DNA of 43,847 nt from an archaeon (GTDB taxonomy: Archaea; Asgardarchaeota; Heimdallarchaeia; Heimdallarchaeales; Kariarchaeaceae), in assembly GCA_024280435.1 (NCBI GenBank), contig JAJRQD010000216.1:1-43847 (forward strand), given 5' to 3'. A program made the translations under genes and the position numbers. Position 1 is the stretch's first letter, and each line of letters begins with the position of its first letter. Shown in pieces: positions 1-43,847 of the stretch. The notes under the pieces were generated by a model that worked only from the letters and a program-made list of their open reading frames with translations, was not told the DNA's origin and made no database searches.

Positions 1-2084
1 CCCTCTGATCTTCTTGTCATCACACCAGAATGCCAGTGATAGAGTGAACGACCAGTAGTCAGTACATATGGATACTCAGCATCTGGCATCTCATCAGCCG
101 GTACAAATTCACTAGCTATGAATTTACCCTTTCCTCTTGAGAAACCATTTGTATGCAGAATTTTTGTACCCTCATCTTCAAGTGTCCTGCAGGGCCATGC
201 CAATCCCACCTCATCAATACGTTCATATGTTATTCCACCATAGATTGGTGTACAGGCACGTATCTCCTCCATAATATCTGAAGGTGAATTGTATTTGATA
301 TTGAAACCAAATCTAATCAGAAGATCGTTTATTATCTGCCAATCTGCTCTGCTCTCTCCATTTGGAATAATAGCCTTTCTTACCCGTTGAATTCTTCTTT
401 CTGTATTTGTGAAGGTACCATCCTTCTCTGCAAAGCTCACAGCTGGAAGTAGCACATCTGCAAATTCAGCAGTCTCTGTCATGAACAGATCCTGTACAAT
501 AAGAAAATCAAGATTGGATAAGGCTTTCTTTACTTTGTTAATATCAGGATCTGTTAGAACTGGGTTCTCACCAACTATATACATAGATTTCACAGTACCA
601 TCATAAGCAGCATTCATCATCTCAGTCAGAGTAAGTCCGGGCTTGGAATTAAGACCCTCTACATTCCAGAATTTCTCGAATTTCGCCTTATTCTCAGCTA
701 GGTGAACTTTTTGATAGCCGGTATACACATCTGGCAGTCCACCGAGATCACATGCACCCTGTACATTATTCTGCCCTCTCAGTGGATTTACACCAGTACC
801 CGGCTTACCCACATTTCCAGTCATCATTGCAAGATTTGCCAATCCAGCCACATTGTAGGTACCAGTGAAATGCTGTGTGATACCCATTGCGTATACTATT
901 GCAGCAGTACCAGCCTTTGCATATAATCTTGCTGCATCTCTCACTTTATCCACTGTGACCCCTGCCAATTTACAGAGTAGTTCAATATCCTGATTTAACA
1001 GTGTATTCTTCAGCTCCGAGAAGCCCTCAGTCCTCTCATTGATGAATTCCTCATCGATAAGATGCTCCTCCAGTACTATCTTTAGCATTGCATTGATTAT
1101 TGCAAGGTCTGTGCCGGGTTTGTGCTGGATATATATCTCTGCATACTCTGATAATTCAATCTCTCTTGGATCTGCAACTATCAATTTGGTCTTTCCCTTG
1201 GTAACTGACTGTTTTATCTTTGCACCAATAACGGGATGTGCCTCGGTAGTATTTGAGCCGATTATAAAGATCACCTCTGCATCATTTGTAAGATCCTCAA
1301 TACTGTTGGTCATTGCACCCGAGCCAAAAGTCTTTACAAGACCTGTAACAGTCGATGCATGGCATAATCTAGCACAGTGATCGATATTATTTGTCTTGAA
1401 TACTCCACGAGCCAGTTTATTCATCAGATAATTCTCCTCATTGGTCATCTTTGCAGATGTCAAAAATGTCATGGCATCTCCACCGAATTCACTGTGGATT
1501 GATCTTAATCTACTCTCAATCAGATCATAGGCCTCATTCCATGATGCAGGTACCAATTCTCCATTTTTTCGGATATAAGGTGTGCTTATTCTATCATCAT
1601 GATGGATATAATCCCAGCCGAATTTACCCTTGACACAGGTCATTTTTCCATTAACTGCGGATGATTTCTTTGCATCCACATATACAATTCTGTTCTTATC
1701 CTCATCAACAACCAGCTCTAGTTGACAACCCACGCCACAGTAGGTACACACGGTCATTGTACGCTTCTCATTGTATTCTCTGCCAACATATGGTATCTGT
1801 GAATTTGGGATCAATGCATCTGTTGGACAGACGGTGATACAATTTCCACAGCCCACACAGCCTGCATCTTCAAAGCTGATTGCATTTTTCGGAATTGGAT
1901 ATGGAATGATAGAATTTCGATCAATGGTCATTGCATCACATAATTGTACCTGATCAACTGCCTTCACGCATTTTCCACAGCGTATACACAGATCATAATC
2001 CAATCTGAAGAATTCATTCTTTGTATCATTTGGCAATAATATCTCTACAATTTCTTTTCTTCGGTTTATCTCTCGCCGTCTCAT
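1..2084 (-). CDS. fdhA: Formate dehydrogenase alpha subunit-like molybdopterin oxidoreductase with N-terminal 4Fe-4S ferredoxin domains (3' end truncated by window edge)
   Basis: Reverse-strand translation from ATG at 2084 (MRRREINRRKEIVEILL...) is open to base 1. Motifs: CIRCGKCVKAVDEVQLC, CVGCGNCITVCP, CTYCGVGCQLE, and DHCARLCHASTV at the molybdenum-ligand Cys/Sec site. Absent from the ORF track because no stop lies in the window. Confidence 0.9.
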   Translation of the reverse strand, partial: MRRREINRRKEIVEILLPNDTKNEFFRLDYDLCIRCGKCVKAVDQVQLCDAMTIDRNSIIPYPIPKNAISFEDAGCVGCGNCITVCPTDALIPNSQIPYVGREYNEKRTMTVCTYCGVGCQLELVVDEDKNRIVYVDAKKSSAVNGKMTCVKGKFGWDYIHHDDRISTPYIRKNGELVPASWNEAYDLIESRLRSIHSEFGGDAMTFLTSAKMTNEENYLMNKLARGVFKTNNIDHCARLCHASTVTGLVKTFGSGAMTNSIEDLTNDAEVIFIIGSNTTEAHPVIGAKIKQSVTKGKTKLIVADPREIELSEYAEIYIQHKPGTDLAIINAMLKIVLEEHLIDEEFINERTEGFSELKNTLLNQDIELLCKLAGVTVDKVRDAARLYAKAGTAAIVYAMGITQHFTGTYNVAGLANLAMMTGNVGKPGTGVNPLRGQNNVQGACDLGGLPDVYTGYQKVHLAENKAKFEKFWNVEGLNSKPGLTLTEMMNAAYDGTVKSMYIVGENPVLTDPDINKVKKALSNLDFLIVQDLFMTETAEFADVLLPAVSFAEKDGTFTNTERRIQRVRKAIIPNGESRADWQIINDLLIRFGFNIKYNSPSDIMEEIRACTPIYGGITYERIDEVGLAWPCRTLEDEGTKILHTNGFSRGKGKFIASEFVPADEMPDAEYPYVLTTGRSLYHWHSGVMTRRSE

Positions 2085-2352
2085 TTATTCTATTCCTGTA
2101 TTTTATATAATTCTTATATAAATTTATCTTTTTTAAGAATATCCATTCAATGATAGAATTATAGGTTGTAATATTGTATAGAGCCATAATCTTTGAAATA
2201 CATTACAAATATCTAATCAGAATTGAAGTAGATTTTTTTTCTTTTAATGTTTTATGACGAACAAAAAACTAGAATTTATTGCAAATAAAATTTGAAATAA
2301 TTGTTATAAAGCAATTTGCAAAGATTGATAAATCTTATATTAATTCGGTTAT

Positions 2353-2857
2353 ATGAATAAAAAATCATTTATCAGAATAATAGAGCCTGAAGATGCAGAA
2401 GGTGTATTAAAAAGAGCATACAAAAGAGTGGGAGGATCAAGAGGTAACATTGCCAATGTACACCAATGTCAGAGCCTCAATCCAAAGGCAATGCTTGCGC
2501 ATCTAGATCTGTATATGTCTTTGATGTATGATAAATCAGAGCTCAGCAGGAAAGAGAGATAATTGCCACTGTGGTTAGTGAATAATTGTGAATATTGTAC
2601 ATCATTATGAAACTTTGAAAGCACATTGGAAGTCCAGGAGAAATTGTAGATGGCAGGTCTTTATCAAGAAGAGAGCTAGCAATTGTGTATCAGAAAGCTT
2701 GTTGTGAACAGAATTAATATGGAAGGTACTGCAGAACAATGGATTCACAGATAAGGGAATACTTGATCTAACAATGATAGTGAGCTACTTTGTGAACAGA
2801 TTGACTCTTGGAGAGCAAGGAACAACGGGATTACAAGTACTGACAATAAAGTATTAG
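2353..2857 (+). pseudogene. Decayed AhpD/carboxymuconolactone decarboxylase family (peroxidase-related) gene
   Basis: The 69-aa ORF ends abruptly at ...SELSRKER. Downstream, in shifted frames, come IIATVVS, NNCEYC, HHYETLKAHW, SRRELAIVYQKACCEQN and NGFTDKGILDLTMIVSYFVNRLTLGEQG (ending at tag 2855-2857), which follow the order of an AhpD-like protein. Confidence 0.75.
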
Positions 2858-2876
2858 AATAGCTGAAAAAATCAAC

Positions 2877-4070
2877 TCACTTAATCTCAATCAATCTTAG
2901 AAAGCCAAATGCAAAAATAAATCTAATTATCGCAGATGCCATGAATAATTGATCATATCCAACACCAATATCAAGACTAATCAGATAATCAACAAGATTA
3001 CCAAAAATAATAGATCCTGAAAAAGTAGCAATACCAAGTGCCAATGCATGAGTACCAAGGAATAAGCCTCTCTGATCAATCCTGCCAAGTTGCTGGACAG
3101 TATCCAGTGCAATCTCCTTTTGCAATGTCTGATAGTAGCCAAATGTCAATCCCGCAATCATTCTTGCAGGTATCAGATGCACCCAACTAGTAGCAAATGC
3201 AAATGATAGAGGCACCAACCACATCAGATTTCTTGAGAAAAAGAATGACAAACGATATGAACCGATGAATTTCTTAATTCTACCCGTATATCTTGCGGAT
3301 ATACTGAAGCAGATAAATGTGATTGCCCACATGATAGTTACCTGTGATGTGGTGGCCAATTCATTTGTTCTCTTTGGAAATAATGGCCAAGAAGTTGACA
3401 TTGCAAAATTAAATAATGCATCATAGAATACAAATTTTCTGAAACTACTCACTTTCAAAGGTTCTAACAGACTGATCTTTCTCTTGACAACTCTTTTATG
3501 TATCTTGTCTCTTGTAATGAAATACAGAATAATAACTGCAATGGTGGCAAATAAAAAACTACTAGCTGCTGTGATGAATAAGAATTCATATGGATCTGCC
3601 AATGTATCACTTAATAATCCAACCACAAGAAATCCAATACCTCCTAGTAATCCCGAGGTTGCACCTACACGTCCAAGCATCTCTGCTCTCTGTAGATCTG
3701 AGAAAGTATCACCGATAAGTGCATTGAATGCAGGTTGAACTGCTGAGAAGCCAACACTGTAGAAGGCAAACACAACTATTATGAATACAGGTGTTATTGA
3801 TCTCAGAAACATGAAGGATGAGAATGCAGATAATAAAAATCCAAATAACAGTATAATTATTCTTCCGAACCTGTCTGATAATGATCCAAATACATTCTGT
3901 CCACCGAAACTCAGTAAATTTCTGAATGATAACAAGTATCCCTGATCTGATGATGTAGCACCCTGTTGATCTGCATATAGCTGTACAAAAGAGAACAGAA
4001 TTCTTTCTCCAAGTATTTTAAATGAGGAAATCATTGAATAATAACGATACAGGAATTTATCATCCTTCAT
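2877..4070 (-). CDS. Major facilitator superfamily transporter
   Basis: 397 aa, about 12 hydrophobic segments, MFS loop motif GSLSDRFGRIIILL. Confidence 0.85.
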   Translation of the reverse strand: MKDDKFLYRYYSMISSFKILGERILFSFVQLYADQQGATSSDQGYLLSFRNLLSFGGQNVFGSLSDRFGRIIILLFGFLLSAFSSFMFLRSITPVFIIVVFAFYSVGFSAVQPAFNALIGDTFSDLQRAEMLGRVGATSGLLGGIGFLVVGLLSDTLADPYEFLFITAASSFLFATIAVIILYFITRDKIHKRVVKRKISLLEPLKVSSFRKFVFYDALFNFAMSTSWPLFPKRTNELATTSQVTIMWAITFICFSISARYTGRIKKFIGSYRLSFFFSRNLMWLVPLSFAFATSWVHLIPARMIAGLTFGYYQTLQKEIALDTVQQLGRIDQRGLFLGTHALALGIATFSGSIIFGNLVDYLISLDIGVGYDQLFMASAIIRFIFAFGFLRLIEIK

Positions 4071-4072
4071 AA

Positions 4073-7000
4073 TTGAATCTACAACAATCTTGTATTAAAC
4101 TATATTATTTGGATAATTCTCTTAATTTACATATTTTTTACTATTCTTTCAGAATTAATCATGAGATAACAGTACCAGAACTGGACTATAATCATTATTT
4201 ATCTATGGATACAGGGCAAGATAATTTTGTCACTGCCGTTTCTAGCAGAGAGACTGCCTTCATACTTGAGGGACGAGGAATTAAATCATACAATTACTGG
4301 TGGAACAAGAGAAAAGCAAAGAGCACATACGATAAACAGGGGATCAAATGGGGTAAACAAATGAGAATTTTACAAATCAAACGATATAATGTCTTCAGAA
4401 ATTTCATTGCACATATGAATGATGCAGATGCCTACTCATTTGAGATAGATGAGGTTTCAAAAGAAACAATATTTCCAATTAATAACGGGATTTCTCTTGA
4501 TGCCACAGGTGATTTTTTTGAGACCGCAATTAGAATACCAATGAAGGATGCCTTACCTTACAGACGAGGATCAATCAATGTTGAATTGAATAATAGCGAT
4601 CCATTTTTATTTTTCAAATTCAATATAAATGAGACATCAGGTGTCAGAATAGTGATTAACAATACTGAATATATTAATTTCAATCAGTTTGTTATAAATA
4701 CAGAGACCTACAATCCTATGTGGGAACCGATTGAATATCTAGATACCTACATGATGCCAATGCCATTTGAGACATTCTTCCCAGTTCAGGAGACTGGCGA
4801 CTATTTTGTCACAGTCGGATTCTATGATGAGTTTGATTATGAAACAGTGGGCGATACTGTGAATCTAAATATCACAATAGAACATTTCAAGCCAGGTGAG
4901 GCCAGAGAGGGTGAGATCTCTGAGATTATCCAATCTGATGCATATAAGAGAATTGTAGAAACACAGCAATACCTTATAGATGCAGGCTATATCAATTACA
5001 CTGATAATACAGTGAATCTTGCAGAGCTTGATGAAAATGATCCAGACTTTGCAAAAGGAATTGGATTATCAATATACTCACTTCTAAAATCAGCAGAGTA
5101 TATTGCCAATGCAGGCAGTCCAGATCAACAACAAATTGATAGTATAATGACCAAATATGCTAATATTGCATATCAACTGATGCAGACAATAAATACTACC
5201 ATGTTAGAGCCAATTTCAAATTTATTCTATTATAGACCATCTGAATCTGGTAATGGAGATTATGTGGCATATCTATCAGATAACGTGTATGTACAGGTAG
5301 CTCTAGGTGAATTATACTGGATGGCGGAAACATATATTCTGGATAAATCAAATCTAATGTTCATTCCTCAGAATATACAGACACAGATGTTGAATTTGAA
5401 TAAAAGAATTCGGGATATGTTCATATACAATAATGAATATGTAGAAGTTATAAAAATATCAAATTATAGTGAAGATGGTGATAGCTCTTTGTTTAATAGT
5501 AATGATTATTCTTCAATCCAATTATCAAACTATGTTTCTCTTGATTCACTGGTACTTATGGCAGAATCTAATTATTGGGCAGGTGAAACTGTTAATATGG
5601 ATAGTATTGTCAGCTTCATCGATTCTAACATGAAAGTAACGAATATATCAGGCCTTACACTGTCAGCCGCAGGAATATATATCTCAGATGTTTACAACGA
5701 TGAGGTATTGATTGATTTTGCAAAATTGGATGATGGAGGTGTATTTACTGATTATACCGCTGAGGCAAAGGATCTAATTAATAATGATGTACAGTTATTG
5801 CCTGCATCACCTGCAATAAATGATGCATTTTATTTTGGTAAACTATCAAGATTTAAGGCGATTATAATTGAGGGTGGAACTAATTCAACAGGAAGTAGCC
5901 TTATTTGGGAATACTGGGATGGCTCAGCTTATCAATCCTTAGTTGTCAGAGATGCTTCACAATCATTCTCAATTGTAAATGATATAATCAGCTTTGATGC
6001 ACCTATAGATTGGCAACAGAATACAGTGGATGGACAGCAGGCCTACTGGGTGAGAGCAAGAGTATCTGTTGCAGGAGGTCAAGCATTGGCTAGTAGAATA
6101 CAGTTGAGAGATGTACTGTATACGCAGGTAAATACTGCAAATCTATTGGATAATGCACTGTATATCTCACATCTAAATACATATGCAAAAGAGAATTATG
6201 CACCAAATTCCATTGCATCAGATATAAGACTCACTCTTGAATTTGCCAGTGATATTGCTGAGAATATGCTTAGTGTATTCAGAGCAGACAATGCAATTGA
6301 TAATTTACTATATAGTAGTGTAGATATAACTGCTGCCAGTGAGAAATTAATCACTGCAATGGATAATGCCATGGCTATTTTTGCACTGAATAGATTAGCA
6401 CTAAATTGGGGTGTTATTGCTCCACTTGGCTCTGGATCCACTATTGTCAGAACATGGAAAATAAGATCAATCAACAGTTTAACTGCAATTAATAATTTAT
6501 TATTTGATCAGAGTACCAACAAATATTTTGCACAATATGATGATGAGACAAATAAATACAATATTGATGATAGTATAATTGCACAGAATCAGGTAGTGGC
6601 AAATCTAGTCATGGCTGCACCAATATCAGATGCATTTCCAGTACAACTTGCCAGTATTACTCAGAGAGATCTATCTGTATTCTCAGAGGGACAATTAACT
6701 ATCGGTCTATCGCAGGTTATTACTACTGGCACTTGGATATTCTTTGATCCATTCAAGCCATTCTCTGTGGATGCCAAGATCACTATAAGCGAGTTTGATT
6801 ATCAGGAAACATTAAATATAGATCTATTATCTAATTTTGGGGCTAATGATGTAATACTGCTAAATTTCTTCTATCCAGTTGAGAAACGAGGATCTTACAA
6901 TATTAAAATAGATCTGTCACTTGAGGGGAATATTCTATTATCAGAGACAATTGAATTAAGAGCATTAGGTAGGCCATTTACAGAGATTACAGAGAGTGAT

Positions 7001-8236
7001 CTTGTATTCAAAACAACAGATGACAAATTCACCGGTACATTCTCAGTATTCGATGAGATTGGATTACCATTATCCAGCCTCAGATTAGAAGGGGCTTTAG
7101 GCCAGGAGATTGAGGAATCAATTACAGATCATGGGCAGAAATATATCTCATCTGCAAGATCAGATAGTTCTGGTAAAGTATCAATTACCTATGATGTAAA
7201 AGATCTGATCAAAGATGGGCTCATAGATAATGATACAATCAATTCATTAGATGGTACATTTGATTTCATAGACACCTTTATGTATCTGAATATAACAAAT
7301 GCAGATTCATTTGATCTTCAGACTACTACCTTCAGAATTCCAGTGCGAATAAAATGGATGTATGCATTCATGAGAATAAGCCCAACTAATCTGGAGATGA
7401 CGCAGGGAACTACTGATAGTTTCACATTCACCGTCACTGCATTGAATCAGGAACAGGATCCTATAAGAAATGCAAGGATAACATACTCTGTACTTGAGAT
7501 CGCAAGTATATCCAATGAGGTATTTACAGATAATGATGGAGAGGCTACAATCACACTTAGAGATGCAGATCTTTTTGCATTGAGCAATCTAGCACTAAGA
7601 AACAATATATTGAATGATGGTGATCTGCAGAGAAGTACTGCCGTATTGTTATTCAATATGACTCATTCTGATTATCAGGATAAAGGAATTGCAAGAGTGT
7701 TGAATATCATACCAAATAATTTGAAAATCATTGCCAATCCAGTGCAGAGTGTTGTCAAGGAGAGAAATGCATTGCAATCTGAGATTGCACCTATTCAGAT
7801 AGAGGTAAGTGTGGAGGATCTATTCTCACGAGTAGTACCTGCATATGTGAATCTGGAATGGGCAAATGACAGTTCTTTTGCAAATCAATTCACAGATCTA
7901 AGCACTATTGGTACGCATGTATCTCCCTATACTTTTGATCTTGATCCTTCCAATCTTCCGGCAGGGGAGTATACCTTGCTTGTGATTGCACAGAAAGAGG
8001 GAATTACCAGCACTGTTGAGATTATCACAACCACAGAGGGCATTGGATTATCTCAGTTAGAATTGTCTATACCTGTTGTGGTACCAAGAACTATTATTGT
8101 GGAGACATCAACAACACAGGATGTACTTATTACTGCAAGCTCAATTTTTATAGCTCTGATGATTGCTCAATCTGGCAATATATTCTCATTTGCTATGAAG
8201 AAGATCAAACCAAAATCAGAAGTGGCCAAAGAGTGA
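4073..8236 (+). CDS. Large surface-type protein with C-terminal TM anchor; N-terminal ~114 codons derive from a TnpB-like transposase (chimeric ORF)
   Basis: 1387-aa ORF with a TTG start at 4073. Long beta-rich, Ig-like-looking body; C-terminal TTQDVLITASSIFIALMIAQSGNIFSFAMKKIKPK looks like a TM plus basic tail. The N-terminus resembles TnpB rather than a signal peptide. Possible internal ATG at 4415. Confidence 0.7.
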   Translation: MNLQQSCIKLYYLDNSLNLHIFYYSFRINHEITVPELDYNHYLSMDTGQDNFVTAVSSRETAFILEGRGIKSYNYWWNKRKAKSTYDKQGIKWGKQMRILQIKRYNVFRNFIAHMNDADAYSFEIDEVSKETIFPINNGISLDATGDFFETAIRIPMKDALPYRRGSINVELNNSDPFLFFKFNINETSGVRIVINNTEYINFNQFVINTETYNPMWEPIEYLDTYMMPMPFETFFPVQETGDYFVTVGFYDEFDYETVGDTVNLNITIEHFKPGEAREGEISEIIQSDAYKRIVETQQYLIDAGYINYTDNTVNLAELDENDPDFAKGIGLSIYSLLKSAEYIANAGSPDQQQIDSIMTKYANIAYQLMQTINTTMLEPISNLFYYRPSESGNGDYVAYLSDNVYVQVALGELYWMAETYILDKSNLMFIPQNIQTQMLNLNKRIRDMFIYNNEYVEVIKISNYSEDGDSSLFNSNDYSSIQLSNYVSLDSLVLMAESNYWAGETVNMDSIVSFIDSNMKVTNISGLTLSAAGIYISDVYNDEVLIDFAKLDDGGVFTDYTAEAKDLINNDVQLLPASPAINDAFYFGKLSRFKAIIIEGGTNSTGSSLIWEYWDGSAYQSLVVRDASQSFSIVNDIISFDAPIDWQQNTVDGQQAYWVRARVSVAGGQALASRIQLRDVLYTQVNTANLLDNALYISHLNTYAKENYAPNSIASDIRLTLEFASDIAENMLSVFRADNAIDNLLYSSVDITAASEKLITAMDNAMAIFALNRLALNWGVIAPLGSGSTIVRTWKIRSINSLTAINNLLFDQSTNKYFAQYDDETNKYNIDDSIIAQNQVVANLVMAAPISDAFPVQLASITQRDLSVFSEGQLTIGLSQVITTGTWIFFDPFKPFSVDAKITISEFDYQETLNIDLLSNFGANDVILLNFFYPVEKRGSYNIKIDLSLEGNILLSETIELRALGRPFTEITESDLVFKTTDDKFTGTFSVFDEIGLPLSSLRLEGALGQEIEESITDHGQKYISSARSDSSGKVSITYDVKDLIKDGLIDNDTINSLDGTFDFIDTFMYLNITNADSFDLQTTTFRIPVRIKWMYAFMRISPTNLEMTQGTTDSFTFTVTALNQEQDPIRNARITYSVLEIASISNEVFTDNDGEATITLRDADLFALSNLALRNNILNDGDLQRSTAVLLFNMTHSDYQDKGIARVLNIIPNNLKIIANPVQSVVKERNALQSEIAPIQIEVSVEDLFSRVVPAYVNLEWANDSSFANQFTDLSTIGTHVSPYTFDLDPSNLPAGEYTLLVIAQKEGITSTVEIITTTEGIGLSQLELSIPVVVPRTIIVETSTTQDVLITASSIFIALMIAQSGNIFSFAMKKIKPKSEVAKE
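4163..4414 (+). mobile_element. Remnant of IS200/IS605-family OrfB (TnpB), RuvC-I region only
   Basis: EITVPELDYNHYLSMDTGQDNFVTAVSSRETAFILEGRGIKSYNYWWNKRKAKSTYDKQGIKWGKQMRILQIKRYNVFRNFIAH resembles the TnpB block (L.YD..LSIDLG..N.....GLKS.N.WYNK..A.....DKQG.K....R...L...R...I.DF.H). No zinc finger or RuvC-II/III part follows. Confidence 0.75.
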
Positions 8237-8382
8237 ATTAAACCAGTGATCACACAATATATAAAGTAGAGTATGGGAATAACATATTAAAATTGATGCA
8301 TAATATGAACAATGTTTATTTGAAATTTATTAAACCTATGACTGAGATAAGTAATTTTAATCAAAATAATATCAAGGTTAAA

Positions 8383-9309
8383 TCAGGATAGAAACAGTAT
8401 CTGTATAATATATAATTCAAGTGGTAGTATTGCCAATGCAATAAAAGTAAGAAATACAATAACCTGACTGGTTAGCTCTGTATCTAGATTGAATTTCTCT
8501 GCATACAGGCCATTATACACTGCTGGAGGTGCCACCATCTGAACCAGTATTGGAATTGCGATGATATAATTCAGATTGAATGGAAAGATCAGTAATAGTG
8601 CAAATAATAATGAGATCACGTATCTTGCCATACCTACTCTGAAAAATGATTGCAGATAATCAAAGTTTGGTTTCTTAAGAGAGAAGCCTATTGTCATCAA
8701 TGTTGCGAATATACCCAGCTGAAATATAAAATCAACCACTACCAGTTGAGTTACAGGAATGATTGCCTCTTGTAAAAATAAACGAGCAGGAATTCCAAGG
8801 ACGATTCCCCATATTGGTGGAAATTTGATTATAGACATCAATGCCTCTTTATCCATTTTTATGCCTGATAAATATAATCCCACTGTATTTCTCATGATTA
8901 TAGCAACTGCCAGGAATAAACCAGCAGCACCTAGGCCTTCGGGTGCCAGTGCAAATATCACGGGGAATGGAAAATTCAATCCATTTGAGAATGAGGAGGT
9001 ACATAATTCAGCTGGTTTTGGCGATGGTTGTTTGCTAATTTTTGCAATTACTTTTGGAGTGATAATTCCGATTATTGTAACTAGTAATGCTGCAATAATT
9101 GGAAAAGCCCAATCATTATCATTAAAATCGCCTATTTTCACAAATGATACAAATATAAGCATTGGTGTGAATATATTGATAGTAAAAGTGATAAATTGTT
9201 TTCTGTACTTATTCAATGGTGATTTGATGAATACAAACCCCAAAAATACACCAAGATAGATTATCAATGTTCTGTTAAATATTGCTAGAATTATTGCAAC
9301 GTTACTCAT
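8383..9309 (-). CDS. AEC (auxin efflux carrier) family permease
   Basis: 308-aa polytopic protein; two-half AEC-like pattern with LYLGVFLGFVFIK, FTINIFTPMLIFVSF, SSFSNGLNFPFPVIFALAPEGLG. Confidence 0.75.
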   Translation of the reverse strand: MSNVAIILAIFNRTLIIYLGVFLGFVFIKSPLNKYRKQFITFTINIFTPMLIFVSFVKIGDFNDNDWAFPIIAALLVTIIGIITPKVIAKISKQPSPKPAELCTSSFSNGLNFPFPVIFALAPEGLGAAGLFLAVAIIMRNTVGLYLSGIKMDKEALMSIIKFPPIWGIVLGIPARLFLQEAIIPVTQLVVVDFIFQLGIFATLMTIGFSLKKPNFDYLQSFFRVGMARYVISLLFALLLIFPFNLNYIIAIPILVQMVAPPAVYNGLYAEKFNLDTELTSQVIVFLTFIALAILPLELYIIQILFLS

Positions 9310-9491
9310 AAATTCACTTCAAATTATATATTATAAGAAGTTACACCTCTAGGCTTTATAAAATCGGTATTTATCGTAATCATTGTTTCTAGTTATTTTC
9401 ATTGAAATTAAGCTAGTATAAAAACAGAATTATTATTTGGATGTAATTAAATGAAAATCTTATTATTCAATGAAATTTTATAAGATAATCA

Positions 9492-11222
9492 TTGAGGCAC
9501 GTTATTCTTGGAGCTAATTCATTTGTTGGTACTTTTGTACTGAAATTGTTAGTAACTATCGGAGAGGGCATAAAAATTATAGCTGTCTCTCCAACAGGTA
9601 AAATTGATGATGAAATTATTCGGGACAATATTGTTATCAAGACTGGCGATATACTGAATTTAAAGGATTTATATGATGTTTTTGAGAAGGATGATATAAT
9701 TTATAATACTCAGGTAATATTTGATGAAACACATGATATTACAGAAGTAGAGCTTGTAAACTATGCAGGCCTCATTAATATACTTGGTATTGCTAGAATA
9801 ACCGGTGTAAGTAGAATTGTATCAGTACTACCACAATTTGAGGGATCTGATGAATTTAACACTGAATTTCATAAAATAACCAGGAAAACAACTAGGATTA
9901 TAGAAAATTATTTTGCAAGAAAAGAATTTGGATGGTCATCCAAAGCGATCAGGGTCTGGGCAAAAAAAAATATTACTGAATTCAAAATCCCGATTGAATT
10001 CTATGATGATGAATTTGAGGATATTGAGGAGGAAAGTGTGCAGGATACTACTTCTGGACCTCAAGGACCCAAACTAAGTGGACCTCAAGCACCCAATTCT
10101 GAGGGACCCAAACTAAGTGGACCTCAAGCACCCAATTCTGAGGGACCCAAACTAAGTGGACCTCAAGCACCCAATTCTGAGGGACCCAAACTAAGTGGAC
10201 CTCAAGCACCAGATTCTGAGGGACCAATGGCAACTTCAGGGCCTATTCCTCCAAAAAAAGATATAATAATTAGTAATAATCAAGAGAAAGATGAAATAAT
10301 TGAGGAGAATAAATCGGACAATGTAGATAATAAAAATGAAGCACATGAAGATAATAAAAATGAAGCACATGAAGACAATACAGATGAAGCACATGAAGAT
10401 AATAAAAATGGAGCACATGAAGACAATAAAAATGAAGCACATGAAGATAATAAAAATGAAGCACATGAAGATAATAAAAATGAAGCACATGAAGACAATA
10501 CAGATGAAGAGGAAATTACAAAAACAGATGATGAGATAGCATTGGATAAATTTTGGGAAAGACAAAACAAAGAAACTGAGAGAAGGAAGAGAACTAAACT
10601 AAAACTGGAGGAAGAAGCTAAAAAACAGGCTAAAATAAGAGAGAAAGAGAGAAAAATCAAAAAAGAACTGCGAAGAAGAGAATTACCAAAGGCAAAATTA
10701 GCAGTTGCACGACTTGGAAGAATATTTGGATCATACGATCATACAATCACTGTTGAGTACTGCGATGCTGTGAGAAGAGGTAAACTTACAGTTAATGGAG
10801 AGATTAATAAACAAATTTCATGGATCACTCCAATTGATATTGGACGTGCATTGATAATTCTTGGAGATAAAACAGTGCCCACTGGTGAGTATAACATGAA
10901 TTCATTCATTGCATCCCCATTGGAGATCATTAAACAACTGGATAAACAGAACCATTCAAAGACTTTAATTACACATCTGGACATTAAAAAAGAATTATGG
11001 AGGGTAAAAATAAATAATCTGCTGGCAGGATTTGGTATCGGGAAAATGAAAGAAACTGTATCTCTGTTCAAATACAATGTAGAACAGATATTTCCAGATA
11101 CAGAGGCAAGAAATAGATGGAAATGGTATCCAAGATATGATTTTCAAAAAGCAATAGAAGATGCATTTCTGTGGTATATTGAGGTCATGGTACCGATAAT
11201 ATACAATATAGAGATAAAATAG
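9492..11222 (+). CDS. NAD-dependent epimerase/SDR-like protein with a long repeat-containing charged insertion
   Basis: TTG start; Rossmann-type N-terminus RHVILGANSFVGTFVLKLL; later RLGRIFGSYDHT (SDR substrate-loop-like) and ISWITPIDIGRALI. Tandem repeats lie between the two halves. Confidence 0.7.
   Translation: MRHVILGANSFVGTFVLKLLVTIGEGIKIIAVSPTGKIDDEIIRDNIVIKTGDILNLKDLYDVFEKDDIIYNTQVIFDETHDITEVELVNYAGLINILGIARITGVSRIVSVLPQFEGSDEFNTEFHKITRKTTRIIENYFARKEFGWSSKAIRVWAKKNITEFKIPIEFYDDEFEDIEEESVQDTTSGPQGPKLSGPQAPNSEGPKLSGPQAPNSEGPKLSGPQAPNSEGPKLSGPQAPDSEGPMATSGPIPPKKDIIISNNQEKDEIIEENKSDNVDNKNEAHEDNKNEAHEDNTDEAHEDNKNGAHEDNKNEAHEDNKNEAHEDNKNEAHEDNTDEEEITKTDDEIALDKFWERQNKETERRKRTKLKLEEEAKKQAKIREKERKIKKELRRRELPKAKLAVARLGRIFGSYDHTITVEYCDAVRRGKLTVNGEINKQISWITPIDIGRALIILGDKTVPTGEYNMNSFIASPLEIIKQLDKQNHSKTLITHLDIKKELWRVKINNLLAGFGIGKMKETVSLFKYNVEQIFPDTEARNRWKWYPRYDFQKAIEDAFLWYIEVMVPIIYNIEIK
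10071..10226 (+). repeat. In-frame 39-bp minisatellite, 4 copies (KLSGPQAPNSEGP)
   Basis: aaactaagtggacctcaagcacccaattctgagggaccc repeats at 10071, 10110, 10149 and 10188; the last copy is slightly diverged. Confidence 0.95.
10326..10493 (+). repeat. In-frame 24-bp minisatellite, 7 copies plus a partial (DNKNEAHE)
   Basis: gataataaaaatgaagcacatgaa and variants (gacaatacagatgaagcacatgaa) from 10326 with period 24. Confidence 0.95.
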
Positions 11223-11228
11223 TTCAAA

Positions 11229-11816
11229 TTAATAACCCTGTAATTTCCTGGCTCTGATTGGTAACCAGTCATTTATTTTATTAACCAACTTTGTAAATGC
11301 ACTTTCAATATTTAATCCAGTCAGCACGGAAGTCTCAAGATACTCAACAATGAAATCGCCCTCATATTTCTCATTGAGCCCTTCAACAAAATCCTGTATC
11401 TCTTTGTTTGTAGCACATTGATTCATCTCTAGTGGAGCAAGATCTTTCTTGTTTCCAAGTAAAATTACTGGTATACCTTCTGTTTTTGTTGATTTCTCAA
11501 TCTCTTTGACCCATTGTGATAGGTCATCAAAACTCTCTCTTCTTGCTAGATCAAATACCAGTATCACACCATGAGCACCTTGATAATAAACATCTCTCAC
11601 AGTCTCAAATTTTGCCTCACCTGCAATATCCCAAATTAATAACTGATATGCTATATTATCAAGCTCTATCAATTTTAGTGAAAAGTCAGCACCAACAGTG
11701 GCAGTATACTTTCTTTTCATCCTCTGCCCCATGTAATGTCTTCTAAGACTTGTCTTCCCTGTACCAAATGATCCCACAAGAATTAACTTAAGAACGATCT
11801 TGGTATTTTCATCCAT
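11229..11816 (-). CDS. Ras/Rab-like small GTPase
   Basis: GSFGTGKTSL (G1), TVGADF (switch I), DIAGEAKFE (G3), LLGNKKD (G4), ETSVLTG (G5). Start placed at internal Met MDENTKIVLKLILVG (11816); the track ORF extends to 11876. Confidence 0.93.
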   Translation of the reverse strand: MDENTKIVLKLILVGSFGTGKTSLRRHYMGQRMKRKYTATVGADFSLKLIELDNIAYQLLIWDIAGEAKFETVRDVYYQGAHGVILVFDLARRESFDDLSQWVKEIEKSTKTEGIPVILLGNKKDLAPLEMNQCATNKEIQDFVEGLNEKYEGDFIVEYLETSVLTGLNIESAFTKLVNKINDWLPIRARKLQGY

Positions 11817-11924
11817 AATTTTTACTTTAATAATGAACAAATAAATATTATGCGTATAAAATGAAATAAGAGACAATGTTAATAAAAATGTTATAGAATA
11901 ATTTGTATATAAAAAATTATAATT

Positions 11925-13415
11925 CTAGGTGATAGTATGAGTGCCTAACAGCATGGTAGTGATATGCCTGAGATAATCAAGTGATTCATGAATCAGCGTG
12001 ATAGTCGAGAAATTTCTATCCCCATGATATTCAGTTGTGACAAAATCAGCCTCATCTTCATTAATTATAGAGATATAATCATTCATAGCCCCCATAAGTG
12101 AGCCGGATAAACTCTGTAACAATGCAGGTATTGCATTTATCAGAAACTGTTTGACCACAATTCCAACTAGATGTATCTCTATCTTACCTCTTGCCTCCTC
12201 ATTACTGATTGTGAAGGCAATCCAATGCAATTTACCCTGGGGAATAGACCAGGGAGTAGTGCCTGTGATGTACATCTGTTTCATCAACTGATCAATATTC
12301 AAACCTGCCATTAATTTGATAATCTCCTGGAAAATCTCATTCTTATCTGTGTTTGGAGATGACGAGATCAGAATAGGCCCACTCTCCTCATTCACTGCCA
12401 TAGCATATGCAGATGGGAAAAATGCAGATCTGAATTTATCAATTGCTATTTCCTGATTAAGAGTGAACATTCTTTTGAATTCATCTATCTGTGGTAAAAT
12501 ATAACTCTCCTGTGTTGTATTTGATCTAGTCTCAGTATCATTTATAGGTCTACCAGAGATTATGAATCTTACCTCATTATAATCTGATAGAATTTTTATA
12601 ATACTACATTGCAGTACCAATTCCTCAAAATCCTCGATTTTAATTGTAAATATCTCAACATCCACAATCTCATTGAATTCTATTGATTTTACAACTGAGT
12701 AGAATGTATCAATATTTGTCTGATTCACCAGTAAAGAAGTAAAATTTAGTTCTGTATTGACAAGTTTCTTACCGATATAGTTCATCATTCTATTATTAAT
12801 ATCCTGTATGAAATAATGATTATCAAGAACTAGTATATACTCATATGCATTAAGATAGTAATCCTTCCTGGATAATGCTTCTTCTTGTTTACGTGATTTG
12901 GTATAGGCAGCCTGAAATGTTAGAACCATCAATTCAGATAATGTATGCACATCTGCAATAAATTGGGGCGATAAAGTTATATTTTGTGAATAATATAGAT
13001 TAATTGATGCCAGACTTGCATCTGTTCCTAGAATAGGTACTGATAAAAATGATTTGATACCCAATTCCTTGGCAGAAGTTGAAGTACGCTCATCTGTTAT
13101 ATCATTGATTGAGAAAACATATTGATAATTTGTATCAAGAATTGTAGATGATCTCTTTGCAGTGATAATATTAAGATTATAACAGTAATCAATTGGTATT
13201 CTGTAAGAAGTCTGGTATCTGTTCTCCTTGAATGCTTGATTTTCAAATAAAAAGGAAATATATGAATAATCTGCCTTGAACATCTCTGTAAGATTTGCCA
13301 ATAATGTTGAGAAAATATCATCTATATGTTTATAATTTCCTCCCATTGATAATCCTGTCAATTTACCAAGAAAATCCATCAATTCTTTTTTTGCAGGAAT
13401 ATTTTCGCCATTCAA
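11925..13415 (-). CDS. GAF (and probable PAS-like) sensor protein with C-terminal domain of possible longin/roadblock-like type
   Basis: N-terminal GAF-like segment (IDDIFSTLLANLTEMFKADYSYISFL...KSFLSVPILGTDASLASINLYY); middle PAS-like segment; C-terminal FFPSAYAMAVNEESGPILISSSPN...GKLHWIAFTISNEEARGKIEIHLVGIVV. Confidence 0.6.
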   Translation of the reverse strand: MNGENIPAKKELMDFLGKLTGLSMGGNYKHIDDIFSTLLANLTEMFKADYSYISFLFENQAFKENRYQTSYRIPIDYCYNLNIITAKRSSTILDTNYQYVFSINDITDERTSTSAKELGIKSFLSVPILGTDASLASINLYYSQNITLSPQFIADVHTLSELMVLTFQAAYTKSRKQEEALSRKDYYLNAYEYILVLDNHYFIQDINNRMMNYIGKKLVNTELNFTSLLVNQTNIDTFYSVVKSIEFNEIVDVEIFTIKIEDFEELVLQCSIIKILSDYNEVRFIISGRPINDTETRSNTTQESYILPQIDEFKRMFTLNQEIAIDKFRSAFFPSAYAMAVNEESGPILISSSPNTDKNEIFQEIIKLMAGLNIDQLMKQMYITGTTPWSIPQGKLHWIAFTISNEEARGKIEIHLVGIVVKQFLINAIPALLQSLSGSLMGAMNDYISIINEDEADFVTTEYHGDRNFSTITLIHESLDYLRHITTMLLGTHTIT

Positions 13416-13500
13416 TTCAAATGATTGATAATTGAAAATTATATATAACTTATGTGTGATGTATTTTATTTTGTATTCTCTTACTTTAATTTTTGAATCT

Positions 13501-13818
13501 TCAGTATCTGTTGAATTTATGACCTTCTCTTAGATGCACCTCTGATAGCTTATCACCATCCAGCACTTCAAGTGAAGTACCAATTCCAACCCTCTCACCA
13601 GATGCCATCATAAATCCGGATTTACAAACAGATTCCGCCTGTCTAGATGCAGTTCTTCGTGTAATCAATCCAGCCTCTCCTGCAAACTTCAAGATGGCAA
13701 TACCTTTTTTACCATCAGGATTTATCTCTAGATGAGCTTCTGCTTCTGCTTTATGTCCTTCTATGAATGCACTGGATTTTTTATCAAAGGATAACATGAC
13801 TTTCTTATCTTTTACCAT
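13501..13818 (-). CDS. Conserved-looking small protein of unknown function
   Basis: ~105-aa ORF from internal Met MVKDKKVMLSFDKK...; coding-like composition and codirectional with neighbours. Confidence 0.6.
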   Translation of the reverse strand: MVKDKKVMLSFDKKSSAFIEGHKAEAEAHLEINPDGKKGIAILKFAGEAGLITRRTASRQAESVCKSGFMMASGERVGIGTSLEVLDGDKLSEVHLREGHKFNRY

Positions 13819-13906
13819 AAAATAATATATAAGCATCTTCTAATAAAAAGATAACGGGTGTGTTAAATCGTATTATTATAAAAGATAAACATTACTTCTC
13901 TTTATC

Positions 13907-14194
13907 TCATTTTTTGGGTTCTGGAATTTTCTTTTTACCCTCTAGTGTATTCAGATTATTATTTATCTCGGTGAATTGACGTTTCCATCCCTCTAACTGT
14001 GCAACTCTTGCTTGTATATCAAAAATAAATCTATTTATCCCCTCTTTAGATTTGTTTGGAGAATCTCCCAATTCTGTTTCCAGTAGCTCAACAATGAGTT
14101 GAGATCGTGGAATACCCTCTGTATCTGCTCTTTTTGTCAATTTATCTCGCAAATCAGCATCACATGAGAATGTGATCCTTACTTTATCGACCAT
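13907..14194 (-). CDS. Ribbon-helix-helix (CopG-like) DNA-binding protein
   Basis: N-terminal MVDKVRITFSCDADLRDKLTKRADTEGIPRSQLIVELLETEL fits an RHH fold; C-terminal coiled-coil-like segment. Confidence 0.65.
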   Translation of the reverse strand: MVDKVRITFSCDADLRDKLTKRADTEGIPRSQLIVELLETELGDSPNKSKEGINRFIFDIQARVAQLEGWKRQFTEINNNLNTLEGKKKIPEPKK

Positions 14195-14454
14195 ATTTAT
14201 GTTTGAGAACTTCTGATATAAAATATCTATTGTATTGATAGCATAAAAAGTTCTAATTCTTCAATATTTTTGATATACAAAAATTCACTGTATACTGATA
14301 CTTTAATTCATCAAAATAATCAAATTTCAGAGGGATCAAATACATTTTCAGAATCATCTTCCAAGAATACATATAAATTAATTTTACTGTGTTTCTAGTA
14401 ATTAGATATTGCCAATTCCTCAGTATTTTTAATAAATCAATATATATTACAACT

Positions 14455-15900
14455 ATGTCAGTTGATGAGATTGAACTTCTATCTGTGGGCCTTGACGTTG
14501 GCTCATCCACATCACATCTTGTATTTTCCAATTTATTACTAAGAAAAGACCCTCACAGTTCTTCAAGAAAATTTGAGGTTGTGGAGAGAGATATAATTTA
14601 TGAGGGTGAAATTATTGATACACCATTACTAGATAAGAATACAATAGATGTTGATACTCTGGTCAGATTTTTCAAGGAAGAATACAAAAAAGCAGGTATT
14701 GATGATCCAGAGAGGGTAAATACAGGGGCTGTGATAGTTACAGGAGAGACTGCAAAGAAAAGCAATGCAGCACAAATCGTTGAGATGTTATCAAATGATA
14801 CAGGAAAATTTATTGCAGCCACAGCAGGCCCTAATTTTGAATCCATGCTTGCAGCTCAGGGTTCTGGTGCAACAAATCGATCAAAAGAGAGGATGAACAC
14901 AGTATTGAGCTGTGATATTGGTGGAGGCACTTCAAACATGGCAATCTCTAGGAACGGAAGCGTGATTTCAACTGGCTGTATTAATGTTGGGGGAAGATTA
15001 CTTGCATTCGAGGAAGATGGAAAGATATGGAGAATTGATGAACCTGCACAGATAATTATGGAGGAATTTGGGATGAACTATCAGTTAGGTGATATTATTC
15101 CAGTTGAGGACATTAGAAAAATAGCTGCCAAATTTGCTGAGATACTAGTTGAGGTATTAATTGGACCAACGCACAGTAAGCTTGCAAAGCTGTTCATGAT
15201 GACTGGAGATCTTGATTTTGCACTTGATATAGATGAGATTATGTTTTCAGGAGGAGTTGGCGAGCTGATGTATGGTAAAAATGAACAATCATACAGAGAT
15301 ATTGGATTGATACTGGCAGAGGAAATTAATAAATTACAGCATAAGTTAAAAGGAAAGATAATAGAACCAGAGAACAAGATCAGAGCAACTGTAATCGGCG
15401 CGGGTGCCTATTCATTATCAATCTCCGGCTCTACTTGTTATTTTGATGAGAGTATTGAGTTCCCATTGAGAAATATACCTGTTTTACATGTAAATGCTAT
15501 CAGAGAGAAACTAAGTATCGAGCATATGAAAGCTGAGGTTGCAAAGGCATTCAAAAGATTTGATATTGAAGAGGGTACTGAGGTTGTTGCACTGTATTTC
15601 AAAGACCCTGTCAGAGTTGCATATGATAAGCTTAAATTATTTGCACAATCAATTGAGGCATCAATGCCAAACTCGGTCAAAGATAATAAGCCAATAATAC
15701 TGATTTTTGAGAAGGATGTTGGAAATTCAATAGGTAATGTGATCAGACGAGAGAGTGAGATAAAAGATAATCTGATGGCATTGGATGAGCTATTCCTGGA
15801 AGATGGAGATTTTATTGATGTGGGTGCACCACTAGTATCTGGGGAAGTATTTCCAATCACTGTGAAGAGCCTTGTATTCAACAAAAATATCAGAGATTAG
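14455..15900 (+). CDS. eutA: Ethanolamine ammonia-lyase reactivating factor EutA-like protein
   Basis: SVGLDVGSSTSHLVFSNLLLRK, VIVTGETAKKSNAAQIVEMLS, FIAATAGPNFESMLAAQGSGA, CDIGGGTSNMAI. Start placed at ATG 14455 (track ORF starts at 14389). Confidence 0.9.
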   Translation: MSVDEIELLSVGLDVGSSTSHLVFSNLLLRKDPHSSSRKFEVVERDIIYEGEIIDTPLLDKNTIDVDTLVRFFKEEYKKAGIDDPERVNTGAVIVTGETAKKSNAAQIVEMLSNDTGKFIAATAGPNFESMLAAQGSGATNRSKERMNTVLSCDIGGGTSNMAISRNGSVISTGCINVGGRLLAFEEDGKIWRIDEPAQIIMEEFGMNYQLGDIIPVEDIRKIAAKFAEILVEVLIGPTHSKLAKLFMMTGDLDFALDIDEIMFSGGVGELMYGKNEQSYRDIGLILAEEINKLQHKLKGKIIEPENKIRATVIGAGAYSLSISGSTCYFDESIEFPLRNIPVLHVNAIREKLSIEHMKAEVAKAFKRFDIEEGTEVVALYFKDPVRVAYDKLKLFAQSIEASMPNSVKDNKPIILIFEKDVGNSIGNVIRRESEIKDNLMALDELFLEDGDFIDVGAPLVSGEVFPITVKSLVFNKNIRD

Positions 15901-16045
15901 ATTATTATGAATTATTTATAGAATATATGAATAAACTACTTCAGATATAAATATAATTAATAATATTTAACTAGCAATAACTAGTGGATAAATAAGATAT
16001 TTTGAGAATAGAAGAGTTCAAAGTTAATCAATTGAAATTCAATAA

Positions 16046-16357
16046 TCACAGTAATTTATTGAAATTTACGGTGTTATGTTTAATATCCCATTCAGTGATC
16101 TCTATACCAACAATACCTTTACTGATCATAGGATCATTATTGAAGGTATTGAGCACTTCCTGTTCAGATGCTAGATTTGCAACTAACATTCCTTTTGCAA
16201 ATTCAGGTGCATTGATTACAGGCCCTCCGAATACGATGATATTCTTGCTTACAAGTTCTTCCACAAAATCATGGTGTACTTTGCCTGCTTCTTTCTTCTC
16301 TTCTGCTGGAATATCAACATCTGGGTTTGGTTTCAAACGAATTATATAAATCGGCAT
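16046..16357 (-). CDS. YciI-like (YCII-related) protein
   Basis: 103 aa; IYIIRLKP...HHDFVEELVSKNIIVFGGPV....GMLVANLASEQEVLNTFNNDPMISKGIVGIEITEW. Confidence 0.8.
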   Translation of the reverse strand: MPIYIIRLKPNPDVDIPAEEKKEAGKVHHDFVEELVSKNIIVFGGPVINAPEFAKGMLVANLASEQEVLNTFNNDPMISKGIVGIEITEWDIKHNTVNFNKLL

Positions 16358-16413
16358 TATTATAATTTGACAGAATAACTTAAAATATTATTTATAAGGG
16401 AACATTTTTTGTA

Positions 16414-17004
16414 TCAATTTGTAATTTGCTCACTAAGGACATCATAGCCGGCATGAAGTGCTTTCAAATTATTCTCTGCAAATTTAGGCCATCTGTTGAT
16501 TATCATCTGCTCAACTGTATCTGCAGATACCTGGAATATTCCCAATTTCATGAATACACCCAGCAATACCAGATTCTCACCTCTAGGAATATCTAACCTT
16601 CTGATAATCTCTCCGGTATTGAGTGTATATAATTTGGCAGGCCATTCCTCAATAACTCTGTATATATCAAGAATATCTGGATAATTCATACCTAGTTGAA
16701 CTGCAACTGGAGAGAGTATAGTATGAGTATTAGTGATAACCACCCCATTTGGCTTGAGAAATTCAAGCACTCGCAATGCCTCCATTGGTTCTCCGGAGAT
16801 GATCACATCTGCCTGTCCCTTAGCAATCAGAGGTGATCTCTCATCCCCAATCTTCAGATGGAATATTACTGAACCACCTCTTTGTGACATGCCATGCGTC
16901 TCGGCTGCAATCATTCTCAAACCACTATTATGTGCTATATTTCCGATTAAATGACCAAGAGATACTGTGCCCTGTCCTCCTACACCGGTAATTATTATAT
17001 TCAT
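16414..17004 (-). CDS. iorB: Indolepyruvate:ferredoxin oxidoreductase beta subunit
   Basis: NIIITGVGGQGTVSLGHLIG, AAETHGMSQRGGSVIFHLKIG; overlaps iorA by 4 bp. Confidence 0.92.
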   Translation of the reverse strand: MNIIITGVGGQGTVSLGHLIGNIAHNSGLRMIAAETHGMSQRGGSVIFHLKIGDERSPLIAKGQADVIISGEPMEALRVLEFLKPNGVVITNTHTILSPVAVQLGMNYPDILDIYRVIEEWPAKLYTLNTGEIIRRLDIPRGENLVLLGVFMKLGIFQVSADTVEQMIINRWPKFAENNLKALHAGYDVLSEQITN

Positions 17005-18848
17005 CTTGATACCACCTCTATTGCATCTCTATTACAAAGTTTCTGACAAAATGTGCATCCATTGCATAGTTCGGGATCTACCTCTGCGATATTATCCTCA
17101 TTCAGACTGAGTGCAGGACATCCTAGTGGAGTGATACATAGTTTACATCCATTACAATTATCATTTATTGCAATCAATGGAAGTTTTACCTTCTTTATCT
17201 TGGCTTCCTTGACCACATTAAGTGCACAGGGCTCTCTTAGTATCAGTACTTTCACACCTTTGATTGCCTTTGCCTCATCAATCAATCTCTGTGTATCCTT
17301 GTACTCCATCGGATTGATTACTCTTACCCATGCACCCATACCTTTGCACGTCTCCTCTATACTTAGATCAACAAGAGAATCCTCTGGGTCTTTGTTTGCA
17401 GATGGATTTGGTTGATCTCCAGTCATTGCAGTTGCAAGATTATCAAGTACAATCACAAGTAAATTAGCACCCTTCCAGACTGCATTGGTAATGCCAGATA
17501 CTCCAGAATGCCAGAATGTGGAATCTCCAATCATTGCAACAGATGTATGTTCAGGCCTGCTTATTGCGATTGCAGTTGCCATGGGAATTGAGGCACCCAT
17601 AGCTACAAGAGTATCTGCGGTGTTATGTGGTGGTAGAAATCCCAATGCATAACAACCAATATCATTTGAGTATATTGGTTGATCTTTCCTCAGTGCTTTC
17701 TTTATTGCCACATATGAAGAACGATGGGGACATCCAGGACACAATACAGGAGGTCTTATCTTCAGTAATGCTTTCTGGTCAGCAGTCAATGTCTTGGGTA
17801 TCTCATGTTCAAGATTGAAATATCTGGCAAGATTCTCCATCAATATCTCACCTGTTATCTCACCCTCAATTGAGGTAATTCCCTGATCTTTGCCTATGAT
17901 ATTGATATTTAATTTATTCTTGTATGCAAGTATTGTGATTTTCTCCTCGATAAAAGGGTCTAATTCCTCAATTACAATCACATTCTCATAATCACTGCAT
18001 AGTTCAACAAATCTATTTGATGGAAATGGATTTATCAACCCCGGAACCAGTACATGTGCATTAAATCCAAAATAACTCAATGCATCATGTGCGAATGTAG
18101 AACTGGAGCCAGAAGTTATCACAAGATATTCATTTCCCTTTCCAATCTTATATTCTCTGTAATATTTTTTCTCCTGTACATATTCATCTATCTCTCTCTG
18201 TATCTTCATCATTCTTGATTTATTCTTCCTTGCATTTCCAGGAATTGATACAAATCTTGATGGATCTCTCTCATATGGCTCAATATCATTAACTACTGGT
18301 GGAGATAGTTCCAATTGTCCCATCTCATGTGAGATACGGGTTACTGATCTCAGGAATACAGGTATCTTGAACTTTCTTGAGAATTGAACTGCCTCTCTTG
18401 CAAAATCATAGCATTCCTGTATGGAAGATGGTTCAAACATTGGTATACCGCTGAACTTTGATATATTTCGGTTATCCTGTTCATTCTGAGAGGAGTGCAT
18501 TCCAGGGTCATCACCGACCACTATCACCATAGCAGAAGTCACACCCATTAATGCAAGTGTCATCAAAGGGTCCATTGCAACATTCAATCCAACTGATTTC
18601 ATCATTACTGCACTGTCTGTACCTGCAATTGCAGCAGCTGCCGCCTCTTCCATTGCAACCGCTTCATTTGATGCCCAGTCTGCATTCATTCTTGTTTTGA
18701 ATTTTTTTATTAGTGTCTCCATGATCTCTGTTGATGGAGTTCCAGGATATGCAGATGCGAATCTTACCCCACCATCTGCAAGACCATAAGCAATGGCTTC
18801 ATTTCCCAGAAGTGTGATTGTATTAGTTTTTTTCATTTGTTCAAGCAT
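17001..18848 (-). CDS. iorA: Indolepyruvate:ferredoxin oxidoreductase alpha subunit
   Basis: LLGNEAIAYGLADGGVRFASAYPGTPSTEIMETL, PVLCPGCPHRSSYVAIKKAL, TPP motif GDSTFWHSGVSGITNAVWKGANLLVIVLDN, C-terminal 4Fe-4S motifs CNGCKLC and CNGCTFCQKLC. Confidence 0.95.
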   Translation of the reverse strand: MLEQMKKTNTITLLGNEAIAYGLADGGVRFASAYPGTPSTEIMETLIKKFKTRMNADWASNEAVAMEEAAAAAIAGTDSAVMMKSVGLNVAMDPLMTLALMGVTSAMVIVVGDDPGMHSSQNEQDNRNISKFSGIPMFEPSSIQECYDFAREAVQFSRKFKIPVFLRSVTRISHEMGQLELSPPVVNDIEPYERDPSRFVSIPGNARKNKSRMMKIQREIDEYVQEKKYYREYKIGKGNEYLVITSGSSSTFAHDALSYFGFNAHVLVPGLINPFPSNRFVELCSDYENVIVIEELDPFIEEKITILAYKNKLNINIIGKDQGITSIEGEITGEILMENLARYFNLEHEIPKTLTADQKALLKIRPPVLCPGCPHRSSYVAIKKALRKDQPIYSNDIGCYALGFLPPHNTADTLVAMGASIPMATAIAISRPEHTSVAMIGDSTFWHSGVSGITNAVWKGANLLVIVLDNLATAMTGDQPNPSANKDPEDSLVDLSIEETCKGMGAWVRVINPMEYKDTQRLIDEAKAIKGVKVLILREPCALNVVKEAKIKKVKLPLIAINDNCNGCKLCITPLGCPALSLNEDNIAEVDPELCNGCTFCQKLCNRDAIEVVSR

Positions 18849-19278
18849 TTATATCATTCCAAAAAGTAAACAAATATTCAACTAAATTGAATCTTTGCAA
18901 TAAAATTTCTACTATTAGATTTATACTTTAATTAAATAAACTGTTCGGAAACTCACTATAATTAATTAAAAAATTACTTCAAAATACAGCATAAAACGAC
19001 TTGAAAATGGATATTTAATTATTTAATTACTATACTATAGTTGTTATTATTACTACTTTACAATAAATCAATTCATCATAATATTTAATAAAAAAGAAAC
19101 ATATGTTCCAATCACAATATCAAATATGATATTTGAAAAACAGAATTATGTGTTTGAGTCATATGAATAGACAAACTCAATAATCTGTAATATATATCAA
19201 ATAATATATCTGTAAATTTTGCAAATAATTGATTTACTACAACAAGGATTATAGTTAGTCATAATTTACTAGCTTTAT

Positions 19279-20262
19279 ATGAGTATTCCCAGAACACACC
19301 CAGCCAGATTTCAGCCAAGTATACATCCTGGAGTCAAGTTGGAAAAAGAAGAGTATACCACCAAAGAGAGAGATGAGAAACTACATGAAGTAGGAAAGAT
19401 TGCAGCAAAGATACGAAATCATATTGCCAGTAAATCCAAACCCGGAGCATCTGTTTGGGATCTGTGCTATGAGGCAGATGAGATGATCCGAGATGCAGGT
19501 GCAACTCCAGCATTCCCAATAAATGTATCTATAAATCATGTGGCAGCTCATTACACAGCAGTACTTGATGATAAATTAACACTTCCTGATAAAGGCGTTG
19601 TTAAGATAGATACTGGCGTTGCAATGGATGGATGGATTGCAGATACAGCAGAGACTGTGGATCTTGATGGTTCTTATTCCAAGCTGATCAAATCAACTGT
19701 TGATGCAACTGAGACTGCAATTAAATTTATACGCCCTGGAACCAATACAGGTGATCTTGGTGGAATTATAGAGAAAGTTATCAAAGATGCAGGCTATGAA
19801 CCGGTGGCTGAATTATCTGGACATCTTGTCGAGAGATATGTGGTACATGCAGGAAAAACAATCCCATGTGTGAAATCTCCAAGAGGAGACACAGTTGAGA
19901 AGGGCGAGGTATATGCAATAGAAACATTCGCATCAAATGGCCAGGGGTCAATTCATGCAAATCTTCAGAAAATTACCATCTTCAGAGCATCTCCTATGAG
20001 AGTTAGACCAAGATCCAAATACGCCAGGAAAATAGTATCGGCTGCTATAAATGATTTCGGAGGAATGCCCTTCGCTGCAAGATGGCTTGAGAAACTAGGA
20101 TTGAGCAAGGCACAGATTGGTATGGGTATGCGAGAATTGCAGAACATAGGCGGTATTATTGAGTATCATGTGCTGAATGCCTCATCAGATACAATGATAT
20201 CCCAGCATGAGCACACTATGATCATCAACAAAGATGGTGCAGAGGTCACTACATATCTTTAA
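19279..20262 (+). CDS. map: Methionine aminopeptidase, type II
   Basis: VWDLCYEADEMIRDAGATPAFPINVSINHVAAHYTA, VVKIDTGVAMDGWIADTAETVDL, SGHLVERYVVHAGKTIP, EHTMIINKDG. Confidence 0.93.
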   Translation: MSIPRTHPARFQPSIHPGVKLEKEEYTTKERDEKLHEVGKIAAKIRNHIASKSKPGASVWDLCYEADEMIRDAGATPAFPINVSINHVAAHYTAVLDDKLTLPDKGVVKIDTGVAMDGWIADTAETVDLDGSYSKLIKSTVDATETAIKFIRPGTNTGDLGGIIEKVIKDAGYEPVAELSGHLVERYVVHAGKTIPCVKSPRGDTVEKGEVYAIETFASNGQGSIHANLQKITIFRASPMRVRPRSKYARKIVSAAINDFGGMPFAARWLEKLGLSKAQIGMGMRELQNIGGIIEYHVLNASSDTMISQHEHTMIINKDGAEVTTYL

Positions 20263-20388
20263 TTAGCTATTCTCAAAAATCATATAGACGATTTATAAAA
20301 ATGAATAATTTAATTTTAATGACAAATGTATGCATGTAGCTTTAACAATAATAACTACTTATTTTGAATGGCCCTATTATATAACAAT

Positions 20389-20715
20389 TCATGTTTTCTT
20401 TATCAGATCAATACTATCCTTATCAAAACCCATTTTTTCCAATATTCCCATTATTCTGAACTCATGGTTTCCCTGAAGCTCAATATTAGAACCCTTTACA
20501 GTCCCTCCACAGGCTAATTTCGTGCGCAACTGCTTTGCCATTGATTTCAAATCAAATTCCTTGGGATCTAGACCTGTAATTATTGTATAGATCTTGCCCC
20601 ATTTTCGCTTCTCAAGCACTACTTTCATACGTGACTCTTGCATGGCCACTTCTTCACAGACGCACAACACGTCATCTAAACCGCATACTGAACAAACTAC
20701 GTCATCATCAAACAA
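20389..20715 (-). CDS. Translation initiation factor aIF1 / SUI1 homolog
   Basis: CSVCGLDDVLCVCEE N-terminal zinc motif; KRKWGKIYTIITGLDPKEFDLKSMAKQLRTKLACGGTVKGSNIELQGNH. Confidence 0.93.
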   Translation of the reverse strand: MFDDDVVCSVCGLDDVLCVCEEVAMQESRMKVVLEKRKWGKIYTIITGLDPKEFDLKSMAKQLRTKLACGGTVKGSNIELQGNHEFRIMGILEKMGFDKDSIDLIKKT

Positions 20716-21185
20716 ACTATTAACTTACCTCGTTTTTCATATTGTACTTTTTTATCATAAGTACTATATTAGTAAGTTAATTGCAATCATATAAAGACTA
20801 CGCTACTACTTGATGAAAAATGTCTACAATTTAACAAACTATGATCTTAAAGGTTGATTTTATCGATAAATTGAGACATATTCACCTGAATACGTAATTT
20901 ATTGAACAGTTGCTAGTAAAATAGTACCGTGACTACTATCAAATCCAATATATCTGTTTCACAATTCTCCTGGAAATTGCCAATCCTTAACCTTCTTTAG
21001 TTGTGATGAATAGATGAAATATATTATCTCGAATATTTTGAGAATTACAGTTCCAATATCAATTATATAGTATTCACCACATTGTTATATGTTTCTTCAA
21101 TGAAATTAATAAAAATATCATTTTCCATATTAGAAAGATGTATTTACATTATTTTAATGTTTCATCATCAATTTATAAAATAATA

Positions 21186-22352
21186 TTACTTATTGAAAAT
21201 CTCAGAAGGATATTCATGATTGCCTACTGATAGTAGATTGAACTCTATATTCACATGTTCTGCTGCTCTTCTCAGTGTATCTATCTGTGCTTCATTATAT
21301 GGAATACCATATTTTTCAGAGTAATTCAATGCCTCATTCGATCTATCACCAGGCCATCTGGATCTCTCTCCAAAATATGTCTCATAATCTCTCATCAGAT
21401 CACTCACTCTCTTTCTTGCATCTTCAGCAGTATATAGCATATCTATCACCTGTGCTTCAAATGTATGAGATATTCTTCTCCTATCATCAGTGCTACCAAG
21501 GGGTACTTTGTTAATTGGTCCTCCACCAAGTGAATTATCAATCTCAATGAACCTGAGCATTGCATCTCCCTTGTATCCAGAAAGTGTGGATCCCTGTGGA
21601 AATACAGACCCCTTCTCATCTCCAAGGGTATCCATCGAATCTGCAAAATCATGTGGGTCGAAGGAACTCTTGAAATTACTATCTGCTATGTATTCTGGAA
21701 TTTTCAGCATCTCACCTGATTTGAGATATTTAAGACAATAACTGACTGCCATTCTTACCCATGCAGTATCAAATGTAAGCACTCCATTCTCATGGGGAAA
21801 AGATATTGCAAGTGGATTTGTACCAATCCTGTTCATAGTACCAGCACCTCTGGTATAATCCAATCTTTCAGGGTCATCCCCCATTACACGGGCCACCGCA
21901 ACTGTTGTGCATGTACTGCTACCTTTGAGATCCTTATCCTCTGCAATTTTATTACTCCAAACTCCAGCAGCTCCATAATGATTAGCATTGTGGACGATAA
22001 CTTTACCATATCCATATTCTCTAGCCATCTCTTTGACCAGTTTTACAGCTATATCAGAGGAATAGTGCCCCGGTACTCCATTCGCATCAATAACTTTGAT
22101 AGTGGGATATTTTTGTTCTTGAATTATTATATCTGTATCCAATCTCACAGTGGCCGTGATACCACTTCTTTTCACAGATTCCTCTATTCCAGTACCTCCA
22201 GCAGTACCATGAGAGAATATACCCCTCTTATCTGCCTCTAACAATGCATATGCAGTTGATTTTGCCATTTCATCCCTATATCCAGCAGCTATCAACACAT
22301 CAACTGAGAATTGATAGATATCCTCAACTTTGAAATGCTCTCTATTATTCAT
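21186..22352 (-). CDS. Malate/L-lactate dehydrogenase family (LDH2/MDH2) oxidoreductase
   Basis: ALLEADKRGIFSHGTAG, VHNANHYGAAGVWSNKIAE, RIGTNPLAISFPHENGVLTFDTA, FPQGSTLSGYKGDAML. Confidence 0.88.
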   Translation of the reverse strand: MNNREHFKVEDIYQFSVDVLIAAGYRDEMAKSTAYALLEADKRGIFSHGTAGGTGIEESVKRSGITATVRLDTDIIIQEQKYPTIKVIDANGVPGHYSSDIAVKLVKEMAREYGYGKVIVHNANHYGAAGVWSNKIAEDKDLKGSSTCTTVAVARVMGDDPERLDYTRGAGTMNRIGTNPLAISFPHENGVLTFDTAWVRMAVSYCLKYLKSGEMLKIPEYIADSNFKSSFDPHDFADSMDTLGDEKGSVFPQGSTLSGYKGDAMLRFIEIDNSLGGGPINKVPLGSTDDRRRISHTFEAQVIDMLYTAEDARKRVSDLMRDYETYFGERSRWPGDRSNEALNYSEKYGIPYNEAQIDTLRRAAEHVNIEFNLLSVGNHEYPSEIFNK

Positions 22353-22526
22353 AGTATATCTATTGTAGCCCCGTTTATCAAGGTTAATTGTTCAAGCCAT
22401 CAAAATACATAAAATAAATCAAATTCAGTGTATTTTGAGCTATTAACAATACTAAGTACTAATTATTAATAACATAAATTCTCAAGAAACAATAAGTTAT
22501 TATTAGTATACTATTTTGTAAAATAC

Positions 22527-22916
22527 ATGAAAGAACTTAATATTAAAGATTGGATTTTTCTAGCCGCAATTCTAGGTGGATTATCAGTTGCACTTGGTGC
22601 ATTTGGATCACATCTACTAGAGCCAATTCTAGATCCCAAGGATTATGATATTTTCAGAACTGGTGTGCGATACCAGATGTGGCATACTCTTGCAATATTC
22701 ATTGTTGCAGTACTTCAGAACTCTGTTAAACTGGATAAATTCAATTCAATACAATGGTCATTCCTAACAGGCATAATTATATTCAGTGGTAGCCTGTATG
22801 TACTGGTTCTTACACAACTCAGATGGTTTGGTGCAATCACACCTATTGGAGGAGTGGCATTCGTTCTTGGATGGTATTTACTTGCAAAATCAGCTATGAA
22901 AATCGATACGGAATAA
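22527..22916 (+). CDS. DUF423 family membrane protein
   Basis: LGGLSVALGAFGSHLLE, FRTGVRYQMWHTLAIF, FSGSLYVLVLT, ITPIGGVAFVLGWYLLA. Confidence 0.87.
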   Translation: MKELNIKDWIFLAAILGGLSVALGAFGSHLLEPILDPKDYDIFRTGVRYQMWHTLAIFIVAVLQNSVKLDKFNSIQWSFLTGIIIFSGSLYVLVLTQLRWFGAITPIGGVAFVLGWYLLAKSAMKIDTE

Positions 22917-22957
22917 TAACTAGTTTGTATTGATTAAATATCTTTAAATCAAGTTAA

Positions 22958-23491
22958 TTGAATATCTGTATAGTGAAATGTGATAAATGCGATAATGAGA
23001 TCGTAAATAAAAAAATAGGTGAAAAATCCCTACCGTATTGCGAGGAATGCAATCAGATAAAGATTGATGTGAAAATAGATGATTACAGAATAATTTTGAA
23101 AGAGAGAGGCATCAGAGCAATTGATCTGTGGAATGAAATCAAACCATTAGCTTATGATAAGAATAGAAGACATATTTACAATGAGATATCACTGGATGCC
23201 AAGAATCCAAGAATTAGAAGACAGGCTAGCAGATATGTGGAGGATAAAATTCTGTCCAAAATCGCAATGAAAGATCGTGTATTTGATAACAGAATACTTG
23301 CAATATCATTAATATCCGATGAGAAATATCTGGTTCATCTAGCATTAAATGCAAAAACTATTGATGAGAAATTACTTGCAGTAAGAATGGTTGAGCTGAG
23401 AAAATCATTGATTGCAATCTCTGATAAAACTGATAACAAAAGGATCAACAAAATTATTGATAGAAAATTCTCATCGTCAATCAAGTCTTGA
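22958..23491 (+). CDS. Zinc-ribbon protein with alpha-helical C-terminus, unknown function
   Basis: CDKCDNEIVNKKIGEKSLPYCEEC followed by helical, HEAT-like sequence. TTG start in the track; a GTG start slightly downstream is also possible. Confidence 0.55.
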   Translation: MNICIVKCDKCDNEIVNKKIGEKSLPYCEECNQIKIDVKIDDYRIILKERGIRAIDLWNEIKPLAYDKNRRHIYNEISLDAKNPRIRRQASRYVEDKILSKIAMKDRVFDNRILAISLISDEKYLVHLALNAKTIDEKLLAVRMVELRKSLIAISDKTDNKRINKIIDRKFSSSIKS

Positions 23492-23702
23492 ATTTTTTCA
23501 CATGATGAATTCAGAAGACAAATACAATACTTACAATGAATTTCAGTATGATAATCATTTAATAATTGATAGAGAGACAGCTAATCCATCAGATGCTACA
23601 AATATAATATCTACTAATTTTGATTTACAATTATACAATTTTCATCTTTTTATGGATAAAATTTGTTAATGTTTATTAATAAAAGTCACAGAGACCAATA
23701 AT

Positions 23703-24224
23703 ATGACTTATGAACAGATCACATGCGTATTTCATCCCAATGTCATTGCAGGATTGAATTGTGAGAGATGCAGAAGACCTATTTGTCTCAATGATCAACG
23801 CACGTATGAGAAAAGAAGATCAAGAGGTTCGTCTAGACATAGAAGAACATATTATGAACGATATTATTATTGTCCAGATTGCAATATAAATGTATTAAGC
23901 AATGATATGGAATCTGCAAAAAGTATGGGAATAATTATGTCTATATTGATGGTTCTAATCGCCCTCATATCTGGATTTTCATTTTTATATATTATCCCAT
24001 TGATTTTTATCGCATCTTATCTTTCTAGTAAATCAAAATATGAAAATGCAGTCAAAATGGAACATCAAAATTCAGGTTCACCAAATACATACAATTATAG
24101 AAAAGAGACTTTCAGATTAAACTGCAATCAATGTGGATCTGTAATACATAGTAATCAGAGGTTCTGCAATACATGCGGTGACACAACAGAGGATGAACTG
24201 CGTGCACACAATAACTATATGTAG
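23703..24224 (+). CDS. B-box-type zinc finger membrane protein with C-terminal zinc ribbon
   Basis: CVFHPNVIAGLNCERCRRPIC...CPDC; hydrophobic MGIIMSILMVLIALISGFSFLYIIPLIFIASYL; CNQCGSVIHSNQRFCNTCG. Confidence 0.7.
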   Translation: MTYEQITCVFHPNVIAGLNCERCRRPICLNDQRTYEKRRSRGSSRHRRTYYERYYYCPDCNINVLSNDMESAKSMGIIMSILMVLIALISGFSFLYIIPLIFIASYLSSKSKYENAVKMEHQNSGSPNTYNYRKETFRLNCNQCGSVIHSNQRFCNTCGDTTEDELRAHNNYM

Positions 24225-24238
24225 AGTACAATAAAATT

Positions 24239-24865
24239 CTATTTCCTTGCAATCACAAAATATGTGGGACTTCTTGTCCAATCATTGTTTATAATCTCAA
24301 AACCAACTTCAGAGAATAAATTCATCAACTCTTCGGGTGTATAGAATACAGATCCCATCAATGCTAATTTCTCCATCCATCTGATAAATCTACCCCAGTT
24401 TGTTCTGGGATGTATCTCCTCCATTGCAATAAATCCATCTTTTTTCAGCACTCTATATGCCTCTTTCAAACCATCAAGCTGTTTGGACCAATGATGGAAT
24501 GCATCAGATACAATTACATAGTCAATGCTGTTATCATCAAATGGTAATTCCTCTGCATATCCTTTAATTGCCTCTATTTCAGGATAACTAATATGTATCT
24601 GCCTAAGCATTTTTTCAGCAGGTTCTATAATTATCACCTCATGTACTTTATCTAGAAAGTATGCTGCAAATCTACCTGTACCTCCACCAATTTCCAATAA
24701 CTTACCCTCACCATTGAAATCAAGGTTCTCCATCAACTCTTTTGGATACCTCTGCTTGATCAACCTGTTATATATCGGAGCTAATAGATTAAAATGAAAA
24801 TTCATACAATTTAGCAAGAAATTATCAAAATATATAGTTTGTCTCTGCAAATAATAATAATCCAT
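24239..24865 (-). CDS. Class I SAM-dependent methyltransferase
   Basis: KLLEIGGGTGRFAAYFLDK, IIIEPAEKML, DYVIVSDAFHHW, EAYRVLKKDGFIAMEE. Confidence 0.88.
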   Translation of the reverse strand: MDYYYLQRQTIYFDNFLLNCMNFHFNLLAPIYNRLIKQRYPKELMENLDFNGEGKLLEIGGGTGRFAAYFLDKVHEVIIIEPAEKMLRQIHISYPEIEAIKGYAEELPFDDNSIDYVIVSDAFHHWSKQLDGLKEAYRVLKKDGFIAMEEIHPRTNWGRFIRWMEKLALMGSVFYTPEELMNLFSEVGFEIINNDWTRSPTYFVIARK

Positions 24866-24883
24866 ATAATTTGTTATTCAATT

Positions 24884-25333
24884 ATGAAAGATATATTGAA
24901 AAGATGTGATACAATAATTTTCCTGTGTTCTGGAAATATAATAAGATCTGCATTCGCAGAATTATATGCAAGATATATACAGATAGACAGGATAATTGTA
25001 TCAGCAGGAACCACGTATTTCAACAGGTAGATAAGTACAGAAGCAAGAGATGAACTACAAAGATTGGGAGTATCAAACAGTATAATTGGAAAATTCACAC
25101 CAACACATATCTTTGAATTGGAATTGGGGAGATATTCTAATATTATTGTGATAGGTATGAAACAACATCACCTAGATGATTTCCAATATGCTAATATTCT
25201 GGGAAAATATCTATTATCAGAGATTGAGGGTATAAGAAAAGATATTGCAGATCCATACTTTGAAGGAGGGTTTGCAGAGGTATTCTCTGAAATTAGGAGG
25301 TATGTAGATAGAATCAAATTACTAGAAGATTAA
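24884..25333 (+). pseudogene. Low-molecular-weight protein tyrosine phosphatase-like gene interrupted by one in-frame TAG
   Basis: IIFLCSGNIIRSAFAELYARY (C-X5-R P-loop), SAGT, then TAG at 25028-25030, then the same frame resumes ISTEARDELQRLGVSNSIIGKFTPTHIFELELGRYSNIIVIGMKQHH...DIADPYF. Confidence 0.75.
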
Positions 25334-26697
25334 TTTTTATGAAAATGATTTCTCTCAAAAAATAGATCTATTTTGGACCCATTAATTCTGAAATCAACTG
25401 GTATTTTTCCATTTGCTGCGTTCAGTACGAAGAAATTGACCGGTTCATTCTCTTCATAATTTTCAGGAATCAATGCAAATTCAAAATTGCTACGTGATAA
25501 ATACATCATCAGAGTACCTGCTTTTCTTGTAATCACAGCAGATGATGTATTTTTGTAAGTTGAGTACTCTCCAACAAGCTTATTCATATGATCACTGAAT
25601 TTATTCTCTAGTAAATCTTCAGCAGATCTATCAAGTAAATGTAACAATAATGCTTTGTTTATATCATTAGGGAGATCCTTGTGATTGATCATAACTACAA
25701 ATCCTCTGTTGATCTCAGGTATAAATGCGATATTTGCTGAAAAAATGCCCACAGAACCACTATGTGTGATAATTTGCTTACCAAGATAATTGTATATACT
25801 CCATCCAAATCCATAGGCTCTTGAGCCAAAATCCTTACTGGGTGCACCCAGAGACCTATCTCTGTATTGAGGAGAATGAGCCAGACCAAGCAGATCCTCT
25901 CTCACTATATTTTTATCCCCAAATTTACCTCTATTCATGTTCATAATCAGATAATTTGCCAGTTCATTCGTTGATGTGAGTAAACCTCCAGGTGCATTGA
26001 AAAATTCATGATCCACTGGCTTTTCCTCACGTACTTGTTTTTCCAGCATATATCCTTTGGAGTGATTATCATCCCTATAGAATTTATCAAGAGAATATGT
26101 TGATCTGTTCATATTCAATGGTTTGAGAATATAATTCGCTATATACTTTTCAAATGGCTCCTCAGATACAATCTCAACAATTTTTCCAAGTAATGTGAAT
26201 CCAGAGTTGAAATAGAAGAACCTCTCTCCAGGTGCCACTCCCTCATCTATCGCATCATTGATATGTCTTATAAGATCATCATAGGATGAAATTGGAATTA
26301 TTGGAGGATTACCCCTATTACAGAAAATATCTATCTGTACAGATAACACCTGCAAATCAGGTATTCCAGAAGAATGTGTCATTAAATGTCTAATGGTGAT
26401 TTTATCTGCTTGTTCAAGTGTTATAGGCAGGTATTTTGTAATTGGATCATCAATATTCAGTTCGCCAATCTCATGTAGTTGTAAGATGGCAAGACATGTG
26501 AATGATTTGGATACAGAACCAATTCCAAAAAGTGTATCTGGATCACATGCTATCTGCTTGTAGTAATCTCTTGAACCGATGGCATTTGCATGTATAATTT
26601 TACTTCCTTCTATCAGTGCATAGCTCAATCCAGGAACTTTGAATTTCTCCATAATTATGGAAAATTTACTCTCCAGCTTATTTATTGAAGACATCAT
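25330..26697 (-). CDS. Serine hydrolase, beta-lactamase class C / penicillin-binding-protein-like
   Basis: FGIGSVSKSFTCLAILQL (SxxK), FYFNSGFTLLGKIVE (YxN-like), ITHSGSVGIFS (HxG-like). Confidence 0.85.
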   Translation of the reverse strand: MMSSINKLESKFSIIMEKFKVPGLSYALIEGSKIIHANAIGSRDYYKQIACDPDTLFGIGSVSKSFTCLAILQLHEIGELNIDDPITKYLPITLEQADKITIRHLMTHSSGIPDLQVLSVQIDIFCNRGNPPIIPISSYDDLIRHINDAIDEGVAPGERFFYFNSGFTLLGKIVEIVSEEPFEKYIANYILKPLNMNRSTYSLDKFYRDDNHSKGYMLEKQVREEKPVDHEFFNAPGGLLTSTNELANYLIMNMNRGKFGDKNIVREDLLGLAHSPQYRDRSLGAPSKDFGSRAYGFGWSIYNYLGKQIITHSGSVGIFSANIAFIPEINRGFVVMINHKDLPNDINKALLLHLLDRSAEDLLENKFSDHMNKLVGEYSTYKNTSSAVITRKAGTLMMYLSRSNFEFALIPENYEENEPVNFFVLNAANGKIPVDFRINGSKIDLFFERNHFHKN

Positions 26698-26839
26698 TAT
26701 ATTCAGAATTACGGAGTTGTATAAATAATTATGTCATTAGGATTGATATAAGTCTAAATAATAAAATTATGATACAAATAATTGAATTTTTTAATGATTG
26801 CAACATAGATTAATTTAATGCAGATAATTCAATCATATT

Positions 26840-27823
26840 ATGAATAAAGAAACAATTTATTGTTTCTACTGTGAGGCATATCAGAGATTAATTATTGACT
26901 ATCCTGTCAATATTGGCGATAATAATATCCAGAATAATCAGACACCAAGATGTGAGATACATTTTCAGTACAGATGTGATATATGTGATAAAAATGTACA
27001 TTTTAATGGTATATCTTATTGTATTAACTGTAAAAAATTCACATGTATAGATTGTGGAGGGATAAACAAAATAGATAAAGAGTTTCTAACTTATAATTAT
27101 TACTATGATATAGCCTGTGCAGAATGCAAAAAATATAATTCTGCATTAGATTTTGCAGAGTTTGAACTTACTCATCCTATGCAGATAGGGGTTATAAGAC
27201 CCAATGGGAATATTTTACTGTGGGTACCAATGAATCCAGATTATCCAACAAATGCAGGATCAATATCTGGTGAGACCAGAATGTTTGTACATGCAACTGA
27301 AGGAATAGAACTTTCAAATAATCAAAAAATATATGATTATCTAGCAGAGCTTTTAGAAGCATCACAATCAGATACAATTCTTGAAATACATTGTGAAGAT
27401 GAAATAATTGATAAAGAAACCAGTATAGCTGATGAGTTATCAAAAAATACCATTGATTATAAAGCTAACTTGAATATCTTATATCATCATCTAGATCAAT
27501 CCCTCAGAGAATACGAACAGAAACAATTTGATAGAATATACTTTATTGATAACTGTAATATTGATTTACTAGAAATTCACAGAATACTGAAAGATGATGG
27601 TATATTTGTGTTCTCAATACCACATCCATGCCATACAGGACTTGAATTAAAAATACCTGTGGATAGTCACAGGATAGATGATAGAGTAAGATTATCTGAT
27701 AATTCAAATAATAAAATTAGTAAAAATATAAATAATCTGATTTCAGCAGGTTTTACTATTGTAAAGCTAGTAGAGTTGATGGAGGATAATCCAATCATGA
27801 TTTTCAAAGTAAAAAAATTATAA
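26840..27823 (+). CDS. Multi-zinc-finger protein with degenerate methyltransferase-like C-terminal half
   Basis: CFYCEAYQ, CEIHFQYRCDICDKNV, CINCKKFTCIDCGG, CAECKKY; C-terminal TILEIHCEDEI and HRILKDDGIFVFSIPHPCH resemble class I methyltransferase elements. Confidence 0.5.
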   Translation: MNKETIYCFYCEAYQRLIIDYPVNIGDNNIQNNQTPRCEIHFQYRCDICDKNVHFNGISYCINCKKFTCIDCGGINKIDKEFLTYNYYYDIACAECKKYNSALDFAEFELTHPMQIGVIRPNGNILLWVPMNPDYPTNAGSISGETRMFVHATEGIELSNNQKIYDYLAELLEASQSDTILEIHCEDEIIDKETSIADELSKNTIDYKANLNILYHHLDQSLREYEQKQFDRIYFIDNCNIDLLEIHRILKDDGIFVFSIPHPCHTGLELKIPVDSHRIDDRVRLSDNSNNKISKNINNLISAGFTIVKLVELMEDNPIMIFKVKKL

Positions 27824-27988
27824 TATTGAATTTATAACATAATGTAAGATTAGATTAATTTATCATGTTCTATTATAGAATTCTATAAGTTTTACAATTA
27901 AAATTTATTATTATTTAGCTGAATACTCGAAATATAATTATACAGTGTTACTAATTAGAATACCTAGCTACTCGTGAGTGTAAAATGA

Positions 27989-30316
27989 ATGATTGATAAC
28001 TCTGGAATTATTACTGAATTGAAAAATAGAATTAGGTATGATAATCTAATAGAGTTACTAAAAGATGTTCAAGAATTAAATATATCTAATCCGTATTTAG
28101 AACTGTTAGAAGCTGAAATCCTTTTTAAAATAGGACTATTCATGGAGACAGAGAAGTTATTACTAAAAATAATATTAGAGGAAAATGGAGATATTGTTTC
28201 TGAGGCTAAAATATTACTTATTTACAATTATATAAGGCTAGGTGATATCAATGAGGTTGCTTCCGTATTTGATTCATTTGATATAGACAGTCTATCCAAT
28301 AATTCGATTTTAATCAAATTCTATAATTTATATGCTCATTATTATTCCTTCATTGGAAATACAACTGAACAAATGAATATATTTCAGAAATTAAATCACA
28401 TATTTGAGAAACTAAAGCATGAATATTATTTTGAATATATTGAATTTCTTTATAATAAAGCAGATCATTATCGATCTTCTAGTGAATTGGTTAAATCATT
28501 GAATATTGTTGAAACCTCACTTGACCTGTTGAAAATTAATTTGGATAAATATTTGTTAGGTAAAATATTATTGATCAAAGGTCATTGTTACAGCCAGATG
28601 GGAGAATACAACAGGGCATTATTGTTATTTGAAGAGGCAGAAAAATTGTACACACGTATTTCTAGTAGAATTGGTGAAAGTGCTGCATTAGGTAACATTG
28701 CAGGAATTTATCAGCTTCAAGGATACCATGATAAATCAATTGAACTGTATAATAAAAGCCTTGCACTTGATCCATATGAGTCTAGAAATGCAGGATTTGG
28801 CTATGAGGGATTGGGTTCAATATTCAGCTCTTATGGTGAGATTGCAATAGCTCTTGAATATCATCACAAAGCAATGAGGATAAGGGAAAAGATAAATAAT
28901 CCACAGGAATTAAGCTTCTCTTTCAAGGAAATTGGTATCTGTCATCATTTAATGGGTAATTATGAACTATCAAATGAATTTCTTGTAAAAAGTCTTAAAA
29001 TAAATATTGATACAAATAACATATATCATCAGGCTCAGATACTGTACCATCTTGTGAATACAAATATTGAGTATGAGAATATTGAGAAATTAAATTATTA
29101 TGCAGCTTTAGCAGAAAATATAAATGCAATGAACAATGATGTAATTATATTATATCAATTACTCACCAAAGCTATAACTTTGAAATCTATGAAAAGACCG
29201 AGCAAGATATTTGAGGCAAAACTATTACTTGAAGAGATCACCAACAAGTATAAATCAAACAAGGAACTATATGTGATATCTAAATTTAATATTTGTGAAA
29301 TACTGCTATATGAACTAGAATTGTATCCAAATGATGAGATTATGGATGAATTATCAATTCTAACAGATGAGACGATGATTTTATCAGAAGAGATCTCCTC
29401 ACAGAAATTAAGAGTAAAGATACATATACTGAAATCCAAATTAGCATTGTTGGAATTTAATTTTGAGGAAGCAATGATACAAATATCAAAGGCAGAAGAG
29501 TTAGTGATAGATAATAACCATGAAAGGTTGGCAATTTTTGTACTGTTACAAAAAGAGCTTTTGTTAAGTCAGAAGATTGAATGGAATGAGATGAAGAAAC
29601 AAAAAGCTAGTATGTCTGATAGACTTGAGAAATCAAATATCTCCTCATTTGTATCAAATCTCTCCATGCAGAACGAGGGAATTTCTATGCTGGTGCATGA
29701 TATAAATAATCTCGTGCAGTTAAATCAGAATTATGCAGGTTTATTATTATTGGAGGAATCAATTCCTAAAGATGTCAGAGAATATATAACAATTATTGAA
29801 AAGACATCCCAGAATATCAAAGACTTGACAACTAACCTTGTCTCACATAATTTACCAGAAATATTAGATATCAATATACTGGAATTAATAGTTGAGAGGA
29901 TAAAAATACTTACAAGTAAGGCAATGGATAAAAAAATGAGCTTTATCACTGATTTTCAAAGAGTGGATTTTTTTGTGAATTATACTGAGATGAACAGGGT
30001 TGTAGATAATCTGATTGGAAATGCAATTAAATTTGGTCCAGAGCATAGTGATATTATTATTCGGTTGTATAGTGAAAACAAATATCTGGTATTTGAAGTA
30101 CAGAATGATGGACCTGCAATCCCAAAAGATTTTCAATCGATAATATTCAATAAGTACAGCAGGATACACCGGGATATTCCCGGATCAGGCCTTGGCCTAG
30201 CAATATGCTCCCAAACTCTGATGCTGATGAATGGTAGAATTGTACTAGAATCACCTTTGAAAGGAAGGAAGGATGGAGTGCTTTTCAGAGTGTTTATTCC
30301 AAATCAACTACCGTAA
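27989..30316 (+). CDS. TPR-repeat sensor histidine kinase
   Basis: Multiple TPR units (GEYNRALLLFEEAEKLY, GYHDKSIELYNKSLALDP, GEIAIALEYHHKAMRIRE), H-box-like MLVHDINNLVQLNQNYAG, HATPase NLIGNAIKFGPEHSDI and SGLGLAICSQTLMLMNG. Confidence 0.88.
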   Translation: MIDNSGIITELKNRIRYDNLIELLKDVQELNISNPYLELLEAEILFKIGLFMETEKLLLKIILEENGDIVSEAKILLIYNYIRLGDINEVASVFDSFDIDSLSNNSILIKFYNLYAHYYSFIGNTTEQMNIFQKLNHIFEKLKHEYYFEYIEFLYNKADHYRSSSELVKSLNIVETSLDLLKINLDKYLLGKILLIKGHCYSQMGEYNRALLLFEEAEKLYTRISSRIGESAALGNIAGIYQLQGYHDKSIELYNKSLALDPYESRNAGFGYEGLGSIFSSYGEIAIALEYHHKAMRIREKINNPQELSFSFKEIGICHHLMGNYELSNEFLVKSLKINIDTNNIYHQAQILYHLVNTNIEYENIEKLNYYAALAENINAMNNDVIILYQLLTKAITLKSMKRPSKIFEAKLLLEEITNKYKSNKELYVISKFNICEILLYELELYPNDEIMDELSILTDETMILSEEISSQKLRVKIHILKSKLALLEFNFEEAMIQISKAEELVIDNNHERLAIFVLLQKELLLSQKIEWNEMKKQKASMSDRLEKSNISSFVSNLSMQNEGISMLVHDINNLVQLNQNYAGLLLLEESIPKDVREYITIIEKTSQNIKDLTTNLVSHNLPEILDINILELIVERIKILTSKAMDKKMSFITDFQRVDFFVNYTEMNRVVDNLIGNAIKFGPEHSDIIIRLYSENKYLVFEVQNDGPAIPKDFQSIIFNKYSRIHRDIPGSGLGLAICSQTLMLMNGRIVLESPLKGRKDGVLFRVFIPNQLP

Positions 30317-30378
30317 TTCTCGTTAGATTGCAAAATTTTATACAATAAGTAATGGACTTACTTTCTGCACATAAATTC

Positions 30379-32088
30379 TTAATCATATAATCTAGACCTT
30401 ATTTTAACTGATATAAGCACAATTATCACAAAAACAGTAACACTACCTACAAGTCCAGTGATCAGTAACGTTGTATCTTTAGTGGTGAAAATAAATGTCA
30501 TCAGTGATACAAGCCATACTAGTATCAATGCAATCGGAGCTGTTTTCTTTATCACCTCACCCTCTATTCCAGGACTATCTACAACAGCAGCTGCATTTGC
30601 GATTTTAGCAGGAGATAGTACAGAAGCAAGACCTCCTCCAATACCATTGGCAGCTCCAACTATCACAGGATCAACACCAATAATTGCAGAGGTTTCCTGA
30701 TGATAACGTGTTAACATTGCAATTGAAGAAGTTTCAGAACCCGTTACAAATCCACCAAAAAGGCCAATAAATGGAACCACCAGCGCATAGTAATTACCAG
30801 TAAGGTCTTTGGTGATATTTGCCAGTACATAAATCATATTGTTGACATCATCTAATGCAGGATCTGATGTGGCAGCCACCCACAATCCATCTATAATAAT
30901 AGTTCCACTATGATTAAGAACATATGCCACAGCAAAGAAAATAGCTGCTGCCAACATAGGTCTGAGTGCTCTGTCACCTCCTATCCTTATTGTATCTCTC
31001 ACAGTAGTTTTATCACTTTTTAAAAATAACATTGATAAGATTGTGGAGATAAAAACCCATAGATATGCTTGCCACAGTATTCTGGTCCGTATTACAATTG
31101 CGGGTACAATTTCTCCATCCAGTAATTTAGAGCCCACGTTAACTGGGAATGTATAATCTGAGAAAAGTATTGTCAGTAGCGGATCAATATTGGTTATTAC
31201 TGCAAGAGATATCAGAATAATCCACGGACTAAGAGCTCGTATAAGTGAGAAGTTGCTTGCAAACTCAATCTCTTCCCTGGATAGACTTGATTTATCAATA
31301 ATATCATAACCCAGTATTTTTGTTAGTAATATTGTCACTATCATTACTGATAGACCTGAAAATACTCCAGTCAGTGTAGTTAAACCTGCATAATTTATTA
31401 ATATAGTCATACCACCTGCTGTTAACCCAGAAACTGAGGCATAGAGTATAGATTCTTTATTTTTTAACTCTTTCTTACCACCTGCAATAAATAACATACC
31501 AAAAGCAATTCCAGTGGTTATCACAGGCATAAACCATGAGAATACAATCCCAGCCTGTTGCAATGGTATTCCCATAATATCTGCAAAAACTACTGCTGGA
31601 ATGCTTAACAATGCAAATGTAGTCAATGGATCATATCCAAGTGCAGGTAATGCAACTGCAACAAAGGATGAGTAGCCCAAGGCTAACATTATTGGTGGTA
31701 ATATGGAAATTGGAGTGGCACCTATTGAAACTAGAAATGTACCGAGTCCAAGATTAAGAAACATAATCTGAAAACCTTTTGAACCACCACCACCCAGTGT
31801 TTTGAAAAAAATAATAATTCTTTTGAGAGCACCTGTTTGTTGCATGTAGGTAATCATAACTATACTTGCACCCACCATTAATGATATTGGAAAAGAAGCA
31901 ATAATTCCTGCAAATGATGCAAGAAATATAATTTTAAGATCTGTTTGGAAAACAATAAAAGCAATAATTGATAATATTGTCCATGTTGCATATCCAGTTG
32001 TATCTGCTCTCCATTTATATTTTAATAACAATACTATGGCAAGAATAAATGGTATCATGATAAAAAGAAAAGATAAGTACAAGTTCAT
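30379..32088 (-). CDS. L-lactate permease (LctP) family transporter
   Basis: 569-aa polytopic protein; SIGATPISILPPIMLALGYSS, ALPALGYDPLTTFALLSIPAVVFAD, GLFGGFVTGSETSSIAML, SVLSPAKIANAAAVV. Confidence 0.87.
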   Translation of the reverse strand: MNLYLSFLFIMIPFILAIVLLLKYKWRADTTGYATWTILSIIAFIVFQTDLKIIFLASFAGIIASFPISLMVGASIVMITYMQQTGALKRIIIFFKTLGGGGSKGFQIMFLNLGLGTFLVSIGATPISILPPIMLALGYSSFVAVALPALGYDPLTTFALLSIPAVVFADIMGIPLQQAGIVFSWFMPVITTGIAFGMLFIAGGKKELKNKESILYASVSGLTAGGMTILINYAGLTTLTGVFSGLSVMIVTILLTKILGYDIIDKSSLSREEIEFASNFSLIRALSPWIILISLAVITNIDPLLTILFSDYTFPVNVGSKLLDGEIVPAIVIRTRILWQAYLWVFISTILSMLFLKSDKTTVRDTIRIGGDRALRPMLAAAIFFAVAYVLNHSGTIIIDGLWVAATSDPALDDVNNMIYVLANITKDLTGNYYALVVPFIGLFGGFVTGSETSSIAMLTRYHQETSAIIGVDPVIVGAANGIGGGLASVLSPAKIANAAAVVDSPGIEGEVIKKTAPIALILVWLVSLMTFIFTTKDTTLLITGLVGSVTVFVIIVLISVKIRSRLYD

Positions 32089-32488
32089 TCATGCGGGGTA
32101 AATTCATTAATAATAAAAAATTGCCCATTATAATTTGATTTGATCGAGTATATAATTAAAAATAAAACATTTTCTTATTCGGCGGTACAAAAAAGCATTT
32201 TATTTTTAAAAATACTAAATTGTATTATCATAACTTAGAGAATAAAACCCCAATATTGAATAATTAAGCATATACTCTCTGGTAATGGGATAAAATATGA
32301 TAATCTTACATTTATAAGTTGAATTATTGATGGATAATTGTTTTAACAATCAAATACTAGGAAAGAATACACATTTATTGAATGGATAATCTAGATAACA
32401 CTTAAAAAGCAAAATTAAAGAATTCGAGTTAACAAAAAAGCAAATTGCTTTTAAAAATAAAGGATGTTATAACATTAAACTACTAAAA

Positions 32489-35458
32489 TTGTTAATTCTT
32501 ATTATATTATTGACCAGTGTTCTGCAAAGTACTGCAAACACTGCGGGAACAAATATAATTATTACCGAGGTATTGTATGATGCACCAAATTCAGATGCAA
32601 CTGAAGAATGGATTGAGCTATACAATCCAACATCATCTGCAATTGATGTGACTGGGTGGTCAGTATCAGATAATGCAGGTACATTCACCATCTCTGGAGT
32701 GATCGCAGCCAATGGATATCTAGTTATTGCAAGGGATGCCAATGCATTCTCTGCACTCTATGGATATGCACCAGATATCTCAGGATCAAATCTTGCATTA
32801 TCAAATTCGGGAGATAAGATCAGTCTGAAAAATAATATAGGAACTGAAGTTGATTTCATGGCATATGAGAATTATGTGTCAGGATGGACTGTCTCTGCGA
32901 AAGATCTATCTGTCAGAAGAGCCTCTGCAACTGATACGGATACTGGTATTGATTGGGAAAACTCTAATAGTCTAGGAGATCCAGGATTTGGTAATTATGC
33001 ACCAAGTACTCCTGATACCACTCCACCAGTGGTCACAATCACAAATCCAACTGCATCCACTATTTCTGGTTCCGTAATTATAAGTATGAGTGTTACAGAT
33101 GCCAGTGCAATTGTTCAGAATGAGATATATATAGATAATACATTAAGAGCAAGTTCACCATCCTATAATTGGGATACCACTCTTGAGCTTGATACAGCAT
33201 ACACAATTAAAGCACGTGCTATGGATAGTTCCAATAACTGGGGAGAGGCAATATTCTCAGTTACTGTTGATAACACAAATTATGTGCCTCCCACACTATC
33301 AGAGATGAAGATAATGGCATACAATGTTGAACAATCTGGTCTCAATCCAGATTGGAAACAGGTGGTTAAGGAAGAGAATGCAGATATTGCCATATTTATC
33401 GAGACTGGTGATTGGGATACTAATGGAGTATTTGAATCATACATATCTGAATTCAATACTTATTTCACAACAGAAGACCCATACTATGGTGCACAAACTA
33501 CTGGAATAGCATTTTCTACATCTGGAGAAGCAATAATGTCAAGATACCCCATTGTATCTGTGACACAGATACCACTTGTAACACTAGATGATGGTAGTAG
33601 TTTTGATCCCTCACATGATTTTCTATCAGTCGAACTTGATATTCCTGGTACTAATATGTATGTTGTTGCATCACATCTCAAATGTTGTTCTGGTGCAACT
33701 AATGAGAACAAACGAGAGAGAGCACAAGAAGGCATTATCAATTATATTGATGGTCTAGGAGATGTTCCAGTTGTATATGCAGGTGATCTGAATTCATTCT
33801 CTCCAGAAGATGTTGGTCCACTTGCACCAAATGGAGATCTGAATTATGGTCCAATGTCAATGATGTTAAAGGATGACACATTTGGTGCATATTCTCAGTA
33901 TGGATCAACTGTGCATACATTTGTTGATTCCTTCAGAACTATGAATCCGAATGATCCAGGTTATACTTATGGACATCAAAACCCTACTTTCACATCTAGA
34001 ATTGATTTTCTCACATTAAACCAGCATTTGTATGATAAGATGATCTCTGCCACTGTTGGTGATACACCCACTGCAAATACGGGCTCTGATCATTATTCAA
34101 CTGATGTGACACTGAATTTTGCCACTACAAATGACACCACAGCACCTACACAGGTAACCGGTCTAGTTACAACAACAGTCAGCAATACACAGATTGATCT
34201 GACATGGTCTGTTGCAACTGATGATACAGCAGTTATAGGATATAATATCTACAGAGATGGCGTATTATTGACCTCCACAACAGGGACAAGCTATTCTGAT
34301 ACTGGACTATCAAGTCTCACTACATATTCTTATCAGATATCTGCATCTGATGCAGCAGGTAATGAAGGGATTAGGTCAATCAGCAGTTCAAGTACTACAC
34401 TTGCTGATCCAGATACTACACCTCCAACTCAGGTTACAGGTCTTTCCACAACTGTTATTGGAACAACACAGATTGATCTAACATGGAGTGCTTCTACTGA
34501 TAATATTGCAGTTGCAGGGTATAATATATACAGAGATGGTGTATTCATAACCTCTACCCCAACTACTAGCTACTCTGATACGGGTGTGACTGAAGCCAGT
34601 ACTTATTCATATCAGATATCTGCATTTGATGCTGCGGGTAACGAGGGTTTAGCATCAAATTCTGTGAGTGTATCCACTCCTGATATTTCAGCACCTACAC
34701 AGGTAACAGGTCTAGTTGCAACAACAATCAGTGATACACAGATTGATCTACTGTGGAGTGCTTCTACTGATAATCTAGCTGTTGCAGGATATAATATATA
34801 CAGAGATGGAGTATTATTGACCTCCACAACAGGGACAAGCTATTCTGATATGGGATTATCAAGTCTCACCACATATTCTTATCAGATATCTGCATTTGAT
34901 ACAGCTGGAAATGAGGGACTTCTATCCAATTCTGTATCCAGTACGACTAATGCACCACCTAGTGGAAATTCAATACTGATCTATGAAGTTTACTATGATA
35001 CAATTGGAAGAGATAGCATTGAAGAATGGATTGAATTGTATAACTATGGAAATACAGCAGTTGACCTTTCTGGATGGACTATTTCTGATAATTCAGGTAC
35101 ATACACTATTGCTCAGGGAGTAATACTACAACCAGGAAAATATCTGGTAATTGCAAGAGACAACAATGGTTTCTTCAGCCTATATGGATTTAATCCAGAT
35201 ATAGCAGATCTATCACTTGCACTTGGAAACAAGGGAGATATGCTAACATTAAAGGATACTGCATCTCAGATTATTGATTTTGTAGCTTGGGAAAATTATG
35301 TTTCAGGTTGGAATATAGTAGCAAAAAGAGGTCAGACAATATCAAGAACATCAATAGTAGATACAGATACAGTTACTGATTGGATTGTAAAGCTAAATAA
35401 TGGTACTCCGATTAATAATCTAAATATTGCAATGATACCCATTTCAACAAAGAATTGA
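32489..35458 (+). CDS. Secreted multidomain nuclease: lamin-tail domain - endonuclease/exonuclease/phosphatase - three fibronectin type III domains - lamin-tail domain
   Basis: Hydrophobic N-terminus MLILIILLTSVLQSTANT; LTD-like IIITEVLYDAPNSDATEEWIELYNPTSSAIDVTGWSVSD; EEP motifs MKIMAYNVEQSG, VYAGDLNS, SDHYSTDV; FN3 units (APTQVTGL...YNIYRDGV...YSYQISA..AAGNEG) x3; second LTD IYEVYYDTIGRDSIEEWIELYNYGNTAVDLSGW. Confidence 0.88.
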   Translation: MLILIILLTSVLQSTANTAGTNIIITEVLYDAPNSDATEEWIELYNPTSSAIDVTGWSVSDNAGTFTISGVIAANGYLVIARDANAFSALYGYAPDISGSNLALSNSGDKISLKNNIGTEVDFMAYENYVSGWTVSAKDLSVRRASATDTDTGIDWENSNSLGDPGFGNYAPSTPDTTPPVVTITNPTASTISGSVIISMSVTDASAIVQNEIYIDNTLRASSPSYNWDTTLELDTAYTIKARAMDSSNNWGEAIFSVTVDNTNYVPPTLSEMKIMAYNVEQSGLNPDWKQVVKEENADIAIFIETGDWDTNGVFESYISEFNTYFTTEDPYYGAQTTGIAFSTSGEAIMSRYPIVSVTQIPLVTLDDGSSFDPSHDFLSVELDIPGTNMYVVASHLKCCSGATNENKRERAQEGIINYIDGLGDVPVVYAGDLNSFSPEDVGPLAPNGDLNYGPMSMMLKDDTFGAYSQYGSTVHTFVDSFRTMNPNDPGYTYGHQNPTFTSRIDFLTLNQHLYDKMISATVGDTPTANTGSDHYSTDVTLNFATTNDTTAPTQVTGLVTTTVSNTQIDLTWSVATDDTAVIGYNIYRDGVLLTSTTGTSYSDTGLSSLTTYSYQISASDAAGNEGIRSISSSSTTLADPDTTPPTQVTGLSTTVIGTTQIDLTWSASTDNIAVAGYNIYRDGVFITSTPTTSYSDTGVTEASTYSYQISAFDAAGNEGLASNSVSVSTPDISAPTQVTGLVATTISDTQIDLLWSASTDNLAVAGYNIYRDGVLLTSTTGTSYSDMGLSSLTTYSYQISAFDTAGNEGLLSNSVSSTTNAPPSGNSILIYEVYYDTIGRDSIEEWIELYNYGNTAVDLSGWTISDNSGTYTIAQGVILQPGKYLVIARDNNGFFSLYGFNPDIADLSLALGNKGDMLTLKDTASQIIDFVAWENYVSGWNIVAKRGQTISRTSIVDTDTVTDWIVKLNNGTPINNLNIAMIPISTKN

Positions 35459-35541
35459 ATATTAGTAATTTTAGAATAAAATACAGGATTTAATTCTGTA
35501 ATATACAAAAAAAGATTATTAGAATAATTTATTCAAGAATA

Positions 35542-36063
35542 ATGATGCCAAAATGCCCTTTCTGTGGATCTTCTCAGAGTAATGGTGAAAAACTCAGCAT
35601 ACATCTGTACTCCAAACACAGAGACCAGGAACATATTTTTGAGCGAACTGCAACTGTCAGGCACACAAGCAGGAAAAGATCAAAAATAAAATATGTGGTA
35701 CTTGATGGTAATAATATCGCTTATGCAAATGGTAATCCACCACAGGCAAGATTGATTAAATCCGCACGTAATTATATTAAAAAGAGAGGATATGAACCGA
35801 TAATCATCATCTCAGCTGCTTTGAGACACAAAGTTGAGGACCAGCTTGAATTGATCAGAATGATCAATATAAGCTGGGTGATAGAGGCAGAGCCACATTC
35901 TGATGATGATAGACTCGTGATTGATACTGCACTGAACAAACATTGCAAAATAATAACCAATGATAGGTTCCTTGACCATCTTGAATATTATAATGAAAGC
36001 TCTGTTGATATCAGAACTATGCTTGTTAAATTCAAAATTATAGATAATAAATTCTCATTATAA
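35542..36063 (+). CDS. C2H2 zinc finger plus NYN/PIN-like (Zc3h12a-like) ribonuclease
   Basis: CPFCGSSQSNGEKLSIHLYSKH (C2H2), KYVVLDGNNIAYANG, EPHSDDDRLVIDTALNKHCKIITNDRFLDHL. Confidence 0.75.
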   Translation: MMPKCPFCGSSQSNGEKLSIHLYSKHRDQEHIFERTATVRHTSRKRSKIKYVVLDGNNIAYANGNPPQARLIKSARNYIKKRGYEPIIIISAALRHKVEDQLELIRMINISWVIEAEPHSDDDRLVIDTALNKHCKIITNDRFLDHLEYYNESSVDIRTMLVKFKIIDNKFSL

Positions 36064-36127
36064 ATCATAATACTATTTTATACTGAGCAATGAAACAGTT
36101 TATCTTAAATATATCCCATCATCATTT

Positions 36128-36775
36128 ATGATGACTTTTATCCTAGACTTTGACCATACAATCTCATTGAATGATATTATCACACAGATCCTGGATGAGA
36201 CTGGTATCCATGAATGGAGAGATATAGAGAACAGAGCAGATCTTGGAGAATTAACTCTGAGAGAATGCCTGCAATGGGAACTAGATCATATTAATATCAC
36301 AAAATCTGAATACATTAAATTTATAGAGAACAATCTGAGGATTGATTATGGAGCAAAAGAACTGTTTGAATGGATAAAAAATAATGATTATCCAGTATAT
36401 ATAGTCTCAGATGGATTAAAAGAAGTCATTATCTATGCATTGAATGAGATTGGAGCAAATGAGACACCTATATTTGCACATCAATTGCTATGGGATGGAG
36501 AGAAAAAAATAGGTATCAAAATGGCAAATGATAATTGTGAACATAACTGTGCTAATTGTAAAATATCAAGAGTTAATACAATTAAGGAAAAACATCCAGA
36601 TAATGAATTAATATATATTGGAGATGGATTCACTGATATTCAGGCAGCACCTCTTGCAGATATTATATTCGCAAGAAATAACTATTCATTATCAAAATAT
36701 CTGATAAAAGAAGGTATAGTGCATCATACCTACAATACACTGTTGGAGATTAAAGAAAGACTAGAGAATGATTAG
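36128..36775 (+). CDS. HAD-superfamily phosphatase (phosphoserine phosphatase / MtnX-like)
   Basis: FILDFDHTIS, VYIVSDGLKE, IYIGDGFTDIQAAPLADIIFAR. Confidence 0.85.
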   Translation: MMTFILDFDHTISLNDIITQILDETGIHEWRDIENRADLGELTLRECLQWELDHINITKSEYIKFIENNLRIDYGAKELFEWIKNNDYPVYIVSDGLKEVIIYALNEIGANETPIFAHQLLWDGEKKIGIKMANDNCEHNCANCKISRVNTIKEKHPDNELIYIGDGFTDIQAAPLADIIFARNNYSLSKYLIKEGIVHHTYNTLLEIKERLEND

Positions 36776-36793
36776 ATATATTTTACAGAAATA

Positions 36794-38839
36794 TCAATTA
36801 CAGCCATCACAGATCAGATACATCATATCTTTAATTGTGTGTATATCAAATGGTTTTGAGATTAACGGAATGTTCATCATATCTTGGCTTAATATTTCCT
36901 CACCAAAACCTGTGATAAAAAGTATTCTCTGCTCATGATTTATTTCCAATATTCTTCTAGTAAGTTCGATACCATCAAGATTAGGTATTTTTATATCAGT
37001 GATCACAAGATCTATATCTTTACTCATGGATTTATAGTATTCAAGTGCTTCCAATGGATTATTTTTAATTTCCACTTTTATATTCATCTTAGTGAGAATT
37101 TTAGCAAGAATTAATGAAATCTGCACCTCATCATCTACAATCAATATTTTTTTATTATCTAGTAAGTGCACATGATTCTCCTCATATGAGGTTTTCTCAA
37201 TTTCTTCTGATACTTTTGGTATAACTATTCTGAATGTAGAACCAAGTCCTTCTTTGGAATCAAATATCAATTCACCACCATTATTTTTAACAACATTATA
37301 AGAGGTATATAGACCCAATCCAGATCCTTCTGGTTTAGAACTGATAAAAGGCTCGAAGATATTGGCTCTTATATCTTCTGATATTCCTGTACCTGTATCA
37401 GATACTATTATCTCAACACTATCATCAGAGATTTTTGTCTCTAACACTACTTTTCCCGTATCCACAATAGAATCCTTGGCATTGATTATGAGATTTATGA
37501 TTACCTGGCTGATCTGATCCTTCTCAACTGATATATATCCACAATTCTTGTCTTTTTTTACCTCAAATGATATCTTATCATTGAAAATAACCACTTTTGA
37601 GAATGAATGTAACTCTTCAATAAATGTGTTTACACAGAATGTTTCCACTGATTTTTTAGTCCTCTTTCCATAGCTTAATAATCTCCTAGAAGTGGATGTA
37701 GCTCTCTCAGTTGCTTTTTTTATCTCTATCAAATAATCTTTATAATCAATTGTATTATCAATATTATCAATCAGTATATCTGAATATCCATTGATTATTG
37801 CAAGAGAATTATTAATATCATGAGTTATCTGACTTGTGATCTTGCCAATAGTCTCTAATTTATGATTATGCCATTTTACATCTTCCAATTGTTTTAGGTA
37901 CAATTCCTGTTTTCTAACTGCTGTAATATCATTCACTATCGCCATAATATATTTTATTTCTGTATTTTTATCGATTATAGGTGCACCAGTTATCTCTACA
38001 ATAACAGTATCTCCATTTTTCCTGATATATCTTTTCTCTATTTTTATAGATGATATCTCCATATTTACTATTTTTTTGAATATTTCTTTATTCCACGTTC
38101 TGTCATCAGTATGTGTAAATTTCATGAAATGATTGTTCACTATCTCATCAAATGAATATCCGAGTATAGATGTATAATTTGAGTTGCAATCAACCACCAT
38201 TCCTTGTAGATCAAATACTGCGATACCATTCGGTGTATTCTCAAAAATTGATAATAAATAAGATCGTATATTATTTGAAACTTTTATCTCATTTTTTAGA
38301 AATGTGGTATTTATCTCTATAAATATTGTCAATATGATTGCGAAGATTATCATCGCAGGAATGAAAATGAAAAATACCCTTTCAGGCACAATATTTGACA
38401 TATAAGGAATAAATAGAACAAATATACCTATATCAACAATAAAAATAGTCATTGAAACAATTACATTAAGAAAATATAGAGAGAAGAATAGTGTGATTAG
38501 AATAAAAAAAATACTCCCAGGTACTCCAAGAAATCCTGCCTGTATCACATGATAAATAAGAAATAAATTTATTGTCAATAGAGCAGGAATCACAATCTCA
38601 TTGAATTTATTGATTTTTACAAGATAAATATAAATCAGTATCAATGAAAGATATATAATATCAAAGATTAATTCTATCAAAAGATTAATTCTTGTATTGA
38701 AAAGATAAATAAAAAGTACTGAGTAAAAAAATGAGATACCAAACGCAACAATTAACATTGTATACAGAAAATTTTTCTTTTTTATCATCTCTGCATCAAT
38801 TAAATGAGCCAATGTTTGAGAGAAGGATTGTTCAGACAT
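36794..38839 (-). CDS. Membrane PAS-domain hybrid histidine kinase with C-terminal receiver domain
   Basis: N-terminal TM segments; PAS NIRSYLLSIFENTPNGIAVFDLQGMVVDCNSNY; H-box THDINNSLAIINGYSDIL; HATPase NLIINAKDSI and GSGLGLYTSYNVV; receiver KILIVDDE...DLVITDIKIPNLDGIEL. Confidence 0.92.
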   Translation of the reverse strand: MSEQSFSQTLAHLIDAEMIKKKNFLYTMLIVAFGISFFYSVLFIYLFNTRINLLIELIFDIIYLSLILIYIYLVKINKFNEIVIPALLTINLFLIYHVIQAGFLGVPGSIFFILITLFFSLYFLNVIVSMTIFIVDIGIFVLFIPYMSNIVPERVFFIFIPAMIIFAIILTIFIEINTTFLKNEIKVSNNIRSYLLSIFENTPNGIAVFDLQGMVVDCNSNYTSILGYSFDEIVNNHFMKFTHTDDRTWNKEIFKKIVNMEISSIKIEKRYIRKNGDTVIVEITGAPIIDKNTEIKYIMAIVNDITAVRKQELYLKQLEDVKWHNHKLETIGKITSQITHDINNSLAIINGYSDILIDNIDNTIDYKDYLIEIKKATERATSTSRRLLSYGKRTKKSVETFCVNTFIEELHSFSKVVIFNDKISFEVKKDKNCGYISVEKDQISQVIINLIINAKDSIVDTGKVVLETKISDDSVEIIVSDTGTGISEDIRANIFEPFISSKPEGSGLGLYTSYNVVKNNGGELIFDSKEGLGSTFRIVIPKVSEEIEKTSYEENHVHLLDNKKILIVDDEVQISLILAKILTKMNIKVEIKNNPLEALEYYKSMSKDIDLVITDIKIPNLDGIELTRRILEINHEQRILFITGFGEEILSQDMMNIPLISKPFDIHTIKDMMYLICDGCN

Positions 38840-39023
38840 TTTTATTTTTTAAGTTTATTTATAAAAAATATAAGAACATTTAGAATTAGGAAACTAGATT
38901 AGTCAAAAAAATAAATATTTAACAACATCAATTTTTTAATACCGAAATATTCGTGTTTAAACTATTCAATTTATATTATAGTTATGGTTCAAACTTTAAT
39001 AAGCACATTATTTTTGATAATAT

Positions 39024-40091
39024 ATGAAAGAGGCCTATCAGTTACTTGCAGAAACATTACATAGAATTCCACAGGGATTTAATATGGATGAGGGTGGTTT
39101 GTATTTGAAAGTATTAAAATGGATTTTTACAGAAGAAGAGGCAACAATTGCATATCAGATGAAATTGATTCCAGAAACACCTGAAAAGATAGCCAAAAGA
39201 ACTAAAATGAATATTGAATATATTAATAAAATGTTACCAATAATGGATAAGAAAGGCCAGATCATCTCATATCGTGGAAAAACAAAATATGGATTGATGC
39301 CATTTGTTGTGGGTATATATGAGGAACAGCTTGATAGAATGGATGCAGAGTTTGCCAAATTAACAGAGGAATATTTCAAAGAAAGTAAATTCACAGAATT
39401 ATTTGGTAGCAAACCTGAGATATTCAAAATTATTCCAGTGAATAAAGTAATATCAACTGAAATATCTATATTTCCATATCAAGATGCAGAGGAGATCGTT
39501 AATAATGCCAACTCATGGGGAGTTAGAGAATGTATTTGCAAAAAACAGCAGGAATTACTGGAAAATGGATGTGAATACTCAAAAAATGTTTGTATCAGTC
39601 TTAGCCGTAAGAATAATGCCTTCACTGATGAAACAATATCCAAGCCTATTTCAAAGGAGAGAGCAGTATTATTGTTGAGAGAAGCTGAGGAAGAGGGACT
39701 TATTCATTCAACTATGAATGTAGAGACAGGGCATGGTTATATTTGCAACTGCTGTTCATGCTGTTGTGGTGTACTCAGAGGTCTAACCGAATATGATCAA
39801 CCAAATGCTTTTGTCAATTCAGATTATATAATTGAGGTAACAAATGATGATTGTATTGCCTGTGAGATTTGTGTGGACAGATGTCAGTTCGAAGCATTGA
39901 CAGTGAATGATTTCTGTGAGGTTGATCTTGGTAAATGCGTAGGTTGTGGAGTATGTGCAGTAACCTGTGATGAGGGGGCATTGATGTTAATTCCAAGAGA
40001 TAAAATTAAGAAACCATCCAAGAATATGTTAACATGGATGCTGAAGAAATCATGGAAAAGAAGAGTTAATCCAAGAAAAGCATTCAAATAG
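39024..40091 (+). CDS. 4Fe-4S ferredoxin-domain protein with N-terminal winged-helix-like region
   Basis: CICKKQQELLENGCEYSKNVC, CNCCSCCCGVLRG, two ferredoxin motifs CIACEICVDRCQFEAL and CVGCGVCAVTCDEGAL; N-terminal IAKRTKMNIEYINKMLPIMDKKGQIISYRG wHTH-like. Confidence 0.85.
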   Translation: MKEAYQLLAETLHRIPQGFNMDEGGLYLKVLKWIFTEEEATIAYQMKLIPETPEKIAKRTKMNIEYINKMLPIMDKKGQIISYRGKTKYGLMPFVVGIYEEQLDRMDAEFAKLTEEYFKESKFTELFGSKPEIFKIIPVNKVISTEISIFPYQDAEEIVNNANSWGVRECICKKQQELLENGCEYSKNVCISLSRKNNAFTDETISKPISKERAVLLLREAEEEGLIHSTMNVETGHGYICNCCSCCCGVLRGLTEYDQPNAFVNSDYIIEVTNDDCIACEICVDRCQFEALTVNDFCEVDLGKCVGCGVCAVTCDEGALMLIPRDKIKKPSKNMLTWMLKKSWKRRVNPRKAFK

Positions 40092-40189
40092 TTTTTAAAA
40101 ATTTATACTATCAAATAAATATGATTTATCTAGCAATATTCCATAAGAACCGGGATATATTTTTTTTATTAAGCCGAATTTATATATTC

Positions 40190-41032
40190 ATGGTAGATAT
40201 AAAAGCAATACCACAGGAAATACTAGATAATCTACCAATGGCCATCTCAGTTCAGACAAATCATAGAGAGGTTATTTACGAGAATTCAGCAATGAAAAAT
40301 ATTTTTGGAGATCATACAGGTAGAAAATGCTATCAAAGATGGGATTATCTTGTACCTGAAGGTATTCCAGATATATGCATAGATTGTCCTGGAAAAATAT
40401 CTCTTGAAGATCAGAAAGAGCATTCTATACTGAGAAAGACAAAGGATAAAGATGGTAATGATTTATTTATTAAGATAACTCATATTCCATTAACAGATCA
40501 AAATGATGAAGTTACACGATTTATTGAAGTAGTACATAATATGACAATCGAGGAAAAGAAAATTATTGCTTTGAAACAAATGGATAAAATAGATGATATA
40601 CATCTCACATTGACTAGATTTGGCAAATTGGGAGGTGAGACAATATCATACACTGATAATAATATTCTTGATAGTAATTTGAAGCGTATTCAATTAACTG
40701 TATTCTGGTTTGCATCAATAGGCCAGGGAAATAATTTCAATCATGGTTTTTTCGGACCCCTTCCATTATTAGATGAGATGAGCCATATCTCATATGCATA
40801 CTCTTTCTCAATGAATTGTGATAATGGTGACCCTAGATTTAAAGGTAAAGAGATATTGCTTTTATTAATAGCAACAGATAGGTATAATGACAAGCTATTT
40901 AACAAAAGAGAAATTATATTTGAATATCTTAACAAGTATTTTGAGAGTTACAACAGAGTTGAGGAGATCAAATATTCTGATATGAATGATTTCAAAAATC
41001 AGTTCATTGAATTTTTAAAATACAAAAATTAA
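40190..41032 (+). CDS. PAS-domain protein with C-terminal domain of possible longin/roadblock-like type
   Basis: PAS-like IPQEILDNLPMAISVQTNHREVIYENSAMKNIFGDHTGRKCYQRW; C-terminal IQLTVFWFASIGQG...KEILLLLIATDRYNDKLFNKREIIFEYLNKYFE. Start placed at MVDIKAIP; track ORF starts at 40121. Confidence 0.6.
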   Translation: MVDIKAIPQEILDNLPMAISVQTNHREVIYENSAMKNIFGDHTGRKCYQRWDYLVPEGIPDICIDCPGKISLEDQKEHSILRKTKDKDGNDLFIKITHIPLTDQNDEVTRFIEVVHNMTIEEKKIIALKQMDKIDDIHLTLTRFGKLGGETISYTDNNILDSNLKRIQLTVFWFASIGQGNNFNHGFFGPLPLLDEMSHISYAYSFSMNCDNGDPRFKGKEILLLLIATDRYNDKLFNKREIIFEYLNKYFESYNRVEEIKYSDMNDFKNQFIEFLKYKN

Positions 41033-41046
41033 ATTCTGAAATAATA

Positions 41047-41892
41047 ATGTTTACAGTCAAAATTTATAAAGAAATACTCTGTTATGTAATTGTGACAATT
41101 AAAAGACGCACTTTACTCAAAGTGTATCAAAGAGAGATATTTATACGGCTCAAAGCATTCAGAATATTCTTTCTTATGTTTTTTTCTCTGATTTTCATTG
41201 GTGCAGGTGTGCTAAGTGATAGAATGAACTTGCCATTTGTATATGCGATGTATGAGATATTTGCTATGTTTTTCTTTGCAACAGATCTGAACTATCCATT
41301 TAATGATCCATTATTACAACTATTATGGTTTATATTTCCATTTTTTGGATTAATGATACTGGTAGATGGATTATCAAGCCTTGGTACCGCATTGAAATTC
41401 AGTGATCAATTGTCTAGTGAGTGGAATATTGAAATGGCAAATTTAATGAATAATCATATTATTATTGTTGGAATAGGAAACGTAGGCTTCAAATTATTGA
41501 AGCAATTGAAAGATTATGATGTGGTTGCAATTGATAAATTCGATGAAAAAGGAAGGGATGAGGAAGTATTTGAATACAAAACAATAAATCATCTACCTTT
41601 TATCAGAGGTGATGCAACCAGAACCAAAATACTTGAGGATGCAGGAATAGATAAAGCCAGTGCAATAATTATTTTGATAGATAATGATTTGCTTAATATC
41701 AAGATTGCATTATTAGCCAAAAAACTTAATCCAGAGATAAAAACTATTGTAAGAATGTTCGATATTGAATTTGGAAGGGATATCAAGGATAAAATGGAGA
41801 TAGATGCAGTTATATCAACCTCAAGTATCTCAATACCTTATTTCATTGACGCAATAAATGAAAATATTAAATTAGAAAAAAGTTCAGAATAG
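41047..41892 (+). CDS. Membrane protein with TrkA-N (RCK) NAD-binding domain, putative potassium-channel-like
   Basis: Two to three N-terminal TM helices then NHIIIVGIGNVGFKLLKQLKDYDVVAIDK...FIRGDATRTKILEDAGIDKASAIIILIDNDLLNIKIALLAKKLNP. Confidence 0.82.
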   Translation: MFTVKIYKEILCYVIVTIKRRTLLKVYQREIFIRLKAFRIFFLMFFSLIFIGAGVLSDRMNLPFVYAMYEIFAMFFFATDLNYPFNDPLLQLLWFIFPFFGLMILVDGLSSLGTALKFSDQLSSEWNIEMANLMNNHIIIVGIGNVGFKLLKQLKDYDVVAIDKFDEKGRDEEVFEYKTINHLPFIRGDATRTKILEDAGIDKASAIIILIDNDLLNIKIALLAKKLNPEIKTIVRMFDIEFGRDIKDKMEIDAVISTSSISIPYFIDAINENIKLEKSSE

Positions 41893-41911
41893 TAACTCTC
41901 AAATCGGAGTA

Positions 41912-42322
41912 TTGAAATATGGAATTATGAGCGATTGGAACAGCATAGATACACCATATGATGAGATCTTGAATGATTTACCAGAGGACATGCGAGATAA
42001 TTTCCCTGATGTTGATATTATTGTACAGAGTGGAGAAACTATAATTCTGAATTTTAACTCTATCATAACACAAATAAAAAGGGAGAGTAACCATTTAAAA
42101 AAATTTATATCCTCTGAACTTGGTGTTAAAACCAGTATTAAAGGTACTCAGCTTGTGATCAAATCCAAATTGGATAAAAATAGGATCACTCAAACACTTA
42201 AGATTTATATTGATAAATTTATTATTTGTGATAATTGTGGAAAGCCAGATACAATACTTAAAGGAAATAAGAAAAATATGAAAATTACATGTGCAGCTTG
42301 TGGATATTCAAAAAATCTATGA
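41912..42322 (+). CDS. Translation initiation factor aIF2 beta subunit
   Basis: 136 aa; IITQIKRESNHLKKFISSELGVKTSIKGTQLVIKSKL, zinc ribbon CDNCGKPDTILKGNKKNMKITCAACGY. Confidence 0.85.
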   Translation: MKYGIMSDWNSIDTPYDEILNDLPEDMRDNFPDVDIIVQSGETIILNFNSIITQIKRESNHLKKFISSELGVKTSIKGTQLVIKSKLDKNRITQTLKIYIDKFIICDNCGKPDTILKGNKKNMKITCAACGYSKNL

Positions 42323-42730
42323 TTTGCTATCAAGATACTCAAATACGTCATGTGCCACTTTCAACGCATCAAGTGCAAGTGGATATCCGATATACATTGC
42401 CAGGTGTAGGATTAGTTCTTTTATCTCTGTTCGTGTCAAGCCTACTTTAATACCTGCAAGAATATGTGATTTTAACTGGGGCTTCAAATTCAGCTGTGCA
42501 AGAACACTGATTGCAGCGATCTCTCTTGATTTAATATCCAATCCTTTTCTTGGATAGACAGAGCCATATGGTATTTCCTTCACAAAAGATGCAAATACGG
42601 GATCCATTTTATCAATACCTGTAATTATACTCTGCCAATTTTTTCCATACATTATCTCTCCGATCTCATTTGATTGCGTGATTCTATTTTCATGATCTGG
42701 AATATTCATAATACTAAAATTTATAGTCAT
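42317..42730 (-). CDS. Carboxymuconolactone decarboxylase (AhpD-like) family protein
   Basis: MDPVFASFVKEIPYGSVYPRKGLDIKSREIAAISVLAQLNLKPQLKSHILAGIKVGLTRTEIKELILHLAMYIGYPLALDALKVAHDVF. Confidence 0.88.
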   Translation of the reverse strand: MTINFSIMNIPDHENRITQSNEIGEIMYGKNWQSIITGIDKMDPVFASFVKEIPYGSVYPRKGLDIKSREIAAISVLAQLNLKPQLKSHILAGIKVGLTRTEIKELILHLAMYIGYPLALDALKVAHDVFEYLDSKS

Positions 42731-42926
42731 TTCTAAAATATAATGCTATTAACTATTATTACATATATCTGTTTAATTAAATTTGTTGTATTAATTCAAT
42801 TCTATCCTTTTTCTAGCATCATTGAAATCGTATTGAAGTAATAAATTTTTATGATTTCATTCTAATTTAGAATTAACAAAAAAATCAATTTTTATATAAT
42901 ACTATATTAACATCAATAGAAATATT

Positions 42927-43847
42927 ATGAAAGTCTTACATGTAGTTGGCAAGAAGATTGAGGAACAAAAGCCAAATGGTGATATTTATACTTTTATAGA
43001 CGGAGATGTTTATGTCGTCGATAACGGTATGGAAATTTATATCTGGTTGGGAAAAGATTGCTCAGTTGATGAAAAAACAGTTGGTGCATGGATTGCAAAT
43101 AAACTGGATAACACTGAAAGAGGTGGAGAGCCCAAGGTTGTCACAGTTCTTGAGGGAAAGGAGACTGCGGAATTCAAATCACTACTAAATTTCAAGGTAA
43201 TTGATGATGACACCCCTGGATTTTTGAGAGCAGCTGAACTAGATATGGTTGAATATAAATTATTCAGAATATATACCAAAGAAGAGACTGTATCATTTGA
43301 TGAGGCATTTATGGAGGAAGTAACTCTTGATAAAGCTAGTTTGAAATCAGAGGATGCCTTTGTTCTCGATGGCAATGAAGCTGTTTACCTGTGGATTGGT
43401 AAAAATGCCAATAGGGAGGAAAGGATCGAGGGACAGAAAGTATTACAAAAAATAGATGCTTCAAGAAATTATTTACCATTACAATACACAATTTATGAGG
43501 ATGAAGGTTCAAAATCTGAGAAAGCATTTTATGAATTTTTATCAAAAGCAAAATCATCAGGGCCTGTGGTCTCTGTAGAAGATCAAAGGGAGCTTGAGTA
43601 TCGACCAGAAGAGGCTCAAACTGCCGATGAACACAAAGCTGAAGTAGACAAGAGTTTTGATAATGCAGATCCAAATGATCCACGTGCAAGAGAAATAGTC
43701 AAAACAGTTGATTCAGTTCCACAAGAAAAAAGGGATGCAATAAATATGTCAGAAGAAGATAAATCAGAATTAACAGCAGCACCAGTTGCAAATATAGATG
43801 CTGCAAAAAAAGCCGAAGAAGAGAAATTAGCTGCTGAGGAAGCAAGA
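42927..43847 (+). CDS. Gelsolin-like protein with two gelsolin repeats and acidic C-terminal tail (3' end truncated by window)
   Basis: ATG at 42927, open to window end (307 codons). Repeats: DVYVVDNGMEIYIWLGKDCSVDEKTVGAWIANKLDN and DAFVLDGNEAVYLWIGKNANREERIEGQKVLQKIDA. Absent from the ORF track because no stop lies in the window. Confidence 0.9.
   Translation, partial: MKVLHVVGKKIEEQKPNGDIYTFIDGDVYVVDNGMEIYIWLGKDCSVDEKTVGAWIANKLDNTERGGEPKVVTVLEGKETAEFKSLLNFKVIDDDTPGFLRAAELDMVEYKLFRIYTKEETVSFDEAFMEEVTLDKASLKSEDAFVLDGNEAVYLWIGKNANREERIEGQKVLQKIDASRNYLPLQYTIYEDEGSKSEKAFYEFLSKAKSSGPVVSVEDQRELEYRPEEAQTADEHKAEVDKSFDNADPNDPRAREIVKTVDSVPQEKRDAINMSEEDKSELTAAPVANIDAAKKAEEEKLAAEEAR

Follow-up and report, generated by a model that had tools for sequence, protein, structure and literature searches.

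An internal TnpB fragment in frame with a surface-protein gene, and a probably displaced export signal, in a Kariarchaeaceae genome

The DNA analysed here (the window, 43,847 nucleotides) is contig 250 of an archaeal genome of the family Kariarchaeaceae, which is assembled as 4.03 Mb in 342 contigs and is 84% complete. On the forward strand, positions 4073-8236 hold an ORF of 1387 codons which starts at TTG and is open throughout, and in which, as the initial annotation had claimed, a piece of TnpB is in frame with a surface protein. Gene callers would annotate it as a single protein of 1387 residues. Bases 4073-4162 are not TnpB; an internal TnpB fragment occupies 4163..4416 (+ strand), and the mature part of the surface protein, for which there is no export signal in frame, follows at 4417..8236 (+). 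The TnpB-derived DNA is hence shorter than the 4073-4500 originally assigned to it. The tetranucleotide TCAT, a putative insertion target in view of the junction statistics given below, abuts the left side of the fragment (4159..4162, +), and a signal-peptide-like hydrophobic segment, IYNNLVLNYIIWIILLIYIFFTILSELI, lies upstream at about 4077..4160 (+) in a frame other than that of the ORF. The left neighbour is a divergent MFS transporter gene (2877..4070, - strand; Pfam MFS_1, E 8.7e-23). The NCBIfam search of the 1387-codon ORF gave no useful match and the Rfam search of the window gave no family at threshold. Elsewhere in the window, a short-chain dehydrogenase-like ORF (9492-11222) carries a low-complexity insert with tandem arrays of 39 bp x 4.1 and 24 bp x 7.9, and a 989-codon ORF (32489-35458), which combines a Lamin Tail Domain with fibronectin type III, rhamnogalacturonan-lyase beta-sheet and exo/endonuclease-phosphatase domains, probably encodes a secreted nuclease, as its domain content suggests.

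Regarding the identity of the fragment, residues 31-98 of the ORF have only a weak match to Pfam OrfB_IS605 (E 7.2e-5, 23.4 bits, under the curated cut-off), and the same match passes the cut-off in sister copies of the fragment. The earlier reading of codons ~31-114 as the RuvC-I block of TnpB is settled by comparison within the genome itself, since the DNA is 94% identical to contig C248 over 265 bp, and similar matches are found on C107, C46, C186, C328 and C214 with E values down to 1e-115. In the window the stretch shared with these six contigs runs from about 4158 to 4417. C328 runs on into the C-terminal half of TnpB, with the Zn ribbon and the stop codon. Moreover, a genome of the same family (G008) contains a full-length homologue (407 residues, in a frame of 419 codons) with Zn ribbon, which matches TnpB and Cas12f structures in PDB, and the window piece of ~85 codons corresponds to about residues 177-268 of this homologue, the RuvC-I region included. 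Missing from it are the N-terminal half of TnpB, RuvC-II, the Zn ribbon, RuvC-III and both ends of the parent element, so that it is a fragment and not an element. The features of an active nuclease (complete RuvC triad, Zn ribbon, N-terminal domain) are not all there, and the piece, as judged from its sequence, would be without most of the parts that a working nuclease needs. The insert measures 254 bp now and measured 260 bp before a 6-bp deletion private to the window copy, both being 2 modulo 3; its left edge is uncertain by up to 5 bases, where the sister copies read ATCAGGAG and the window reads ATCATGAG, and its right edge by 1.

The fragment is of multicopy origin. Searches of the genome gave a count of over 40 pieces derived from this TnpB element, and none of them is an intact TnpB gene; many of the fragments are cut by contig ends, thus intact copies may sit unassembled. 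The left edges of the internal copies are distributed non-randomly: one and the same TnpB position is the start of ten fragments whose flanks are unrelated, and a small number of recurring positions account for others. The window copy likewise has breakpoints in common with copies in unrelated flanks: C107 and C46 share its left edge, near GGAGATAAC, and C248 shares its right breakpoint, GCACATAT. Of the 39 left junctions that TnpB fragments form in the genome, 19 carry TCAT, against 4.6% expected per site; ten of the 19 start at a single point and may count as one unit, the distinct start points number eight, and TC is the informative part of the motif because its AT half can derive from the TnpB side. 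The window copy, too, is joined to host DNA just 3' of TCAT. Two full-length elements of G008 can be aligned from their first base, and each starts after TTCAT; the other four G008 copies give a less clear picture. Insertion of IS200/IS605 type is marked by a constant oligonucleotide at the left end, known from archaeal IS605-type elements and from PATEs (PMC3119063). The Y1 transposase TnpA (PF01797) was sought in the 84%-complete genome and gave no match. An IS607-type route was also considered and rejected; the one serine-recombinase match in the genome is broken by two stops.

The ten fragments with the common start (loci L115, L117, L119, L122, L124, L131, L139, L095, L097 and L100, on contigs C69, C83, C281, C187, C101, C259, C82, C73, C50 and C233 of the window genome, G000) have the junction TC|ATGAGA, or a near variant, at their start, and most of them reach the 3' end of the element over about 200-255 bp; they may be a small mobile unit from the Zn-ribbon end of tnpB. 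Two further loci, L005 and L006, show at about 1470-1500 each a palindrome within tnpB whose central bases are inverted between the copies (CCACACAGTGTTTAACTGTGTGG vs CCACACAGTTAAACACTGTGTGG). A second apparent TnpB fusion is found in a genome of the same class, where a helicase/metallophosphatase ORF and a near-complete TnpB share one reading frame (L060 1-2868, G055:C240; Pfam matches Helicase_C, Metallophos, OrfB_IS605 and Cas12f1-like_TNB). The spread of TnpB fragments without ends is mildly unusual, and short pieces that obey a target rule could be used to study how such end-less IS200/IS605 pieces spread.

The relatives of the surface protein were searched with the downstream part of the ORF in 57 genomes, the window's own and its relatives. 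The scan of genome contigs with a single protein as query found no relative; with an alignment as query, relatives were recovered. Orthologs occur in G003, G004 and G008, with 39-48% identity where segments match, and G005 has a distant one; these four genomes are Candidatus Kariarchaeota FT_008 and three Candidatus Heimdallarchaeota of the same family as the window genome. The window protein has Ig-like domains (Pfam Big_1, E 1.6e-5) and a C-terminal TM segment, and it shares the mature domain and the TM segment with this family while the in-frame signal is missing. In each of the four orthologs the protein begins with a hydrophobic export signal, as visual inspection and hydrophobicity values indicate, and none has TnpB sequence; the alignment of the window protein to them begins just past their export signal. 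Since no ortholog has TnpB, the TnpB block is an addition in the window genome and not a domain of the family, and the loss of a secretion signal, which the initial annotation had proposed, agrees with what the four relatives show. In addition, some 130 residues of the surface protein (window about 5690-6140) have no counterpart in any of the four orthologs and no Pfam match, and the protein stops soon after the TM segment (8195-8236), without the CxxC...CxxC (Zn-ribbon) tail seen in orthologs. In the contigs of the relatives, which are short or have another arrangement, no conserved linkage between the MFS gene and the surface-protein gene was found.

Directly upstream of the TnpB piece lies the hydrophobic, signal-like stretch YIIWIILLIYIFFTIL. 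Its Kyte-Doolittle maximum is 3.04, compared with 2.4-2.6 for the signals of the orthologs, and the proportion of dinucleotide shuffles which are open and equally hydrophobic is 0.0006 in that frame and about 0.2% when all three frames are considered. Thus no signal peptide is visible in the frame of the ORF, whose hydrophobicity maximum is 0.4, just as had been noted at first, but the neighbouring frame contains a signal-like stretch at ~4077-4160. When 4071-4162 is joined to 4417 onward, the two flanks form a single frame which reads IYNNLVLNYIIWIILLIYIFFTILSELIM-NDADAYSFEIDEV, and the empty site would have had this structure. The flanks join in frame only under certain boundaries, those used being given by the TCAT rule and by the exact right edge of C248; the match of frames is no independent proof, as several boundary choices are possible. 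From its hydrophobicity and position, segment 4077-4160 probably once served the surface protein as its export signal. Only a few bases separate the stretch from the divergent MFS gene. No in-frame ATG, GTG or TTG was seen ahead of it; therefore the insertion was probably followed by loss of the old start, or this start sits in a frame that has shifted since. Of the two events that had been suggested for removal of the signal, a transposon insertion or a deletion, the former is favoured because the signal-like segment persists upstream in another frame.

We consider it quite probable that a fragment of IS200/IS605 type inserted into the surface-protein gene and, by shifting the frame, cut the body of the protein off from its export signal, leaving a fusion ORF formed by chance and an export-defective allele. 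The course of events that we infer is as follows. A non-autonomous fragment of IS200/IS605 type (TnpB-only) would have inserted after a TCAT situated where the signal peptide gave way to the mature domain, and the insert, with a length of 2 modulo 3, would have put the signal out of frame. The TnpB piece happens to be open in its own frame and would continue into the mature domain, which gives the apparent fusion ORF, while the start codon of the signal region would probably have been lost after the insertion, or would sit in a frame shifted since. The allele is most likely export-defective, that is, a young pseudogene which is still open, or at best the source of a signal-less internal product. 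The identity and multicopy origin of the fragment, the signals of the orthologs and the TCAT pattern are observed; the empty site, the sequence of events and the loss of function are inferred. Counting against this reading are the sliding edges on which the in-frame join depends, the missing start codon ahead of the signal-like stretch, the narrow gap to the MFS gene and the lack of a Y1 match in the 84%-complete genome.

How far the open frame speaks for use of the product depends on its age. Compared with the sister copies, the window copy has 4 private substitutions in about 250 bp, three of them in its left third and one in the middle, where the 6-bp deletion also lies. A neutral ORF of 3.8 kb would be stop-free at that age with a probability of about 0.1-0.15, a value which is interpolated and assumes that the differences arose after insertion. 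The open frame hence does not show product use, since a neutral ORF of this age may stay stop-free. It had been argued that more than 1270 open codons imply an event either recent or followed by continued use; recency suffices, and the part concerning use is unsupported.

The body of the protein might be expressed without a signal from ATG 4415, by a promoter in or near the insert, and yield a cytoplasmic or tail-anchored protein. This ATG stands immediately ahead of the mature domain and the ORF is intact, but all four relatives have the signal, hence the unexported form would be without known role, and AT-rich DNA yields promoter-like sequences by chance; we regard such expression as unlikely. 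A broader proposal, that end-less internal TnpB fragments move via cryptic ends within tnpB into TCAT and that one of them gave a retained signal-less or chimeric surface protein, appears similarly doubtful. Still less credit can be given to a functional chimera, in which the TnpB piece is kept as a new N-terminus of what is possibly an internal membrane-anchored protein. The frame is indeed open across TnpB and 1270 more codons, and the 6-bp deletion of the window copy preserved it; however, translation from TTG 4073, the farthest upstream start, would read the former signal region out of frame, the ORF's frame offers no signal, the TnpB piece has lost most of its domains, and a stop-free frame is expected often enough without selection. 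A chimeric assembly, with two loci fused inside the repeated TnpB sequence, deserves mention as several other copies of the repeat stop at contig ends and the repeat breaks the assembly. Against it, the private differences of the window copy flank the longest shared stretch and tie each junction to copy-specific sequence, and the left flank provides the very signal-like segment which the right-hand gene is missing, so an assembly origin of the TnpB junction seems, on the sequence at hand, very unlikely. A native origin of the TnpB-like segment, as a domain of the surface-protein family, can be practically dismissed, for the segment occurs in none of the four orthologs and is 94% identical in DNA to dispersed TnpB pieces.

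With the insertion reading, the apparent fusion of a transposase with a surface protein is accounted for by a recent insertion and is ordinary mobile-element biology. Among known systems, the closest in kind are the TnpB-only (IS1341-type) elements of IS200/IS605, which the window copy resembles in its TnpB sequence and in integration of the left end beside a fixed oligonucleotide, here TCAT; it differs in being an internal piece that lacks both element ends, and the search of its genome for a Y1 TnpA gave no match. Short, dispersed and transposase-free derivatives of IS605-type elements are represented in Haloquadratum walsbyi by PATEs and terminal-only derivatives, and HqIRS71 of this species contains part of the C-terminal coding region of the transposase (PMC3119063). 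Fragments of the window type are likewise short, dispersed, transposase-free and derived from IS605-type elements, but PATEs keep the near-terminal palindromes, whereas the window fragment has neither end and the commonest fragments in its genome keep the 3' end only. Another parallel comes from the Rickettsia palindromic elements, short mobile DNAs which lie inside protein-coding genes and leave the reading frame open, and which do so recurrently in genes that work. The open frame is alike in the window, which has a single insert with an export signal displaced by it instead of a series of recurrent in-frame inserts.
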